This document shows positions 1-64,000 of a stretch of 64,000 nt of DNA, piece by piece. The stretch is from NCBI RefSeq assembly GCF_005280655.1, contig NZ_CP040058.1, forward strand, positions 3,279,001-3,343,000, written 5' to 3'. Origin of the DNA: Anaerostipes rhamnosivorans (GTDB lineage: Bacteria > Bacillota > Clostridia > Lachnospirales > Lachnospiraceae). The translations under genes were made by a program, and so were the position numbers. Below the pieces are notes generated by a model. It saw only the letters and a list, made by a program, of their open reading frames with translations. It did no database searches and was not told the DNA's origin. The number at the start of each line of letters is the position of its first letter. Positions within the stretch are counted from its first letter, which is position 1.

Positions 1-592
1 CCTCACAATACTGCTTCACCGTCTTGGCGGTCTGATAAACAAAGGGGCACTGCATGTCATAATAGATAGTCAGTTCTTTGTTTTCAATTACCTGCTTTTT
101 GGCACTCTCTGTAAACTCCGGCACTGTTCCGTCAAAGGAAAGGGCAAGCAGTTCATACCCTTGATCCGTTGAGTCCACAGCCTCAAAACCATACTTCTTC
201 GCAAATGACTGGTCAGAAAGCCAGGCTTTCTGCCGTTTCGCTCCCAGCATACAGACGCCGGATTTCCCCTTCTTCCTGGCATCGTCCAGACAATACTCCA
301 TCAGGGCTTTCCCGTATCCTTTTCCTTTATGGCTGCCGGAAGCCCATAAGCAGTAGAGATAATAATAATTGTCTCCAGTTATGGGAACCCAGGCAGTTTC
401 AAGGGGAGCATATTCGATAAAAACCACAGCTTTTTCATTTAATTTGCGGAAAACATGTCCTTCCCCCAGCCGTTCTGACAGCCATTGCCGCTTTGCCTCA
501 ACCCCTGGATGGGGTTTCCGGCTGCGGATGATGCAGCATAAATGCTCACTGTCAAGATTCTCCGGGATCAGGTTTACAAAATCGGCGTCCAT
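1..592 (-). CDS. GNAT N-acetyltransferase with YoaP-like C-terminus (partial)
   Basis: Only about the first 197 codons lie in the window; the 3' end runs off the left edge. The N-terminal half is a GNAT fold: the acetyl-CoA loop reads HKGKGYGKALM near residues 88-98, preceded by a beta-strand with a Tyr-rich segment. After about residue 150 the protein continues into a segment with YYDMQCPFVYQ, which resembles the thioredoxin-like YoaP domain fused to some clostridial GNAT proteins. Start choice: GGGGAGG lies 6 nt upstream of the ATG at 592; another in-frame ATG at 598 abuts the SD and is less likely. The substrate is unknown. The GNAT call is firm, the YoaP assignment is a family guess. Confidence 0.75.
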   Translation of the reverse strand, partial: MDADFVNLIPENLDSEHLCCIIRSRKPHPGVEAKRQWLSERLGEGHVFRKLNEKAVVFIEYAPLETAWVPITGDNYYYLYCLWASGSHKGKGYGKALMEYCLDDARKKGKSGVCMLGAKRQKAWLSDQSFAKKYGFEAVDSTDQGYELLALSFDGTVPEFTESAKKQVIENKELTIYYDMQCPFVYQTAKTVKQYCE

Positions 593-640
593 GTGCATCC
601 TCCCCGCTCATAAAAGGTCTTTGCCGTACACGGCAAGATG

Positions 641-3600
641 TTAAACTTCGTTTTTCTCCACTCCGAGAGTCACTTTTTCTCCGTTGATGTTCCAGTCTTT
701 TGTAAAGCCTGCCACAGCTCCTGACACAATGCCTGTGGCCAGCACATCTCCCATAATCGTATCTTTATTTTTGGAGATCAGGCCGCTTACCTTTTCATTT
801 CCTTCATAGGAGATCGTAATCTTATCCATGACTTCAAAGCCTGCTTCTTTTCTCATAGACTGTACTTTGCTGATGATCTCACGGATGAAACCTTCTTCCA
901 GAAGTTCCTCTGTCAGATTTGTATCCAGCACTACCGTAAATTCATTGTCTGCCTCTGTCACAAAGCCTTCCTGTTTCACCATTTCAATGAGCAGGTCTTC
1001 CTCTGCAAGCTCCACAGGCATACCATCCACGGTAAAGTTTAACGCTCCCTTGGAATCCAACTCTGCTTTGGCCTTGTTTCCATCCAGTTCCGTCAGATGC
1101 TTGCGGATACCGTTCAGCAGTTTTCCATACTTTGGTCCCACAGTCTTTAACTGAGGTTTAAAGTTATAAGTGGTAAAGTTTGAAACATCCTCAGTAAACT
1201 CGATGGTTTTCACGTTCAATTCTTCCCGGATGATTTCCTGATAAAAATCTGGAAGCTCGGCCGGAGCCTTCACGTACATCTGACCAATCGGCTGACGGTT
1301 CTTGATGCTGGCACTGTTTCTGCACGCGCGCCCAAGAACAACGATCTTCAGGACAGCGTCCATGTTTTCTTCCAGCTCTTTGTCATACATACTTTCATCC
1401 ACGGACGGGAAGTCGCACAGATGAATGCTCTCAGGAGCCTGAGCATCTACGCTTTTTACAAGGTTCTGGTAAATCTCTTCTGTCATAAACGGAATCATCG
1501 GAGCCGCAGTCTTGCAGACGGTGGTCAGTGCTGTATAGAGTGTCATATAGGCATTGATCTTATCCTGCTCCATTCCTTTTGCCCAGAATCTCTCACGGCA
1601 GCGTCTCACATACCAGTTGCTCATCTCATCGACAAATTCCTGGAGAGCCCTTGCGGCTTCCGGGATTCTGTAAGCGCCCAGGTTTTCATCCACGGTCTTC
1701 ACCAAAGAGTTTAATTTGGATAAGAGCCAGCGGTCCATAACCGGAAGCTTGTCATAATCCAAGCTGTATTTTGTCGGGTCAAACTGGTCGATCTCCGCAT
1801 ATAAAACGTAGAATGCATAGGTGTTCCACAGAGTTCCCATAAACTTTCTCTGGCCTTCTGTCACAGCTTTGGAGTGGAATCTGTTCGGAAGCCACGGTGC
1901 ACTGTTTGTGTAGAAGTACCAGCGGATGGCGTCCGCGCCGTGTTCCTTTAAAGCTTCCATAGGATCAACTGCATTGCCTTTGGACTTGGACATCTTCTGT
2001 CCATTCTCATCCTGGACATGGCCCAGCACGATGACATTTTTATAAGGAGCTTTGTCAAACAGCAGGGTTGAGATTGCCAGGAGAGAATAGAACCATCCTC
2101 TTGTCTGATCCACCGCCTCTGAGATAAAGTCCGCAGGGAAGTTCTCCTCAAAGACATCTTTGTTCTCAAATGGATAGTGCCACTGCGCAAACGGCATAGA
2201 TCCTGAATCAAACCAGCAGTCGATGACTTCTTCCACCCGGTGCATTTCTTTTCCGCACTCTGGACACTTGACAGTCACGTCATCAATATACGGGCGGTGG
2301 AGTTCAATGTCATCCGGACAATTGTCAGACATACTCTTTAATTCTTCAATAGAACCGATGGCATGCTGGTGTCCGCACTCACACTCCCAGACATTTAATG
2401 GTGTTCCCCAGTAACGGTTTCTGGAAATACCCCAGTCTTGGACGTTTTCCAGCCAATCTCCGAAACGTCCTTTTCCAATGTTCTCCGGAATCCAGTTGAC
2501 GGTATTGTTGTTTTTGATCAGCTGGTCTTTCACATCCGTCATCTTGATGAACCAGGATTCTCTTGCGTAGTAAATCAGCGGAGTATCACATCTCCAGCAG
2601 TGAGGGTAACTGTGCTCAAAATCAAGAGCGGCAAATAAAAGCCCTCTCTCTTCCAGATCCTTAAGGATCAGTTTATCTGCATCTTTGCAGAAGGTACCGG
2701 CCCAAGGAGTTTCTTTTGTCATCTCACCTTTTTCGTCCACAAGCTGTACAAACGGCAGTCCGTATTTTCTTCCCACCTGGGCATCGTCCTCACCAAACGC
2801 AGGGGCAATGTGCACCACTCCGGTACCGTCGGTCAGTGTTACATAGGTGTCGCAGGTCACATAATATGCTTTTTCTTTTGGTGTGACGAACGGGAACAAC
2901 GGCTCATATTCCTTGTGTTCCAGATCAGTCCCTTTGTATGTCTCTAATACCTTATATTCTCCTTCGAGAACAGTGTCGCACAATGCTTCTGCGAGATAAT
3001 AAGTGTATCCGTCATTTTCTACTTTTACATAGGTTTCATTTGGATTCACACAGAGAGCCACGTTAGAGGGAAGGGTCCATGGTGTTGTTGTCCATGCCAG
3101 GATGTAGGCCTCTTCCTCTTTTACTTTGAATCTTGCGATGGCTGACTTCTCTTTGACATCTTTGTATCCCTGTGCTACTTCATGGGAGGAAAGCGGAGTT
3201 CCGCAGCGTGGGCAGTAAGGCACGATTTTATATCCTTTATAAAGAAGCCCTTTGTCCCAGATCTGTTTTAACGCCCACCAGACAGACTCAATATAGTCGT
3301 TGTGGTAAGTGACATATGGGTCGTCCATGTCTGCCCAGAAGCCTACCACACCTGAGAAATCTTCCCACATACCCTTATACTTCCAGACACTTTCCTTACA
3401 TTCTTTGATAAACGGAGCCAGACCGTATTCCTCAATCTGTTCTTTTCCGTCCAGCCCAAGCTTTTTCTCCACTTCCAGCTCTACCGGCAGACCATGGGTA
3501 TCCCATCCGGCTTTCCGGATGATCTTATGCCCCTTCATTGTCTGGTAGCGGGGGATCATATCCTTAATAACACGTGTCAGAACATGTCCGATATGAGGCT

Positions 3601-3757
3601 TTCCGTTGGCCGTGGGAGGTCCGTCATAAAAGGTGTAGGTGTCGTCCCCTTTTCTTTCTTCTATACTCTTTTCAAAGATCTTGTGTTCTTTCCAGAACTC
3701 TACTGTCTGTTTTTCGCGGTCAACAAAATTCAAGTCGGAAGATACTTTTTTGTACAT
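641..3757 (-). CDS. ileS: Isoleucyl-tRNA synthetase
   Basis: Charges tRNA-Ile with isoleucine in the cytoplasm. The 1038-residue product has the class I HIGH motif as PHIGH near residue 55 and KMSKS near residue 589, the editing (CP1) domain between them and a long anticodon-binding C-terminus. At this length it resembles the long bacterial IleRS type (often called IleRS2, which includes mupirocin-insensitive enzymes) rather than the shorter E. coli type; that subclassification is inferred from length and motif context. An AAGGAG site sits just upstream of the ATG at 3757. The gene is monocistronic and lies behind a T-box leader, so transcription should rise when tRNA-Ile is uncharged. About 230 nt of repeat DNA separates the T-box terminator from the start codon. 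Confidence 0.97.
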   Translation of the reverse strand: MYKKVSSDLNFVDREKQTVEFWKEHKIFEKSIEERKGDDTYTFYDGPPTANGKPHIGHVLTRVIKDMIPRYQTMKGHKIIRKAGWDTHGLPVELEVEKKLGLDGKEQIEEYGLAPFIKECKESVWKYKGMWEDFSGVVGFWADMDDPYVTYHNDYIESVWWALKQIWDKGLLYKGYKIVPYCPRCGTPLSSHEVAQGYKDVKEKSAIARFKVKEEEAYILAWTTTPWTLPSNVALCVNPNETYVKVENDGYTYYLAEALCDTVLEGEYKVLETYKGTDLEHKEYEPLFPFVTPKEKAYYVTCDTYVTLTDGTGVVHIAPAFGEDDAQVGRKYGLPFVQLVDEKGEMTKETPWAGTFCKDADKLILKDLEERGLLFAALDFEHSYPHCWRCDTPLIYYARESWFIKMTDVKDQLIKNNNTVNWIPENIGKGRFGDWLENVQDWGISRNRYWGTPLNVWECECGHQHAIGSIEELKSMSDNCPDDIELHRPYIDDVTVKCPECGKEMHRVEEVIDCWFDSGSMPFAQWHYPFENKDVFEENFPADFISEAVDQTRGWFYSLLAISTLLFDKAPYKNVIVLGHVQDENGQKMSKSKGNAVDPMEALKEHGADAIRWYFYTNSAPWLPNRFHSKAVTEGQRKFMGTLWNTYAFYVLYAEIDQFDPTKYSLDYDKLPVMDRWLLSKLNSLVKTVDENLGAYRIPEAARALQEFVDEMSNWYVRRCRERFWAKGMEQDKINAYMTLYTALTTVCKTAAPMIPFMTEEIYQNLVKSVDAQAPESIHLCDFPSVDESMYDKELEENMDAVLKIVVLGRACRNSASIKNRQPIGQMYVKAPAELPDFYQEIIREELNVKTIEFTEDVSNFTTYNFKPQLKTVGPKYGKLLNGIRKHLTELDGNKAKAELDSKGALNFTVDGMPVELAEEDLLIEMVKQEGFVTEADNEFTVVLDTNLTEELLEEGFIREIISKVQSMRKEAGFEVMDKITISYEGNEKVSGLISKNKDTIMGDVLATGIVSGAVAGFTKDWNINGEKVTLGVEKNEV

Positions 3758-3822
3758 CGCTTATTTCTCCTTTTATTATTGATGATTTCCTTACGCATTT
3801 GTGTGCATAACGCCCGTAGGAC

Positions 3823-3990
3823 TTTTTTATTCCATAAGGAGAACTTTCCTATGGAACAAGAAAGAATCCCGCAAGCGGGATTCTCCGCCTGCGGCGGGTC
3901 GCATTGGCGACATAAATCCTTACCGCCGCAGTGCGATCCTCGCGGAGCGTTTTTTATTCCATAGGGATAACTTCCCTATGGAATAAAAAA
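3823..3990. repeat. Composite palindromic repeat between T-box and ileS
   Basis: Two related hairpins, each T-run + TTCCATARGGA / TCCCTATGGAA + A-run, lie at 3823-3860 and 3950-3990. They bracket a segment with further palindromes (GAATCCCGC/GCGGGATTC at 3864-3883, then CTCCGC.../...GCGGAG). The second hairpin abuts the T-tract of the T-box terminator. A degenerate single copy occurs at 34941-34991, so this is a dispersed element. It lies inside the ileS leader without an obvious role; the hairpins with flanking A and T runs could act as bidirectional terminators. Confidence 0.75.
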
Positions 3991-4228
3991 AAGTGCTGTC
4001 CTAAAATAGGACAACACTTGTTGATTCTATACCACCTATTTCACATACTATCATATGTTATCCTGATAACGGAGGATGCCGGCACAGCTTACTTTGTTCA
4101 GCTTGCAACTCAAGAGTGATATTCCTTATGTGCTACTTGCATCAGGCTCCCACCGTCCCTGACTCGCTCTCTGCTTTTACAGCATAAGTACTGTCTCTGT
4201 CAACGTTTTATTTTAAAAATTTTTGTTT
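3985..4228 (-). promoter_or_regulatory. T-box riboswitch (tRNA-Ile) upstream of ileS
   Basis: Reading the minus strand, a Stem I with GGTGGGAGCC (near 4145-4156) is followed by a specifier loop AATATCACTC whose ATC codon (4118-4120) specifies isoleucine and is followed by the usual purine. The antiterminator region reads AAATAGGTGGTA (4031-4041); its TGGT bulge (4031-4034) would pair with the ACCA end of tRNA-Ile, which has discriminator A. AAATAGG can pair with CCTATTT, competing with the intrinsic terminator AGTGTTGTCC/GGACAGCACT plus T8 at 3985-4019. Uncharged tRNA-Ile should therefore allow read-through into ileS. Confidence 0.9.
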
Positions 4229-4234
4229 GTGTTT

Positions 4235-4263
4235 ATTTTAGTATAGGTTTTTTTAAATGTCAA
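4235..4263 (-). promoter_or_regulatory. ileS T-box promoter
   Basis: TTGACA (4258-4263) and TAAAAT (4235-4240) are separated by exactly 17 nt on the minus strand. The predicted start point near 4228 gives a leader that begins just before T-box Stem I. The -35 overlaps the stop codon of the upstream esterase-like gene. Confidence 0.75.
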
Positions 4264-4781
4264 CTACCTTCCGGATTTTCCTCTTTATCCGCGCAGGTCT
4301 GCCATTGAGACAACAGATCCCTAAGGTCCTCACTCTTAAAATCACAGGGCAGGCATTTCCCGCTGTCATAAAAAGAACATCCAGCTTCCACGGTCTCCCG
4401 GATTTTCCCCATACTGTTCTTCCCGTTTCCAACGATCAGATGGTCTTTTGCGTCTTCAGATAAAAATGGGAATGTCTGTATTAAAAAATCCGGAAGTTCT
4501 TCCCTCAGGAATCTCGTGAAGTTTTTTTCATTTGGTATCGGAGTAAAAAAACTTTCCGCCACCTGCGGCATGACAACTGCCAGATTCTGCTCCCCGGCGG
4601 TCTGCTCAATATCTGTACGCCTGATCCAGAAAGAGGCATCTTGTCCCTGGCCATGCAGCAGAAGACAAAGCCTTATCTTGTCCTCACCGATTTGTCCATA
4701 TTCAGGAAAGATCATATCTATCCCGGTATCTTTGCCCATGGCTTTTGAATAAAAATCGCAGAGTATGAATGCCAAACTCAT
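4260..4781 (-). CDS. Degenerate, truncated esterase-like paralogue
   Basis: A 173-residue protein clearly related to the complete esterase encoded immediately upstream: DFYSKAMGKDT aligns with NFYSRALKRST, LCLLLHGQGQDASFWIRR with the LLHGGGDDETKWIRR stretch. The nucleophile motif is missing: where the neighbour has GLSMGGYGA this protein has GNGKNSMGK, and the C-terminal third carrying the catalytic Asp and His is absent. It is therefore probably not a functional hydrolase. The start is uncertain: AGGAGG abuts the ATG at 4781, whereas an in-frame TTG at 4775 has normal spacing. It is the last gene of the PTS operon, and its stop codon lies in the ileS promoter. It could be a decaying duplicate or a non-catalytic binding protein. 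Confidence 0.6.
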   Translation of the reverse strand: MSLAFILCDFYSKAMGKDTGIDMIFPEYGQIGEDKIRLCLLLHGQGQDASFWIRRTDIEQTAGEQNLAVVMPQVAESFFTPIPNEKNFTRFLREELPDFLIQTFPFLSEDAKDHLIVGNGKNSMGKIRETVEAGCSFYDSGKCLPCDFKSEDLRDLLSQWQTCADKEENPEGS

Positions 4782-4786
4782 CCCTC

Positions 4787-5587
4787 CTAACAAAGTATAT
4801 ACTCTTTTTTAAATGAAAACCACCGCACCGCACGCCGGAGAGCCTCCTCCCAAAACACCCAGTCATGGCCTCCGCTCCATTGCTCAAATACAGCCCTGGC
4901 TCCCATTTCCTTTAACTTATCCCGAAAGATCAGGTTAAATCCATAAAGAAAATCTTCCGTACCGCAACACTGATATATTTCTGGAAGGATTTCAATATTC
5001 CCTCTATGCTGTTCTAATAGATAATATATATCTGCAGGACTTCCCTTTACCCGATCCAGGTTTCCGAAGATAGATGTATAAAAGGTTTCATCCATTTCAT
5101 AATCACCGAGAAACTCTTTTCGTTCTTTTGTGTCGGACAAAACAACCTTGATCTCCCTCACCATATCAAGGCTCCCAGAAAAGGACGCTGCTTTTGCAAA
5201 ATTCTCCGGTTTGAGCAGCGCCAGCTTCATTGCCCCGTATCCACCCATGGACAGCCCCGCCGCAAATGTATCTTCTCTTTTTTCAGACACGTTAAAATAG
5301 GTTTTCACCACTTCCGGCAGTTCCTGGCTTAAATAGGTCCAGTAATGTTCTCCACAGACCGTGTCTGTATAGTAACTGAGACCTCCGTCTGGCATAATGA
5401 CCAGGACCTTGCATCCGGAGAAGATCCTTTCAATCGGAACCCTGCGGATCCACTTGGTCTCATCATCTCCTCCCCCGTGAAGCAGATAGAGCACCTGTAG
5501 CTTTCCCCTGACTGTTTCTTTTGGCAAAGCTGCAAAAAACCGTGTACTGCGTTTCAGTGCTCTGGAATAAAAATTACAGCTGATCAA
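4787..5587 (-). CDS. Alpha/beta-hydrolase esterase (tributyrin esterase / S-formylglutathione hydrolase-like)
   Basis: Predicted serine esterase of 266 residues. It shows the oxyanion region LYLLHGGGDD near residue 35, the nucleophile elbow GLSMGGYGA near residue 112, and C-terminal CCGTEDF and GGHDW segments that supply Asp and His. No signal peptide is seen, so it acts in the cytoplasm. It begins with TTG; no ATG is better placed, and a GAGGGGG SD lies about 13 nt upstream, which is long. It lies 27 nt after the mannose-type PTS IID gene in the same orientation, so it is likely co-transcribed; deacylation of an imported acylated sugar is an inference from position. Family members are often called EstA-like; the true substrate is unknown. 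Confidence 0.8.
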   Translation of the reverse strand: MISCNFYSRALKRSTRFFAALPKETVRGKLQVLYLLHGGGDDETKWIRRVPIERIFSGCKVLVIMPDGGLSYYTDTVCGEHYWTYLSQELPEVVKTYFNVSEKREDTFAAGLSMGGYGAMKLALLKPENFAKAASFSGSLDMVREIKVVLSDTKERKEFLGDYEMDETFYTSIFGNLDRVKGSPADIYYLLEQHRGNIEILPEIYQCCGTEDFLYGFNLIFRDKLKEMGARAVFEQWSGGHDWVFWEEALRRAVRWFSFKKEYILC

Positions 5588-5614
5588 ACTGATACTACCG
5601 CCCCCTCTTCTTTC

Positions 5615-6457
5615 TTATAAGACTTTCACTAAGGATCCTACAACACATATGAGGATGATAAGAATAACAATCTTCGGCGCAGACATCTTTCTGCCCTTCA
5701 GTCCGTAATATGCCAGGAATATCACAAGAAGAGGCAGTATACCCGGTGCGATAGAATCTAAAGTCTCCTGTAGATTAAAAGATTTGGTCTTTGCTACAGT
5801 GGACAGACTGACTAATCCTGCTGACAGTGCACCCATCATAAACATACCGATCATATTTGCACCGTTTATCACATCCTTTAAGGTGCCTGAGGACATAATA
5901 TTTTTGACAGAGGATCGTCCCATCTTATAACCAAGTCTGTGAAAAATAAGGCCCTCCACATACATTGCTGTGCCTAACAGAAACATGATGATCGGAGCAG
6001 CCAGACTTCCTTTTACCGCGAAGCTGCAGCAGAACGCACTTACCAAAGTAAAAATTGTAGCCAGATCCACGGTATCTCCGATTCCAGCTACCGGTCCCAT
6101 CAGTCCGGTCTTATAACTGGTGATCATCTCTCCCGGCATCTCCTTATGCTTTGCCCTCTCCTCCTCCATGGCAATAGCGCTGCCAAAGATCATGCTTCCC
6201 CAAGTGGCCTCCGTGTTAAAAAAAGCAAGATGCCTTTTTAATGCTTCTGAGAGTTCTTCTTTTTTTGGATACAATTTTTCTAAAACAGGAATCATGCTGG
6301 CCCCATACGCAAGTCCCTGCATTCTCTCGTAATTGGCGCTGATCTCCGCTGTCAGCCACCAGCGGAAGTATGCCTTGTCAATGTCTTTTTTTGTAAGAAC
6401 AGAATCTTCCCTGCTTTCTACTTCCACTGCTTCTTTTATATTTATTTTCTCACTCAT
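5615..6457 (-). CDS. PTS mannose-family transporter subunit IID
   Basis: Membrane subunit of a mannose-class phosphotransferase system; with IIC it forms the sugar channel. The 280-residue protein has the long cytoplasmic N-terminal helix region with YFRWWLTAEISANYERMQG (residues 30-50), the conserved TGLMGPVAGIGD loop near residue 118, and C-terminal transmembrane segments ending in GSLVKVL. Length matches the family. Its start overlaps the end of the IIC gene by 8 nt, implying translational coupling. Transported sugar unknown. Confidence 0.93.
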   Translation of the reverse strand: MSEKINIKEAVEVESREDSVLTKKDIDKAYFRWWLTAEISANYERMQGLAYGASMIPVLEKLYPKKEELSEALKRHLAFFNTEATWGSMIFGSAIAMEEERAKHKEMPGEMITSYKTGLMGPVAGIGDTVDLATIFTLVSAFCCSFAVKGSLAAPIIMFLLGTAMYVEGLIFHRLGYKMGRSSVKNIMSSGTLKDVINGANMIGMFMMGALSAGLVSLSTVAKTKSFNLQETLDSIAPGILPLLVIFLAYYGLKGRKMSAPKIVILIILICVVGSLVKVL

Positions 6458-7214
6458 CAGCTATCTCCTCCTTTACTTCCCGCTTCATCACGATCATTGT
6501 GACAGCGATGCAGACCGCAAACACTCCCGCAACCAGCGTATTGATATTTGAGATTTTCACAAGATAGAATCCGATCAGGAACAGCGGAATATATTTTGCT
6601 TTTCCAATCATGTAGATGATCATTGCAAATCCGACAGCAGGCAGCACTCCTCCCGCAACTTCCAGTCCATGCATCAGCCACTCAGGTATGGCATTTAAGA
6701 CAGGCTTCACTACATCCGCTCCAAAGATGTTTACGAGAAAAACTGGGAGAAAAAATAGCAGGGAACTTAAAAGGAACGGCCAGATACTGGCACAGCGCCA
6801 GACCCCTTTTGTATTTCCCTCTTCCGCATATTTGTCTGCCTTTACAACAAACATGCAGTTGACAATCTTTTTTAAGTTATAAAGGAAAGCCCCTAACAGC
6901 CCCACCGGCACTGCCAGCGAAATAGCCACTTCCGGTGCCATTCCTGTCTTTAATGCTATGGGAATCACACACGCTGCGGCAATCCCTTCATCAGCCGGAA
7001 GCTGCCCGCCCGGAGCAAATACCCCCAGGTAGATCAGTTTAATGCTTCCAGCAAGGATAATACCAGTTGCCACATCCCCGTAGATCAAACCTGCCACAAG
7101 TCCCATAGTAAACGGTGTACCCACTGAGATCCAAAAGGTATATCCCAGATACCCGTTGGCAATCCAGTATAGTAAACCCATGGCAACAGCCATTGCAATC
7201 GTTTGTACGTCCAT
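6450..7214 (-). CDS. PTS mannose-family transporter subunit IIC
   Basis: A 254-residue polytopic membrane protein, the translocation subunit of a mannose-class PTS. The conserved N-terminal stretch GLVAGLIYGDVATGIILAGSI contacts and the FAPGGQLPADEGIAAA loop are characteristic of EIIC-Man/Fru(Lev)/Sor proteins. GGAGG lies upstream of the ATG at 7214. It sits between IIB and IID in the order A-B-C-D typical of lev/man operons. Confidence 0.93.
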   Translation of the reverse strand: MDVQTIAMAVAMGLLYWIANGYLGYTFWISVGTPFTMGLVAGLIYGDVATGIILAGSIKLIYLGVFAPGGQLPADEGIAAACVIPIALKTGMAPEVAISLAVPVGLLGAFLYNLKKIVNCMFVVKADKYAEEGNTKGVWRCASIWPFLLSSLLFFLPVFLVNIFGADVVKPVLNAIPEWLMHGLEVAGGVLPAVGFAMIIYMIGKAKYIPLFLIGFYLVKISNINTLVAGVFAVCIAVTMIVMKREVKEEIADE

Positions 7215-7228
7215 ATGAATCCTCCTTC

Positions 7229-7705
7229 TTATAGTTTTTCTTTAATCTTTGACAGCTCTGCATGGGAGTCATCCGGCGTTGACTGTAAGATAACCTCGAT
7301 CCCGGCTCCGCTGATCTGTTCCAGTTTTTCGTATTCAGACGAGCTCATATAAATACTGCTGTAAACCAGTACCTTCCCCGCATCCGTGGGAATCCCTCCC
7401 ACTACCAGTTTTGGAAACGACACTCCGTCAAAAAAAGCCTGATAACAGGATTCCACATTTTTAAATAATAAAAATACGCTTCCTTTGATATTTTTCAGAA
7501 AACTTGCCGCCCGTTCTGTTTCCACTACATCTACTTTTGTACCTGCCGGCGCGGCCATCATATAAATATCCGCCATAAAATCATCCTGAGCCAGCTCTGA
7601 ATCCACGATGACGATTCGTTTTGCCGGGTAAGCCTTCATCCATTTTGTCACCACCTGCCCATGTATCAGGCGATAATCAATTCTTGCGATCTGAACCTCA
7701 GCCAT
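7229..7705 (-). CDS. PTS mannose-family subunit IIB
   Basis: Cytoplasmic phosphoryl carrier of 158 residues. The phospho-accepting histidine is in IDYRLIHGQVVTKW near residue 15, as in LevE/ManX-IIB. Start: the ATG at 7705 follows AAAGGAGGAAGGAAA and begins MAEVQIARIDYRL. It overlaps the last codons of the IIA gene by 8 nt, so the two are translationally coupled. Receives phosphate from IIA and passes it to the sugar entering through IIC/IID. Confidence 0.92.
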   Translation of the reverse strand: MAEVQIARIDYRLIHGQVVTKWMKAYPAKRIVIVDSELAQDDFMADIYMMAAPAGTKVDVVETERAASFLKNIKGSVFLLFKNVESCYQAFFDGVSFPKLVVGGIPTDAGKVLVYSSIYMSSSEYEKLEQISGAGIEVILQSTPDDSHAELSKIKEKL

Positions 7706-8114
7706 TTTCCTTCCTCCTTTCATTAAACAGGTCACTAATGATGACGGACCCTTTTCTTGCTGCTTCTACGCAGCGGACTGCAGTTTCCTGAAGTCCCAGT
7801 TCCTCTCGTATGTCCATAAATTCCAGTAACATCGGCAGGCTTGCTCCGGAGATTACTTTGATCTTTTTGTTTCTGGAGTATTTCAGCGCCAGATTAGCCG
7901 GTGTACCTCCCCAGATATCTGTAAAAACGATTCCTCCTTCCCCTTTATCCAGTGTTTCTAAAAGTTCTTGTAGTTTAAGTCCTGTCCTCTCAATGTTATC
8001 CCCGGGATTCAGGGACCATGAAGCGCAATCCGAAACAGGTCCGACAACCAGTGATACACTGTTCAGAAGCTCTTTCCCGAATCCCCCGTGTGCCGCTATG
8101 ACCATTCCTATCAT
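7698..8114 (-). CDS. PTS mannose-family subunit IIA
   Basis: First phosphoryl carrier of the PTS, 138 residues, receiving phosphate from HPr. The histidine is in VIAAHGGFGKELL near residue 9. Start: the ATG at 8114 is preceded by AGGAGG at 8120-8125; a longer frame reaching 8213 lacks an SD and would run through the sigma-54 promoter, so it is rejected. It is the first gene of the sugar operon, downstream of levR and behind its own sigma-54 promoter. Confidence 0.92.
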   Translation of the reverse strand: MIGMVIAAHGGFGKELLNSVSLVVGPVSDCASWSLNPGDNIERTGLKLQELLETLDKGEGGIVFTDIWGGTPANLALKYSRNKKIKVISGASLPMLLEFMDIREELGLQETAVRCVEAARKGSVIISDLFNERRKENG

Positions 8115-8164
8115 CTCAGTCCTCCTTTTGCATGTGGCTGTAATAAGTTTATATAACTCTATAT

Positions 8165-8182
8165 AGCAAACGCTGTGCCAAC
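8165..8182 (-). promoter_or_regulatory. Sigma-54 (-24/-12) promoter of the PTS operon
   Basis: The minus strand reads TTGGCACAGCGTTTGCT, a full match to the RpoN consensus TGGCAC-N5-TTGCW. It lies about 50 nt upstream of the IIA start codon and directly downstream of the levR terminator, exactly where a LevR-type activator should work. Confidence 0.9.
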
Positions 8183-8193
8183 TAAATAGGACA

Positions 8194-8224
8194 TAAAAAA
8201 AGAAGCCCTGCAATTCTATGCAGG
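8194..8224 (-). terminator. levR terminator
   Basis: Hairpin CCTGCA/TGCAGG (8207-8224) followed on the minus strand by CTTCTTTTTTT. Its 5' arm overlaps the final codons of levR. It separates levR transcription from the sigma-54 operon. Confidence 0.8.
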
Positions 8225-10891
8225 ACCTCCGCTTTTTCCAGTAATCAATTCGTAAATTAATTTTAGTTCCCTCAGGTTTACTGACACATTATATTTGGAT
8301 TCAATGACAGATAGGCTGTTTTTTGCACTTTTTATGAAATCCGGGTGACACTTCTCAAACACGGATTCATCTCCCTGGGGAAGTCTTCCTTTTTCCAGGA
8401 TCAATCGTTCCACCATGATGCAGATATGAATATACAGCATTTTTTTCAGATCTACAGAAAATGCAGTATTACGAACCGCTTCTATCTTTTCCACCGCCTC
8501 CTCCACATCCAGGATGATTTTATCCGGATTCAGGATCGTAAGCTGTCCGATGATATTTCTCATGCTGAAGCCCTTAATGATGTTTGTCATCACCTGTCTT
8601 ATCACCTTTTCCGGATACTTTTCTCTTAACCCTTCTTCTATCAGATGTTTCCCTTTCTCTGTCACAAGATCATTTAAAAGCAGCGTATGTGCATCCTGGA
8701 TCTCCAACTCAATAGTGGAAATGACAAATAAGACATTATACTTGTGAAATACTCCGCACTGGGACTTTTTAGAGACCAGCTCCTGGTATTCGCAGGCAGC
8801 CACTTCCACTTCCGTCTCCCGAAAGCTCTCTCTTAACATATCCCTGATCTTGATTGCCGTTCCGATGCCTGTAATGCAGCATACTACTATAGCGTCAGCT
8901 TTTTTTCTCTGTTTGATATAAGTAAAATTGGTCACATTATTTTTGACAACCTGCTCCACGATAAAATGGATTCCTTCCCGCCTTAGGATTCTCTCCCCTG
9001 CTTCCATGGCCATCTGGGTAGTGATATTATTAATAATCCCCAGGTCACCCTCAACTTCATTTTGGATATCCTTTGCAATATCCAGCAGTGAGCCTGTATC
9101 CACAAACAGCAGGAGCCCTTTGGATGTGTCCACCCGCTTTAAGTAAGACTTGACCTTTTTTACAATCTCTTTTTTCTCTATATCGAACGGCATATCAAAA
9201 GCCTCAAAAATATACTGTCCAAACATCCGGTTTGCCATGCTGGCAATACTGGATGCAGTGGCATGTCCGTGTGCTGCTATGACCGCATTGCTCAGATCAT
9301 TTTGTATATCCATCCTGCAGAAAAAATATAATGCAACAAAAATACGGATCATCTGTGGGCATGCCTCATAGTCAATGGTCTGTCTGGCCATTTCATAAAA
9401 TATGGCACTCATCTTATAACATCTGTACAACTGCCTTCGGATCAGCTCTTCGGTTTTTCTAAGAGCTTCCACCTCTTCTTCCGAATAACTTAAATCTCTG
9501 CTGAACAAGAGCAGGGTTCTACTCAATACAGTCACCATAGTCCCATTATACTGCAGGCCATAGTTGTTCTGCAGGTAATACAAGATTTTTTCAATAGCCC
9601 CTTGATAGATGCCCTCTGTCATCTCATCACCGCTCAGGTCCATTACCCCTCCAGTGAAACCTTCCAGCATCTTATAGACTTTGGACCGGAAACGCTCCTG
9701 AGAAATACCATGATTCTGGAATCTTCCCAAAAGCCGCCAAACTTCACCGAAGTCTAAGCTGTTTTGAACCCTCTCTACCTTCAACCTGGCTGTCTCTTTG
9801 GGTTTCCAATCCTTGTCTATCACGACTGCTTCCGTGATGTACTGTATCTGGGACTTTCCCCGTTCAAAGCGGTAATGATCGCTCAGATCCCGGACACTTA
9901 CTTTCACCATGTCTCCGTCTTCCCTGCAGAATGCGCCAACGCAGCACAGCTTTACTGCATTTTTCAGGCTTCCGATATTGCCCTTTAGATCCAGCATCAA
10001 GAGCTGGTTGATTACATTGCTGCTAACCCGGAATGTACAGTCCATCGTCTCCGCTTCCTGTGAAAACAGGCTGCAGATGATCTGAAACCGCTCCTCAATG
10101 GTTCTCTCTGAAAAAGGAGGGATCTCGATCATCACCGGGACTCTTCGTATAAAGGTGTCCAGCATTGTACTAATATCTTCTGTGGTAGCAAAGATCAATC
10201 GCACATCCACTTTGGATTCCTGGCTGCTGTCACCAATCTTCGCCACCACCCCTTTGTCAATATAACGAAACAGTTTTTCCTGTCCTTCTGGCGGCAGCCT
10301 GTGAAATTCATCCAGGAATAAATAGCCCTTATCTGCTTTTTGGAACAGTCCTTCTGTAGTTTCCGAGGCGCCGGTGAACGCTCCTTTTTTGTAACCAAAT
10401 AAAATAGATGACAACAGTTCTTTATTGTTGGCATAATCCGCACAGTTTAAGACAACAAACGGTGCGTCCTCAGGGATCAGATTTTTATATTTTGCATATC
10501 TGTATATGTATTCCGCCAGCAGGCTCTTCCCAACACCGCTGGGTCCCAGAATCATGACCGGCATTCCCCTGTTAGGATAGCTTGCGGCGAGACGGCATTT
10601 ATCTACCTGGTCTTTCAGGCTTTTGTCATAACCAATAAATCCATGAAATGGATTCTCTTCGTCTCTTTCTTCTTTTTCCAAAACATCACAGTAAAACAGA
10701 ACCGGCCGTGTTTTAATCTTTCTGATCCTTCCTTCCGCTGCCAATTCATTGAGCAGGCTGCTGGCAAGATTTCTTGGAATGCCCAGATATTCGGCAAGCC
10801 GAGAGGCATCAACTCCCTGCTTTTCTCCTCTTGCTTTCTTCTCGATCTGTTCAAAAAGTCTTTCTTTGTTGGTCTTTTTCTCTCTCTCCAT
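8216..10891 (-). CDS. levR: LevR-family sigma-54-dependent PTS regulator
   Basis: Transcriptional activator of 891 residues with PTS-controlled domains. In order: an N-terminal helix-turn-helix region (about 1-75); an AAA+ sigma-54 activator domain with Walker A GPSGVGKS near 115 and the sigma-54 contact loop GAFTGA near 172; a PRD domain (about 440-540); an EIIA-Man-like domain with VIAAHGHATASS near 541; an EIIB-like segment with VVCCITGIGTA near 670; and a second PRD near the C-terminus. This is the LevR order. PTS phosphorylation should tune its activity according to sugar flux and HPr. GGAGGGAGAGCT precedes the ATG. It is transcribed ahead of the PTS operon it probably activates. Confidence 0.93.
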   Translation of the reverse strand: MEREKKTNKERLFEQIEKKARGEKQGVDASRLAEYLGIPRNLASSLLNELAAEGRIRKIKTRPVLFYCDVLEKEERDEENPFHGFIGYDKSLKDQVDKCRLAASYPNRGMPVMILGPSGVGKSLLAEYIYRYAKYKNLIPEDAPFVVLNCADYANNKELLSSILFGYKKGAFTGASETTEGLFQKADKGYLFLDEFHRLPPEGQEKLFRYIDKGVVAKIGDSSQESKVDVRLIFATTEDISTMLDTFIRRVPVMIEIPPFSERTIEERFQIICSLFSQEAETMDCTFRVSSNVINQLLMLDLKGNIGSLKNAVKLCCVGAFCREDGDMVKVSVRDLSDHYRFERGKSQIQYITEAVVIDKDWKPKETARLKVERVQNSLDFGEVWRLLGRFQNHGISQERFRSKVYKMLEGFTGGVMDLSGDEMTEGIYQGAIEKILYYLQNNYGLQYNGTMVTVLSRTLLLFSRDLSYSEEEVEALRKTEELIRRQLYRCYKMSAIFYEMARQTIDYEACPQMIRIFVALYFFCRMDIQNDLSNAVIAAHGHATASSIASMANRMFGQYIFEAFDMPFDIEKKEIVKKVKSYLKRVDTSKGLLLFVDTGSLLDIAKDIQNEVEGDLGIINNITTQMAMEAGERILRREGIHFIVEQVVKNNVTNFTYIKQRKKADAIVVCCITGIGTAIKIRDMLRESFRETEVEVAACEYQELVSKKSQCGVFHKYNVLFVISTIELEIQDAHTLLLNDLVTEKGKHLIEEGLREKYPEKVIRQVMTNIIKGFSMRNIIGQLTILNPDKIILDVEEAVEKIEAVRNTAFSVDLKKMLYIHICIMVERLILEKGRLPQGDESVFEKCHPDFIKSAKNSLSVIESKYNVSVNLRELKLIYELITGKSGGPA

Positions 10892-10973
10892 AGCTCTCCC
10901 TCCAGCTATCGTATCATTTCATTATGAAATTCGTGATATCCATACAATTTTATGGATTTTCTCTTTCACAATA

Positions 10974-11029
10974 TGTTACCATAGAAAGTAATAAGATTAT
11001 ATCAAAATACCAAAATTAATCAGGTAACA
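10974..11029. promoter_or_regulatory. Divergent levR / HPr-like intergenic region with inverted repeat
   Basis: Between the divergent levR and HPr-like genes, TGTTACC (10974-10980) and GGTAACA (11023-11029) form an exact 7-bp inverted repeat around a minus-strand TATAAT (10996-11001) that probably serves levR. A further palindrome ATCCAT/ATGGAT lies at about 10948-10966. No clear -35 is seen. An operator for a regulator of levR or the HPr gene is possible. Confidence 0.4.
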
Positions 11030-11046
11030 TTTGGAGGTTTTATCTC

Positions 11047-11306
11047 ATGCAAACACTTTCTTATAAGATTGAAGCACATAACGGACTTCACGCCCGTCCA
11101 TGCGTGTCCATCATCGCTTTATCCAGAAGTACCGGCTGTTCCATTCTCCTTTCCTGCAATGGAAATGAGGCTGCCGCCCAGAACCCGATTGATCTGATGG
11201 CCCTGGGGGGGCCGGATGCGGAGACGAATTATCGATTACGGTTGAGGGGCCGGATGAAGAATCCGTAAAACAGCAGCTCTTGACAATACTGGAAACAGAA
11301 CTCTGA
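11047..11306 (+). pseudogene. HPr-like phosphocarrier gene with frameshift in a G-tract
   Basis: The first 56 codons encode an HPr-like fold with the active-site motif NGLHARPCVSI (phospho-His near residue 15) up to PIDLMALG. At a run of seven G (11205-11211) the frame breaks; shifting it restores GCGDELSITVEGPDEES and a normal C-terminus with TGA at 11304-11306. The original frame ends early at a TAA near 11268. Removing two G, or adding one, repairs it. The regulatory Ser46 region is replaced (AAQNPID instead of a KSIM-type motif), so it would not be an HPr-kinase target. TTTGGAGG precedes the ATG. It diverges from levR, suggesting a dedicated carrier. A sequencing error or phase-variable tract is possible. 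Confidence 0.75.
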
Positions 11307-11310
11307 TACA

Positions 11311-11346
11311 TTGGATTTTTCTCCACTATTTATGATATAATATAAT
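11311..11346 (+). promoter_or_regulatory. Candidate pncB promoter
   Basis: TTGGAT (11311-11316) and overlapping TATAAT hexamers (11336-11341 and 11341-11346) lie about 50 nt upstream of the pncB start. The 19-nt spacing to the first is long, so the exact pairing is uncertain. Confidence 0.4.
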
Positions 11347-11394
11347 AAATATGACGATTAGTCAGAAACTAACTACACAAAGGAGATTCGGGGG

Positions 11395-12843
11395 ATGATG
11401 ACTCGAAATTTTACATTGCTGACGGACTTGTACGAACTGACCATGATGCAGGGATATTATAAGTCCGGCAATGATGAGACTGTGATCTTTGATGTCTTTT
11501 ACCGGGACAACCCATCCGGCAGCGGCTATGCCATTGCCTGCGGACTTGACCTGGTCATTGACTATATCAAAAATCTGTCTTTTTCATATGAAGATATTGA
11601 CTACTTGCGAAGCCTTGACATATTTGACGAAGATTTTCTGGAATACCTTGCAGGATACCATTTTACCGGCGATATTTTCGCCATACCGGAGGGTACTGTT
11701 GTATTTCCCATGGAGCCTCTGCTGAAGGTGATCGCACCGATGATGGAGGCCCAGCTCATTGAGACTGCCATCTTAAATATCATCAATCATCAGAGTTTGA
11801 TCGCCACAAAAGCCTCCCGCGTGGTCTATGCGGCCGGCGGCAGCGGTGTGATGGAATTCGGCCTGAGACGTGCCCAGGGTGCAGACGCAGGCACTTACGG
11901 GGCAAGAGCCGCAGTGATCGGAGGATGTGACGGCACTTCCAACGTCCTCGCCGGGAAGATGTTTGATCTTCCGGTGCTGGGTACCCATGCCCACAGCTGG
12001 ATCATGAGTTTCCCGGATGAGTACACCGCATTTAAAACCTATGCCACCTTATATCCGGATGCATGCATGCTGCTGGTAGACACTTACGACACCCTGAAAT
12101 CCGGTGTCCCCAATGCGATCCGTGTATTCAAAGAACTGAGGGAACAGGGCATCCAGCCTAAAAAGATCGGCATCCGCCTAGACAGCGGGGATCTGGCCTA
12201 TCTGTCCAAGAAAGCCCGGGCAATGCTGGATGAGGCCGGCTTCCCTGAGGCCATTATCTCTGCCTCCAGCGACCTGGATGAGAACCTGATTCAGAGCCTG
12301 AAGCTCCAGGGTGCACCGATCACTTCCTGGGGAGTAGGCACGAAACTGATCACCTCTTCCGACTGCCCTGCCTTTGGCGGCGTCTATAAGCTGGCAGCTG
12401 CAAAGCATAAGGATGAGAAAAAGTTTAAAGCAAAAATAAAGATTTCAGAGAATCCTGTAAAAGTAACCAACCCCGGCAATAAGACGGTTTACAGGATTTA
12501 CGATAAGACCACGGGAAAGATCCGCGCGGATTTGATCTGTCTCACGCAAGAGTCTTATTCCTCCAAAGAAGATCTGGTGATCTTCGATCCGACCGCCACA
12601 TGGAAGAAGTCAACGATCATAGGTGGAACCTATACACTGAGAGAACTTCTCGTTCCAGTGTTCCTGAAAGGACAGTGTGTATACGAAAACCCTTCCGCCA
12701 TGGAGATCAGGGATTACTGCACCGGCGAGCTGAATACTCTCTGGGACGAGACAAGGCGTCTGGTGAACCCACAGAACGTATATGTGGATTTGTCAAAGCC
12801 TTTGTATGATCTGAAGAATCAGCTGTTATCCCAAAAAGTATAA
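11395..12843 (+). CDS. pncB: Nicotinate phosphoribosyltransferase
   Basis: Converts nicotinate and PRPP to nicotinate mononucleotide in NAD salvage (Preiss-Handler route), in the cytoplasm. The 482-residue protein begins TLLTDLYELTMMQGYY, diagnostic of the family, and contains FGLRRAQGADAG near residue 160, GTHAHSWIMSF near 200 and LDSGDLAYLSKKAR near 262, which line the nucleotide and phosphoribosyl site. AAAGGAG precedes the ATG. Its length fits the Gram-positive PncB type with a C-terminal extension. It is followed by plsC in the same direction, 37 nt away. Confidence 0.95.
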   Translation: MMTRNFTLLTDLYELTMMQGYYKSGNDETVIFDVFYRDNPSGSGYAIACGLDLVIDYIKNLSFSYEDIDYLRSLDIFDEDFLEYLAGYHFTGDIFAIPEGTVVFPMEPLLKVIAPMMEAQLIETAILNIINHQSLIATKASRVVYAAGGSGVMEFGLRRAQGADAGTYGARAAVIGGCDGTSNVLAGKMFDLPVLGTHAHSWIMSFPDEYTAFKTYATLYPDACMLLVDTYDTLKSGVPNAIRVFKELREQGIQPKKIGIRLDSGDLAYLSKKARAMLDEAGFPEAIISASSDLDENLIQSLKLQGAPITSWGVGTKLITSSDCPAFGGVYKLAAAKHKDEKKFKAKIKISENPVKVTNPGNKTVYRIYDKTTGKIRADLICLTQESYSSKEDLVIFDPTATWKKSTIIGGTYTLRELLVPVFLKGQCVYENPSAMEIRDYCTGELNTLWDETRRLVNPQNVYVDLSKPLYDLKNQLLSQKV

Positions 12844-12880
12844 GTTTTAAATATGTCAAAGTATTGAAAGGAGAATCTCT

Positions 12881-13618
12881 ATGATTCGTTTTTTTGCTGA
12901 TATTATATATCTGTTTTTCTTTTTGACTCTGACCTTTCCCCTATACCCGTTGTTTGACCACTGGAACAGGACTGGACAGGAGCACCGCAGAGCCGAAAAG
13001 GCTCAGTCAATGATCATGAATGCCTTTAAGACCTGCCTGCGTTTTGCTGGAACAAAGGTCATTGTGGACGGCCGTGAAAATATCCCAGAGGACACCGCAG
13101 TCCTCTTTGTGGGCAACCACAGCAGCTACTATGACATCCTGTGCAGCTACGTGGCCACTCCACACGGAGCCGGTTTTTTTGCCAAGAACGAGATGGGCAA
13201 AATTCCGTGCCTGAGCCACTGGATGACGTTCATCAACTGCCTGTTCCTGGACAGGAAGAATATAAAAGAGGGTATGAAGACCATCAACAAAGGGACAGAG
13301 TATCTGAAGAACGGTTTTTCCATGGTCATCTTCCCGGAAGGGACCAGAAGCCAGGATGAGGAACCCCACGCCTTTAAGGAGGGAAGCTTAAGACCGGCCC
13401 TGAAAGCAAATGTTCCCGTTGTCCCTATGGCCATCTCCGGAACAGCAGATATCCTGGAGAATAATAAAAAATATACAGTAAAACCAACTGAAGTGCATAT
13501 TACATTTGGTCCGCCGATCTACCCTGACCAGCTGGACCGCCAGACACAGAAACACCTGGGCGCCGCAGTTCGTGAAGAAATTATCGAAATGAGAAAAAAA
13601 CATAAGACAATGGCCTGA
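12881..13618 (+). CDS. plsC: 1-acyl-sn-glycerol-3-phosphate acyltransferase
   Basis: Transfers an acyl chain to lysophosphatidic acid to give phosphatidic acid at the inner membrane. The 245-residue protein has one N-terminal transmembrane helix (about 5-27), the catalytic HX4D motif as NHSSYYD near residue 78, and FPEGTRS near 151 for substrate binding. AAAGGAGAA precedes the ATG. Probably co-transcribed with pncB and the following small membrane protein, though no functional link is evident. Confidence 0.92.
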   Translation: MIRFFADIIYLFFFLTLTFPLYPLFDHWNRTGQEHRRAEKAQSMIMNAFKTCLRFAGTKVIVDGRENIPEDTAVLFVGNHSSYYDILCSYVATPHGAGFFAKNEMGKIPCLSHWMTFINCLFLDRKNIKEGMKTINKGTEYLKNGFSMVIFPEGTRSQDEEPHAFKEGSLRPALKANVPVVPMAISGTADILENNKKYTVKPTEVHITFGPPIYPDQLDRQTQKHLGAAVREEIIEMRKKHKTMA

Positions 13619-13697
13619 AAAGATGATATAATGTCATTTAGGCATGCCGTGTGAAGGCGTGAAGTTAAAGATGTAAAGAGCCAGGAGGAAGAAAGAA

Positions 13698-14168
13698 ATG
13701 CAAGTATGGATGGTTTTATTGATTATCGCGGTCGTAGTTCTTGCTGTTCTTGCCATTCTGTATTTTGTAGGAAACAAACTTCAGAAAAAGCAGGAAGTCC
13801 AGCGCGAACAGCTGGAAAGTGCAGCACAGATGTATTCAATGCTGGTCATTGATAAAAAGAAGATGAAGATGACAGAAGCAGGTTTTCCGAAAATGGTCAT
13901 TGACCAGATTCCGAAACGTGCCAAGATCGCCAAAGTACCTGTGGTCAAAGTAAAGATCGGACCAAAAATCACTCCATTGTTATGTGATGAACTGATTTAT
14001 GACCAAGTGCCAGTAAAGGCTGAGATCAAAGCCAAAGTCAGCGGCATATATATTACCGAAATTCATAACCTGCGGAATGTAGCACCGCCGCAGGAAACAA
14101 AAGGGTTCTTTAAGAAGTTTAAGAAGAAAACGATTGAAGCATCCCGCAATTTATCAGGCAAGAAATAA
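13698..14168 (+). CDS. Conserved small membrane-anchored protein, function unknown
   Basis: A 156-residue protein not assigned to a known function. It has one N-terminal transmembrane helix (residues 5-26), a short Gln/Glu-rich helical stretch, then a basic soluble domain with repeated Val/Lys strands (KVPVVKVKIGPKI) and a Lys-rich tail. The Cys at about residue 97 (LLCDEL) is the only one. AGGAGG lies at the usual distance from the ATG. It ends 2 nt before a strong terminator, closing the pncB-plsC unit. Confidence 0.75.
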   Translation: MQVWMVLLIIAVVVLAVLAILYFVGNKLQKKQEVQREQLESAAQMYSMLVIDKKKMKMTEAGFPKMVIDQIPKRAKIAKVPVVKVKIGPKITPLLCDELIYDQVPVKAEIKAKVSGIYITEIHNLRNVAPPQETKGFFKKFKKKTIEASRNLSGKK

Positions 14169-14170
14169 AA

Positions 14171-14209
14171 ATACAGACAGAAGACTTGCACTTCTGTCTG
14201 TATTTTTTT
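14171..14209. terminator. Bidirectional terminator
   Basis: A perfect 13-bp stem, ATACAGACAGAAG/CTTCTGTCTGTAT, flanked by A-rich and T-rich runs. It serves the plus-strand pncB unit and, in the opposite direction, the minus-strand alditol operon. Confidence 0.92.
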
Positions 14210-14214
14210 GCCCA

Positions 14215-16257
14215 TTATTCTGCTGTCATATATTCATAAACCGCCTTGGTGCCGGCAAGAGCCAGCACTTCCTCTATTTTTCCTTCTGCCCTTCCAAGCT
14301 GAATGATCCTTTTGATCAACTCCAGGTATTCTTCTTCTCCGACACAGGCAAAACAAAACAACAGATATACCGGATCTTCTGATTCCGTAAAAATGACTCC
14401 CTCTTTTATTACCAGAAGGCTCAAACCATCTTTATATACCCCGTGCTCTCTGCCCGCATGGGCCAGGGCCACTCCCCGGCTCACCACAATATAATCCCCG
14501 TATTCTTCCACGTTCTGAATAGACTTTTTAATATATTCAGCGGATATATATCCCTGATCTTCCAGAGGCGCGGCTGCCCGGTGCATGGCCTCCCTCCAGG
14601 GCATGGAGGCTTCTTCTATCTCGATCATATCTTCTCTTAAGAGTTCCATGAGAGGATTCACTCTTTCTTTTCCTTTTTCCCTCTGATACTCTTTGATCAC
14701 CCCGCCGATGGTCTTACAGAGCGTGTCTGCCAGCTCCTCGTCTTCTATGATCGTGCGGATCTGGCCTAATAGGACCTCTGTTTTATGCTGCATTGTAGCT
14801 GGTTTTAAAGTGTGCTTCTGAAATGTGAGCCTCTGGATCTGATTTAGATCGTCCATCTGCAGAAACGGGTGTACCTTTATGACCTGATATTCCTTTGTGT
14901 GGATCGGTACGGTGGAAATGATAAAGTCCACAGGCTCCGCGTTGTATTTCAGTCGTCCGATCACTTCGTGGGCCGCCAGCACGCCGATAATGTTAAAATC
15001 AAAATAGTTTTTTATCTGCGCCTCTAAATATTTTCCGGTGGCCATGCTTCCCGGGCAGACGATAACCACGGAAATCTTGGGCAGATAGCGGCGGTTTCTG
15101 ATGATCGCCACACAGATATGGATCACTATTGATTTTTTCATGTTGCCGCTGAGGTGATATGAGAGAAACCCCTCCAGTATATAGGCATATTGACTGACCA
15201 ATTCCTCCAGCCTTTCATAATTGATAGAGGAATCATATTCCTTAGGCAGCTCCACCTCATAGTTTCCCCAGTCTTTTATGCTCCTTATATGCATCAGGAG
15301 AGAGTCCATCAGTTTTGTATCACTCACCAAATCAAGGTTCATCTCCTGGTCAATCTTTCCCACAAAATTCATGATGACTTTGTAGAGTTCGATCTCATCC
15401 ACCGTCTTTACAAAAGAATACAGCTTATGGTCCGCGATATACTCCCTGAATCCCTTCATCATATCTTCGGTAACAGTCACTTCCAGCATATGGCCTGCAT
15501 AGAGGATCATATGGTCAATCCCCGACAGAGGAGTCCTGCCTGTGACTGCTCTGCCTTCCCTCCTGCAGAAATTAAATACCACAAACAGATACAGCACGAT
15601 ATCGTAAAATACATCCTCGATGAACACAAGATTGCTGACCTTCATGTACTCCTGCATATACTCAAAGAGGATGGAAAAACTATGCTTGATCTCCATGCGG
15701 TTTAAGATCATGCGCTGAAAGAAACCTTCATTTTCCACATTGATAGCGATGGAGCGGTATAATTCAACCAGGATGCTGATCCTTTCCTTTTCCTGGAATT
15801 TAAGCAGCATTCCTTTTCCCGAGTCCAGGATCAGTTTTCCCTGAAAGCTTTTCATACTCTCTTTTATCACTTCCATATCGTTTACAATGGTAATGCGGCT
15901 CACATACAGTTCCTCCGCAATATGCTGCATGGTGATATATGTCTGGGATGACGCCAGTTCCATCAAGATATAGATCTGCCGTTCCTTCGGTGATAGCTTG
16001 TACATATATGCATCCATCTCATAGAGATAATTTTCCACCACATCTTCATCAAAATCACTTCCTAAGATCAGCTTTCCTTCCTCTGTGGTTCTGATCTCAC
16101 CCACAGGGATCGTCCGCAGGAATTGGTTGATCTCTTTGATATCATTCTTGAGTGTTTTCTGGGATATGCCATAATGGGAAGCCAGCTCTCTCACAGTCAG
16201 CGTGCGGTCACTGTCTCTGATTATTTTTTGTATAATCTCTGTACTTCGCCTTCGCAT
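14215..16257 (-). CDS. PRD-containing PTS-regulated transcriptional regulator (MtlR/BglG-type)
   Basis: Regulator of 680 residues. An N-terminal HTH_11-type region (RDSDRTLTVRELASHYGIS) is followed by a second, Mga-like helix-turn-helix (YITMQHIAEELYVSRITI, about 120-140), two PRD domains (about 190-410), an EIIB-like segment (VVIVCPGSMATGKYLEAQI near 405-425) and a C-terminal EIIA-Fru-like domain with HAGREHGVYKDGL near 605. This is the MtlR/LicR architecture. The start at 16257 is chosen because AAGGAG lies 8 nt upstream; the frame could extend to a GTG at 16284 without a better SD. It is the last gene of the alditol operon and probably controls it. Confidence 0.88.
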   Translation of the reverse strand: MRRRSTEIIQKIIRDSDRTLTVRELASHYGISQKTLKNDIKEINQFLRTIPVGEIRTTEEGKLILGSDFDEDVVENYLYEMDAYMYKLSPKERQIYILMELASSQTYITMQHIAEELYVSRITIVNDMEVIKESMKSFQGKLILDSGKGMLLKFQEKERISILVELYRSIAINVENEGFFQRMILNRMEIKHSFSILFEYMQEYMKVSNLVFIEDVFYDIVLYLFVVFNFCRREGRAVTGRTPLSGIDHMILYAGHMLEVTVTEDMMKGFREYIADHKLYSFVKTVDEIELYKVIMNFVGKIDQEMNLDLVSDTKLMDSLLMHIRSIKDWGNYEVELPKEYDSSINYERLEELVSQYAYILEGFLSYHLSGNMKKSIVIHICVAIIRNRRYLPKISVVIVCPGSMATGKYLEAQIKNYFDFNIIGVLAAHEVIGRLKYNAEPVDFIISTVPIHTKEYQVIKVHPFLQMDDLNQIQRLTFQKHTLKPATMQHKTEVLLGQIRTIIEDEELADTLCKTIGGVIKEYQREKGKERVNPLMELLREDMIEIEEASMPWREAMHRAAAPLEDQGYISAEYIKKSIQNVEEYGDYIVVSRGVALAHAGREHGVYKDGLSLLVIKEGVIFTESEDPVYLLFCFACVGEEEYLELIKRIIQLGRAEGKIEEVLALAGTKAVYEYMTAE

Positions 16258-16287
16258 CTTTCTTCTACTCCTTTTATAGATCACAAA

Positions 16288-16305
16288 GTGGATATATCCA
16301 CTTCA
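16288..16305. promoter_or_regulatory. 18-bp perfect palindrome upstream of the PRD regulator
   Basis: AAGTGGATATATCCACTT is a perfect palindrome 31-48 nt upstream of the regulator start. Its half GTGGATATA recurs across the -10 of the aldolase promoter (near 20202-20212, minus strand), which suggests an operator for this regulator. Confidence 0.5.
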
Positions 16306-16341
16306 ACTCCTGAGCCTCTCAGTCCATTAGAATTAAGAACA

Positions 16342-16365
16342 GGCATTGCAGTCTCCCGCAATGCC
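16342..16365 (-). terminator. Hairpin after the IIA gene (weak or attenuating terminator)
   Basis: GGCATTGC/GCAATGCC with an 8-nt loop, only 9 nt after the IIA stop codon. The downstream sequence is T-rich but broken (TGTTCTTAATTCT), so it may lower transcription into the regulator rather than end it, or stabilise the upstream mRNA. Confidence 0.5.
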
Positions 16366-16373
16366 ATATTCTA

Positions 16374-16829
16374 TTATTCCAGTTCCTCCAGAAATAATTC
16401 CCTGACTGCCTCCAGAGGCAGTTTGTTACACTTGGATATGACTTGTTCATTCATCACAAACTGCATTAATTTCTGTAAAAATTCTAAATGCTCTTCGGCC
16501 TGCTTTATGGCTAGGTTAAACACCAGCCGGGTCTCCACAAATTCTTCGCTGTCATCCATACGGTAGAATCTTACAGGCTTGTTAAGCCTCAGAAAGCAAA
16601 TACAGTTTTCATGGATGCCCTTTACTTTGCTGTGCGGGATTGCCACTGGTATGGCGGAAGGGAGTCCCGTTGGATATTCCTTTTCCCGTTCAATACAAGA
16701 GTCTATAAATTCACGTTCTACACTTCCGTTTTTCATCATGTATTCCCCGCATAAAACGATGGCTTCTTTCCAGTTTTCTGCAGAGCCTTCCACAACAAGA
16801 TAAGTATTTTTTGATTTCATTCCTGTCAC
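16374..16829 (-). CDS. PTS EIIA component, fructose/galactitol type
   Basis: Cytoplasmic phosphoryl carrier of 151 residues in the EIIA-2 (fructose-mannitol) superfamily. The accepting His is in GLPSAIPVAIPHSKVKGI near residue 62, and FLRLNKPVRFYRMDD matches the family core. It stands alone after the IIC gene (11-nt gap). Together with the IIB and IIC genes upstream it makes a complete galactitol-family PTS. Confidence 0.9.
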   Translation of the reverse strand: MTGMKSKNTYLVVEGSAENWKEAIVLCGEYMMKNGSVEREFIDSCIEREKEYPTGLPSAIPVAIPHSKVKGIHENCICFLRLNKPVRFYRMDDSEEFVETRLVFNLAIKQAEEHLEFLQKLMQFVMNEQVISKCNKLPLEAVRELFLEELE

Positions 16830-16840
16830 CTCTTTAAGTC

Positions 16841-18100
16841 CTATCCGATCAGCCTGTGCAGCAGGCAGATGAATACATTTCCAAGATCAAATCCAAAGAA
16901 TCCGTCGGTTGCAAGTCCTCCTTTTAAGTCCAGGCCTGTGACGCTGAACATTGCCGTGGCTTCTGGCACAAACTGGTTTGCGCAGAACGCGATGATAAAC
17001 ATACAGGCAATGGAGCAGACCAGGCTTCTCACAAGATTTCCCTTGCTGGCCATGACACAAAACACCGTGGTATAGCAGACGATGGTCAGCAGTCCGATCG
17101 GGAAGTAAGTCATATTGGGGATAATAAATGCAAGGGCAATGGTGATAGGGATACAGATGGCAGTACATGTGACACAGGCCGGATCTCCCAGTCCCAATGC
17201 AACATCCATACCAATCCATAACTCTGCATCTTCTCCCAGATGGCGTTTCATAAATTTGCTGGCCGCGTTTCCGATCGGTGTGATCCCTTCCATCATGATC
17301 GAAACCATTCTCGGGATCAGGATCAGAACACTGGCAATGCCCATACCGATCCCAAGGATATTCTCAATCGGCTGATGGGTCAGGATTCCTAAAAATATTC
17401 CCACGATAAATCCTACAAAGCATGATTCCCCGAATACTCCTAATTTGCTCTCCAGCCAGTCCATGCTGATGTCCAGATCCTTCAATCCCGGAATCTTATC
17501 AAAGATCTTATTGATCAGCCATGATAAAGGATACATAAATGTGATAAACGAAAATGTACTGCAGGTCGTGCCTTCAAGTCCGAAGAACTCCTGCCATTTC
17601 GGCGCGATGAGCTCTGCCACCAGCACTGAAATAATTGACATTCCCACGGTAACCGCCAAACCGATAGCCGCACTGTGGAACAGGGCATATGCCAGCGCTC
17701 CAGGAATTAAAAAGTGTATGTAATTCCAGATGTCAACGTTTAACACCTTCCGCTTAAATATAAAAATCAGAATAAAGTTGGCCAGCACGATCAGCGGCAC
17801 CGCTAAAGGCGCAAACGGCACGGTCCAGGCTGCCCCTCCTGTGGCGGCAAAACCAAGATCCACCGTAGTAAATCCGGACCCCAGCTTCTGGTAATACTCT
17901 GATACAGGCTGGATGGCTGTTGTGAGCAGGCTTACGACCAGGCTCAGGCCCTGGAACCCAATCCCTACAAAGAGTCCTGCCTTTAACGCGGCTCCGAACT
18001 TCATACGGAACACCAGTCCTAGGATAAGGATCATAATGGGCAGCAGCGATACGGCTCCCATATTGATCATTGTCTGAGCAATCTTTAATAAAATATCCAT
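16841..18100 (-). CDS. PTS galactitol-family transporter subunit IIC
   Basis: Polytopic permease of 419 residues with about ten hydrophobic segments, beginning with the family-typical NMGAVSLLPIMILILGLVF and containing GAAWTVPFAPLAVP. GatC-like proteins transport alditols, including galactitol, arabitol and xylitol, with phosphorylation. The specific alditol cannot be read from sequence. It lies between IIB and IIA genes in a catabolic operon that also holds a dehydrogenase and an aldolase. Confidence 0.9.
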   Translation of the reverse strand: MDILLKIAQTMINMGAVSLLPIMILILGLVFRMKFGAALKAGLFVGIGFQGLSLVVSLLTTAIQPVSEYYQKLGSGFTTVDLGFAATGGAAWTVPFAPLAVPLIVLANFILIFIFKRKVLNVDIWNYIHFLIPGALAYALFHSAAIGLAVTVGMSIISVLVAELIAPKWQEFFGLEGTTCSTFSFITFMYPLSWLINKIFDKIPGLKDLDISMDWLESKLGVFGESCFVGFIVGIFLGILTHQPIENILGIGMGIASVLILIPRMVSIMMEGITPIGNAASKFMKRHLGEDAELWIGMDVALGLGDPACVTCTAICIPITIALAFIIPNMTYFPIGLLTIVCYTTVFCVMASKGNLVRSLVCSIACMFIIAFCANQFVPEATAMFSVTGLDLKGGLATDGFFGFDLGNVFICLLHRLIG

Positions 18101-18125
18101 AATCTTCTCCTTCCCTCTTTGTTTT

Positions 18126-18422
18126 TCAGTCTAAGAGCGCCCTGCATGCAGTGACGATCTCCTCTTTGATCTTATCCTCGCCGATCCCTGAGATGAGCCC
18201 AAAGACCTTGATCAACGGTTTGTTCACCGGCTTCCGGTAGTTTGTCGTCACCATGATGAGATCCACATCGTCCTGCTTTGACTGAATTTCTGACATAGTG
18301 CTCTTTACGATCTTTACAGGGATCCCCGCCTCACTGCAGATCTGTTTTACTGCCTCCTGGGCAACGGTGGAAGTAGCAACCCCGCTTCCGCATGCAACCA
18401 AGATTGATAATGTTTTTGCCAT
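18126..18422 (-). CDS. PTS galactitol-family subunit IIB
   Basis: A 98-residue phosphoryl carrier. The active cysteine is in LVACGSGVATSTVAQE near residue 11, the P-loop-like site of GatB-type IIB proteins. Length is standard. It receives phosphate from the IIA encoded downstream and donates it to the alditol carried by IIC. GGAGG precedes the ATG, 15 nt after the dehydrogenase gene. Confidence 0.92.
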   Translation of the reverse strand: MAKTLSILVACGSGVATSTVAQEAVKQICSEAGIPVKIVKSTMSEIQSKQDDVDLIMVTTNYRKPVNKPLIKVFGLISGIGEDKIKEEIVTACRALLD

Positions 18423-18437
18423 AGTCCGGTCCTCCTT

Positions 18438-19475
18438 TTATTGGTTCGGAAGCAATACAACTTTGACCGCTTCCCCTGATCTGGTTAATTCGATTCCCTT
18501 ATTGATCTCCTCCAAGGGCAGAATGTGCGTGATAAACTTTTCTGTTGGAAAGTCTTCCGAGATTGCCAGCTCAAAAGATTTCTGCACTTGGATGCTGCTG
18601 GCGCCGAAGTGTCCGTAGATCCAAAGATTGTTGTAATGGATATAGTTGGTATCCAGCTCTGTCATGGCTCCTTTTGCTGTTCCCCCGAAGAATACGATGA
18701 TGCCTCCCTTTCTTGCCATAAATATGGACTGGGCCTGCGCCTGTGTGGAAGGGTTGGCTGAGATGACCTTGTCCGCTCCTTTTCCCCCAGTCATGCGCCT
18801 GACTGCCTCAATGGGATCTTCCATGGTGCTGTTAACTGTCTCATCGACCCCAAACTGTTTTGCCATCTCAAGCCTTGAATCATTGATCTCAATCATGATC
18901 ACCTTTTTCGCTCCTCTAAGCTTTGCCAGCTGTGCATGGAAGCAGCCGATGGGTCCGGCCCCTATGATGACGATCGTATCCCCAAATCCCACGTTGATGT
19001 TATCCTGGCATGCATAAACAGAAGACAGGGGTTCTCCCAATGAGGCACTCTCAAAGCTTACTTCATCCGGTATAAGGAAAACAGAATCTCTCTCTACCTG
19101 CTCCTTTGTCACCGGCACATAATCCGCAAATCCGCCCTGCCTGGAGGTATAGTCCCCTGCATTGCTGCAGTTTTCACTGTGTCCGCTCCTGCATTCCTCA
19201 CATTTAAGACAGTGATCCACCGGATACACATAGACCCGGTCCCCTTTCTTATGCTCTGTCATCCCCGGAGAGACTTCTTCAATAACGCCCACGATCTCAT
19301 GCCCATAAATATGCGGGTAGTCCCCTTTTCTTGAATCTGTGGTCAGATTGCGGATATCGGAGCCGCACAGGCCGATGGCCATGACTTTCAGTAAGAATCC
19401 CCCTTCTGGACACGCTGGTTTTTCAATCTCTTCTACCCGGATATCCCCGGGGCCGTACATTAATGCTGCTTTCAT
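18438..19475 (-). CDS. Zinc-dependent alditol(-phosphate) dehydrogenase (MDR family)
   Basis: NAD(P)-dependent medium-chain dehydrogenase of 345 residues. Catalytic zinc ligands are visible in GLCGSDIRN (near 36) and GHEIVGVIEE (near 60). Structural zinc is held by four Cys in CLKCEECRSGHSENC (near 93-107). The Rossmann motif is VIIGAGPIGCFHAQLA near 170. Its place between a class II aldolase and a galactitol-type PTS implies it oxidises the imported alditol phosphate to a ketose phosphate, like GatD. Substrate is inferred from context; sorbitol or threonine dehydrogenases share the fold. Confidence 0.88.
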   Translation of the reverse strand: MKAALMYGPGDIRVEEIEKPACPEGGFLLKVMAIGLCGSDIRNLTTDSRKGDYPHIYGHEIVGVIEEVSPGMTEHKKGDRVYVYPVDHCLKCEECRSGHSENCSNAGDYTSRQGGFADYVPVTKEQVERDSVFLIPDEVSFESASLGEPLSSVYACQDNINVGFGDTIVIIGAGPIGCFHAQLAKLRGAKKVIMIEINDSRLEMAKQFGVDETVNSTMEDPIEAVRRMTGGKGADKVISANPSTQAQAQSIFMARKGGIIVFFGGTAKGAMTELDTNYIHYNNLWIYGHFGASSIQVQKSFELAISEDFPTEKFITHILPLEEINKGIELTRSGEAVKVVLLPNQ

Positions 19476-19486
19476 GATGCTCCCTC

Positions 19487-20143
19487 CTATTTATAATGGT
19501 TTCGTCTGCTCCCCGGATGATTTTCATACAGTGATTCCAGTTTGTCATCCGGTATATCTTCTACTTGCCCAATCTGTTTTGTCAACTGGTAAATTTTTAA
19601 CACCTCTTCTGCTGCCTCCACTATTTTCACTGCATCTTCTAGTGTTTTTCCCACTGCCACACAGCCATGGTTGCCAAGCAGGATCAAGTCATGGTCTTTT
19701 ATAGCCTCCTCAATCCCGTCCGCAATATGTACGGTTCCGGCCTCACCGTAGGGCAGGCATGGGATTTCCTCAAATACAAGTGAAAATGTAGTGGAACACT
19801 TGATCCTGACGGTCTTATTACAGTAAGCATAAGCCGTCAGATACGGCGCATGGAGATGTGCCACAGCACTGCAATCCGGTCTGGCCTTCAGCGCTGCCTC
19901 ATGCAGCAGGTACTCACTGGATTTTTTCACACTTCCCCCTACCTGCTCCTGGCCTTTTACCACAGCCACCATATCCTCATCTAAAAAACGTTTTCTCGTT
20001 CCGGACGGGGTAATATATAACAGGCCTGACTCTCTGTCCATGATGGACAGGTTGCCTTCCAGGCTGTTTACCAGCCCTTTTTCATCTAATATCTTGGAGT
20101 AAAGTACGATCTCCTTCTTTATTTCATTTGCCCTATTTCTCAT
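19487..20143 (-). CDS. Class II aldolase/adducin family (fuculose-phosphate aldolase-like)
   Basis: Zinc aldolase of 218 residues. The GNLS phosphate-binding motif (NSLEGNLSIMD), a SSEYLLHE segment carrying the catalytic Glu, HLHAPYLTAYA for two zinc His and HDLILLGNHG for the third His are all present. Known members cleave ketose 1-phosphates to dihydroxyacetone phosphate and an aldehyde (FucA, RhaD) or epimerise ribulose 5-phosphate. First gene of the alditol operon, directly behind a good promoter. With the PTS and dehydrogenase it suggests alditol-P to ketose-P to DHAP without a separate kinase. Exact substrate unknown. Confidence 0.88.
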   Translation of the reverse strand: MRNRANEIKKEIVLYSKILDEKGLVNSLEGNLSIMDRESGLLYITPSGTRKRFLDEDMVAVVKGQEQVGGSVKKSSEYLLHEAALKARPDCSAVAHLHAPYLTAYAYCNKTVRIKCSTTFSLVFEEIPCLPYGEAGTVHIADGIEEAIKDHDLILLGNHGCVAVGKTLEDAVKIVEAAEEVLKIYQLTKQIGQVEDIPDDKLESLYENHPGSRRNHYK

Positions 20144-20201
20144 CTCTTCTCTCCTTCAGTGCTTGGTTTGTCTGACAGCATTCATGAATGACTATGTGTT
20201 A

Positions 20202-20230
20202 AGTATATCCACACAGGTTCTGCCTCTCAA
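20202..20230 (-). promoter_or_regulatory. Promoter of the alditol operon
   Basis: TTGAGA (20225-20230) and TATACT (20202-20207) are separated by 17 nt on the minus strand. The -10 is embedded in GTGGATATACTTAAC, sharing GTGGATATA with the palindrome at 16288-16305. Confidence 0.7.
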
Positions 20231-20320
20231 TACAAATACCTTTCTGCACTGCGGAAGCATTTTTAACAAGATGATACAAAATCTTTCCATGGCCTGGAAG
20301 AAACTTATTCCTGCAGACGC

Positions 20321-20357
20321 AAAAAGGCCCTGCCATTTTTCCCAAAATGACAGGGTC
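20321..20357 (-). terminator. Terminator after the PfkB kinase gene
   Basis: Minus strand: CCCTGTCATTTT/AAAATGGCAGGG with a 4-nt loop (20328-20355), then CCTTTTT. It lies about 270 nt after the kinase stop codon and before the alditol operon promoter, so kinase and aldolase genes are separate units. Confidence 0.8.
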
Positions 20358-20392
20358 CTTCCCGGCTCCTTGTATTGCCTCAATTATTATGA

Positions 20393-20582
20393 GTTATTTA
20401 CCACTATTTCCGTCACGCTTTTGAAATGCGCTCCTCCAATAGTGGTAAATAACTTTCGTAAAGTGGTGCCTTTTGTCTTGCAGCAACATTCTCCAGCAGA
20501 TATTACGTCCATTTTCTACATGATTGGAGTGAGGCATTCTAAGAGCCGAACGGAAATCATGTGGAAAATGTCATACCTTATC
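20393..20582 (+). repeat. Dispersed hairpin repeat, copy 1 (full)
   Basis: Starts with a perfect 16-bp stem, GTTATTTACCACTATT/AATAGTGGTAAATAAC (20393-20408 / 20438-20453), then TTCGTAAAG, and ends with about 90 nt (20493-20582) nearly identical to 40904-40980. The hairpin half has a diverged relative at 46156-46216. No ORF is conserved in it. It lies in the 480-nt gap between kinase and aldolase genes. Confidence 0.75.
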
Positions 20583-20625
20583 GTGCAGAGCACGCCCACC
20601 CGGAGGGTATAAAATACGGTGTGCC

Positions 20626-21729
20626 CTACTGGGTATATTTTTCCCATCCCCGGTCGATCTTTTCTTCCATCTCCTCCATAGTAAGCAGGCCGCTCAGTGA
20701 GTCAAACTCTGTGACACAGCAGGCTCCTGCGGCGGCCGCCAGTGAAAGACAGCGCCTGGGCTCTTTTCCTTCCAACAGTCCGGTGAGGAATGCTGCGATG
20801 CTGACATCTCCCGCGCCGGTGGCAGAGCGGACCCTGTCTGCACGGTAGCTGGGCTCAAACAGCTCCAGCTCCTTCCAGTCCTCCGGCAGTTCCCGGTTTT
20901 GGCCGGTCTTAAGATACAGTCCCTTGATTCCGCATTTGATCAGAACTGCTCCTGCTCCCCATGTAAGCAGCCGCTCTGCAAGAGGCCTGATATCCTTCTC
21001 TATATCAAGAATTTCTGTCAGATCACCTCCTGCTGCTCTTTCCGTCCATTGGTTATACATGTCCCGGTCGATGAGAAAACAGATTTCCTCCGCACTGGGT
21101 ACAAAGTAATCTACCATGGGAAGTAGTTTCTGAAACAGTGACGGCCAATCCGCTTTTGCCGCATCACTGTCCTCCTCAATAGCTGTTAAATCCAGCGATG
21201 TCTTTACTCCAAGCTCCTTTACCCGGCCATAAATCTCCAGCAGCTCCTCCGGGTGCTCAAACATCCGCCTCATAATGGTCGGATAGCCAAGATGGAATAA
21301 ATCTGCCTGTGCGATCTCCCCAAAGTCCAGGTCTTCTAATCCAAAAACATCATTGGCTCCGGCATTGTGGAAAAAAATCCGGTCGATCCCTGGAGGGGCC
21401 AGAACCACCGTGTATGCTGTAGAGCAGTCCCCTGAAACGGCAACTCCGCGGCTTCCTCCGTACTGATCAAGCAGATTCAACACCAGTTTTCCAAAAGCGT
21501 CATCCCCCACTTTCCCCATGAGAGACACGTCAGCGCCAAAGCGCCGGAAGGCAAGTCCGGTGTTTGCAACAGCTCCCCCGGTGTGAATGGAGGCCTCCCC
21601 TACCTGCATCAGCTTTCCCGGGAGAAACCACTGGGCCGCGCTTTTTTTCTCCCCATCCTTGCTGTTATAAAACTCCGGCGTGATATCCAGACACAGACAT
21701 CCGGCAACGACAACTTTTTTCATAGACAC
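20626..21729 (-). CDS. PfkB-family carbohydrate kinase
   Basis: ATP-dependent sugar or nucleoside kinase of 367 residues. The N-terminal PfkB signature is SIHTGGAVANTGLAFRRFGADVSLMGKVGDDAFG (key residues GG, N and GKVGDD, near 48-80). The C-terminal signature GAGDVSIAAFLTGLL near 320 holds the catalytic Asp. It is longer than typical ribokinases. It is upstream of the alditol operon but separated by a terminator and about 480 nt, so a joint pathway is only possible, not shown. AGGAGG precedes the ATG. Confidence 0.88.
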   Translation of the reverse strand: MSMKKVVVAGCLCLDITPEFYNSKDGEKKSAAQWFLPGKLMQVGEASIHTGGAVANTGLAFRRFGADVSLMGKVGDDAFGKLVLNLLDQYGGSRGVAVSGDCSTAYTVVLAPPGIDRIFFHNAGANDVFGLEDLDFGEIAQADLFHLGYPTIMRRMFEHPEELLEIYGRVKELGVKTSLDLTAIEEDSDAAKADWPSLFQKLLPMVDYFVPSAEEICFLIDRDMYNQWTERAAGGDLTEILDIEKDIRPLAERLLTWGAGAVLIKCGIKGLYLKTGQNRELPEDWKELELFEPSYRADRVRSATGAGDVSIAAFLTGLLEGKEPRRCLSLAAAAGACCVTEFDSLSGLLTMEEMEEKIDRGWEKYTQ

Positions 21730-21752
21730 CTCCTGTCATTTTGAAAAGCCAC

Positions 21753-21791
21753 AAAAAGCTGCACCTCCCTATTCGGGCGGCACAGCTTTTT
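21753..21791 (-). terminator. Terminator after the 161-residue membrane protein gene
   Basis: Minus strand: AAAAAGCTGTGCC/GGTGCAGCTTTTT hairpin followed by T-rich sequence, immediately after the stop codon at 21799. Confidence 0.8.
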
Positions 21792-21798
21792 AGTTCCT

Positions 21799-22284
21799 TT
21801 ATTTTTTCGCTCTGCGTTCTTCGATCTTTACAATAACATATCCCTGATCTTCTGTGTCAATATAACCAATCCTTAAATACTGGCCATCCTTCTTGATATA
21901 TCCTCCCTGGGTGGACGGAAGATGGTATCCGAACTTTTTGATAAAACGGTCCCCATAGGAAAAATGGACGCCTCTGATATCGAAGCTCTCCTGCTCCGTA
22001 TCTTCGTTGGTCTCTCCTCCCTTGGAAGCCGGGATAAAGTTCTCCACATATCCTTCCACAGTCTTATAATCTCCCTGTTTATACGTGTGAATGATCCTCA
22101 CATAACCGTAACAGAATCTTAAGGCTGTTACGGCGCAGATCACAAGGCATACGCCTCCCAGCAGTTTAAAAAATGACTTTTTAGAAGCAAGGACCAGGAT
22201 CAACCCGATCACCCCCAAAATCGCAAACGGGATGACCCAGTGGGGCTGAATCGTAAAATTGCTAGCTTCATACCATAGTTTCAT
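21799..22284 (-). CDS. Membrane protein of unknown function
   Basis: A 161-residue protein with two adjacent transmembrane helices near the N-terminus (about 12-32 and 36-58) and a C-terminal soluble domain with alternating strands (YKTVEGYVENF, SFDIRGVHFSYGD) and a basic tail; it resembles DUF3592-like extracytoplasmic domains only loosely. Start: TTGGAGGAAT precedes the ATG at 22284; a frame extending to 22332 overlaps the hisA-like gene and lacks an SD. It sits 19 nt after that gene and ends before a strong terminator. Confidence 0.7.
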   Translation of the reverse strand: MKLWYEASNFTIQPHWVIPFAILGVIGLILVLASKKSFFKLLGGVCLVICAVTALRFCYGYVRIIHTYKQGDYKTVEGYVENFIPASKGGETNEDTEQESFDIRGVHFSYGDRFIKKFGYHLPSTQGGYIKKDGQYLRIGYIDTEDQGYVIVKIEERRAKK

Positions 22285-22303
22285 ATTTTTTATTCCTCCA
22301 ATA

Positions 22304-23077
22304 TTAATCACAGTGACTGAGGACTCTCTCAAATTCCATCGGCCCGCCGAACAGATCCAGGGCGCTGCCGATTGTCACATCTACTTTCCCTTTTCCTTCT
22401 CTTTTGATCAATTCAAGGTCTTCAAAATCCTTAATACCTCCCGCATATGTCACAGGATTCCCTGAATATGCACCAAGGATGCGCACCAGATCTTCATCTA
22501 TGCCCTGTCCTTTTCCTTCCACGTCAACCCCGTGGATCAGGAATTCTGTGCAGTATTTCTCAAGCTCTTTCAGCCGGTCCTCTGTGAGAACCACATCCGT
22601 GAACTTCTGCCAGCGGTCGGTAACGATATAATACTCTCCATTCTTCCTGCGGCAGCTCAGATCCAGAACCAGATGCTCCCGTCCCACTGCCTGCGCAAGG
22701 TTTCTAAGCCTGTCAAACCGAACAGCTCCGTCAGAGAATACAAACGAAGTCACAATCACATGAGAGGCTCCCTGTTCTATAAAAAAGGCTGCGTTCTCAT
22801 CCGTGATGCCGCCTCCGACCTGAAGCCCACCCGGAAATGCACGGAGTGCGGACAGTGCCTCCTTTACATCAGCTTCATAATACTCCGAGCTTTTGGGGTT
22901 CAGAATAATGATATGTCCTCCGGACAGCTGATGCTTTTTATATAGTTTACCATAAAAACTTCCGTCATGTGTCGAAACAAAATTTTCTTCTGCGCAGTCT
23001 CCCCGGTCTAAGAGGCTGCCGCCCACAATCTGTTTAATCTTTCCATTATGTATGTCAATGCATGGTCTGAATTTCAT
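22304..23077 (-). CDS. hisA: HisA-type isomerase, eukaryotic (HIS6-like) subfamily
   Basis: TIM-barrel ProFAR isomerase for histidine biosynthesis (ProFAR to PRFAR), 257 residues. The N-terminus MKFRPCIDIHNGKIKQIVGG, with the catalytic Asp in CIDIHNG, and the internal GGIT and YAGGIKDFEDLELI phosphate-binding segments are typical of the HIS6 group of fungi and plants rather than the usual bacterial HisA. No other histidine gene is nearby. It is followed by a membrane protein and preceded by an RluA gene in the other orientation order of the same strand. Subfamily placement is from motif memory, so moderately sure. Confidence 0.85.
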   Translation of the reverse strand: MKFRPCIDIHNGKIKQIVGGSLLDRGDCAEENFVSTHDGSFYGKLYKKHQLSGGHIIILNPKSSEYYEADVKEALSALRAFPGGLQVGGGITDENAAFFIEQGASHVIVTSFVFSDGAVRFDRLRNLAQAVGREHLVLDLSCRRKNGEYYIVTDRWQKFTDVVLTEDRLKELEKYCTEFLIHGVDVEGKGQGIDEDLVRILGAYSGNPVTYAGGIKDFEDLELIKREGKGKVDVTIGSALDLFGGPMEFERVLSHCD

Positions 23078-23101
23078 GTGTTTTATCCTCTTTTCTTACC
23101 T

Positions 23102-23818
23102 CTACCAGGAATCCAGCTCCTCCAGCATACGGAAAGCCCTGCCATAAGGCTCCGCCTTATAGGTGCAGGCTTCTCCGGTCTCAGGGTGGAGAAAACTAAT
23201 CCTGGTGGCATAGAGACCGATCTCTTCATACTGCTTTTTTGTCTTTTGGAACTTTGGGTTGTATTTCGTATCTCCGAAAAGCCCGAATCCCCTGCTTGCG
23301 AACTGGACCCGGATCTGGTGGTGCCTTCCTGTCAATAGATGAATCAGACAGTAGGAAAACTTTCCTTCTCCTGTCTCCACCATATCCAGCACTTCGTAAG
23401 AAAGCTCCGCCTTCTTGGCTCCCGGTGTTCCTTCTTCCACGACAGCGGACACGTTCTTCTTTTCATTCTTCTTCAGATAATCCGTAAATACTCCGTCTTC
23501 CTCCGGAAGCCATCCGTTTACCACTGCCTGGTAATCCTTCTCAAAGATATGCTCCCTGACCTGGCGGCTTAACTCCGCCGCAGCCTCCTTGCTTCTGGCA
23601 AACACCATGACGCCTCCCACAGGGCGGTCCAGGCGGTGGATCATATACAGCTCCGGCTCTCTGTCCAGGTTCTCTTCATAAAAAAGCTGGTTCTTCAGAC
23701 TGTGGAACACATCCATATCCCCTGTCTTGTCGTCGGCTGTGGGCATACCGGCGGGCTTTTCACATACGGCGATGTGGTTATCTCGATAAAGTATCTTTAC
23801 ATCTTTTTTTCTTCTCAT
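23102..23818 (-). CDS. RluA-family pseudouridine synthase
   Basis: Isomerises specific uridines in rRNA or tRNA. The 238-residue protein carries the catalytic motif IHRLDRPVGGVMVFAR near residues 60-75, with the Asp nucleophile in HRLD, and LLTGRHHQIRVQFA near 165 for RNA binding. No S4 domain is present, so it is a short RluA form. The target base is not readable. It directly follows the response-regulator gene (8-nt gap) and is probably co-transcribed with the two-component pair. Confidence 0.92.
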   Translation of the reverse strand: MRRKKDVKILYRDNHIAVCEKPAGMPTADDKTGDMDVFHSLKNQLFYEENLDREPELYMIHRLDRPVGGVMVFARSKEAAAELSRQVREHIFEKDYQAVVNGWLPEEDGVFTDYLKKNEKKNVSAVVEEGTPGAKKAELSYEVLDMVETGEGKFSYCLIHLLTGRHHQIRVQFASRGFGLFGDTKYNPKFQKTKKQYEEIGLYATRISFLHPETGEACTYKAEPYGRAFRMLEELDSW

Positions 23819-23826
23819 GGCTGCTC

Positions 23827-24516
23827 CTACATCTTAAAGCGGTATCCCACGCCCCATATAGTCTCAATATACTGCGGCTTTGCGGTGTTAAGTTCAATCT
23901 TCTCCCGAATCTTCTTTATGTGCACGGTGACCGTGGCAATATCTCCAAGGGATTCCATATCCCAAATTTTATTAAATAATTCTTCTTTTGTAAACACCCT
24001 ATTCGGATGACTGGCGAGAAATGTGAGCAGATCGAACTCTTTTGTGGTAAATGCCTTCTCTTCCCCGTTCAGATAGACTCTTCTCGCTGTCTTGTCGATC
24101 TTAAGCCCCCGAATCTCGACGATATCATTCTCCTGGCAGTTGCTGGATACCAGGCGGCGGTAGCGCTCAAGATGGGCCTTGACTCTGGCCACCAGTTCAC
24201 TTGGGCTGAAGGGCTTTGTAATATAGTCGTCCGCTCCCAGGCCCAGGCCTCGGATCTTATCAATATCCTCTTTTTTGGCGGATACCATCAGGATCGGAAT
24301 GTCCTTCTTCTCCCGCAGCTGCTTACAGATCTCAAAGCCGTCCATGCCGGGAAGCATGATATCCAGGATGATCATGTCAAAATCCTCCGAAAGGCCCAGC
24401 TTCAACCCCTTCTCCCCATCTGTCTCTATCTCAACCTCAAAGGAGCTGAGTTCCAGATAATCCTTCTCAAGCTCTGCGATAGCCAGTTCATCTTCTACAA
24501 TTAAAACTCTACTCAT
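23827..24516 (-). CDS. OmpR/PhoB-family response regulator
   Basis: DNA-binding response regulator of 229 residues. The receiver domain (1-118) has the acidic pair after VEDE, the phospho-acceptor Asp in MIILDIMLPGMDG near 52 and Lys in MVSAKK near 101. The C-terminal winged helix includes FTTKEFDLLTFLASHPNRVF and ends in ETIWGVGYRFKM, as in OmpR/PhoB proteins. Its start overlaps the end of the histidine kinase gene by 8 nt, so they form a cognate pair. The signal is unknown. Confidence 0.95.
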   Translation of the reverse strand: MSRVLIVEDELAIAELEKDYLELSSFEVEIETDGEKGLKLGLSEDFDMIILDIMLPGMDGFEICKQLREKKDIPILMVSAKKEDIDKIRGLGLGADDYITKPFSPSELVARVKAHLERYRRLVSSNCQENDIVEIRGLKIDKTARRVYLNGEEKAFTTKEFDLLTFLASHPNRVFTKEELFNKIWDMESLGDIATVTVHIKKIREKIELNTAKPQYIETIWGVGYRFKM

Positions 24517-26002
24517 TTTTCTCTTCCTCCTGGGTGTCTACAATCTTGTTTAATGTAAAAAATATTGTGGTGCCGGAGCGCAGCTTGCTCTCCGCCCATA
24601 TCTCTCCCCCATGCTCTTCAATGATCTTCTTGCAGATGGAAAGTCCCAGTCCGCTGCCGCCGGCAGAATTCCTGGACATATCTGCCCGGTAAGTCCTTCT
24701 AAAGATATTCGGCAGATCCTCCCTGGAGATGCCGATGCCGTTGTCTTTGATGGCAACCTGAATCTTACGGTCTAACTCCTTTAAGGTGATACTGACTTTT
24801 CCTTTTGCCTTGTTGGTATACTTGCATGCATTGTTGATGATATTGTTCATCACGCGCTTTAACTGTTCTGGGTCAGCCATCACTGCCACATTGGCTGAGC
24901 AGTAATTGCTGTATGAGAACATCATGCCCTTTTGCTCCAGATCCGATCCGATCTCATCCACACAATCTTTAAAATAGGCATTGATGTCAATCTTTCTGAA
25001 GTTATAAGGAATGATGTTAGAATCGATCTTAGAGTATAAGGAAAGCTCATTGATCAGTACATCCATGTCATTGGCCTTATTGTAAATCGTCTTGATATAG
25101 CGGTCCATCTTCTCCGGAGTGTCCGCCACACCGTCCATGATCCCCTCCACATATCCTTTGATGGCCGTGATCGGAGTCTTTAAGTCGTGGGAAATGTTGC
25201 TGATCAGATCCCGGTTCTGCTTTTCATAGATGATCCTTGCCTCGATGGACTCTTTTAATTCCGCCCTCATAGCATTAAAGGAAGCGCAGAGCTCGCCGAT
25301 CTCATCCTTGCTGTTAATCTCCACATCGTCGTCCAGGTTTCCCTCCTTGATCCGGTCGGCTCCCTCTTTCAGTTTCTTCAGCGGACGTATAAACTCCGAG
25401 TACATAAACCAGGAGAGCAGAAAACTGGTGAGGATCAGGATCGCCACAATGGAGAAAAATACCTGACTGATGATATTCTTATAGTGGGGCAGGACCGTCT
25501 CCAGATCGGTCAGGATAAAAGCGGAGCCTTTGCTGCCGTCCGCATAACGGAAATCCTGCTGCTTCACGAGAAAATTCTCCGGTCTTCCAAGGAAAACACC
25601 GCTGTCCTGGCTGCTGATGTCACTGCCGAATCTGGGAAGCTTCTTCTCGGTCTCCGTGTGGTCCTCTTTAGATCCCCGATAGACAATGGTCTTCCCTTTT
25701 CTGACGATCAGATAAGACTCTTTGTTCTTTAACGCTTCATTGATTCGGTTTAAGTATTCTTCACTCTCAAAGTTCTCCGGGTTCTCAATGGCACTCCTCT
25801 TCAGATCGTTAAAGCTGGCCTTTGTCTCGTTGTTCATAGTCTTTAACGGATTGGCAAACCCCTCGATACCGTTGGAATAAATGTTTTCATTGGTTGTCCG
25901 GATATACCCTACACTTAAAGCAGCGATTGATACTACCATTAAAAAAATCGGCAGTATAATCGCTGGCAAAAATATAATTCTGACTTTGTTCACTACTTTC
26001 AT
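24509..26002 (-). CDS. Sensor histidine kinase
   Basis: Membrane sensor kinase of 497 residues. Two transmembrane helices (about 5-30 and 180-200) enclose an extracytoplasmic sensor of about 150 residues. A HAMP domain follows, then HisKA with NISHDLKTPITAIKGYVEG, whose His is autophosphorylated, and an ATPase domain with NNIINNACKYT (N box) and GGSGLGLSICKKI (G box). Start 26002 follows GGGGGTC; the frame extends to 26026 without benefit. The candidate promoter is TATAAT at 26038-26043 on the minus strand, with direct repeats just upstream of its -35 that may bind the partner regulator. Confidence 0.93.
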   Translation of the reverse strand: MKVVNKVRIIFLPAIILPIFLMVVSIAALSVGYIRTTNENIYSNGIEGFANPLKTMNNETKASFNDLKRSAIENPENFESEEYLNRINEALKNKESYLIVRKGKTIVYRGSKEDHTETEKKLPRFGSDISSQDSGVFLGRPENFLVKQQDFRYADGSKGSAFILTDLETVLPHYKNIISQVFFSIVAILILTSFLLSWFMYSEFIRPLKKLKEGADRIKEGNLDDDVEINSKDEIGELCASFNAMRAELKESIEARIIYEKQNRDLISNISHDLKTPITAIKGYVEGIMDGVADTPEKMDRYIKTIYNKANDMDVLINELSLYSKIDSNIIPYNFRKIDINAYFKDCVDEIGSDLEQKGMMFSYSNYCSANVAVMADPEQLKRVMNNIINNACKYTNKAKGKVSITLKELDRKIQVAIKDNGIGISREDLPNIFRRTYRADMSRNSAGGSGLGLSICKKIIEEHGGEIWAESKLRSGTTIFFTLNKIVDTQEEEKNE

Positions 26003-26037
26003 GACCCCCGTACCTTCCTGATGCATTTGGTAGTTCT

Positions 26038-26094
26038 ATTATATCATAGGAAGGTGGGAAAAAGAGAGTTTGTCTAAAGTTTTATGAAGTTTTA
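26038..26094 (-). promoter_or_regulatory. Two-component operon promoter with direct repeats
   Basis: TATAAT at 26038-26043 (minus strand) has only a weak -35. Two exact AAGTTTTA repeats (26077-26084 and 26087-26094, period 10 bp) lie just upstream of the -35 and run through the last codons of coaBC. Direct repeats at helical spacing are typical of OmpR-family sites. Confidence 0.45.
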
Positions 26095-27269
26095 ATAAAA
26101 TCTAAAATTGCATCCGCCACTGCCTCTTTGGACATGATAGGAAGCTGTTTCTCCTGCTCTCTGGTGATCAAAGTCACCACATTGGTGTCTGTGCCGAAGC
26201 CGGCGCCGGACTCTTTTAAATTGTTGGCAACGATCATATCGATCTGCTTCTTCTCCAGTTTCTTTCTGGAATTCTCCAGCATATTCTGGGTCTCCATTGA
26301 AAATCCGCAGATAAACTGGCCTTCTTCTTTGGTATGCCCAAGCTCCTGCAGGATATCCTTTGTCCGCACGAGCGGGATCGACATATCCGTATCGCTTTTC
26401 TTTATTTTTTCATCACTTACCTGGGCAGGTGTGTAGTCTGCCACAGCAGCGGACTTTATGATGATATCCTGGTCCTTTTTTCTTGCCATGACAGCGTCAT
26501 ACATATCCGATGCGCTCACAACCGGGACTGTTTTTACAAACATCGGAGGTTCCATCTCTACAGGACCTGTGACCAGAGTCACATCCGCTCCCCGGAGCAT
26601 GGCTGTCTTTGCCAATGCGTACCCCATCTTTCCCGTGGAATGGTTGGTAATATAGCGTACCGGGCAGATTGCTTCCCTTGTGGGTCCTGCCGTGACCAGG
26701 ACCTTCTTTCCCGCAAGGTCCTTCGGTCGTCCCACCGCCCGTTCTATATAGGCCATAAGAATTTCTTCCGACGGCATCTTGCCGGCGCCGGTATCACCGC
26801 AGGCCAGATGTCCGCTGGCTGGTTCAATGACCGTGTAGCCGTAGGTCCTGAGTTTCTCAAGATTATCCTGCAGGATCGGGTTTTCATACATATTTGTATT
26901 CATGGCCGGAGCAATCAGTACCGGGCTCTTGCACGCCATCACTGTCGTGGTCAGCATATCATCGGCGATGCCTCCTGCGATCTTCCCGATGACATTGGCA
27001 GAAGCCGGGGCGATCAGCATCAGGTCCGCCTTCTTTGCCAGAGACACATGGGCCACATGAAATTGAAAATTCCGGTCAAAAGTCTCCACCAGGCATTTGG
27101 TGTTGGTCAGTGATTCAAATGCGATGGGATTGATAAAATTCGTCGCATTTTCTGTCATGATGACATGGACTTCGCATCCTCTTTTTATGAGCATACTCGC
27201 CATATTCGCCATTTTGTAGGCCGCCACACTGCCTGTGACGCCCAGGACAATTGTTTTTCCACTCAGCAT
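26082..27269 (-). CDS. coaBC: Bifunctional phosphopantothenoylcysteine decarboxylase / synthetase
   Basis: Couples 4'-phosphopantothenate to cysteine and decarboxylates the product to 4'-phosphopantetheine for CoA. The N-terminal CoaC half has the flavoprotein start TIVLGVTGSVAAYK, the catalytic His in FHVAHVSLAKKAD near 75 and MNTNMYENP near 125. The C-terminal CoaB half has VTAGPTREAICPVRYITNHS near 195 and a Rossmann-like CTP site. Start 27269 follows AGGAGA; a longer frame overlaps panD. It is last in the pan operon, 10 nt after panD. Confidence 0.95.
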   Translation of the reverse strand: MLSGKTIVLGVTGSVAAYKMANMASMLIKRGCEVHVIMTENATNFINPIAFESLTNTKCLVETFDRNFQFHVAHVSLAKKADLMLIAPASANVIGKIAGGIADDMLTTTVMACKSPVLIAPAMNTNMYENPILQDNLEKLRTYGYTVIEPASGHLACGDTGAGKMPSEEILMAYIERAVGRPKDLAGKKVLVTAGPTREAICPVRYITNHSTGKMGYALAKTAMLRGADVTLVTGPVEMEPPMFVKTVPVVSASDMYDAVMARKKDQDIIIKSAAVADYTPAQVSDEKIKKSDTDMSIPLVRTKDILQELGHTKEEGQFICGFSMETQNMLENSRKKLEKKQIDMIVANNLKESGAGFGTDTNVVTLITREQEKQLPIMSKEAVADAILDFIKTS

Positions 27270-27279
27270 AATCTTTCTC

Positions 27280-27669
27280 CTACATATCCTCCAGCCGGCC
27301 ATGCTTTTCATAGCTGGTCAGACGGGTGATCTTATTGTTGTCGTCCACAAATACCACTTTTGGTTTGTGTTCTTTCGCTTCTTCCGGTGTCAACTCAGCA
27401 TAGCACATAATGATGATCTTGTCTCCCTGGGAAACGCAACGGGCCGCCGCCCCGTTCAGGCAGATCATCCCGCTTCCCGGCTCTCCGGCGATGGTATAGG
27501 TTTCAAACCTGCTCCCGTTGTTGATATCAACGATGGCTACCTTTTCATATTCCAGAATACCTGCCGCATCTAGAAGTTCTGGGTCCACAGTAATGCTGCC
27601 CACATAGTCAAGCTCCGCCTGCCTGACCGTTGCCCTGTGGATCTTTCCTTTTAACATAGTAAGCTTCAT
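27280..27669 (-). CDS. panD: Aspartate 1-decarboxylase precursor
   Basis: Makes beta-alanine from L-aspartate for pantothenate synthesis. The 129-residue proenzyme has the self-cleavage site YVGSITVD (Gly-Ser near residue 27-28) that generates the pyruvoyl group, and the conserved [17 protein letters not shown] near 75-90. AAGGAGAAG lies 7 nt upstream of the ATG at 27669. It is coupled with panC upstream and coaBC downstream. Confidence 0.96.
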
Positions 27670-27679
27670 AATCTTCTCC

Positions 27680-28516
27680 TTACACTAACACGTTGTCGAT
27701 CAATCTGGTTTTTCCTATATAGACTGCCATAGCGAGCATACATCCACCAGTGAGCCTCTCCACCGGCTGCATGGACAAAGCGTCCACAGCCTCCACATAA
27801 TCAATCCTTGCCAAAGGCTCTGACTGTATCTTTTCCTTCATAGCAAGGACCACTTTCGCAGCGTCCTTCTCCGTCTCTGCCATCTCTGCCCCCAGGCGGA
27901 CTGCCTGATTTAAGATCAATGCGGCCTTTCTCTCCTCCGGTGAGAGATATGTATTTCTGGAACTCTTTGCAAGACCGTCCTCTTCCCTGACGATAGGGCA
28001 TCCCACGATCTGGATATCCATATTCAGGTCCCGCACCATCCGTCTTATGACAGCCAGCTGCTGTCCGTCCTTTTGTCCGAAATATGCTCTGTCCGGAGTT
28101 ACGATATTAAACAACTTTGTGACCACGGTACAAACACCCCGGAAATGAACCGGTCTGGTCCTTCCGCAGAGCCCTTCAGTCAGAGTGTCCATGTCAACAA
28201 AGGAGCAGAAATCATCTGCATACATCTCTTCCGGTTCCGGATGAAAGATCAGATCAACCCCGGCGCTCTCGCAGATCTCTGCGTCGTGTTCAAGGTCTCT
28301 CGGATATTCAGCCAGATCCTCTGTGGGGCCAAACTGCATCGGGTTCACAAAAATACTCACAACCACTTTGTCGTTTTCTTTCCTGGCACAGTCCATCAGG
28401 CTCTTATGCCCTTCATGGAGATACCCCATGGTCGGCACCATCCCTACGCTCTGTCCCAGGCTTTTCCACTCTTTTACTTGCTTCCTCACTTCATTTATAG
28501 TCTTGACAATCTTCAT
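27680..28516 (-). CDS. panC: Pantothenate synthetase
   Basis: Ligates pantoate and beta-alanine using ATP. The 278-residue protein has the nucleotide-binding [14 protein letters not shown] near 29-42 (HIGH-like), [16 protein letters not shown] near 55-70 for pantoate, and KSSRNTYLS near 184 as the KMSKS-like loop. It lies 10 nt after panB and 10 nt before panD. Confidence 0.96.
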
Positions 28517-28526
28517 GGCTCTCTCC

Positions 28527-29354
28527 TTAATACAACTTTTCTATCACATCATCGCTGATGGCAAATGTATGCCGTTCCTCCGGGAATGTCCCGTCCCCAA
28601 CGGCCTTGATATATTCCACTACTGCTTCCTTCATAGCCGGCCCTACATTACCGAACTGCTTCACAAACTTCGGAACAAAATCCCCGTACATGTTCAGCAT
28701 ATCCTGATAGACAAGGACCTGCCCGTCACATCCGGCCCCGGCTCCGATACCGATGGTCGGAATATGAAGTTTCTCTGAGATAAGTGCGGCAAGCTTTGCA
28801 GGAACACATTCCAGCACCACCGCAAATGCTCCGGCTGTCTCAACTGCGAGGGCGTCTTCCAGAAGCTTTTTGGCTGCCTCTTCACTCTTTCCCTGTACCT
28901 TAAAGCCTCCGAAAGCATTGACAGATTGAGGGGTCAGCCCTATGTGCGCCACGACCGGGATCGATGCCTTCACAATGGCTTCAATGTGCGGGCATACATC
29001 CTTTCCTCCCTCCAGCTTTACTGCTGTGGCCTCTGTCTCTTTCATAATCCTTCCCGCATTTACCACGGCATCATAGACTGAGGTCTGATAGGACATAAAC
29101 GGCATATCTACTACCACAAGGGCGTTCTTCGCACCTCTTGCCACTGCAGCCCCGTGATGGATCATGTCATCCACAGTGACCGGGATCGTCGTATCGTAGC
29201 CAAGCATGACCATTCCGAGAGAGTCTCCCACAAGAATAGAGTGGATGCCTGCCTCGTCAAACAACTTTGCCGTAGAATAGTCATAGGCTGTGAGCATGGA
29301 GATCTTCTCCCCATTGTCTTTCATCTTCTGAAATGTACTGACTGTGTTCTTCAA
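28527..29354 (-). CDS. panB: 3-methyl-2-oxobutanoate hydroxymethyltransferase
   Basis: Adds a hydroxymethyl group from 5,10-methylene-THF to 2-ketoisovalerate to give ketopantoate. The 275-residue protein has [18 protein letters not shown] near 20-37, [15 protein letters not shown] near 43-57 with the metal-binding Asp, and [19 protein letters not shown] near 200. Its ATG overlaps the stop of the reductase gene by 4 nt, so they are translationally coupled. Confidence 0.97.
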
Positions 29355-30199
29355 TGTTCTTCCTCCAATATTCTCTCCATATGTTCATAACTCCTGGACG
29401 GATGCCTGTCTTTTGCAATCCTGACCAATTCCCTGCAAAGAGGAACATAGATCTCCTTTTCCTCCCCGGACAGGGCACCCAAATGTCTCGTCACCGTGGA
29501 TACATCATTGCGCTCCACCGGGCCTGTCAGAGCCTCTTTGGGGCCTGAATCAAGAATATTCTCAAGATTCTGCCGTACTAAAGGTGCAAGGGCGGCAAGC
29601 CCTTCCTGCGGGGTAAAACCACAGTCTTGTAAAAGGTTCAAAGCCTGGTTCATCAGGGCTGCCATCTGATTGGATGCCATAACTGCCGCTGCATGATAAC
29701 GGACCTTCTTCTCCGCCTGGATCTCTACAATCCGGTTGGGAAGCGGACTCAAAAAAGAAAGCATCTGATCCTTGTGCGCCTGCTCACCTTCCAGAGTAAA
29801 TAAAGCCTTGCTGAGTTCTTCATATGAAGTTGTTTTACTGTTAAATGGAAACATTGGATGGATAGAATAGCCGTAAGCCCCTGCTTCGGTTATTTCAGAG
29901 AAAATAGCGGAACTTAGAGATCCGCTGCAGTGACAGATAAACTTTTCCCGGACCGGAAAAGTTCTGAGCTGTTCCCACACGCCTGCGATCTGGCTGTCGG
30001 GAACCGTAATGAAAAGAACATCACACATTGATAATAATTTGTCAAACGTATCAAAATGTATTGTGCCTGTTTCTTTGGCCGCCTGTCGGGCTGACTCCCC
30101 GCTGCGGCTTAAGTACCCCACTACCGGGATACCAAAATGTACGAAATACCTGCCTAAGGAACAGCCTGCTTTGCCTGCTCCGATAAATCCTGCTTTCAT
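29351..30199 (-). CDS. panG: PanG-type (DUF2520) ketopantoate reductase
   Basis: Predicted NADPH-dependent reductase of ketopantoate to pantoate. The 282-residue protein begins with the Rossmann motif [13 protein letters not shown], has ITVPDSQI near 77, and a C-terminal DUF2520 helical domain with HPMFPF near 115 and [18 protein letters not shown] near 170. It is not the classical PanE family. PanG proteins of this type were described as an alternative ketopantoate reductase in Francisella and noted in some Firmicutes. Being the first gene of a panB-panC-panD operon that otherwise lacks the reductase makes this role likely. Confidence 0.82.
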
Positions 30200-30286
30200 A
30201 CGGAAATATCACCTGCCTTTATGAGGTGATGTCCTTTAAAAATTTGTTCACTGGTATGATTTCTCTACGGAATACCATCCAAGGGT

Positions 30287-30315
30287 ACTATATCACCTCA
30301 TATTTGAATAAGCAA
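30287..30315 (-). promoter_or_regulatory. pan operon promoter with AGGTGAT repeats
   Basis: Minus strand TTGCTT (30310-30315) and TATAGT (30287-30292) are 17 nt apart. ATGAGGTGATAT (30290-30301) overlaps the -10. An inverted copy lies at 30221-30230 and a direct AGGTGATAT at 30206-30214 in the leader. Three copies of the same 7-mer suggest an operator, or a long-range stem in the 80-nt leader. Confidence 0.55.
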
Positions 30316-30330
30316 GGAAAAATACAATGT

Positions 30331-30359
30331 TTGAATTGTTCTTTTTTATTTGCTATAAT
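30331..30359 (+). promoter_or_regulatory. AEC transporter promoter
   Basis: TTGAAT (30331-30336) and TATAAT (30354-30359), 17 nt apart on the plus strand. The start codon at 30378 is only 18 nt after the -10, giving a very short leader that still holds GGAGG. Confidence 0.7.
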
Positions 30360-30377
30360 CTCTCCCGGAGGAAACCT

Positions 30378-31316
30378 ATGAACGATTTTATTTTCAGCTT
30401 AAATTCTACTGTCCCCGTCTTTTTTATGATCTTCCTCGGATGGCTCCTGAAAGAGAAGGGATGGTTTAACGAAAACTTTGTAAACACAGCCAACAAGTTT
30501 GTATTCAATGCAGCGCTTCCCGCACTTTTGTTCCGCGATATTTCCAGCGCTCCTTTAAAACAGGCATTCAACTTAAAATACTTTCTGTTCTGCATGATCG
30601 TAACCACTCTGATGTTTTTAGGTATCTGGATCCTTGCAGAATTGTTGATAAAGGACAAGACTATGATCGGGGCCTTTGTACAGGCCTCTTTCCGAGGCAG
30701 CGCAGCGATCCTTGGTATCGCATTTATTGAAAATATTTATGGACACTCCACGATGGGACCGCTGATGATCGTAGCCAGCGTCCCTCTGTATAATATTTTC
30801 TCTGTCATTGTGCTGACCGTGCGTGGACCCGGCTCCGGCTCCGGCAGTTTTAGGTCCGCTTTTAAAAATATCATTCGAAATCCGATCATCTTGGGGATCC
30901 TGGCCGGTCTTCCGTTTTCTTACCTGGCTGTGGATTTCCCTCCCGTGATCGACAAATGCCTCAATGAACTGGCCGTGACGGCTACGCCTGTGGCATTGCT
31001 CTGCGTGGGGGCCGGTTTTGAGGGAGCCAAGGCCTTAAGGAAGCTTGGTCCTACCATGACCGCTGCTGCCATTAAGCTTTTTATCCTGCCACTTATCTTC
31101 CTTCCCCCGGCCGTCTATTTTGGATTCCGTGGAGAAGGACTGATCGCTATCCTGATTATGCTGGGCTCTCCGACCACGGTGAGCTGCTATGTCATGGCCA
31201 AAGCAATGGACAACGACCATGCCCTGACTTCCAGCATTGTGGTAGCCGCAACCGTATTATCGTCCGTCAGTCTCACATTATGGGTTTATTTGTTGCGGAT
31301 GTTTTCCTTTATCTGA
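30378..31316 (+). CDS. AEC-family (auxin efflux carrier-like) transporter
   Basis: Membrane transporter of 312 residues with about ten hydrophobic segments in two five-helix halves. The first half includes FNAALPALLFRDIS, and NELAVTATPVALLCVGAGF in the second half is the characteristic crossover region of AEC proteins. Substrates in bacteria are mainly dicarboxylates such as malate; specificity here is unknown. Start 30378 is set by CCCGGAGGAAACCT directly upstream; a frame extending to 30327 overlaps the promoter and is rejected. Confidence 0.88.
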   Translation: MNDFIFSLNSTVPVFFMIFLGWLLKEKGWFNENFVNTANKFVFNAALPALLFRDISSAPLKQAFNLKYFLFCMIVTTLMFLGIWILAELLIKDKTMIGAFVQASFRGSAAILGIAFIENIYGHSTMGPLMIVASVPLYNIFSVIVLTVRGPGSGSGSFRSAFKNIIRNPIILGILAGLPFSYLAVDFPPVIDKCLNELAVTATPVALLCVGAGFEGAKALRKLGPTMTAAAIKLFILPLIFLPPAVYFGFRGEGLIAILIMLGSPTTVSCYVMAKAMDNDHALTSSIVVAATVLSSVSLTLWVYLLRMFSFI

Positions 31317-31381
31317 TATAATCATTGTGAAGGACAATAGAAAAATAAGAGAAATAACCAAGGAAAGAGAGGAGCGTGCTT

Positions 31382-32014
31382 ATGAAAGATGTAAAAGAAC
31401 GTTCTGCAAAGATTTACAATAAAAAAGCTGAAAAATATGAGAAGACCATCAGCGGCAAGATGTCTGTTTCCCTGGAGCAGGAAATGATCAAAAAGATCTG
31501 CGTTCGGGACAACGACAAGATACTGGATGTAGGCTGCGGCACAGGAACCCTGCTGTCCGGTCTGACGCGCTGGAGAAATGCCGAGGGGTACGGAGTGGAT
31601 GTTTCTGAGGAGATGATCCGCAGAGCCAGCGCCGACTTCCCGGATCTGCATTTCCAGGTGGCAAGCAGCGATGATCTGGATTTTGAAGACAACACGTTCC
31701 GTATCATCACCGTGTGCAGTGCATTCCACCATTTCCCCAACCAGGCGGAATTCATCCAGAAAGCTGCCAGACTGCTGACCCCGGGAGGACGTCTCTATAT
31801 CGGTGTCGTGGCCTTCCCCGAGCTCATAAGGATTTCCGGGAACATTGCGGACAAGGTACTTCCGTCCTGTAAGGTCAAACGGCCATCTACCCATGAGATC
31901 CTGGGTATGTTTAAAGCTGCCGGACTCACAAAGTTCCGGGTACATAAACTAAAAAAACTGCTCATGATCTCGGCAAAAAAGCCGGAATCCGAGGCTTTGC
32001 CTTCTGAGGCATAA
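31382..32014 (+). CDS. Class I SAM-dependent methyltransferase
   Basis: Predicted methyltransferase of 210 residues. SAM-binding motif I is ILDVGCGTGTLLSG near residue 44, the acidic loop is GVDVSEEMI near 66, and post-motif elements (VCSAFHHFPN near 103, LLTPGGRLYIG near 128) resemble the UbiE/BioC group. The substrate is unknown; the closeness of bioD-bioY on the other strand is suggestive of BioC but not evidence, because it diverges in length. Start 31382 is 7 nt after GAGGAG; an upstream GTG at 31376 is too close. Confidence 0.82.
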   Translation: MKDVKERSAKIYNKKAEKYEKTISGKMSVSLEQEMIKKICVRDNDKILDVGCGTGTLLSGLTRWRNAEGYGVDVSEEMIRRASADFPDLHFQVASSDDLDFEDNTFRIITVCSAFHHFPNQAEFIQKAARLLTPGGRLYIGVVAFPELIRISGNIADKVLPSCKVKRPSTHEILGMFKAAGLTKFRVHKLKKLLMISAKKPESEALPSEA

Positions 32015-32020
32015 CTTATG

Positions 32021-32053
32021 AAATTCCCTCATTTGATTTGAGGGAATTTTTTG
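32021..32053. terminator. Bidirectional terminator
   Basis: AAATTCCCTCA/TGAGGGAATTT with a 7-nt loop, followed by TTTTTTG on the plus strand. It separates the converging methyltransferase and bioD genes. Confidence 0.85.
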
Positions 32054-32056
32054 TTT

Positions 32057-32719
32057 TCACAAAAAGCAGCTGACATCTATTTCCTCTGCGTCATCAGCCA
32101 CACCGGTCACTTTTATACCTGTCAAACGCTCAATCTGATACCGGTTGTCCTCATGGATCAGATCTCCTCTTTTAAAATGATTCATCACGATTCCGCAGAT
32201 CTCAAAACCTTTCATCGCCGCATATTCTGCCGTGGTCACGGCTGCCTGGATGGCACCCAGTCCGGAAGGCGCCACGATCAACAGCTGAAACCCTGTCAGA
32301 GTTGCCACATCGGTGAGCATCATCATCTCATCATCATCTGCCCTCAGCGGACAGACAATTCCGCCACAGCCTTCAGCCACCACATAGTCAAACCTCTTCT
32401 GAATCTCCAAAAAACTCTGTGAGACCACATCTTTCTCAATCGGCCTTCCGCTCATTTTAGCCGCCAGATGTGGGGAGACCGATGGTTCATAGACGTATGC
32501 CACATACTGGTCCGGCGGACCAGAAAGCCCCGATTTCCTGCACACATAATCCGCGTCCCCCGGCACCAGCCTGTCTTCTGACCAGACAGCTCCGCTTAAG
32601 GCCGGTTTGAAGTACCCAGCGTCGATCCCCTGCCTGCGCAGAGTTTTTACGAGCAAGGCAGAAATATATGTCTTTCCTATATCTGTGCCAGTCGCCGTCA
32701 CAAAAATACCGTTTTTCAT
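32057..32719 (-). CDS. bioD: Dethiobiotin synthetase
   Basis: ATP-dependent ring closure of 7,8-diaminopelargonate with CO2 in biotin synthesis. The 220-residue protein starts IFVTATGTDIGKTYISALL, the P-loop of BioD, and has EGCGGIVCPL near 114 and LIVAPSGLGAIQAAV near 148 with family-typical residues. Its start overlaps the bioY stop by 4 nt, so expression is coupled and under the upstream BirA-type operator. Other bio genes are not in the window. Confidence 0.95.
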   Translation of the reverse strand: MKNGIFVTATGTDIGKTYISALLVKTLRRQGIDAGYFKPALSGAVWSEDRLVPGDADYVCRKSGLSGPPDQYVAYVYEPSVSPHLAAKMSGRPIEKDVVSQSFLEIQKRFDYVVAEGCGGIVCPLRADDDEMMMLTDVATLTGFQLLIVAPSGLGAIQAAVTTAEYAAMKGFEICGIVMNHFKRGDLIHEDNRYQIERLTGIKVTGVADDAEEIDVSCFL

Positions 32720-33294
32720 ACTCTATGGCCCTCCCCTAACAGGTCTGTGCCCAGGTATGCTTTTACCCTTTCTGCAAATGCAGAGGCGGCCACACACAGC
32801 AATGCATCTCCCGGCAGATCCAGGGGAAATGCAGACAGTATCACAGCAGCAAATGGTGTTTTCTGCCCTAAATATGTATTCAAAATCATATACTTATAAC
32901 TGAATCCGATCAAGTAGGTAACAGCCATCCCTGCGAAAGCAGCAGGCAAATATGCTCTGAGTCCCTCCCTCCTTTGCCTGCCGCAAAGAATTCCCGTGAT
33001 CCAGGCCCCGGCAATAAATCCAATGAGATATCCAAAGCTTGGCCGCAGCATATACTGTATGCCTCCTCCCGCCGCAAAAACAGGAACCCCGGCAAGTCCC
33101 ACAAGGACATAAATTCCCATAGAAATACTCCCGTACCTTGGGCCGAGAAGCATCCCTGCAAGCAGTACAAATAAAAATTGAAGAGTAAAATAGTCCATAA
33201 ACGGCACCGGGATCTGAATGAATGCTCCAGCCGCAGTCAGGGCAGCAAACATACCGCACAACACAATCCATCGGGTTTCCATAGTTTTTCTCAA
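32716..33294 (-). CDS. bioY: Biotin transporter substrate-binding subunit BioY
   Basis: S component of an ECF-type biotin transporter, 192 residues, with about six transmembrane helices. FAALTAAGAFIQIPVPFMDYFTLQ (residues near 14-37; key IPVP and TLQ) and GSISMGIYVLVGLAGVPVFA near 70 are diagnostic. No EcfA or EcfT gene is adjacent, so it uses shared energising modules or works alone. It appears to start at TTG (33294), 8 nt after AAAGGGG; an ATG at 33282 lacks a placed SD. Confidence 0.95.
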   Translation of the reverse strand: MRKTMETRWIVLCGMFAALTAAGAFIQIPVPFMDYFTLQFLFVLLAGMLLGPRYGSISMGIYVLVGLAGVPVFAAGGGIQYMLRPSFGYLIGFIAGAWITGILCGRQRREGLRAYLPAAFAGMAVTYLIGFSYKYMILNTYLGQKTPFAAVILSAFPLDLPGDALLCVAASAFAERVKAYLGTDLLGEGHRV

Positions 33295-33340
33295 AACGAT
33301 TTCCCCTTTCCTTTCGTTAAACTCATTTCGTAACCCGCTT

Positions 33341-33394
33341 ATTGTATCATTTCGCCTTTCTATTGTAAACTATTTTTGATTATTTGGTTTACAA
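33341..33394 (-). promoter_or_regulatory. bioY promoter with BirA operator
   Basis: TTGTAAAC (33363-33370) and GTTTACAA (33387-33394) are an exact inverted repeat with a 16-nt gap, matching the BirA operator. One half-site overlaps the -35 TTTACA (33364-33369, minus strand), 17 nt from TACAAT (33341-33346). Biotin-loaded BirA should therefore block bioY-bioD transcription. Confidence 0.88.
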
Positions 33395-33411
33395 TACATC
33401 TCGCAAATCCG

Positions 33412-33528
33412 CTACATCAGCATGACCTGAAAGATCAAGAGCATGGTGATCCCCAGTGAGATCAATAAGATGGATCTGTAAAAGTCTTTCATTTCCTTTG
33501 TTTTTTCTTTGTTCCATTTATTTCTCAT
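33412..33528 (-). CDS. 38-residue single-pass membrane protein (copy 2)
   Basis: Short ORF starting MRNKWNKEKTKEMKD and ending in a transmembrane helix (FYRSILLISLGITMLL). AAGGAGAG lies 9 nt upstream of the ATG. It is the same length as the ORF at 33704-33820 and shares 16 of 38 residues at identical positions, including the FY-S-LLI-GI-ML pattern. The conservation supports both as real genes. Function unknown. Confidence 0.7.
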   Translation of the reverse strand: MRNKWNKEKTKEMKDFYRSILLISLGITMLLIFQVMLM

Positions 33529-33630
33529 CTGTACTCTCTCCTTACATCTATCTTGATAAATTAGACGCCTGAAAAAACGAAAAAGTTGCATTTCATTTCT
33601 CTATTTGTATTTATGGTTCCCGGATGAAAC

Positions 33631-33680
33631 GAAAAAAAAGAAGGTATTTTACGGAATACACCCGTAAAATTCCCTCTTCT
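33631..33680 (-). terminator. Terminator between the two 38-residue genes
   Basis: Minus strand ATTTTACGG/CCGTAAAAT hairpin extended by GAAGAGGG/CCTTCTT-type pairing, followed by eight T. It follows copy 1 (33704-33820). Confidence 0.8.
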
Positions 33681-33703
33681 TAATTGATATGTATCCTCGG
33701 CAG

Positions 33704-33820
33704 TTATCTCAATAATAACCGGAAAGCCACCAGCATTACGATCCCTGCGGTTATCAGCAGCAAAGACTTATAGAAATACTTCACTTCCCAAACTTCGTGT
33801 CTCCTTGAACTCTTCCTCAC
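33704..33820 (-). CDS. 38-residue single-pass membrane protein (copy 1)
   Basis: With a GTG start at 33820, 9 nt after AAGGAG, this ORF is exactly 38 codons and aligns end to end with the ORF at 33412-33528. An ATG at 33829 abuts the SD and is less likely. Basic N-terminus, then the helix FYKSLLLITAGIVMLVAF. A consensus promoter lies about 175 nt upstream. Function unknown; it lies just downstream of spoIIR but has its own promoter. Confidence 0.7.
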   Translation of the reverse strand: MRKSSRRHEVWEVKYFYKSLLLITAGIVMLVAFRLLLR

Positions 33821-33994
33821 CCATACCATCTCCTTCTCTTTTCCTCTTCCTTTGAAGAGACAGGCAGCGGTCCGTATCGCCGCCCACATCCAGTAAGATT
33901 GTTAAAACATTGGTCAAAGTTTCCGTTCACATAGGTCAGTCGTATGTTGGAAATATCTTGTATTGTTATAAAAAATTAAAACTTTTGTAACTTT

Positions 33995-34023
33995 ATTATA
34001 CCAACTCTTACAAGAAATTTCAA
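33995..34023 (-). promoter_or_regulatory. Promoter upstream of the 38-residue protein gene
   Basis: Minus strand TTGAAA (34018-34023) and TATAAT (33995-34000), 17 nt apart. It gives a leader of about 165 nt before the GTG at 33820; no known RNA motif was recognised in that leader. Confidence 0.75.
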
Positions 34024-34072
34024 CTATTGGATTAGTTAATTTTTGTGAGAATATTTAGTAAATATTACCTTA

Positions 34073-34675
34073 TCACTCCAGCCACTGCAAAAACCATGGC
34101 AGCTTCTTTTTTTTCTTCTCCAGCTTCTTCACTCCTTTTTCCCCCACCTGTTGCTCCAGTTTTTTTCTGGTCTTTTTGTCTTTGGCTGCCTCACTCTCCT
34201 TTGTAATGCAGAGATCCGGAAACATCACGCACCACCAGTTATGGCCTGCAGCATCTCCAAGATCGATTCTCAGCGCATCGTAAGTACCTTTTGGAAAAAC
34301 ATAGCTTCCGTAATCTTTTTGGGGGAATTCTTCTCTGGTCATATACACTTTCACCGGGAGCTCCCTTCCGTTTTTCTTTAATGTAGTCTTAGCCACTTTT
34401 GCAATTTCCTGTTTCTTGCTGGCCAATACTTTCTCGGCTTCTTCCTTTGTCTTTGCATGTTCCATATACGGCTTTAAATACTTTACGACCTGATCCCGGA
34501 CCAGCAGCTTTTCAGCCTGGTCTTTTTTGCTGTCGCTGTTTGCGCGGATATGGAATCGCACAACTTTCTGCTTTATATTTTCATTCACTCTGTCATCTTT
34601 TCCTTTTGACCATACAGCGCCGAGGATCACGGCAGCGGCCAGGAACAGCATCCAGATCTTTGATTTTTTCTTCAT
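34073..34675 (-). CDS. spoIIR: Stage II sporulation protein R
   Basis: Forespore-made signalling protein that triggers SpoIIGA processing of pro-sigma-E in the mother cell. The 200-residue product has an N-terminal hydrophobic segment (about 7-23) for export, VRFHIRANSDSKKDQAEKL near 40 (family signature) and GDAAGHNWWCVMFPDLC near 140. The C-terminus is Lys-rich. No SD is visible upstream of the ATG. GTTTA and GGGCATGTT 15 nt apart, just upstream, could be a sigma-F promoter, which would give an almost leaderless mRNA. It identifies the organism as a spore former. Confidence 0.93.
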   Translation of the reverse strand: MKKKSKIWMLFLAAAVILGAVWSKGKDDRVNENIKQKVVRFHIRANSDSKKDQAEKLLVRDQVVKYLKPYMEHAKTKEEAEKVLASKKQEIAKVAKTTLKKNGRELPVKVYMTREEFPQKDYGSYVFPKGTYDALRIDLGDAAGHNWWCVMFPDLCITKESEAAKDKKTRKKLEQQVGEKGVKKLEKKKKKLPWFLQWLE

Positions 34676-34807
34676 ACTATGAACATGCCCGGATTTTCTA
34701 AATTTTAAACATGAAAACTTTTATCAGATACCCAGTGGACAAGTAGGAAATGCCGCGTTACGATGGAGCTGGCTAAAAATTTAACACACCAAATTTCAAA
34801 TCCGGGG

Positions 34808-34837
34808 TTGACATCCTGGTGTCAGGTATAGTATTTT
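34808..34837 (+). promoter_or_regulatory. Promoter of the ZTP riboswitch / pfl operon
   Basis: TTGACA at 34808-34813; TATTTT at 34832-34837 is 18 nt away (TATAGT at 34827-34832 is only 13 nt away). The start point falls just before the aptamer. The 130 nt between spoIIR and this promoter hold nothing else that I recognise. Confidence 0.65.
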
Positions 34838-34840
34838 AAA

Positions 34841-34948
34841 GTCATAAGTCATATGACTGACGGACAAGTGGAGTTTACCACAGGAAGTATGACAACGAAT
34901 TTTTAGCCGACCGTCTGGGCACTTTGCCTGGACGTGCGGCTTTTTTTA
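34841..34948 (+). promoter_or_regulatory. ZTP (pfl-motif) riboswitch
   Basis: P1 GTCATA (34848-34853) pairs with TATGAC (34888-34893). It encloses the conserved TGACTGACGGA, a GTGG/CCAC hairpin (34868-34881) and AGGAAG. After a linker comes the second conserved domain, GCCGACCGTCTGGGC (34906-34920), which also forms the 5' arm of a terminator with GCCTGGACGTGCGGC and seven T. ZTP binding should prevent termination and turn pflAB on when 10-formyl-THF is short. The motif is named for its frequent association with pfl genes. Confidence 0.87.
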
Positions 34949-34991
34949 TTCCATTAGGAAAGTTCTGCGAACCTCCCTATGAAATAAAAAA
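34941..34991. repeat. Palindromic repeat abutting the ZTP terminator
   Basis: T-run + TTCCATTAGGAA...CCTCCCTATGAAA + A-run, a degenerate version of the elements at 3823-3990. Its 5' T-run is the terminator T-tract. It lies in the pflA leader. Confidence 0.65.
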
Positions 34992-35048
34992 GCCCTGCAG
35001 GCAGTATGCACACCAGGCAGCCAATCAACATTTTTACAGGAGGTTCCT

Positions 35049-35774
35049 ATGATTGTTGGACACATCCATTCCATGGAATCCATGGGATTAGTCGATGGCC
35101 CCGGCATCCGCACCGTGATCTTTTTTCAGGGCTGTGCCCTCCGGTGTAAGTTCTGTCACAACCCAGACACCTGGGAATTTACAGGTGGTGAAGAACTGAC
35201 CCCGGAAGCGCTGGTCAAAAAGATCTCCCGCTTCAAACCGTACTTTAAGCAGAACGGCGGAGTAACCTTTTCGGGTGGAGAGCCGCTGATGCAGCCGGAG
35301 TTTTTACTGGAAACATTAAAACTCTGCAAACAGGAAGAAATTCATACATGCATTGACACCGCCGGCGTTGGACAGGGAAATTACGACGAGATTCTTTCTT
35401 ACACAGATCTTGTACTTCTGGATCTCAAAGAAATAACAAAACCGGCATACGAGTCTATGACCGGAAGGCCTATGGACCGTTTTGATGAATTTTTAGAGGC
35501 ATTAAAACGAAACGGCACAAAGATCTGGATCCGGCATGTAGTGGTTCCGGGGCTTACGGACAGCGAAGAACACATGAGGGAATTAAAAGCATACATAGAC
35601 CGAATACCCAACGTGGAAAAGGTAGAACTGCTTCCCTATCATTTGCTCGGCATCAATAAATATGAGGTGATGAATCTTTCTTATCCTCTCTCAAATGTTC
35701 CGGCAATGGACAAGGAACAAACCAGACACTTTCAGGAAACCTATTTTAATCAATATGGAGGAAAACAATGTTAA
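35049..35774 (+). CDS. pflA: Pyruvate formate-lyase activating enzyme
   Basis: Radical SAM enzyme that installs the glycyl radical on PFL. The 241-residue protein has the iron-sulfur motif CALRCKFC (CX3CX2C) near residue 30, preceded by [12 protein letters not shown], and [17 protein letters not shown] near 73 for SAM binding. ACAGGAGG lies upstream of the ATG. It precedes pflB with a 7-nt overlap, the reverse of the usual pflB-pflA order, so activase translation is coupled to the lyase. Confidence 0.95.
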
Positions 35775-37999
35775 ACCAATGGAACGGCTTTAAAGAAGGA
35801 AAATGGACTAAGGAAACGAACGTAAGGGATTTTATCCAGAAAAACTATACATTGTACGAAGGTGATGACACCTTCCTGGCAGGTGTTACCGATAGAACTC
35901 AAAAAGTGTGGAACAAATGCGAAGAACTGCTCTCAGAGGAGACAAAAAAAGGCGGCGTTTTAGATGTGGAAACTGACATTATTTCCGGCATTACAAACTT
36001 TGCCCCTGGATACATCGACAAAGAAAATGAAGTCATTGTCGGTCTCCAGACAGATGCGCCCCTGAAACGTATCGTCAACTTATACGGCGGAAAAAGGATG
36101 GCCCATTCTTCCCTGGAACAGTATGGATATAAGCTGAATCCAGAAATTGACCGCCACTTCAATGAATACCGCAAAACACATAATGAAGGTGTGTTTGATG
36201 CATATCCGCAGCGCACAAGACTTGCAAGGACTGCAGGACTTTTAACTGGTCTTCCGGATGCATACGGACGCGGACGTGTCATCGGCGACTACCGCCGTGT
36301 CGCTCTTTACGGAATTGATTATCTTGTGGAAGAAAAGAAACGTGACCTGGATGCCCTGGACGGACCGATGAGTGAAGAACGTATCCGCGCAAGAGAAGAA
36401 GTATCCGAACAGATCCGCGCTTTAGGGGATATCAAAGAAATGGCTGCGTCCTACGGAGTTGACATCTCCAAGCCTGCATCTAACGCGAAAGAAGCAGTAC
36501 AGGCCTTGTACATGGCTTATCTCGCCGGTGTAAAGGAAAACAACGGAGCTGCCACATCCCTCGGACGTACCTCTACCTTCCTTGATATTTACATCCAGCG
36601 TGACCTTGAAAGCGGAGTTCTGACCGAAAAAGAAGCACAGGAACTGATTGACCAGTTTATTATCAAGCTGCGTCTTGTGAGACATTTAAGAACGCCGGAA
36701 TATGATGAGCTGTTCGGCGGTGATCCTACCTGGATCACAGAGTCTATCGGCGGCATCGGCATTAACAGCAAACCATTGGTAACTAAGACTTCTTTCCGTT
36801 ACCTCCACACTCTGTACAACCTGGGAACCGCACCGGAGCCAAACCTGACCGTACTCTGGTCTGAGAAGCTTCCAGCAAACTTCAAGAAGTTCTGCTCCAA
36901 GGTTTCCATTGATACAGATTCCATTCAGTACGAAAACGACGACGTTATGCGCCCGATCTACGGAGACGATTACGCTATCGCCTGCTGTGTATCTGCAATG
37001 AAGGTCGGAAAACAGACCCAGCTGTTTGGTGCTCGCTGCAACCTTGCCAAATCTCTGTTATACGCTATCAACGGCGGTATCGACGAGAAGAAAGGCATTG
37101 AAGTTATCCCTGGAATTGAACCGATCACTGATGACGTACTGGATTATGACAAGGTTTGGACAAACTATAAAAAGGTTCTGGCCTATGTGGCAGAATTGTA
37201 TGTAGATACTGTCAACATCATTCATTACATGCACGATAAATACGCTTACGAGGCAAGCCAGTTTGCACTGCACGATACAAACCTGGAACGTATCGCTGCA
37301 TACGGCGTTGCGGGGCTTTCCATCGCAGCGGATTCTTTATCAGCGATCAAATATGCTACTGTGAAGCCAGTACGAAATGAAAACGGCGTGGCTGTGGACT
37401 TTGAGACCGAAGGAGAATTCCCAAAATACGGAAACGATGATGACCGGGCAGATGATCTGGCTGTAAATACTGTGACTTTATTCTCTGAGGAATTAAAGAA
37501 ACACCCAATCTATAGAAATGCGATCCATACATTGTCCGCACTTACCATCACATCCAATGTTATGTACGGTAAGAAGACAGGGTCTACACCAGACGGAAGA
37601 AAATTAGGGGAGCCTCTCGCTCCTGGGGCAAACCCAATGCACGGACGCGACAACAGCGGTGCCCTGGCTTCCTTAAACTCTGTTGCCAAGATCCCTTATC
37701 GCGACGTGTGCCAGGACGGTGTATCCAACACCTTCTCCATCGTACCGGAAGCTTTGGGAAAAGATCAGGACCAGAGAGAAGAAAACCTTGCAAACATCCT
37801 GGACGGATACTTTGTACAGGGAGCCCATCACCTGAATGTCAATGTATTTAACCGTGAGACATTGATCGATGCCATGGAGAACCCGGACAAATACCCGACA
37901 CTGACCATCCGTGTTTCTGGATATGCGGTTAACTTTAACAAGCTTTCCAGAGAGCAGCAGGAAGAGGTCGTAAGAAGAACTTTCCACGAAGGAATGTAA
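35768..37999 (+). CDS. pflB: Formate C-acetyltransferase (pyruvate formate-lyase)
   Basis: Cleaves pyruvate with CoA to acetyl-CoA and formate in anaerobic fermentation. The 743-residue protein has the adjacent active-site cysteines in IACCVSAM near 405 and the glycyl-radical loop [13 protein letters not shown] near 715. Length and C-terminus match canonical PFL. TGGAGG lies upstream. ZTP-riboswitch control ties formate production to one-carbon demand in purine synthesis. Confidence 0.97.
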
Positions 38000-38010
38000 G
38001 TCTGCCTGTA

Positions 38011-38039
38011 TTGACGATAAGGCTAATGGGATATATGAT
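38011..38039 (+). promoter_or_regulatory. Promoter of the adenine riboswitch / acetyltransferase gene
   Basis: TTGACG (38011-38016) and TATGAT (38034-38039) are 17 nt apart, starting 12 nt after the pflB stop. No separate pflB terminator lies between, so pfl transcripts may also run into the riboswitch. Confidence 0.8.
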
Positions 38040-38046
38040 ATATATA

Positions 38047-38151
38047 GCAATTATATAAGCTCATAATATGGTTGAGCGTTTCTACCAACTGCCGTAAATA
38101 GTTGATTATAATTCATTGAATTATGATCATCAGCTATTTACGGCAGTTTTT
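38047..38151 (+). promoter_or_regulatory. Adenine-type purine riboswitch with terminator
   Basis: P1 AATTA/TAATT (38049-38053, 38109-38113), J1/2 TATAA, P2 GCTCA/TGAGC with loop TAATATGGT, J2/3 GTTTCTACC (38078-38086), P3 AACT/AGTT with loop GCCGTAAAT, and J3/1 ATTA follow the purine aptamer consensus. The ligand-pairing base (position 74) is T at 38106, which selects adenine. The 5' arm of P3 also forms a perfect 15-bp terminator stem with 38134-38148 plus T5, excluding the aptamer. Adenine binding should therefore switch expression on, as in pbuE. Confidence 0.9.
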
Positions 38152-38193
38152 GTTACATCATATTAGAGTACCTTAAAAGAAAGAAGGGTTTGA

Positions 38194-38829
38194 ATGGATT
38201 ACAAATACTTAAGAATGGAAGATTGCAAGAGAAAAGAGCATTTTGAATATTTTAACAGTTTAAGTTACCCATATGTTGGACTGACCGTAAACATTGATAT
38301 TACAAGTTTATTAAATACGACAAAAGCAGAAAATCTCCCGTTTTTTCTTACCATCTGCTACTGCGTTTCAAAAGCGGCAAATGGTATTCCGGAATTTAGG
38401 CAGCGGATACTCCATCATAAAATCATAGAATTTGATAACTGCAAAACATCTCATACGCTGGCATTAGAGGACGGTACCTATTGCTATTGTACCCTTGACA
38501 GTACTGTCCCTTTTTCAGAGTTTCTACCTTATGCGGTCCGGGAACAGGAGGCCGCAAAGCAGAATAGAACTATAAACGAAGATGATGATATATGCGGCAA
38601 GATTTTTATTTCCTCGTTGCCCTGGATTTCTTACACCTCTCTTGTTCAGCCTGTACCTATTCCAGCAGATAGTAATCCAAGAATCACATGGGGAAAGTAT
38701 TTTGTTCAGGAAGGTAAGGTGATGATGCCTGTCTCTGTGCTGTGCCATCATGGCCTAGTTGATGGGATACACATTGCTGACTTCTATAAATTATTGGACA
38801 AACATATTCTTGCAATCTGTCAGCCATAG
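38194..38829 (+). CDS. Chloramphenicol acetyltransferase-family O-acetyltransferase (CatA-like)
   Basis: Predicted acetyl-CoA-dependent acetyltransferase of 211 residues, the standard CAT length. It has the N-terminal RKEHFEYF stretch, FISSLPWISYTSL near 145-158 (the CAT Ser148 region) and the catalytic motif HHGLVDGIHIADFY near 185, with both His and Asp present. GAAAGAAGGG precedes the ATG. Being under an adenine riboswitch is not what a drug-resistance gene needs, so the physiological substrate may be a purine-related or other small metabolite; that is inference. Chloramphenicol activity cannot be judged from sequence. Confidence 0.88.
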   Translation: MDYKYLRMEDCKRKEHFEYFNSLSYPYVGLTVNIDITSLLNTTKAENLPFFLTICYCVSKAANGIPEFRQRILHHKIIEFDNCKTSHTLALEDGTYCYCTLDSTVPFSEFLPYAVREQEAAKQNRTINEDDDICGKIFISSLPWISYTSLVQPVPIPADSNPRITWGKYFVQEGKVMMPVSVLCHHGLVDGIHIADFYKLLDKHILAICQP

Positions 38830-38868
38830 CCCAATATTAAGACATAGGCGATTCAAGGACGTAAAGAC

Positions 38869-38897
38869 TTGACAGAGAAAATCGGGCGTGCTATAGT
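38869..38897 (+). promoter_or_regulatory. Promoter of the ABC-F attenuator region
   Basis: TTGACA (38869-38874) and TATAGT (38892-38897), 17 nt apart, followed by a leader of about 380 nt before the ABC-F start codon. Confidence 0.85.
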
Positions 38898-38933
38898 TTT
38901 GGCATTGAAATTTTTGATAAAAGGAGAAATAAC

Positions 38934-39029
38934 ATGGGCGTTAACATGACAGACCAGCTTACAAGGCGAAACAGCTCTGTACAATTCAGAACGATGAAAC
39001 ATTGTGCAGAGTACGGCGGTAAGCTTTAA
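38934..39029 (+). CDS. Leader peptide of the ABC-F gene
   Basis: A 31-codon ORF starting MGVNMTDQLTRRNSS and ending KL, with AAAGGAGAAATAAC just upstream of the ATG. It lies between a consensus promoter and two intrinsic terminators that precede an ABC-F gene, the layout of ribosome-stalling attenuators for antibiotic-responsive ABC-F, erm and msr genes. A stem CGATGAAA/TTTCATCG (38992-38999, 39032-39039) spans its stop codon and would be disturbed by a stalled ribosome. Confidence 0.7.
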   Translation: MGVNMTDQLTRRNSSVQFRTMKHCAEYGGKL

Positions 39030-39120
39030 GATTTCATCGGGAGACAGATTAAGCAAAAGGATCGGCTGCACCAGCAGTCCTTATTTTGTTACCCGTCTTC
39101 CCGGAGGACCCCCATGATAC

Positions 39121-39157
39121 AGGCTGCGGACAATGTTTTGTCCGCAGCCTTTTGTTG
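39121..39157 (+). terminator. First attenuator terminator before the ABC-F gene
   Basis: AGGCTGCGGACA/TGTCCGCAGCCT, a perfect 12-bp stem, followed by a T-rich tract. It lies between the leader peptide and the ABC-F gene. Confidence 0.85.
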
Positions 39158-39185
39158 TTTCTATAACATAGTGACTTTTATGTCC

Positions 39186-39232
39186 GGCAGAAGGCGAGAT
39201 CCATGTGTGTATCTTTGTCTTCTGCCTTTTTT
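39186..39232 (+). terminator. Second attenuator terminator before the ABC-F gene
   Basis: GGCAGAAG (39186-39193) pairs with CTTCTGCC (39219-39226), followed by six T. A second barrier to read-through, about 50 nt before the ABC-F start. Confidence 0.8.
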
Positions 39233-39283
39233 ATATTAATTATAATGCTTGCCACCCGCTTATCAGAAAGGAACCATACGATT

Positions 39284-40819
39284 ATGAGTTTATTAGAGAT
39301 TAAAGAATTATCCCATATCTTTGGTGATAAAATATTATTTGAAAATACAGAATTCCAGCTTAACAAGGGAGAACACGTTGGAATTGTAGGCCCCAACGGG
39401 GCAGGAAAGAGCACCCTTTTAAACATCTGTACCGGACAGATCACTCCTGACTCAGGCCGTGTCATCTGGCAACCGAAGGCTTCTTATGGATGCCTGGACC
39501 AGTATGCGCACATGGAGTCTGAGATCACCATTGCAGACTTTTTGAGATCAGCTTTCCATGAGTTGTATACCATGGAAGAACAGATGAATCTTCTGTATGC
39601 ACAGGCGGCCTCAGGAGATGAAGAATCTCTCTCCCGTGCTGCCCGATACCAGGAGCAGCTGGAGACGAGAGATTTTTACCAGACTGACACCCGGATTGAA
39701 CAGGTGGCATCCGGTCTGGGTCTGCTCCCCTTAGGCCTTGACCGCAAGGTTGGACAGATCAGCGGCGGGCAGCGCGCAAAGGTGATCCTTGCGAAGCTTC
39801 TATTAGAAAAGCCCTCTGTCCTGCTGCTGGATGAGCCCACCAACTTCTTAGATAAAGAGCATGTGACATGGCTGTCAGACTACCTCTCAGGGCTATCCAA
39901 TGCCTTTATGGTGGTCTCCCATGACAATGACTTTTTGGAGAAGACCGTCAACCGCATATGTGATCTGCAAAACAAAAGCCTGACAAAATATTATGGAACC
40001 TACTCTGAGTTCTTAAAGAAGAAAACATTTTTACAGGAAGAGTCTGTCCGCCGTTATGCTGCCCAACAGAAAAGGATCAAAGAAACAGAAGATTTTATCC
40101 GCAGAAACATTGCGGGAAGGAAATCTAAGATGGCCAAAGGACGCCAGAAACAGCTTGAGAGGATCGACCGATTAGATGACCCTGCCTTGACAACACCCCG
40201 CCCGCATTTTAACTTCTCCACTCTGCCCGTGACCAATGCGGATCATTTATCCGTCAGAAATATGGCAGTGGGTTATGAGTATCCGTTGCTCTCCGGTCTT
40301 TCATTTGCTGTAAAAGGAGGGCAGAAACTTGTGATCACAGGTTTCAACGGGATCGGAAAATCCACACTGCTGAAAACCCTGACTGGACAGATAAAGGCTC
40401 TTCACGGAACATTTTCTTTTTCAGAACAGGTCACTTTAGGATACTTTGAACAGGACCTAGTCTGGCAGGATCCATCCCGGACACCGGTCCAGACCGTATC
40501 AGATCATGATCCCGCCCTTCCGGTAAAAAAGGTCCGACAGCATCTGGCCCGGTGCGGTATCTCCAGCCAGCATGCAAGGCAGGAGATAGGCACATTAAGC
40601 GGCGGCGAACAGGCCAAGGTTAAATTGTGCCTGCTGACCTTGAGACCCTGCAACTTTTTGATCATGGATGAGCCCACAAATCATTTGGACGTGCAGGCAA
40701 AGGAGGCCCTGAAGGCTGCCCTGGAAAACTTTCCGGGTACAGTACTGCTCGTATCCCACGAGGAATCCTTTTACCGGGACTGGGCGGACCGTATTATCTG
40801 TGTGGGAATGATAAAATGA
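39284..40819 (+). CDS. ABC-F family ATPase (ribosome-associated, possible antibiotic resistance protein)
   Basis: A 511-residue protein with two ABC cassettes and no transmembrane segments. Cassette 1 has GPNGAGKST near 36, SGGQRAKV and LLLDEPTNFLD. Cassette 2 has GFNGIGKST near 353, LSGGEQAKV and LIMDEPTNHLD. A charged linker of about 80 residues (QQKRIKETEDF...KQLERIDRL) lies between them, as in ribosome-protecting ABC-F proteins. Start 39284 follows AGAAAGGAA; a frame reaching 39203 crosses the terminator. The attenuator upstream suggests induction by a translation inhibitor. Whether it is a resistance factor or a housekeeping ABC-F cannot be settled here. Confidence 0.9.
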   Translation: MSLLEIKELSHIFGDKILFENTEFQLNKGEHVGIVGPNGAGKSTLLNICTGQITPDSGRVIWQPKASYGCLDQYAHMESEITIADFLRSAFHELYTMEEQMNLLYAQAASGDEESLSRAARYQEQLETRDFYQTDTRIEQVASGLGLLPLGLDRKVGQISGGQRAKVILAKLLLEKPSVLLLDEPTNFLDKEHVTWLSDYLSGLSNAFMVVSHDNDFLEKTVNRICDLQNKSLTKYYGTYSEFLKKKTFLQEESVRRYAAQQKRIKETEDFIRRNIAGRKSKMAKGRQKQLERIDRLDDPALTTPRPHFNFSTLPVTNADHLSVRNMAVGYEYPLLSGLSFAVKGGQKLVITGFNGIGKSTLLKTLTGQIKALHGTFSFSEQVTLGYFEQDLVWQDPSRTPVQTVSDHDPALPVKKVRQHLARCGISSQHARQEIGTLSGGEQAKVKLCLLTLRPCNFLIMDEPTNHLDVQAKEALKAALENFPGTVLLVSHEESFYRDWADRIICVGMIK

Positions 40820-40903
40820 CTTTATAGCAGAGATGTAGTAATATAAGCATAACAGAAAAAAATCATCGTAGAATGGGACCTTCTGCTTAGCCGTCATCCC
40901 TAT

Positions 40904-40980
40904 CCAGCAGACATTAGGTCCATTTTCTACAGCATTCTAAGAACCGAACGGAAATCATGTGGAACATGTCATACTTTATC
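40904..40980 (+). repeat. Dispersed repeat, copy 2 (3' part)
   Basis: Nearly identical to 20493-20582, sharing TCCATTTTCTACA, GCATTCTAAGARCCGAACGG and AATCATGTGGAAMATGTCAT, with a 14-nt gap. Upstream similarity continues weakly to about 40867 (TCGTAGAATGG). The 5' hairpin of copy 1 is missing. It lies just before the GNAT gene. Confidence 0.75.
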
Positions 40981-40999
40981 AATGTTTGAGGAGGACTAT

Positions 41000-41428
41000 A
41001 TGTGCATAAATAAAACCGACATCTTAATATCTCAGGAACTTTCCGTTTCTGATTTTTTATCCCTCCGCAGACAGGTGGACTTCCAGCCGTTGAGCATAAC
41101 TCAGGCTGAAAACATATTAAAGAATACCACCTATATCACTGCTGCATATGACGGCAGCAAATGCATCGGCCTGACCCGTCTGCTTTTTGATTATGGAACC
41201 GATGCATATATCACAGATGTCATCGTCCACCCTGAGTATCAGGGATACGGCATCGGAAAAATGCTGATCAAAGATGTACTCCTGTTTATAAAGGAGAAAT
41301 CTTCTCCCCATACGATTGTCACATGCAGCCTTTATGCAAATAAAGGAAAAGAGATGTTTTATGAAAAGCTTGGGTTCTCCAGGCTCCCCAATGAGAAATA
41401 TGGCGGCGGGATGGCAATCGATCTGTGA
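41000..41428 (+). CDS. GNAT N-acetyltransferase
   Basis: A 142-residue acetyltransferase with the acetyl-CoA loop VHPEYQGYGIGKMLIKDVL (Q/RxxGxG/A near 83-90) after a strand DAYITDVIV, and a C-terminal YANKGKEMFYEKLGF, the usual GNAT4 helix. Start 41000 is 5 nt after TGAGGAGG; an ATG at 40982 lies before the SD. The substrate is unknown. It stands alone, convergent with the small membrane protein gene that follows. Confidence 0.85.
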   Translation: MCINKTDILISQELSVSDFLSLRRQVDFQPLSITQAENILKNTTYITAAYDGSKCIGLTRLLFDYGTDAYITDVIVHPEYQGYGIGKMLIKDVLLFIKEKSSPHTIVTCSLYANKGKEMFYEKLGFSRLPNEKYGGGMAIDL

Positions 41429-41449
41429 GATGGGCCTGCTTTCATTTAA

Positions 41450-41638
41450 TTACTGCACGTCATGCTTCTTGTCAACCTGACTTCCGATGATGGTACCTGC
41501 ACAAATGAAGATGATAAGTAAAACAGCACCCAACAGATTTCTTCCCATGCACACTGAGAAGATCATAGCGATAACTCCTGTTATGCCGCCTGTTAAAGCT
41601 CCTAATCTTTTATAGGTTCTTGTTTCAAACTGCTTCAC
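41450..41638 (-). CDS. Small two-helix membrane protein
   Basis: A 62-residue protein with a basic N-terminus (KQFETRTYKRLG), two hydrophobic stretches (ALTGGITGVIAMIFSVCM and LLGAVLLIIFICAGTIIG) and a short charged C-terminus. GGAG-type SD precedes the ATG. It lies between the GNAT and DeoR genes; function unknown. Confidence 0.6.
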   Translation of the reverse strand: MKQFETRTYKRLGALTGGITGVIAMIFSVCMGRNLLGAVLLIIFICAGTIIGSQVDKKHDVQ

Positions 41639-41678
41639 ACCTCACTCCTTCTATTACTCAAAAATCATATAGAAAATG

Positions 41679-42449
41679 TTACACAATGATTTCTGTTCCA
41701 AACTCTTTAAGAGCTGCCCTCACCTGCTCTGAGGGCTCTGTTTCACAGATGACACCATCGATCTGAGTAAAATCCGCAAATACATAGTTAGCCTGGAAAT
41801 CAAACTTCTTTGTCTCCATCATCAGGTAGCTTCTGCGGCTTTTGCTAATGGCACTTTGCTTCATGGCCCCGTCCTCCGGAACGTAGGTTGTGATGGCGTT
41901 TTCCATGACATCCGCTCCCACAACTCCCATAAAACAAAGATCGAACCTGAAGTTTTCCATCATAGAAAGTGTCAGGTTCCCTAGAAATCCTATCTGGGAG
42001 CGGTTGAATTCCCCTCCCAAAAGGATAAAACCAGTACTGCCGCCCGCCGCAAACACATTGGCGATATCCAGCATACAACTCACTACTGTGACCTGCCGTT
42101 TTGTTCTGATGATCTCCCTTGCCAGCTCCAGATTCGTCGTAGAGGTGTCCAGAAACACTACATCCCCGTCCTTTATGAGCTTTACCGCCTTTTTTGCGAT
42201 CCTTTGTTTCTCTTTGAGATTTTTTTCTTTTCTGGAAGAAACCGCATTGGTGTGCCCCGGATGCTGGCTTTCCGCCAAAACGGCACCCCCATAAGCGCGT
42301 TTTAAAAGATGGCGGCCTTCCATGCTGGCCAGATCTTTTCGGATACAGTCTTCCGTCACTTTAAACATCTGGCTCAGTTCTTTCACTTTTACTTTTTGAT
42401 TTTCATGCAAAAGCTCTAGAATCTTTTGCTGTCTTTCTTCTACAAACAT
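41679..42449 (-). CDS. DeoR-family transcriptional regulator
   Basis: A 256-residue repressor-type protein. The N-terminal winged helix QQKILELLHENQKVKVKELSQ (HTH about 5-55) is followed by the DeoRC sugar-phosphate-binding domain with DVVFLDTSTTNLELAREI near 95 and LGGEFNRSQIGFLG near 145. Effector likely a phosphorylated sugar. It sits downstream of two RpiR-family genes next to the alpha-glucoside operon, but with a 53-nt gap its control target is not known. Confidence 0.9.
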   Translation of the reverse strand: MFVEERQQKILELLHENQKVKVKELSQMFKVTEDCIRKDLASMEGRHLLKRAYGGAVLAESQHPGHTNAVSSRKEKNLKEKQRIAKKAVKLIKDGDVVFLDTSTTNLELAREIIRTKRQVTVVSCMLDIANVFAAGGSTGFILLGGEFNRSQIGFLGNLTLSMMENFRFDLCFMGVVGADVMENAITTYVPEDGAMKQSAISKSRRSYLMMETKKFDFQANYVFADFTQIDGVICETEPSEQVRAALKEFGTEIIV

Positions 42450-42502
42450 GCTCTGTCTCCACCTGTTTTTTATTTTATTCTACCATATCCCGGCCCGGCA
42501 TA

Positions 42503-43264
42503 CTACCGGCCTTCGTTTTCCTGATACTCAAGACCCTTGAGCAGCAGAAATTCGTTGACGACAAAAAACTGGGCCGTCATATACACATCGGAATTATATC
42601 TGCCTTTCATAACCGGATGGGCGTAGAACTGCAGGCTGATATCGCTGAGCCGTGACAGCTCGTTATTGCCCACCTTTGTCACAGAAATGATTCTGACCCC
42701 CTTGGCCCTGAGCCTTCCGGCCAGTTCATTGACAAATGCATTTTCACCGGACAGGGAAAACAAAAAGAACACATCCCCTTCTCTCACGATCTCCAGTACC
42801 ATCTTGATCTCTTCCCTGCCCTCAATGAGATTGCACAGATAGTCCAGGAAAAGAAGATTCTTTTTTAATTCCCTGGCCGCATTCTTCTGGACCGCACCGC
42901 TGCCGTAAACGTAGATCTGTCCGGCCTCTGACAGCAGTTCCAGGACATCGGAGCAGTCCCTGTCCATCATCATGTCCAGCGTCTTAATATAATCCTGGTA
43001 AACACGTTCGATCTCCCTGGCATCAAAGGACTCCTGGTCCCTGCTGTCCCATTTTAAAAAGATCTTCAGCTCACCGAACCCTTCCATTCCTAATTTGTGG
43101 GTAAAGCGGGAAACCGTGGTGTGGGACACATGGCAATGCTTTGCAAGCTCCTGGATGGACATGGTCTGGCATTCCTCCTTATGGCGCAGGATATAGTTCC
43201 AGATACTCATATCATTCTCATTTAATTTGTCATAGTTTTCTTCGATCAGCGTCTCCAGTCTCAT
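42503..43264 (-). CDS. RpiR/MurR-family transcriptional regulator (second of pair)
   Basis: A 253-residue regulator with an N-terminal HTH_6 domain (NENDMSIWNYILRHKEECQ... HVSHTTVSRFTHKLGMEGF, about 15-70) and a C-terminal SIS domain (DVFFLFSLSGENAFVNELAGRL near 165) that binds sugar phosphates. Its start overlaps the end of the first RpiR gene by 35 nt, with GAGGAGAAGG just upstream. It is a clear paralogue of that gene. Probably controls the adjacent alpha-glucoside genes, alone or as a heteromer. Confidence 0.9.
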   Translation of the reverse strand: MRLETLIEENYDKLNENDMSIWNYILRHKEECQTMSIQELAKHCHVSHTTVSRFTHKLGMEGFGELKIFLKWDSRDQESFDAREIERVYQDYIKTLDMMMDRDCSDVLELLSEAGQIYVYGSGAVQKNAARELKKNLLFLDYLCNLIEGREEIKMVLEIVREGDVFFLFSLSGENAFVNELAGRLRAKGVRIISVTKVGNNELSRLSDISLQFYAHPVMKGRYNSDVYMTAQFFVVNEFLLLKGLEYQENEGR

Positions 43265-44027
43265 CCGCCTTCTCCTCTTTTTTGGTTTGATACTCCATAT
43301 ATTTTAAAAATAAGATCTCAATTAAAATGAAGTATGATGTCAGGGAATCGTATTCTATCTGGCTGAACGGCTGCGAAAACACTGTGTCAGTCACATAGAG
43401 TGCATAGTCGGCCATATGGGCCAGTGTGTTTTCCCTGAGCTTGGTAATGGACAAAACCGGCACACCCCGGATCTTTAAATTTCTTGTAAAATTGTTGATG
43501 AACTCATTTTCTCCGGAGACAGATATGATGATAAACAAGTCATCCTCGGTCACCAGGCTGAGAAGCTTTTCCGCCTCCTCGTATCCGCTCAGGTCGTAGA
43601 TCAGCCTCCCGCTCATCATGAACGTACGCTTTAATTCTTTCTTAATGGATGACTGGATCATGCCGATTCCGTACACATAAATATTCCTTGCACGGTCAAA
43701 TACCTTTAGGATCTCGGTGCAGTCTTTGTCCTTCATGCTGTCAATGACCTGCTGGTAGGAATGGCACACCATGTCCACATGGCCAATGTTCTCCTTGGCC
43801 TCCTGATTGTCAAGCTTTAAGAAAACTTTCAGTTCACCGTAGCCTTTTAAGGACAGCTTCTGGGCAAACCGCAAAACTGTAGTCCTGGAGACACTGCACT
43901 TAAAGGCCAGCTGGTCTATGGCGAGCTTCTCACACTCTTTTCTATGTGAGGATATGTAGTTCCATATGTACAGATCATTCTCGTTGAGCTGACTGTAGTG
44001 GCTGTTCACCAGTTCGTCTAATTTCAT
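43230..44027 (-). CDS. RpiR/MurR-family transcriptional regulator (first of pair)
   Basis: A 265-residue paralogue of the next gene: NENDLYIWNYISSHRKECEKLA in the HTH_6 domain, CSVSRTTVLRFAQKLSLKGYGELKVFLKLD, then a SIS domain with LFIIISVSGENEFINNFTRNL near 160. In Bacillus the RpiR-type GlvR activates maltose PTS genes, so a similar role for the GH4-PTS genes next door is plausible. Promoter at 44084-44112. Confidence 0.9.
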   Translation of the reverse strand: MKLDELVNSHYSQLNENDLYIWNYISSHRKECEKLAIDQLAFKCSVSRTTVLRFAQKLSLKGYGELKVFLKLDNQEAKENIGHVDMVCHSYQQVIDSMKDKDCTEILKVFDRARNIYVYGIGMIQSSIKKELKRTFMMSGRLIYDLSGYEEAEKLLSLVTEDDLFIIISVSGENEFINNFTRNLKIRGVPVLSITKLRENTLAHMADYALYVTDTVFSQPFSQIEYDSLTSYFILIEILFLKYMEYQTKKEEKADETGDADRRKL

Positions 44028-44083
44028 AAAGCCCCCTGCCCTTTATCATTTCCGCCGTCTTTCTGTTCCTGAATCTGATTCCA

Positions 44084-44112
44084 ATTTTACTCTATTTTTT
44101 CCATTTTGTCCA
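44084..44112 (-). promoter_or_regulatory. Promoter of the RpiR pair
   Basis: Minus strand TGGACA (44107-44112) and TAAAAT (44084-44089) are 17 nt apart. Confidence 0.65.
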
Positions 44113-44121
44113 CGGACATAA

Positions 44122-44155
44122 CTTAAGGCAGATACCAAACGATATCTGCCTTGCA
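44122..44155 (-). terminator. Terminator after the EIIA-Glc gene
   Basis: AAGGCAGATA/TATCTGCCTT hairpin, 10-bp stem, just after the EIIA stop codon; the following T-tract is weak. Confidence 0.6.
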
Positions 44156-44166
44156 TTTAAGTTTCT

Positions 44167-44652
44167 TTATTCATATTCGACCAGAGCGCTTGTTCCTGCT
44201 TCCACCTTCTGCTCTGTATAGAACTTGGAAAGCTTATGCCCGTTGGGCTCAACAAACACCAGCATGGAAACGTCCGGAATTCCTTCTTCCTTTAACATTT
44301 TTCGGTCCACTTTCACCAGCGGATCCCCCGCCTTTACCTTCTGTCCGGCCTCCACATAAGTGTCAAAGCCTTTGCCGTTCAGTTTTACTGTGTCCAGCCC
44401 GATGTGGATCAGAACCTGAACACCGTCTTCATTTTCCAGTCCTATGGCATGTTTTGTGTCCGTCACTGTAGTCACCGTTCCCGTGCAGGGAGCCACAAAG
44501 GTATCTTCCTCCGGCTCCACAGCGATGCCGTCGCCTAATACTCTGCCTGCGAACATGTCGTCATCTACCTCAGAAAGATCAATGCTCTTTCCTGTTACCA
44601 TGGAATAAAAGACTTTATCCCCTTTCTTTTTACCTTTCAAAAATCCGAACAT
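44167..44652 (-). CDS. PTS EIIA component, glucose family
   Basis: Cytoplasmic phosphoryl donor of 161 residues. The active His is in VQVLIHIGLDTVKLNG near 90; APCTGTVTTV and a conserved second His in this family (here position around 75, KHAIG) frame the site. It lacks IIB/IIC domains and probably supplies the separately encoded EIIBC. It lies 19 nt after the GH4 gene and is co-transcribed with it. Confidence 0.94.
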   Translation of the reverse strand: MFGFLKGKKKGDKVFYSMVTGKSIDLSEVDDDMFAGRVLGDGIAVEPEEDTFVAPCTGTVTTVTDTKHAIGLENEDGVQVLIHIGLDTVKLNGKGFDTYVEAGQKVKAGDPLVKVDRKMLKEEGIPDVSMLVFVEPNGHKLSKFYTEQKVEAGTSALVEYE

Positions 44653-44671
44653 CCCATACCTCCATTTATTT

Positions 44672-46123
<1,452 letters not shown>

Positions 46124-46136
46124 TCATGGAACAAAA

Positions 46137-46156
46137 CCTGTGAATTTTCCCAAGAG
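46137..46156. promoter_or_regulatory. Putative RpiR-type operator (GH4 side)
   Basis: CCTGTGAATTTTCCCAAGAG matches 18 of 20 positions with 48563-48582. Its centre is 89 bp from the centre of the -10, the same distance as at the EIIBC promoter. Upstream position suggests an activator site. The GAAATTTC-like core is near-palindromic, as in RpiR-family sites. Confidence 0.6.
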
Positions 46157-46216
46157 TTATTCTCCATTATCTCCAGTCAGCTCTGGAAAGGCCTCCTTCC
46201 GACAATGGAGAATAAC
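46156..46216 (+). repeat. Dispersed hairpin repeat, copy 3 (hairpin part)
   Basis: GTTATTCTCCATTAT (46156-46170) pairs with ACAATGGAGAATAAC (46202-46216), followed by TATCGTAGAG. It has the layout of the hairpin at 20393-20453 (followed by TTTCGTAAAG) with different but still pairing stem bases. Confidence 0.6.
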
Positions 46217-46256
46217 TATCGTAGAGAAAGTCTGGTAACCTCCATGGTCCTTCACG

Positions 46257-46293
46257 AAAAAAAGCCCTGCAGAATTGAATTCTTCTGCAGGAC
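46257..46293 (-). terminator. Terminator after the 162-residue membrane protein gene
   Basis: Minus strand GTCCTGCAGAA/TTCTGCAGGGC hairpin followed by seven T, just after the stop codon at 46300. Confidence 0.88.
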
Positions 46294-46299
46294 TTTCTA

Positions 46300-46788
46300 T
46301 CAATGCATTGCGATCCTAACTGTGGCAAATAGGCAGATACCTGCTAACGCCATGACCACTAGGCTTCCGGATACGGTTCCCAAAAATTTATTGTTCCATT
46401 CCTTCTTAAAGGCTTCTCTCAGTGTGATTCCATAAGTCTTTAACGTTTTGTACAGAAGGAATCCCAAAAGGAGAATATACCATACGTTCTGGAGCAGCAT
46501 CTGCGCTGCGATCAGCAGGGACAGGTTGACGGCCGCATAACCAGCGTCCAGGGCAAGCCGTTTCTGCATAAAGATCAAAAGGTATGCGATAAATGGGTTG
46601 ATCATTGATACCAGGAACATAACAGCCAATTTAGGATCTTCCCCTATGGCCATTGATATGGATCCTCCCGTCCTTGCCGCACCCATAGACAGATACGCAA
46701 GACAGACAAAAGGCGTCAGGCAAAGGAGCACCTTTGCTATATTATAATACCTGTCTAAACCGCTGGTTCTTACATTCATCATTCTCAT
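46300..46788 (-). CDS. Integral membrane protein linked to the alpha-glucoside PTS
   Basis: A 162-residue protein with about four transmembrane helices (near 18-36, 55-72, 88-108 and 135-157). I do not recognise a functional family. It follows the EIIBC gene by 22 nt in the same transcript and is closed by a terminator, so it may assist or regulate that transporter. Several in-frame ATG codons (46788, 46782, 46779) cluster behind AGCAGGG; the exact start is uncertain. Confidence 0.65.
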   Translation of the reverse strand: MRMMNVRTSGLDRYYNIAKVLLCLTPFVCLAYLSMGAARTGGSISMAIGEDPKLAVMFLVSMINPFIAYLLIFMQKRLALDAGYAAVNLSLLIAAQMLLQNVWYILLLGFLLYKTLKTYGITLREAFKKEWNNKFLGTVSGSLVVMALAGICLFATVRIAMH

Positions 46789-46810
46789 CCCTGCTTTCTA
46801 AATCTTTGTT

Positions 46811-48367
46811 TTACAGTAAACTTTCAAAATCATCCCGCACACTCGGTACCTTCAGGCCGATGATCACCTGGTATGACTTTCCGTTGACAGAACAGCCATG
46901 GGCTCCGATGGATTTGAAATATGGGTCATCTTTGCATAAAGTCTCATCCTTTACATTGACCCTGAGTCTTGTTGCACAGTTTGTCACATCCACAATGTTG
47001 TCCCTGCCTCCCAGACCTTCTAAGATCAAATTGGCAAACTGGACCTTTTGTTCCTCTTTGGAACCTTTCTTTTCACGGTACTCTTCTTTGGACGCAAATT
47101 TTATTTCGTCGTCATCTTCACGTCCCGGTGTCTTAAAGTCAAACTTCTGGATGAGGAACTTAAACACTACAAAATAAATTCCAGTAAATACAAGCCCAAT
47201 AACAAGTAAAAGTAAATATTGTTTCCAGTGATTTCCCATGAGTGGAATCCAGTTTAGGGATGCCATCTCTATAGCTCCGCCAGAGTGGATTCCTACGATA
47301 CCTGCCAGATACATGGTGGTTGACAAGGTCGCAGCCAGCAGTGCGTGAACAACGAACAATACTGGAGCCACAAACAGGAATGTAAACTCAATCGGCTCTG
47401 TAACACCACAGAAAATAGCAGTCAGGGTGATCGGAATCAATAAGCCTAAAATTTTCTTTTTCTTTTCTTTCTTTGCTGTTGAGTAGAAGGCCAGCGCAAT
47501 TCCCGGACATCCGAAAATCTTTGAAAAACCTGTAGATGTAAATCCAGCTACTGGCACGAGTGATTTTAAAGATGCAGTTGATGCTGCAATCTCTGGCAGT
47601 TTGGTTGCCCAGTATGAATAAAGACCTCCAGGCACGACCACATTATCATAATAGAACGGTGAGTATAAAATATGGTGCAGGCCAAATGGGATCAATGCCC
47701 TCTCAAGGAAAACGAATACCCAGATACCCAGAGCACCGGCTCCTTTGACAAATCCCTGGAATGCAAACATACCAAGCTGTATTTTGGGCCATAAGAATGC
47801 TGCAAGCACTGCTACCGGAACCATAACAAAAAATCCGACCATGAACACAAAAGTAGAACCGCTGAAAGTTCCCAGCCACTCAGGAAGTTCCGTGTCAAAG
47901 AAACGGTTATGTAAATAAATAACGATCCCCGCAATCGCAAGGGCGCCCATCATCCCCATATCCAGGGTTTTAATGTTTGCAATCATTGTAAGTCCGCTTG
48001 TGCCGCCAACTTCCTGTGCAAAATCAACACCGAAAACTCCTCCCCATTGAGAGAGAATGGTACTCAGGAAATAGTGGAAGGTAAGATAGAGTACCAGTGC
48101 CTCCATGCAGCACCGGGCATTTTGTTTCTTTGCCATTCCGATCGGCAGTCCGACCACAAACAACAGTGGTAGTTGGTTAAAGACGGTCCAGCCGCCCTGC
48201 AGGAGTACATTCCAGCACTTGTACCACATACTGGACGGAGCAGCAAGGCTTCCCATGATCGTCTCTGTGGTAAACAGAGTTCCGATCCCTATGACAATAC
48301 CTGCAAAGGCAAACAAGAGAACCGGAGTAAACATCGCCCCGCCGAATTTTTGAATTTTCTGCATCAT
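46811..48367 (-). CDS. PTS alpha-glucoside/maltose EIIBC
   Basis: Sugar permease with an N-terminal EIIC (about 1-425, ten hydrophobic segments; LIPFGLHHILYSPFY near 220 and GVTEPIEFTFLF near 320 are family marks) and a C-terminal EIIB whose active Cys is in VDVTNCATRLRVNV near 465. 518 residues, the size of MalX/GlvC proteins. It needs the EIIA-Glc encoded at 44167-44652. The sugar phosphate would be cleaved by the GH4 enzyme. Confidence 0.93.
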   Translation of the reverse strand: MMQKIQKFGGAMFTPVLLFAFAGIVIGIGTLFTTETIMGSLAAPSSMWYKCWNVLLQGGWTVFNQLPLLFVVGLPIGMAKKQNARCCMEALVLYLTFHYFLSTILSQWGGVFGVDFAQEVGGTSGLTMIANIKTLDMGMMGALAIAGIVIYLHNRFFDTELPEWLGTFSGSTFVFMVGFFVMVPVAVLAAFLWPKIQLGMFAFQGFVKGAGALGIWVFVFLERALIPFGLHHILYSPFYYDNVVVPGGLYSYWATKLPEIAASTASLKSLVPVAGFTSTGFSKIFGCPGIALAFYSTAKKEKKKKILGLLIPITLTAIFCGVTEPIEFTFLFVAPVLFVVHALLAATLSTTMYLAGIVGIHSGGAIEMASLNWIPLMGNHWKQYLLLLVIGLVFTGIYFVVFKFLIQKFDFKTPGREDDDEIKFASKEEYREKKGSKEEQKVQFANLILEGLGGRDNIVDVTNCATRLRVNVKDETLCKDDPYFKSIGAHGCSVNGKSYQVIIGLKVPSVRDDFESLL

Positions 48368-48480
48368 AATTTTTCATCCTTTCTTTGTCAACTGACCTCA
48401 AAGCCCGGCGCCAAGGTTTTGAGCACAACACATCAGCCGGAATCTGCTGTTTTTGCTGTGTTGTTATTTTCAACAAATTC

Positions 48481-48509
48481 ATCCTAACAGACCTTGAAAA
48501 TGTAATCAA
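48481..48509 (-). promoter_or_regulatory. EIIBC promoter
   Basis: Minus strand TTGATT (48504-48509) and TAGGAT (48481-48486), 17 nt apart. CTCCCTAAA lies at 48523-48531 and the 20-bp operator at 48563-48582, at the same offsets as for the GH4 promoter. Confidence 0.65.
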
Positions 48510-48562
48510 TATATACAAAGACTTTAGGGAGAGGGGTTATCAAACAAGGAAGCTGCACAATT

Positions 48563-48582
48563 CCTGTGAAATTTCCCAGGAG
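48563..48582. promoter_or_regulatory. Putative RpiR-type operator (EIIBC side)
   Basis: CCTGTGAAATTTCCCAGGAG, nearly identical to 46137-46156 and centred 89 bp from the -10 centre. Confidence 0.6.
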
Positions 48583-48629
48583 GTATATTTTTCCGTCTCT
48601 ATTTCGATATGATTTATTCTTGATTTCCG

Positions 48630-48658
48630 TTGTCAAGTTCAATATCTTGTGTTAAGAT
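48630..48658 (+). promoter_or_regulatory. nrdAB promoter with NrdR-like box
   Basis: TTGTCA (48630-48635) and TAAGAT (48653-48658), 17 nt apart. GTTCAATATCTTGTGT (48637-48652) fills the spacer and matches the NrdR box ACACWATATMTTGTGT at 13 of 16 positions. A weaker second box may lie at 48602-48617. NrdR binding there would block transcription. Confidence 0.6.
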
Positions 48659-48694
48659 AGCTTTATCATCCTACATATAGTTGAAAGGGAAACA

Positions 48695-50992
48695 ATGAAT
48701 ATGAAAAACAAGAAAACTTCCAAGGACCTTAACGGCACCTTCTATTTCACAAAAAAGATATCCGGAGCCTTTCGTTCACAAGAAATTTCTGTTATGGAAC
48801 TTCTTACATCCATACAAAAAGAGTTCCCACAGGAAGAATACAGCCTTAAACTTTTATATGAAAAATTCCAGAGCTTTCTAAAGCAAGGCACCAGGGATCA
48901 GGAAAAACTCCTGCTTCTTGTGAAGGCCGCGGCAGAGCTCACTTCCCAGGAAGCCCCCAAATGGGAGAACATTGCGGCACGGATCAAGATGCTTGAATTT
49001 GAACTTCAGGTTCAAATTCATTTGGAAGAGTATCACATTCACAGCTTCTATGAAAAGATCTTATTTTTAACGGAACAAAACTTATACGGAGAGTATATTT
49101 TAGGCCATTATTCTAAGGAAGATATCCAGTTGTTTTCTTCCTGGATCCGGCCCGAGAGAGATGACCTGTTTCAGTACTCAGGCCTGGAGCTTTTGCTTAA
49201 CCGGTACGTAATACGTGACCATCAGGGGAACCCTCTGGAGACACCCCAGGAAATGTTTATGGGAATTGCCATGCACCTGGCTATGAAGGAGACAAAGGAT
49301 CGATCCCATTGGGTGAAACGTTTTTATGACATGCTGAGTCTTTTACAAGTCACCATGGCCACACCGACCCTGTCAAATGCCAGAAAACCGTATCATCAGC
49401 TCTCTTCCTGCTTCATTGACACTGTGCCGGACAGCCTGGACGGCATCTACAAAAGCATCGACAGCTTTGCCAAAGTCAGCAAGTTCGGAGGCGGCATGGG
49501 GCTTTATTTCGGCAAGGTACGGGCCAGCGGAAGCTCTATCCGGGGCTTTCAGGGAGCCGCCGGAGGTGTGATCCGCTGGATCCGTCTGGCAAACGATACT
49601 GCTGTCGCGGTGGACCAGCTTGGAATGCGCCAGGGCGCCGTGGCCGTCTATCTTGATGTGTGGCACAGGGATCTTCCGGAATTCTTAAATCTCAGAACAA
49701 ACAACGGAGATGAGCGCATGAAGGCACATGACGTCTTCCCCGCAGTGTGTTATCCCGATTATTTCTGGGAACAGGCACGGGATAATATAGAAGGAGATTG
49801 GTATTTAATGTGTCCCCATGAGATCCTCACCGTAAAAGGATATTCTCTGGAAGATTGCTGGGGCAGTGAATGGACGGAAAAATATTTGGACTGTGTCCGG
49901 GATGAACGGATTAAAAAACGTGTAATTCCTATAAAAGAGATCGTCCGTATGATCATAAAAAGTGCCGCGGAAACCGGGACTCCGTTTACCTTCAACAGAG
50001 ACCATGTAAACCGCGCAAATCCCAACCAGCATAAAGGCATCATTTACTGCAGCAATCTATGTACCGAGATTGCCCAGAACATGAGTGCCTCAGAACAGAC
50101 GGAGCAGAAAATCCAGATCATTGACGGCGAGGAGGTCGTAGTGACTGTCACCAAGCCCGGTGACTTTGTGGTGTGTAATCTGGCGAGCCTTTCACTTGGC
50201 AACCTGCCTGTCACGGACTATGACAAGCTGGCATACGTGACTGAGAGCGCTGTCAGGGCCCTTGACAATGTCATTGACCTGAATTATTTTCCGGTTCCTT
50301 TTGCTGAGATCAACAGCAAAAGATACCGTCCCGTGGGACTGGGTGTCAGCGGATACCACCATATGCTGGCAAAACATAAAATCCAGTGGGAGAGCGAGGA
50401 CCATCTTACATTTGCGGAAAAGGTGTTCTCCGATATCCACTATGCCGCCCTGGAGGCCAGCAGCCGGATCGCGCAGGAAAAAGGAAGCTATCCGTACTAT
50501 CAGGGAAGTGACTGGCAGACAGGCGCTTATTTTTCAAAGAGAAATCTAGTAAACGGACGCTGGAAAGAGCTTCAAGACCGCATCCAGGAACACGGCCTGC
50601 GAAACGGTTATCTGCTTGCTGCAGCTCCTACCAGCAGCACAAGTATCATTGCGGGAACCACAGCAGGTCTGGATCCTGTCATGAATCGGTACTTTTTAGA
50701 GGAAAAAAAATACGGCCTTGTCCCAAGAGTGGCCCCTGAACTTTCCATGGATACCTTTTGGTATTATAAAAACGCCCATTATATCGACCAGACATGGACG
50801 GTGCGCGCGTGTGGAGTCCGCCAAAGACACATTGACCAGGCCCAGAGTATGAATCTATATATAACAAATGAATACACCTTCCGTAAGGTTCTGGACCTTT
50901 ACATTCTGGCCTGGGAACAGGGGGTAAAGACGATTTATTACATGCGCTCCAAAAGCCTGGAGGTGGAAGATTGTGAAGTTTGTTCTTCATGA
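48695..50992 (+). CDS. nrdA: Class I ribonucleoside-diphosphate reductase, alpha subunit
   Basis: Reduces ribonucleoside diphosphates to deoxy forms. The 765-residue protein has the first redox Cys in HQLSSCFIDTVPDSL near 238, GGGMGLYFGKVRASGS near 264, NLCTEIAQN near 455 for the radical-site Asn-x-Cys-x-Glu, and a C-terminal CEVCSS pair that re-reduces the active site. No clear N-terminal ATP cone is visible, so overall activity control may be absent. TTGAAAGGG precedes the ATG at 48695. It is followed by nrdB 21 nt downstream. Confidence 0.94.
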   Translation: MNMKNKKTSKDLNGTFYFTKKISGAFRSQEISVMELLTSIQKEFPQEEYSLKLLYEKFQSFLKQGTRDQEKLLLLVKAAAELTSQEAPKWENIAARIKMLEFELQVQIHLEEYHIHSFYEKILFLTEQNLYGEYILGHYSKEDIQLFSSWIRPERDDLFQYSGLELLLNRYVIRDHQGNPLETPQEMFMGIAMHLAMKETKDRSHWVKRFYDMLSLLQVTMATPTLSNARKPYHQLSSCFIDTVPDSLDGIYKSIDSFAKVSKFGGGMGLYFGKVRASGSSIRGFQGAAGGVIRWIRLANDTAVAVDQLGMRQGAVAVYLDVWHRDLPEFLNLRTNNGDERMKAHDVFPAVCYPDYFWEQARDNIEGDWYLMCPHEILTVKGYSLEDCWGSEWTEKYLDCVRDERIKKRVIPIKEIVRMIIKSAAETGTPFTFNRDHVNRANPNQHKGIIYCSNLCTEIAQNMSASEQTEQKIQIIDGEEVVVTVTKPGDFVVCNLASLSLGNLPVTDYDKLAYVTESAVRALDNVIDLNYFPVPFAEINSKRYRPVGLGVSGYHHMLAKHKIQWESEDHLTFAEKVFSDIHYAALEASSRIAQEKGSYPYYQGSDWQTGAYFSKRNLVNGRWKELQDRIQEHGLRNGYLLAAAPTSSTSIIAGTTAGLDPVMNRYFLEEKKYGLVPRVAPELSMDTFWYYKNAHYIDQTWTVRACGVRQRHIDQAQSMNLYITNEYTFRKVLDLYILAWEQGVKTIYYMRSKSLEVEDCEVCSS

Positions 50993-51013
50993 GCATAGAA
51001 AGAGAGAAAAGAA

Positions 51014-52057
51014 ATGGCAGAACTTATGAAAAGACCTTTGTTTAATCCCCAGGGGGACACCGACGTTTTAAAACGCCGGATGATCAACGGCAATACAACC
51101 AATCTGAATGATTTCAACCATATGAAGTATACATGGGTCAGCAGCTGGTACCGCCAGGCCATGAATAATTTCTGGATCCCTGAGGAAATCAACCTGGGAT
51201 CTGACATGAAGGATTATAAACAGCTTCCGGCACCGGAACGCCGTGCCTATGACAAAATCCTATCGTTCCTCATTTTTTTAGACAGTATCCAGACCGCCAA
51301 CCTTCCCAACGTCAGCGGATATATCACCGCCAATGAGGTAAACCTATGTTTATCTATCCAGACATTTCAGGAGGCCGTGCACAGCCAGAGTTACAGCTAT
51401 ATGCTGGATACAATCTGTGAACCTCAGGAGAGGGATCATGTCCTGTACCAATGGAAGGAGGATCCTTACCTGCTTGAGAGAAACCAGTTTATCGGAGATC
51501 TTTATAATGAATTTCAGGAATATAAAAATGCTGAGTCCTTTGTCAAGACATTGATCGCCAACTATATCCTGGAAGGAATTTATTTTTACAGCGGCTTTAT
51601 GTTTTTTTATAACCTGGGAAGGAACCACCGCATGCCTGGTTCAGTGCAGGAAATCCGGTATATCAACCGGGATGAGAACACCCATTTATGGCTGTTTAAA
51701 AATATCCTGCTGGAACTGAAAAAAGAAGAGCCCTCTTTATTTGACGACGGCCATATAAAGGTTTACCGCCAAATGATCAAAAAGGGCTGTGAGCAGGAAA
51801 TCCGCTGGGGTCACTATGTGATCGGCAATGACATTAAGGGGCTCTCAAAAGAAATGGTGACAGAATATATTCAGTATCTTGGAAACTTAAGGTGCCAGAA
51901 TCTCGGCTTTGCTCCTGTTTATCCAGGCAGGGAAAAAGAACCGGAATCTATGTCCTGGGTGAGCCAGTTTTCCAATGCCAACATGATTAAGACCGACTTT
52001 TTTGAGGCAAAGAGTACCGCATATGCAAAAAGCACCGCTTTGATCGATGACCTTTAA
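51014..52057 (+). CDS. nrdB: Class I ribonucleoside-diphosphate reductase, beta subunit
   Basis: Metal-cofactor subunit of 347 residues. Ligands are readable as Asp in FLDSIQTANL near 95, Glu and His in TFQEAVHSQSY near 125, Glu in the IANYILEGIYFY helix, and Glu/His in RDENTHLWLF near 222. The Tyr in HSQSYSYM aligns with the radical Tyr of E. coli NrdB. Ends shortly before a terminator. Class I enzymes need oxygen to form the radical, notable for an anaerobe. Confidence 0.94.
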   Translation: MAELMKRPLFNPQGDTDVLKRRMINGNTTNLNDFNHMKYTWVSSWYRQAMNNFWIPEEINLGSDMKDYKQLPAPERRAYDKILSFLIFLDSIQTANLPNVSGYITANEVNLCLSIQTFQEAVHSQSYSYMLDTICEPQERDHVLYQWKEDPYLLERNQFIGDLYNEFQEYKNAESFVKTLIANYILEGIYFYSGFMFFYNLGRNHRMPGSVQEIRYINRDENTHLWLFKNILLELKKEEPSLFDDGHIKVYRQMIKKGCEQEIRWGHYVIGNDIKGLSKEMVTEYIQYLGNLRCQNLGFAPVYPGREKEPESMSWVSQFSNANMIKTDFFEAKSTAYAKSTALIDDL

Positions 52058-52082
52058 TATGTTTAAGATCTTTGCAATCACA

Positions 52083-52134
52083 AAAATCCGGGGAAAGAAT
52101 CGTCTTTGATCTTTCTCCGGATTTCTGGCTTTTT
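52083..52134. terminator. Terminator between nrdB and the AraC gene
   Basis: AAATCCGGGGAAAG pairs with CTTTCTCCGGATTT (52084-52097 and 52111-52124), then CTGGCTTTTT. It lies between convergent genes. Confidence 0.8.
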
Positions 52135-52139
52135 ACTGC

Positions 52140-53000
52140 TTATTCACTTTTCTTTTTTACCGGTACCCAGACCTCATACTCTGCATTTTCAGGGTCTGCG
52201 TTCAGATACAATTCAATGTCAGGCGCCTCTCCGAATTCATATCCAGAGTTGGGAAGCCACTCAGTGCCGATCCTTTTTTCCAGCTGCTGGATAGATCCTG
52301 GCATACTGCCCTTCCCTTTAAATATAGCCCATGTGGCTGCAGGCACCGTGTACTCGTCCCATCCCTCTTCCAACGGATCCTCACTGGAAACCGCTATGAG
52401 ATATTTCCAATCCTCCAGGCTGCCCACACATGCGCTGACCCCTAGGATCCCCTGCGGTTCTTTTCCGATCTTGGAGACCAGTTTCTGTACGGTTCCGTCT
52501 GCCGCAGCTTTTGTCCACAGCCCCGGCACTATCTGAAAGTTTTTTTCCACATCTTTGTCCATCGGCGCTGACACTCCGATAATACGAAAGCTTTCTTTTG
52601 TCTCAATTCTGTAATTCATCTCTACATCTCCTTTTATTGTGATCTGAAAACTGATAGGAGGATAGGATTTTAAGATAATTCCGCTTTTTCTCGCCGCCGA
52701 AGGCGCAACGTGATGAATACTCTGAAACGCCCGGTTAAAAGCTGTGGGTGAGTCATAGCCGTACTTTAAGGCTATATCCACGACTTTTTCTTTTCCGCCG
52801 CTTAAATCCGCCGCTGCCATGGACATCCGCCTCCTGCGGATATACTCTGAAAGCGGCACGTCTGCAATGTAGGAAAACATTCTCTGAAAGTGATAGGTGG
52901 AACAACATGCGATCTTAGCAAGTTCCTCATAGTCTATCTCCTCCGATAAATGCTCCTCAATATAGGATACCGCCTGGTTCAGTCTCTTAATCCACTCCAT
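52140..53000 (-). CDS. AraC-family regulator with GyrI-like effector domain
   Basis: A 286-residue regulator with N-terminal tandem AraC helix-turn-helix motifs (ACCSTYHFQRMFSYIADVPLSEYI and ALKYGYDSPTAFNRAFQSIH, residues about 5-105) and a C-terminal GyrI/BmrR-like small-molecule-binding domain (about 125-285). Proteins of this plan often sense drugs or other hydrophobic compounds. Start 53000 follows AAGGAGATAG; the frame runs on to 53093 without an SD. No target gene is adjacent in an obvious operon. Confidence 0.9.
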   Translation of the reverse strand: MEWIKRLNQAVSYIEEHLSEEIDYEELAKIACCSTYHFQRMFSYIADVPLSEYIRRRRMSMAAADLSGGKEKVVDIALKYGYDSPTAFNRAFQSIHHVAPSAARKSGIILKSYPPISFQITIKGDVEMNYRIETKESFRIIGVSAPMDKDVEKNFQIVPGLWTKAAADGTVQKLVSKIGKEPQGILGVSACVGSLEDWKYLIAVSSEDPLEEGWDEYTVPAATWAIFKGKGSMPGSIQQLEKRIGTEWLPNSGYEFGEAPDIELYLNADPENAEYEVWVPVKKKSE

Positions 53001-53175
53001 TTCTATCTCCTTCCTGCAATAAAAGAATACACCTGCACCGTGAAACTTTCCTCTCATTCTATGCACTGAAAAGAGAAGCTTCCGGTACGACACAGTTCTC
53101 TTTCATATTAACAGAACTGTCTGTATTATCAATGGTTTTGTGGCAGGGGGTAAATACTTCCATAGAAAGTTACAC

Positions 53176-53703
53176 TCATTTTCCGGCGATACCGTCCGCA
53201 ATTAATTGTGCCACTTTTTTTATATCTTTTCCACATTCACAATCAGACTTATTGTCGCAGAAAAAGCTTTCCACAAGGATAGCAGCCGGTTTTGTACCAT
53301 TCAGAAAATACAGATGGTCGTCCTTTTTGGCGCCTCTGTCCCGGAACACCGTGGCCAGTTTCTTCTGCACTCTCTGCGCATATGCCTTCCCCGTCTCTGT
53401 CTTATAGTAGACTTCCGCACCGTGTCCGGCCCCGTCGCTGGCGTTTAAATGCAGTTCCACTGCCAGGTCATATCCACCTTGATTGATCAATGGCAGTTTA
53501 TAAGACTTCTCTTCTGTCTTTGATGCAAATTTCTTTTCTGGACATACGATCACATCTACAGTCCATCCGTTCTTTTCCAGATAATCTTTCACAAGAGGTG
53601 CAAGCTTTTTGTTGTACTGGTACTCATTGACAACGCCGCTGGCCGATGTACACATGCCGTTTTTTAAGATACTGTGTCCCACTGAAATCACTGCTTTTTT
53701 CAT
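53176..53703 (-). CDS. N-acetylmuramoyl-L-alanine amidase (Amidase_3 type)
   Basis: Zinc amidase cleaving the bond between MurNAc and the stem peptide, 175 residues. Zinc ligands are His in VGHSILKNG near 8, Glu in NEYQYNKKL near 25 and His in VELHLNASDGAGHG near 78; the catalytic Glu is in ILVESFFCDN near 150. No signal peptide, so release may depend on lysis, or it is phage-derived. Start 53703 follows AAGGAGG and overlaps the stop of the preceding gene (ATGA), indicating coupling. Confidence 0.85.
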   Translation of the reverse strand: MKKAVISVGHSILKNGMCTSASGVVNEYQYNKKLAPLVKDYLEKNGWTVDVIVCPEKKFASKTEEKSYKLPLINQGGYDLAVELHLNASDGAGHGAEVYYKTETGKAYAQRVQKKLATVFRDRGAKKDDHLYFLNGTKPAAILVESFFCDNKSDCECGKDIKKVAQLIADGIAGK

Positions 53704-54213
53704 TCTGTATCCTCCTTTTTTTCTCTCTGTTCCTCCTGCGGACCGTTCTCTCCTTTGGTCCATGTCTTGTTCTCATTCAGGACAATGTTCTCCATGTTCA
53801 GGACAAACAAGTTATCCCGGTTCTTTACATTGTAAGGGACTACATGGTTTATGTATTTGTTTCCCTCTGCTTTCAGAAGCTCCACACACCTTCTGCGGCT
53901 GATCCAGTTTTCATGGTACTTTCCCAGTGCGAGGAAACCTCCCACGATGGTTGCCAGACCTGAGAGCACGGCCACGGCCATATGCAGGATACTGTCCCTT
54001 CCAAATGAGCTCGCCGAACGCATTGGCCACCAGGATCAGAGGCGGCAGACAGATGGAGATGCCTGACAGCAGATAATACCTGATTCTGCACGATTCCGCA
54101 GATTTTGCATACCCGCAGGCTAGATGATAAAATCTGGCACCTGCATGGCTTTCTCCCATACTCTCCCTTGAATAATGAATGTAATCCATATCATTGTCCA
54201 AAGCAAAACTCAT
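53700..54213 (-). pseudogene. DUF4231-like membrane protein gene with a frameshift
   Basis: The first part (start 54213, behind GGGGGCGG) encodes MSFALDNDMDYIHYSRE... up to a first transmembrane helix (YYLLSGISICLPPLILVA). Near 54000 the frame breaks; the other frame continues with a second helix (ILHMAVAVLSGLATIVGGFLALG) and a conserved tail (YHENWISRRRCVELLKAE) ending at 53700. Together they give the two-helix DUF4231-like layout. The break is a pseudogene lesion, a sequencing error or a translational shift. The tail frame ends in ATGA coupled with the amidase gene. Confidence 0.6.
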
Positions 54214-54283
54214 ATCCGCCCCCTTTCCATCCCATGACAGGGCAAAGCAGATGGGTCCGCCTCATCTCCCCAGCCCCTCTAGG

Positions 54284-54323
54284 AAATAAAACAAGGGCAA
54301 AAGCCGTAAACCGGCTTCTGCCC
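54284..54323 (-). terminator. Terminator of the metK-ade-deacetylase operon
   Basis: Minus strand GGGCAGAAGCCG/CGGCTTTTGCCC hairpin, followed by TTGTTTTATTT. It lies about 160 nt after the deacetylase stop codon. The rest of 54214-54480 has four scattered AATCAC motifs and two CTCCATCCGGT copies, no gene. Confidence 0.85.
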
Positions 54324-54480
54324 TTCATATCTAATCACCTGCAGCCGTCTGCAATCACCGTCTGTCTTCCGCGTGGATGTGCTCCATCCGGTTACATTTA
54401 TTATATAAACTCCATCCGGTAATTTCAATGACTCCAATGTGAATCACCATCTACAGCAGGTGAATCACTGATTATGTAAT

Positions 54481-55344
54481 CTATTTTTTATATTTGTTGA
54501 TCTGGTTCGCGCTGATGACTACGTCTCCCTTGCCTATCTTGATCCCTTTTGCCTCCAGCAGTTCAGATACTGTGCACACTTCAAATCCTTTCGCTTTTAA
54601 CTGAGGCAGGACCTTTTCCACTGCCGCCACAGAAGGTTTATGAATATCATGCATCAGGACAATATCCCCGTCCTTGGCCTGTTTTAAGATCGTGTTGACT
54701 GTGGCATTGGTATTCAAAGTTTTCCAATCCAATGTGTCAATGCTCCACAAGATCAAAGGCGCGTCTACCGTTGCCTTAACAGTATCGTTGATGGCACCAT
54801 ACGGTGGCCGTAGCAGTCCCACATCGGATCCAGTCACCTTAGAAATGGCGCCGTTCATCTTCTCCATCTGGAGCTGAACCCCAGAAGCTCCGATCCTCGT
54901 AAGCTGAGGATGGTTCCATGAATGTCCTGCCACTTCATTTCCGGAATCCATGACTTCTTTCACCAGTTCTGGGTATAGCTTTGCATTCTGCCCCAGCATG
55001 AAGAAAGTTGCCCTGGCATCGTTTTTATCCAAAGCTTTAACGATCCTGTCTGTGTTTTCCCTGGCCGGTCCGTCATCGAAAGAAAAAGCGATCAGCTTTT
55101 TCGCCTTGTCAATTTTTCTAGGCACATACAGAGATTCTTTTAATTCTTCTCCTGTACCCTTATCCATCAGGCCTTCATTAGCCTTAGCTGTCATCTCCCC
55201 GATTCCGTCATTTACACTTGTGTAATTTGTCTTTCCAGAGCGGATAAACCAGAGGCCTCCCGCAGCGATTACTACTGCCAAAGCAATCCATACAGCGATT
55301 CCGGCTTTATTCCATCTCCTTCTTGTTCTCCTTCTTCTGCTCAT
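54481..55344 (-). CDS. Polysaccharide deacetylase (NodB domain)
   Basis: Membrane-anchored deacetylase of 287 residues. A basic N-terminus (SRRRRTRRRWNK) and one transmembrane helix (about 14-32) place the NodB domain outside. Motif 1 is AFSFDDGPARE near 92 with the catalytic Asp and metal Asp, motif 2 GHSWNHPQLT near 140 with two metal His, and LRPPYG near 178. Likely acts on peptidoglycan or chitin-like polymer (PdaA-like). It follows the adenine deaminase gene with 1 nt between. Confidence 0.9.
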   Translation of the reverse strand: MSRRRRTRRRWNKAGIAVWIALAVVIAAGGLWFIRSGKTNYTSVNDGIGEMTAKANEGLMDKGTGEELKESLYVPRKIDKAKKLIAFSFDDGPARENTDRIVKALDKNDARATFFMLGQNAKLYPELVKEVMDSGNEVAGHSWNHPQLTRIGASGVQLQMEKMNGAISKVTGSDVGLLRPPYGAINDTVKATVDAPLILWSIDTLDWKTLNTNATVNTILKQAKDGDIVLMHDIHKPSVAAVEKVLPQLKAKGFEVCTVSELLEAKGIKIGKGDVVISANQINKYKK

Positions 55345-55345
55345 T

Positions 55346-57013
55346 CTATTCTCCTTTGTCCTTTATGATCTGATAGTTACTTACATCGACTAACCCTTTG
55401 TCCGTAAGGCGGAGTTCCGGAATCACCGGAAGCGCCATAAAGGACAGTGTAATAAACGGATCACAATCCTCTGATATGTTCATCATTCTTGCTGTCTGTA
55501 CCATAGCGTCAATCCGCTCCTGTATTCTTTTTGCCGGCCATGTGCTCATAAGTCCTGCAATGGGAAGCGGAAGCCTTCCCGCCTCTTCACCATTTCTCAC
55601 CAGCGCATAGCCCCCCTGCATATCCTGAATGATTTCCACTGCTTTGATGATATCCTCATCACTGTCTCCCGCCGCTATGATATTGTGCGAGTCGTGGGCT
55701 ACCGAGGTGGCAATGGCTCCTCCAGTGATACCGTATCCTTTTAACGGTGCAGCTGTAATATTCCCGGTTCCCCGGTGGCGTTCAAACACGCACAGCTTAG
55801 AATACACAGAATCTGGCTGAAACAGCCCATTCTCTGACGGAACCTGTTCCATCAGATACTTTGTAATAATCTGTCCCGGTACCAGCCCTATGACAGGTAC
55901 CTTCCCCTGTGTGCGCAGCAAAAGCTGATTCTTTTGAAACGGCTTTACATTCACTGTGTGAAGCATGGCCCCGTAATCCGTATCCGCTTCTTTCCCCTCT
56001 GAAAGCATCTCCTGTGAAGAGACACCTTTTTTATAGACCTGGAGAACGTTGAAATCCTCCAGGGAATCTAATGCGACGATATCAGCGTCATACCCCTTTT
56101 CCAGGCATCCGATGTTTTGGAGTCCGTAGGTCTGTGCAGTATTCCAGGTTGCCATAGCTATGGCCTCCTCTGGCTTCAGGCCCAGCCGGATGCTTTTCTT
56201 CACATTAAAGCTGATATGGCCTTCCTGCTCAATGGTGTCCAGATGCTTGTCGTCCGTACAAAAGAGGAATTCTTCTGTGCTGAGACCTTTTTCAACCAAG
56301 CCCGTCACAATGGCCTCCACATTTCTGGCCGCACTGCCCTCTCTGATCAGAATCTTCATGCCGGCTTTCCATTTTTCTTCTGCCTCCGCAAATGATGTAC
56401 ATTCGTGGTCTGTCATGACTCCCGCTTCTATATACCTTCTCAGATCTTCACCTGTCAGTCCCGGTGCATGGCCGTCTATGACCTTATCCTTACAGAGAGC
56501 GATCTTATCCATGATCTCCTTACTTCCAGCCAGGACATCCGGATAACACATGACCTCTCCCAGGCCGAGCACTCTTGGATGTCCAATCCACGTCTCCATA
56601 TCTTTAGACGTGAAATCTGCCCCATTAGTTTCAAACGGAGTGGAAGGAATTGATGACGGAAGCATCACATAGACCGAAACGGGAAGATTTTCGGTGGCAC
56701 CCAGAAGATATCTCACAGCTTCATTTCCGCTGACATTGACCATCTCATGTGGATCTGCGATCACGGTTGTCGTCCCGTGGGGAAGGATTGCATTGGCAAA
56801 CTCACACGGTGCCGCCATGCTGGACTCTATGTGCACATGGGCATCGATAAATCCCGGGCATAGCACTTTTGCCGTGCAGTCGATCTCCTTTTCTCCGGTG
56901 AAATCCCCGACTGCGGCGATCTTCCCATCTGATACGGCCAGATCTGCCTGAAAGCAAGTCTTTTTTTTGACGTCTACAATTGTTCCATTTTTAAATACCA
57001 GATCGTATGTCAT
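55346..57013 (-). CDS. ade: Adenine deaminase
   Basis: Metal-dependent hydrolase turning adenine into hypoxanthine, 555 residues. GFIDAHVHIESSM near 55 and IADPHEMVNVSG near 85 give metal His and Glu; HAPGLTG near 178 and DHECTSFAE near 200 complete the site; FCTDDKH near 245 follows. This is the long Ade type, with a C-terminal domain. It lies 12 nt after metK and probably shares its transcript, so it can remove adenine released by SAM/SAH turnover. Confidence 0.94.
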   Translation of the reverse strand: MTYDLVFKNGTIVDVKKKTCFQADLAVSDGKIAAVGDFTGEKEIDCTAKVLCPGFIDAHVHIESSMAAPCEFANAILPHGTTTVIADPHEMVNVSGNEAVRYLLGATENLPVSVYVMLPSSIPSTPFETNGADFTSKDMETWIGHPRVLGLGEVMCYPDVLAGSKEIMDKIALCKDKVIDGHAPGLTGEDLRRYIEAGVMTDHECTSFAEAEEKWKAGMKILIREGSAARNVEAIVTGLVEKGLSTEEFLFCTDDKHLDTIEQEGHISFNVKKSIRLGLKPEEAIAMATWNTAQTYGLQNIGCLEKGYDADIVALDSLEDFNVLQVYKKGVSSQEMLSEGKEADTDYGAMLHTVNVKPFQKNQLLLRTQGKVPVIGLVPGQIITKYLMEQVPSENGLFQPDSVYSKLCVFERHRGTGNITAAPLKGYGITGGAIATSVAHDSHNIIAAGDSDEDIIKAVEIIQDMQGGYALVRNGEEAGRLPLPIAGLMSTWPAKRIQERIDAMVQTARMMNISEDCDPFITLSFMALPVIPELRLTDKGLVDVSNYQIIKDKGE

Positions 57014-57025
57014 GACACCGTCCTT

Positions 57026-58216
57026 TTATTGAGCTTGTTCTTTCAATATATCGACCTTGTCCAGGCGTTCCCACGGAAGATCCAGATCGTTTCTTCCGAA
57101 ATGTCCATAGTTGGATGTCTGACGGTAGATCGGTCTTCTCAGATCGAGCATCTTGATGATTCCTGCCGGTCTTAAGTCGAAGTTCTTTCTGATCAGCTCC
57201 ACAAGAGCTTCGCTTGATATTTTTCCTGTTCCGAAAGTATCCACATTGATGGAAGTAGGGTGTGCCACTCCGATGGCATAGGACAGCTGGATCTCACACT
57301 TATCTGCCAGCCCGGCAGCCACGATATTTTTTGCCACATAACGCGCCGCATATGCTGCAGACCGGTCTACCTTTGTACAGTCCTTGCCGGAGAACGCTCC
57401 CCCGCCGTGCCTTGCATATCCACCGTAAGTATCCACGATGATCTTTCTTCCTGTAAGCCCCGCGTCTCCCTGAGGGCCTCCTATGACAAAACGTCCGGTA
57501 GGATTGATGAAGAACTTCGTATGTTCGTCTACCATCTCTGCCGGCAGCACCTTATCAAAAATCTCTCTCTTGACGTCCTCATGAATCTGGTCTTGTTCCA
57601 CTTCAGGATCATGCTGCGCGGACAGTACAACTGCCTCCAGGCGGAGCGGTTTTCCGTTCTCATCGTATTCCACGCTGACCTGGGTCTTACCGTCCGGTCT
57701 TAAATAAGGAAGTATCCCTTCTTTACGCACCTGCGTAAGCCGCTTTGACAGCTTATGGGCAAGGGAAATTGGATACGGCATGTATTCTTCAGTCTCATTT
57801 GTGGCAAAACCGAACATCATTCCCTGATCTCCTGCCCCAATGGCATCCAGTTCTTCATCTGACATGTCAGATTCTTTTGCCTCCAATGCCTTGTCCACAC
57901 CGAGCGCAATATCCTTGGACTGTTCATCAATGGCAGTGATAACACCACAGGTGCTGGCATCAAACCCGTACTTTGCCCTTGTATAACCGATATCTGTAAG
58001 TGTCTGGCGCACAACCTTTTGAATGTCCACGTAAGCGTTGGTCGTGATCTCACCCATAACCATCACAAGCCCTGTGGTGGTACAGGTTTCACACGCTACC
58101 CGGCTCATCGGGTCTTGTTTTAAAAGTTCATCTAAAATGGCATCTGAAATCTGGTCGCAGACCTTGTCCGGATGTCCTTCAGTGACAGATTCTGATGTGA
58201 ATAGTATTTTTTCCAT
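57026..58216 (-). CDS. metK: S-adenosylmethionine synthetase
   Basis: Makes SAM from methionine and ATP, 396 residues. N-terminal [21 protein letters not shown] holds the methionine/ATP His; [12 protein letters not shown] near 128 and [19 protein letters not shown] near 260 are the signature sequences. AAAGGAG precedes the ATG. The upstream gap is only about 80 nt, mostly taken by the previous gene's terminator, and holds no SAM riboswitch. Confidence 0.97.
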
Positions 58217-58257
58217 AAATGCTCCTTTCGCTTCTAAAGATATTCATATGTATCGAA

Positions 58258-58284
58258 AAAGGCCCGAACTGGTCGGACCTACTT
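58258..58284 (-). terminator. Terminator after the PsiE/TrkA-C-like gene
   Basis: AGGTCCGA/TTCGGGCCT hairpin (one G-T pair) followed on the minus strand by TTTTTCG, 10-35 nt after the stop codon. Confidence 0.8.
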
Positions 58285-58294
58285 CAATTTAACA

Positions 58295-58939
58295 TCATAA
58301 GTTCGGCATAATGTTTACATTTCTGCTGCGGATAACTTCCACTTCCTTCACCTGTCCTGCGACAACTTTGGATACGCGGAGCGCTCCGCCAGGGAAATAA
58401 TAGCAATGCCCACATGTTACTTCTTCATTTTCCAGATCAATGCCCTTGAGCACCGCTTCTCCGATTGACTCACCCTTATATTCCTCCGGAATATTCACAT
58501 GTACCAGTTCATTCACCTTTGCAATCTTCTGATTCGGCAAAAATACGGTCTTGTCAATATCCTCAAGACGGTCCAGGAAATACTTCCTTATAATAAAGAG
58601 AACCGCTATAGAAAAAATACAGAGCAGGTTTTCCATCGGACTTGTGTGCTGTGCAATCATCTGTCTGGCTATGGCGAACATCAGGACCTCCACCAGTGTA
58701 GAAGCCGTGTGCTTACACAGCATCTTGATGAACTCCACGCAGATCACAAGGTTAAACACATTGAGTACAAACTGATAAATCGCATCAGACTCTGGATTGC
58801 CTGATAAAATGGCGATCAGATCCTTGATCATCCACACTCCGCCGCCGATAACCGCAATGGTAATCAGGGCTGATAAATAAAACTCTATCCATTTGGATAT
58901 CTTAAACACTTCGTTTTTCAGGTATTGTCGCACCGGCAA
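58295..58939 (-). CDS. Membrane protein with C-terminal TrkA-C-like domain
   Basis: A 214-residue protein with four predicted transmembrane helices (about 18-45, 55-75, 83-100 and 105-125), the first two resembling the PsiE fold, and a soluble C-terminal domain (about 140-214) with IAKVNELVHVNIPEEYKGESI, consistent with a TrkA-C (RCK_C) ligand-binding fold. A CGHCYYF segment lies in that domain. Function unknown, possibly ion or metabolite transport control. It follows murA by 12 nt. Confidence 0.6.
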   Translation of the reverse strand: MPVRQYLKNEVFKISKWIEFYLSALITIAVIGGGVWMIKDLIAILSGNPESDAIYQFVLNVFNLVICVEFIKMLCKHTASTLVEVLMFAIARQMIAQHTSPMENLLCIFSIAVLFIIRKYFLDRLEDIDKTVFLPNQKIAKVNELVHVNIPEEYKGESIGEAVLKGIDLENEEVTCGHCYYFPGGALRVSKVVAGQVKEVEVIRSRNVNIMPNL

Positions 58940-58951
58940 TTCCCCCTTAAT

Positions 58952-60247
58952 TTATACGATACGCAGCTTAAATCTGGCGATTTCCTTCTCATCGTTCACC
59001 AGTTTGATATCTCCGCCGAGGTTCTGGATCTTCTTCTCAAAACCTTCATATCCACGGTAAATATAGCCGATATCGCTGACTGTAGTGTATCCGTCAGCCG
59101 CAAGACCCGCAATGACCAGGGCTGCCCCTGCACGCAGATCGGGTGCTGAAACATCTGCACCGGTAAATAGATTAACTCCGGTGATGATGGCTGTTCTTCC
59201 GTCCACCTGGATCCTGGCTCCCATCTTGGTCAGCTCATCCACATAGCGGAAACGGTTTTCAAAAATACTCTCTGAAACAATACTGGTCCCGTTAGACAGA
59301 GCTAATGACACGGCCATCTGAGGCTGCATATCTGTCGGGAATCCTGGATAAGGCAGGGTCTTAATCTGGGTTGAATCCAGCCGTTTGGTGGCTACGACTC
59401 TGACTGCGTCATCAAATTCATCCACCTGCGCTCCGATCTCTTCGAGTTTTGCGCTGATGGCTTCCAGATGCTTGGGAATGACATTTTTGATCGTGATGTC
59501 ACCTTTTGTGGCAACAGCCGCTGTCATGAATGTTCCCGCCTCGATCTGGTCCGGAATAATGGAATACTCACAGTTTCCGAGTTTCTCCACACCCTTGATC
59601 TTAATCACATCCGTACCTGCTCCGCGGATGCTGGCACCCATACTGTTCAGAAAATTGGCAACGTCAACAACATGCGGCTCTTTTGCCACATTTTCAATCG
59701 TTGTATTGCCCTTAGCCAAAGCTGCCGCCATCATAACATTAATGGTCGCACCGACAGATACCACATCCATATAAATGTGGCAGCCGATCAGTTCATCTGC
59801 AGTGGCCGTGATCATACCATTTTCAATCTCAATCCTGGCGCCTAACGCCTTAAAGCCCTTGATATGCTGGTCAATGGGCCTGCTGCCTATCTCACAGCCT
59901 CCTGGGAGAGCTACTCTCGCCCTTTTATACTTTCCTAAAAGAGCACCGATCAGATAGTAAGATGCTCTGATCTTTCTGATATATTCGTTATCTACATCGC
60001 AATCCGCATTCATGCCGCTTCCGCTGATCACCACTTCATGTTTTCCTGATCTTTTTACTGTTGCTCCGATGCCTTCCATCGCCTGGAGCAAAACATTTGT
60101 ATCCCTAACGTCCGGCATATTTTCAATAGCACACGTTCCATCCGTCATAACTGCTGCTGCTAAGATAGGCAGGGCAGCATTCTTCGCGCCTCCGATAACA
60201 ACTTCTCCTACCAGTGGGTTTCCGCCTTTAATGATATATTGTTCCAT
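58952..60247 (-). CDS. murA: UDP-N-acetylglucosamine 1-carboxyvinyltransferase
   Basis: First committed step of peptidoglycan synthesis, transferring enolpyruvate from PEP to UDP-GlcNAc. The 431-residue protein begins EQYIIKGGNPLVGEVVIGGAKNA (key KNAALP) and has ALPGGCEIGSRPID near 115 with the active-site Cys, so it should be fosfomycin-sensitive. RAGAALVIAGLAADG near 390 is conserved. AGAGG is 6 nt upstream of the ATG at 60247; an adjacent ATG at 60250 is also possible. Confidence 0.96.
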   Translation of the reverse strand: MEQYIIKGGNPLVGEVVIGGAKNAALPILAAAVMTDGTCAIENMPDVRDTNVLLQAMEGIGATVKRSGKHEVVISGSGMNADCDVDNEYIRKIRASYYLIGALLGKYKRARVALPGGCEIGSRPIDQHIKGFKALGARIEIENGMITATADELIGCHIYMDVVSVGATINVMMAAALAKGNTTIENVAKEPHVVDVANFLNSMGASIRGAGTDVIKIKGVEKLGNCEYSIIPDQIEAGTFMTAAVATKGDITIKNVIPKHLEAISAKLEEIGAQVDEFDDAVRVVATKRLDSTQIKTLPYPGFPTDMQPQMAVSLALSNGTSIVSESIFENRFRYVDELTKMGARIQVDGRTAIITGVNLFTGADVSAPDLRAGAALVIAGLAADGYTTVSDIGYIYRGYEGFEKKIQNLGGDIKLVNDEKEIARFKLRIV

Positions 60248-60431
60248 CATACACCTCTATATAAAACTCTATTCAATCAATCGAATCATTCATTCTCTAT
60301 CAATAATCTATCCATTCTGCTAAAAAATAAGCGTATCTTTTTCAATACATACCCTCAGGCAGGCACAAAATACCCTGGCATAAGTCCAGAAGTTCCATGC
60401 CGCTTACTCGCATATTTATCAGTATATCACA

Positions 60432-60941
60432 CTATATTAAGTTTTCCAACACTTTTTCTAAGGCTTCCCCAATCTTTAAATCATCGGTATCAACCGTAAT
60501 GTCTGCATATTTTTCATAGAGAGGTATTCTTTCATGGTATAAATCACAAAGGGTCTGGCCGTTGTCCAGCACTACACCCCTGTCTGCCAGATCGCCGAGC
60601 CGCTCAGCCACTGTGTCAAACTTCAGTTGCAGGTAAATGACGGTACCGATCTGCTTAAAGTGATCCATCGCTCTTTGGCTGTAGATGGCGCTTCCCCCGG
60701 GGGCGATCACGGAGTTCTCAGCTTCAACTGACGCATTGACATCCTCCTCGATCTGTTTGAATGTCTCATTTCCTTCCTCACTGATAATATCCTTCAGGAG
60801 CTTTCCTGTCTTCTGCTGGATGACCAGGTCTGTATCAATAAATTCAGCCCCTAATGACTTAGCCAGCAAAACCCCGATCGTGCTTTTGCCAGCCCCCGGC
60901 ATCCCGATTAAAATGTAGTTATTTCCTTTTTGGCTTATCAT
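60432..60941 (-). CDS. aroK: Shikimate kinase
   Basis: Phosphorylates shikimate in aromatic amino-acid synthesis. The 169-residue protein starts ILIGMPGAGKSTIGVLLAKSLG (P-loop), then FIDTDLVIQQKTG near 34 for Mg and shikimate, VIAPGGSAIY near 80 (GGG-like loop) and DRGVVLD for the lid. The usual lid motif RPLL is altered (ADRGVVLDNGQ), so another small-molecule kinase is a minor alternative. Its start lies inside the end of the flavin reductase gene (23-nt overlap). Confidence 0.82.
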   Translation of the reverse strand: MISQKGNNYILIGMPGAGKSTIGVLLAKSLGAEFIDTDLVIQQKTGKLLKDIISEEGNETFKQIEEDVNASVEAENSVIAPGGSAIYSQRAMDHFKQIGTVIYLQLKFDTVAERLGDLADRGVVLDNGQTLCDLYHERIPLYEKYADITVDTDDLKIGEALEKVLENLI

Positions 60942-61518
60942 TTCTATTCTTCCTTTTTTTCTTCTTCACGGAGTATCCAAAAGTTCCGATCTGTTTTCCC
61001 GTCTCAAAATATCCTCCATGGGAATAGATCAGAGGATTGGTTTTTTCAAGGGCAAACCGTCCGTTTTCTTCCATATAATTATCGTCCACCATGATATTAA
61101 CCACACGCGCCGTAAACATATGATGAGATCCTAGGGGAGAAATCTCCTCAACCCGGCACTCAATATTCACCGGGCTTTCTTTTATGCAGGGTGCATGTGA
61201 AAGATGACCATATTCCTTTGTGAGGCCCATTTCTTTAAACTTATCCAGATCTCTTCCAGAACGCACACCACAGAAGTCTGTGGCCCTGGCGAGCTCTTTG
61301 GTTGTCAGGTTGATGACAAACTCACCGCTTTTTTCAATTATGTGGTAGGAGTGCCTCTCTGGTCTCAGAGAAATATAGGTCATCGGCGGGTTCGTGCAGA
61401 TGGTTCCAGTCCATGCCACAGTGATGATGTTGTCCGGCTCTCCTTCCAATCCGCAGCTTACCATAACTGCAGGCAGCGGATAGATCATGTTGCCCGGCTT
61501 CCAAGATATCTTTGACAT
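60919..61518 (-). CDS. Flavin reductase-family FMN-binding protein
   Basis: A 199-residue protein of the flavin reductase-like/DUF447-type split-barrel family. MIYPLPAVMVSCGLEG near the start, NIITVAWTGTICTNPP near 30, FVINLTTKELARATDFCG near 70 and SHHMFTARVVNIMVDD near 130 line the FMN site. The C-terminus is strongly basic. Start 61518 follows AGGAGGCGG; a frame to 61596 overlaps the HIT gene. Physiological role unknown. Probably co-transcribed with HIT and aroK. Confidence 0.88.
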   Translation of the reverse strand: MSKISWKPGNMIYPLPAVMVSCGLEGEPDNIITVAWTGTICTNPPMTYISLRPERHSYHIIEKSGEFVINLTTKELARATDFCGVRSGRDLDKFKEMGLTKEYGHLSHAPCIKESPVNIECRVEEISPLGSHHMFTARVVNIMVDDNYMEENGRFALEKTNPLIYSHGGYFETGKQIGTFGYSVKKKKRKNRNDKPKRK

Positions 61519-61526
61519 GCCGCCTC

Positions 61527-61943
61527 CTAGAGTTCTTTCCTGATTGCTTCCCTGAGCTGTTCCATCTCTCCGTCCCCATAGCTGAGTTCTTTCCATCCCA
61601 TACTCACGGTATCCCCTTCATATCTCGGGATGATATGCATATGAAAATGGAAAACAGTCTGGCCTGCCACAGTTCCATTGTTCTGTAGAATATTCATTCC
61701 GTCACAGTCAAGCACTGTCTTTAACGCCCTTGCCACCAAAGCTGCAAGTTCAAACAGCTGCCCGGCAGTTGCAGTGTCTATATCGTAGATATTATCAAAA
61801 TGTTCTTTTGGCAGGATCAGCACATGCCCCTTGTTGGCCGGAGCAATATCCATGATCACCTTAAACTTCGAGTTCTCATAAATTGTGGCTGAGGGTATTT
61901 CCCCGCTTATGATCTTGCAAAATATACAATCCTGTTTCTTCAT
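61527..61943 (-). CDS. HIT family nucleotide hydrolase/transferase
   Basis: A 138-residue histidine-triad protein. FCKIISGEIPSATIYE at the start, VLILPKEHFDNIYDID near 45 and the triad HFHMHIIPRYEGD near 100 give the HxHxH catalytic site for nucleoside phosphoramidate or dinucleotide hydrolysis. AAGGAG is 9 nt upstream of the ATG at 61943; an ATG at 61952 abuts the SD. First gene of the HIT-flavin reductase-aroK group. Confidence 0.93.
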   Translation of the reverse strand: MKKQDCIFCKIISGEIPSATIYENSKFKVIMDIAPANKGHVLILPKEHFDNIYDIDTATAGQLFELAALVARALKTVLDCDGMNILQNNGTVAGQTVFHFHMHIIPRYEGDTVSMGWKELSYGDGEMEQLREAIRKEL

Positions 61944-62042
61944 AATTTTCATCTCCTTTGGTTTGTATTGTATCTTATTTATAGGCCTTTTTCAAGAATC
62001 CAAAAATGAAGTGTGAAATTATTACTATAGTATTCGCGCAAC

Positions 62043-62466
62043 AAAAAAAGGTGAGTCTTTGCGACTCACCTTTTAAATATTTAATTGTAATTAACCGGAG
62101 GCTTTTATTCGAAACGCCCTATTTCATACATGCCATACACAACTTCTGTATTCCCTTCAATCTCTCAATCAATCCGAACTCTGAGTCTTTGCGACTCACA
62201 TATCAAACTTCTTGATCTTTCATTTCTTTTTATTCCGTTCTCTTCTATATACAACTGATTCTTCGATTGACGCTCTACCTGTCCTGTCTCTCCGATCTTT
62301 GTATAAAATCTATACTGGACAACTTATCCTATATTCTGAAGGCTCACTGTATGAAATTTATTACTTATTGTATATAGAATGTCTTCTATGTCTTGCGACA
62401 TAATATCCAAACAATATCGCCTCCCATCGACTCTTTTAAGAAATCCGTTAACTCGTTCCTCTTTAT
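62043..62466 (-). ncRNA. Predicted orphan transcript, probably non-coding
   Basis: A consensus promoter (62473-62501) drives the minus strand, and a strong terminator closes it at 62043-62074, giving about 424 nt with no good ORF. Three stem-loops share an apex GUC-GCAA(A)-GAC: TATGTC-GCAA-GACATA (62387-62402), TGAGTC-GCAAA-GACTCA (62182-62198) and the terminator GGTGAGTC-GCAAA-GACTCACC (62050-62070). It does not match tmRNA, RNase P, SRP or 6S RNA as far as I can tell. A reading frame with one internal TAA runs through 62163-62480, so a decayed gene is an alternative. Confidence 0.5.
62050..62074. terminator. Bidirectional terminator of the orphan transcript
   Basis: GGTGAGTC/GACTCACC stem with a 5-nt loop, flanked by AAAAAAA and TTTT, so T-tracts occur on both strands. 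On the minus strand seven T follow. Confidence 0.9.
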
Positions 62467-62472
62467 GGTTTT

Positions 62473-62501
62473 ATTATAAAAAACAACGCCGATATTGTCA
62501 A
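62473..62501 (-). promoter_or_regulatory. Consensus promoter of the orphan transcript
   Basis: TTGACA (62496-62501) and TATAAT (62473-62478) on the minus strand, exactly 17 nt apart: a perfect match to the vegetative consensus. Confidence 0.88.
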
Positions 62502-62585
62502 GCAATTTAAATATGTATACAGTGTTTTTTGTTTTCTTCTTATTTTATTCTAAATATTCTGAAAACTTTACCTTCATTTTTCACT

Positions 62586-62616
62586 TTATCCACAGTTTGT
62601 TCACGATTTGTTCACA
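62586..62616 (+). promoter_or_regulatory. Cluster of DnaA-box-like 9-mers
   Basis: TTATCCACA (62586-62594, perfect DnaA box), TTGTTCACG (62597-62605) and TTGTTCACA (62608-62616) follow each other with 2-nt gaps, a period of 11 bp. They lie in AT-rich DNA about 150 nt past recR. The rest of 62500-62735 is AT-rich with one short hairpin (GAGGATTTTCATCCTC) and no gene. Confidence 0.5.
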
Positions 62617-62736
62617 TTTATTCAGTAGAATAAGAAATGTAAAGTAGTTAAACATTTTTAAATACTTTCAAATCCTACCCCTCTTGAGGATGAAAATCCT
62701 CTCCTTATTGTTTTAAAGTTTTAAAGTTACTTACAG

Positions 62737-62767
62737 AAAAAGAGCAGCCTGCCCGGCTGCTCTTTTT
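62737..62767. terminator. Terminator after recR
   Basis: AAAAAGAGCAGCC/GGCTGCTCTTTTT, a 13-bp stem with a 5-nt loop, just after the recR stop codon. It closes the dnaX-ybaB-recR operon. Confidence 0.92.
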
Positions 62768-62771
62768 CCTT

Positions 62772-63368
62772 TCATAATTCAGTTCTTCCTTCCAGTGCCC
62801 GAAGAAGGGTAACCTCATCAATATATTCCAAATCTCCGCCCACTGGTACTCCGCTGGCAATTTTGCTTACTTTGATGCCGGTCGGCTTCACAAGCTTGCT
62901 TATATACATTGCCGTGGTCTCTCCTTCAAGGCTTGAGTTGGTAGCAATAATCAGCTCTTTTACATCCCCCTGAAGTCTGGCCATCAGTTCTTTCAGCCGG
63001 ATGTCTGAAGGCCCGATTCCAAGCATCGGAGAAATGGCTCCGTGCAGAACGTGGTAAATACCCTCATATTTTCCTGTTTTTTCATAGGCCATCAGATCCC
63101 TTGTACTCTCCACTACCATGATCGTACTGTGATCCCGCTTGCTGCTGGAACAGATAGGACAGATGTCCTGATCTGTCAGGGTGCAGCATTCTCTGCAGTA
63201 ATGAACATTTTCCTTAGCATCTAAAATACTCTCAGACAAATGTTTCACCTGGTCATGCGGCATATTAATAATGTGGAAAGCAAGCCTCCCGGCCGATTTA
63301 GGTCCGATACCCGGAAGCTTCCCCAGTTCCTCAATCAATTTTGTGATCTGACTGCTGTAATAATCCAT
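62772..63368 (-). CDS. recR: Recombination mediator RecR
   Basis: Loads RecA with RecF/RecO at gaps in DNA. The 198-residue protein has the helix-hairpin-helix [18 protein letters not shown] near 14, the four-Cys zinc finger [16 protein letters not shown] near 57-72, and a Toprim domain with [16 protein letters not shown] near 82 and [12 protein letters not shown] near 150. Third gene of the conserved dnaX-ybaB-recR operon. Confidence 0.97.
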
Positions 63369-63383
63369 ATCAATTATCCATCC

Positions 63384-63737
63384 TTAAAACGGGAATCCGC
63401 CTCCGAGTCCTCCGCCAAGTCCTCCAGTGATTTTCCCCATCTTGCTCTGTGAGTCCTCCTCCATCTTGCGGAGTGCCTCGTTGGTAGCCGCCACGATCAG
63501 GTCTTCCAGCATTTCAATATCGTCCGGATCAACTACTTCCTCGTCCAGGCTCACACCTACAACTTCTTTTTTACCGGATACCACTACCTTTACAACTCCG
63601 CCTCCGGCAGTTGCCTCATATGTGGTCTCCTCAAGTTCTTTTGTAGTTTCTTCCATCTGCTTCTGCATCTTCTGTGCCTGCTTCATCAGATTGTTCATAT
63701 TTCCGCCCATACCCGGAAATCCGCCTCTTTTTGCCAT
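63384..63737 (-). CDS. YbaB/EbfC nucleoid-associated protein
   Basis: DNA-binding protein of 117 residues with an N-terminal Gly/Met-rich segment, a long helix ([22 protein letters not shown]), the conserved [23 protein letters not shown] strand region (key GGG and GKK) and a Gly-rich C-terminus ending [15 protein letters not shown] precedes the ATG. It sits between dnaX and recR as in most Firmicutes. Confidence 0.95.
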
Positions 63738-63766
63738 CTCTTATACCTCCTGAAATAAATATCTTT

Positions 63767-64000
63767 TTATTCTTCTATCGTCACATCCATGTGAATGCAA
63801 TCCAAATTAATGGTGTCCTCGTTTTTCACGGACTCCAGTTCTCCGATCTCAATCTTTACCTGGAACCCCGATCTCTGAGCAAGCTCCGTTTCAAGAACCT
63901 CAATCTTTTCCGGGTGTCTCTGGAAGTAGTCCTTCCCCATATTCATGCTGCCCTCAGGCTTAAACATGAGTCTCAGTACCTCTGTGGATTCATCCGCGGT
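63767..64000 (-). CDS. dnaX: DNA polymerase III gamma/tau subunit, C-terminus (partial)
   Basis: Only the last 77 codons are in the window; the frame is open to the right edge. The segment carries no ATPase motif (that part is outside). It ends KNEDTINLDCIHMDVTIEE, and the identification rests on the conserved dnaX-ybaB-recR order and on similarity to clostridial DnaX C-termini. The stop is 29 nt before the ybaB start. Confidence 0.75.
   Translation of the reverse strand, partial: TADESTEVLRLMFKPEGSMNMGKDYFQRHPEKIEVLETELAQRSGFQVKIEIGELESVKNEDTINLDCIHMDVTIEE

Follow-up and report, generated by a model that had tools for sequence, protein, structure and literature searches.

A predicted adenine riboswitch upstream of a chloramphenicol-acetyltransferase-like gene in Anaerostipes rhamnosivorans, with a possible role in nucleoside metabolism

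Introduction

The pbuE gene (ydhL) of Bacillus subtilis encodes a purine efflux pump. Its riboswitch, as described in the accessible part of PMC7707468, is of the adenine class, has a weak P1 and follows ON logic: the terminator, which is the more stable state, forms at the cost of P1 and P3, and control is kinetic, adenine acting through a delay of the strand exchange. For the purine class in general, the accessible part of PMC11477304 gives the specificity rule by which U at position 74 of the aptamer selects adenine and C selects guanine. The second described system touched on here is that of the type A chloramphenicol acetyltransferases (CATs), such as CAT I and CAT III. His195, Ser148 and I172 of CAT III are numbered in the accessible part of PMC12549896, according to which I172V is one of four changes permitting fusidic acid binding, and Ile166 of the Staphylococcus aureus CAT is among 13 residues contacting docked chloramphenicol. 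Among the open-access papers listed in our literature searches, titles and abstract beginnings mention neither a purine riboswitch in front of a CAT-like gene nor a bacterial nucleoside O-acetyltransferase. Here we describe a locus of Anaerostipes rhamnosivorans, within an analysed stretch of 64,000 nucleotides (the window), in which a purine aptamer precedes a CatA-like gene.

Results

Riboswitch aptamer, terminator and switch logic

The features of the locus are as follows.

38000 to 38907, + strand: stretch lying between pflB and the uup leader, with no counterpart in two sister genomes (genome comparison; G+C 37.9%)
38011 to 38039, + strand: sigma-70-like promoter (TTGACG-17-TATGAT) from which transcription is predicted to begin near 38046, immediately 5' of P1 (10 of 12 matches; placement before the aptamer)
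38031 to 38128, + strand: Purine riboswitch aptamer (RF00167, 67.8 bits, E 9.5e-10)
38087 to 38151, + strand: intrinsic terminator of 16 + 12 pairs with a 3-nt loop, a 3-nt bulge and T5 (folding, -34.3 kcal/mol, z -11.1)
38105 to 38106, + strand: J3/1, in which A73 is followed by U74, the base that sets specificity, here for adenine (Rfam alignment, coordinates; rule from the accessible part of PMC11477304)
38194 to 38829, + strand: gene for a CatA-like O-acetyltransferase of 211 aa with HHGLVDG, and an RBS-like AAGAAGGG just upstream (ORF, Pfam, alignments)

The covariance search proposed in a preliminary description of this DNA gave a match to the full Purine model of Rfam, its 67.8 bits lying well above the gathering score of 37, with P1 to P3 and the conserved junctions in place, so that the complete aptamer described there is borne out. 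Consensus is kept in J1/2 (TAA), J2/3 (GTTTCTAC), L2 and L3 (CCGTAAA), and P1 consists of seven A-U pairs (38049-38055 with 38107-38113). The Rfam alignment places position 74 at the T at 38106, where the ligand-pairing base had been put before, between A73 (38105) and the 3' strand of P1; among the junction residues, the C to U exchange expected there is the sole departure from consensus. Given U74 and an otherwise canonical core, adenine is the predicted ligand, as the preliminary description had it.

The terminator hairpin has a lower stem of 16 pairs (38087-38102 with 38133-38148) and an upper stem of 12 pairs (38103-38114 with 38118-38129), followed by TTTTT. None of 200 shuffles was equally stable, and the aptamer folded alone reaches -10.5 kcal/mol. 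Since the 5' arm takes in P3 minus its first base, L3, J3/1 and the 3' strand of P1, aptamer and terminator are mutually exclusive. The reuse of the P3 5' arm had been recognised earlier, together with a length of 15 bp that has to be corrected to 28 pairs (16 + 12). The hairpin is omitted by a simple terminator scan, the rules of which accept only continuous stems closed by loops of 3-8 bases. As for the promoter, sites of this kind are no more frequent in the promoter scan than in shuffles (4 found vs 4.0 expected).

In its adenine class, its weak P1 and a terminator that can only form when P1 and P3 are given up, the leader resembles that of pbuE (accessible part of PMC7707468), and this anatomy backs the ON switch proposed earlier. 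Adenine binding, the ON direction and kinetic control are what we infer for it. Without adenine, strand exchange in the nascent RNA would invade P1 and P3 until the terminator is complete and transcription stops, while adenine bound at U74 would lock the junction and delay the exchange, so that the polymerase could reach the acetyltransferase gene.

The CatA-like enzyme

With 100.3 bits against a Pfam gathering cut-off of 23.5, the 211-aa product is a member of PF00302, and it carries HHxxxDG; the preliminary description was right in calling it an intact CatA-like acetyltransferase, as both the frame and the catalytic residues are preserved. Like the type A CATs CAT I and CAT III, it retains the catalytic histidine and aspartate as well as the oxyanion serine, His186, Asp190 and Ser140 aligning with His195, Asp199 and Ser148 of CAT III. 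Unlike them, it stays below the cut-off of the CatA model NF000491 (96.8 vs 270 bits) and below those of the three CatA-like models (NF033155, 97.2 vs 300; NF040637, 77.4 vs 250; NF040638, 80.1 vs 275 bits), and the strand NFFAPV of CAT I is replaced by ADSNPR in the alignment to CAT I and CAT III. It is 29% identical to a Klebsiella plasmid CatA.

Residues D159, N161, P162 and R163 are invariant in 41 of 41 aligned rows, and R163 aligns with residue 172 of CAT III in the alignments to both CAT I and CAT III. Going by the shift in numbering between the matching Ser and His residues given in the accessible part of PMC12549896, Ile166 of the S. aureus enzyme is the counterpart of this residue, which places the ADSNPR strand, now less hydrophobic, along the acceptor site. 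It is a fair inference that the acceptor may be polar. A reading of the pocket and a structure search from an AlphaFold2 model were dropped, the model being too poor (mean pLDDT 47).

Riboswitch and gene in related genomes

At E <= 1e-30, relatives of the enzyme occur in 11 of the 397 genomes searched for the family and in 15 of the 391 searched for the class; at E <= 1e-40 they occur in 3 of 398 phylum genomes and at E <= 1e-60 in 6 of 383 order genomes, the draws overlapping and the window's genome being counted in each; another 13 loci came from a search of genome contigs. The closest relatives (P0002-P0007, 74-79% identical) are known as proteins only. Rfam scans of 30 relatives' loci (13 + 10 + 7) gave no Purine hit, in a set where 17 loci have only about 1.5 kb per side, L015 covers part of the gene, L021 has a run of N just upstream, and 14 more distant loci (L083-L094, L115, L116) are left out. 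The preliminary description had named loss of the aptamer-gene linkage in related genomes as a refuting outcome; the scans went against linkage, and a conserved linkage is rejected for the 30 loci scanned. The pairing of the aptamer with a CAT gene is so far seen only in this genome.

In the reverse comparison, none of 29 loci examined among those with the most similar riboswitches in 397 family genomes has a CAT gene as first downstream ORF. Ten of these riboswitches were aligned by Rfam, of which only L063 has U74 (L069, for instance, has C74); inspection by eye classed the remaining 19 as lacking it. The L063 locus (genome G384, same family; 920-1568) has an adenine-type Purine riboswitch (64.5 bits) with A73 and U74 like ours and a P2 and L2 one base off those of the window. 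It differs in an RBS-like GGAGG directly after P1, which makes it probably translational, and in its gene, a 181-aa ORF that has no Pfam hit and looks HD-like by eye. By eye as well, A73 is replaced by T or C (GTCTA, GCCTA) in several purine riboswitches of the family (L041-L069), which are possibly variants of the 8-oxoguanine type that has been reported. Many riboswitches of this set precede amidohydrolases that resemble guanine deaminases by eye, with a Pfam assignment for the copy of the window's own genome only.

Insertion site and neighbouring genes

The sister genomes G003 and G006 match the window up to 37998 and again from 38908, the riboswitch, the gene and its tail being jointly absent, and none of eight other genus members matches 38000-38907 within 10-17 kb around pflB. 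A gain at this site would be a simpler account than losses elsewhere. The stretch has a G+C content of 37.9% vs 46.0% across the window, and contains no other complete ORF of at least 80 aa. Within the genus, Purine hits are found in just 2 of 11 genomes, twice in the window's genome and once in G003; the second one in the window's genome is of the C74 type and lies 5' of an amidohydrolase gene (Pfam). The genus mate G007 gave no CatA-like match in the family search (E <= 1e-30). Matches to the enzyme were found in seven plasmid records, all below 60% identity, and in four records of a phage collection at 28-38% identity; no viral relatives of the enzyme were found, and the leader has no plasmid match.

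The immediate neighbours of the CatA-like gene are pflB and an ABC-F gene, the product of which is barely above the cut-off of a ribosome-protection-like model (384.8 vs 380). The ABC-F gene is preceded by an uup RNA (RF03060, 38965-39012) located inside a 31-codon ORF (38934-39029). G003 and G006 also have an uup RNA at the site and an ORF with the common core SVQFR-MKHCAEYGG, which suggests that the ORF may be a translated leader peptide sensing stalled ribosomes. A GNAT acetyltransferase gene at 40982-41428 is likewise absent in G003 and G006, where the match ends at 40797 and restarts at 41664, and the conserved ABC-F gene is thus flanked by two acetyltransferase genes, both lineage-specific additions. 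On the other side, a ZTP riboswitch (34843-34927; RF01750, 58.7 bits) lies 5' of pflA-pflB, the classic pfl association, so that a ZTP riboswitch, pflA-pflB and the adenine riboswitch follow each other in series on one strand. Since the simple scan calls no terminator from the pflB stop to the adenine-riboswitch terminator, pfl transcripts may end at the latter. The adenine deaminase gene already pointed out in the window is confirmed (55346-57013, - strand; TIGR01178, 589.5 bits vs a cut-off of 472.5). It lies beside metK, about 17 kb off; adenine metabolism therefore exists here, but no link of this gene to the acetyltransferase is proven.

Nucleoside genes beside the relatives

None of the seven query families of nucleoside genes was found in the window itself, and the nucleoside context discussed below is that of the relatives, not of the window gene. 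The gene directly 5' of the CatA-like gene is deoB in L003, in its near-twin L004 and in L014 (local tblastn for all, NCBIfam/Pfam for L003 and L014), and punA in the near-twins L006 and L009 (NCBIfam/Pfam and tblastn). L003 and L004 have the order uridine phosphorylase, deoC, deoB, CatA-like, the last two genes being 27 bases apart, a gap at which cotranscription is likely. In L014 the order is uridine phosphorylase, deoC, cdd, deoB, CatA-like, with the CatA copy cut at its C-terminus and lacking the HHxxxDG region. The gap between punA and the CatA-like gene is 172 bases in L006 and 134 in L009, and further upstream both have BPD_transp_2 permeases (by Pfam and tblastn in L006, by tblastn in L009), which we take for nucleoside transporters. 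In L012, a PNP_UDP_1 phosphorylase gene precedes the CatA-like gene at a gap of 21 bases (NCBIfam/Pfam and tblastn). The five deoB- or punA-linked genes (L003, L004, L006 and L009 from Lachnospiraceae MAGs, L014 from a Clostridia bacterium) are 63-71% identical to the window's and fall into its clade in both trees described below, and differ from it in having no Purine hit. Three further neighbourhoods were not scored positive: L112, a more distant CAT with a phosphorylase-like gene 3.3 kb downstream; L005, with an HD/YfbR-like gene two genes upstream; and L095, in which (6063-7673) a DeoR-like regulator gene (NF053881, 182 bits vs a cut-off of 420) ends 6 bases 5' of a 64% identical CatA-like gene.

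The context was counted over the 38 loci with upstream DNA out of 39 searched, L015 being dropped because its CatA gene was matched only partly; a few of them have little upstream DNA, namely 1.5 kb in L115 and L116, 1.3 kb in L007, and in L098 1.1 kb that includes a run of N. In a first tree, built by a quick method from 85 rows, the window falls into a 43-row clade (SH-aLRT 95), of which all five rows of known context lie in nucleoside operons, vs 1 of 33 elsewhere, with L122-L125, absent from this tree, counted as outside the clade. Fisher's test gives 1.2e-5, or 6e-4 when three near-twin pairs are merged (3/3 vs 1/32), values to be taken as a guide only, since the first neighbours were already known when the seven query families were selected. 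The nucleoside label needs five changes on this tree and 55 of 500 shuffles are as low, hence it is not clearly clustered. In a second tree, built by a careful method from 65 rows (now with L122-L125, but without distant rows and P0041-P0050), the window's clade has 38 rows (support 81/97) and includes L012; six of six rows of known context are positive, with no negative inside, and the label needs three changes, which none of 500 shuffles equals. With a bootstrap of 81 in the careful tree, the window's clade is moderately supported, and shared ancestry alone would also yield such clustering.

Discussion

The explanation which we prefer, with a probability of about 0.58, is that the leader is an ON riboswitch of the pbuE design, which responds to adenine at the level of transcription, and that the O-acetyltransferase of the CAT family under its control serves nucleoside metabolism rather than chloramphenicol resistance. 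Unlike the pbuE riboswitch, which governs a purine efflux pump gene, this one would thus act on an O-acetyltransferase gene. The ligand and the operon context of the relatives are independent lines that point to nucleosides: with a purine base on one side and, on the other, relatives beside enzymes that release bases or pentose phosphates, an acetyltransferase acting on a nucleoside or a pentose is the simplest joint reading. The preliminary description had the enzyme acetylate a purine-derived or adenine-accompanied metabolite; the metabolic direction of this claim is favoured by relatives lying behind deoB, punA or phosphorylase genes, with the caveat that co-localisation with nucleoside genes is not activity. 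It is thus with less assurance that we suggest a nucleoside or a nucleoside-derived pentose as the acceptor, perhaps at a primary hydroxyl such as the 5'-OH. Under the preferred explanation, purine nucleosides flooding the cell would raise adenine, a sign of nucleoside breakdown, and thereby induce the O-acetyltransferase. The induced enzyme would then acetylate the nucleoside or pentose, much as has been proposed for LacA and galactosides that the cell cannot use.

It is unlikely, on balance, that the purine riboswitch of another gene merely landed before an incoming acetyltransferase gene, giving regulation without a metabolic reason. Such a capture would agree with a pairing seen here only and at none of the 30 relatives' loci, with the absence of 38000-38907 from two sister genomes, and with none of the 29 loci with similar riboswitches in the 397 family genomes having a CAT as first downstream ORF. 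Yet the leader shows an aptamer, U74 and a closely matched terminator, all intact, which argues for selection, and the relatives of the enzyme stand independently beside purine and pyrimidine nucleoside genes.

Inactivation of a drug or toxin is less likely still. The target of the enzyme would be an antibiotic, either chloramphenicol or a nucleoside antibiotic that contains adenine, with the riboswitch coupling the enzyme to purine release under stress, a proposal that can draw on the PF00302 membership, on the ABC-F gene that comes next behind its uup RNA with a ribosome-protection-like score just over the cut-off, and on the GNAT acetyltransferase gene that follows and is missing, like the CatA-like gene, from both sister genomes. 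The CatA score far under the cut-off, the altered acceptor strand, the position of relatives in deo and punA operons and the mere seven plasmid matches, all below 60% identity, speak against it. That a ligand other than adenine reads U74, with the role of the gene following that ligand, is very improbable. The altered J3/1 of several family relatives speaks for it; against it, the junction here is consensus besides the expected change at 74.

Returning to the nucleoside explanation, a broader form of it is tentative and rather doubtful as it stands, namely that the whole clade consists of nucleoside or pentose O-acetyltransferases, a purine and pyrimidine equivalent of LacA by which nucleosides in surplus or of no use to the cell would be capped and disposed of, with some members expressed with deo or pun operons and one lineage placed under an adenine riboswitch as a riboswitch-controlled acetylation step in nucleoside overflow. 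Where they are named at all, the genes of this clade are called chloramphenicol acetyltransferases or CatA-like, most being nameless, and may for this reason be counted as resistance genes. No new class of RNA or fold is involved; what is new, as far as the papers listed in our searches show, is the kind of gene under a known riboswitch class. An enzyme so far annotated by its resemblance to others also gains a metabolic lead, the ligand of the riboswitch and the operons of the relatives providing a concrete list of candidate substrates. If the preferred explanation is true, an acetylation step would be added to the nucleoside metabolism of these Clostridia.
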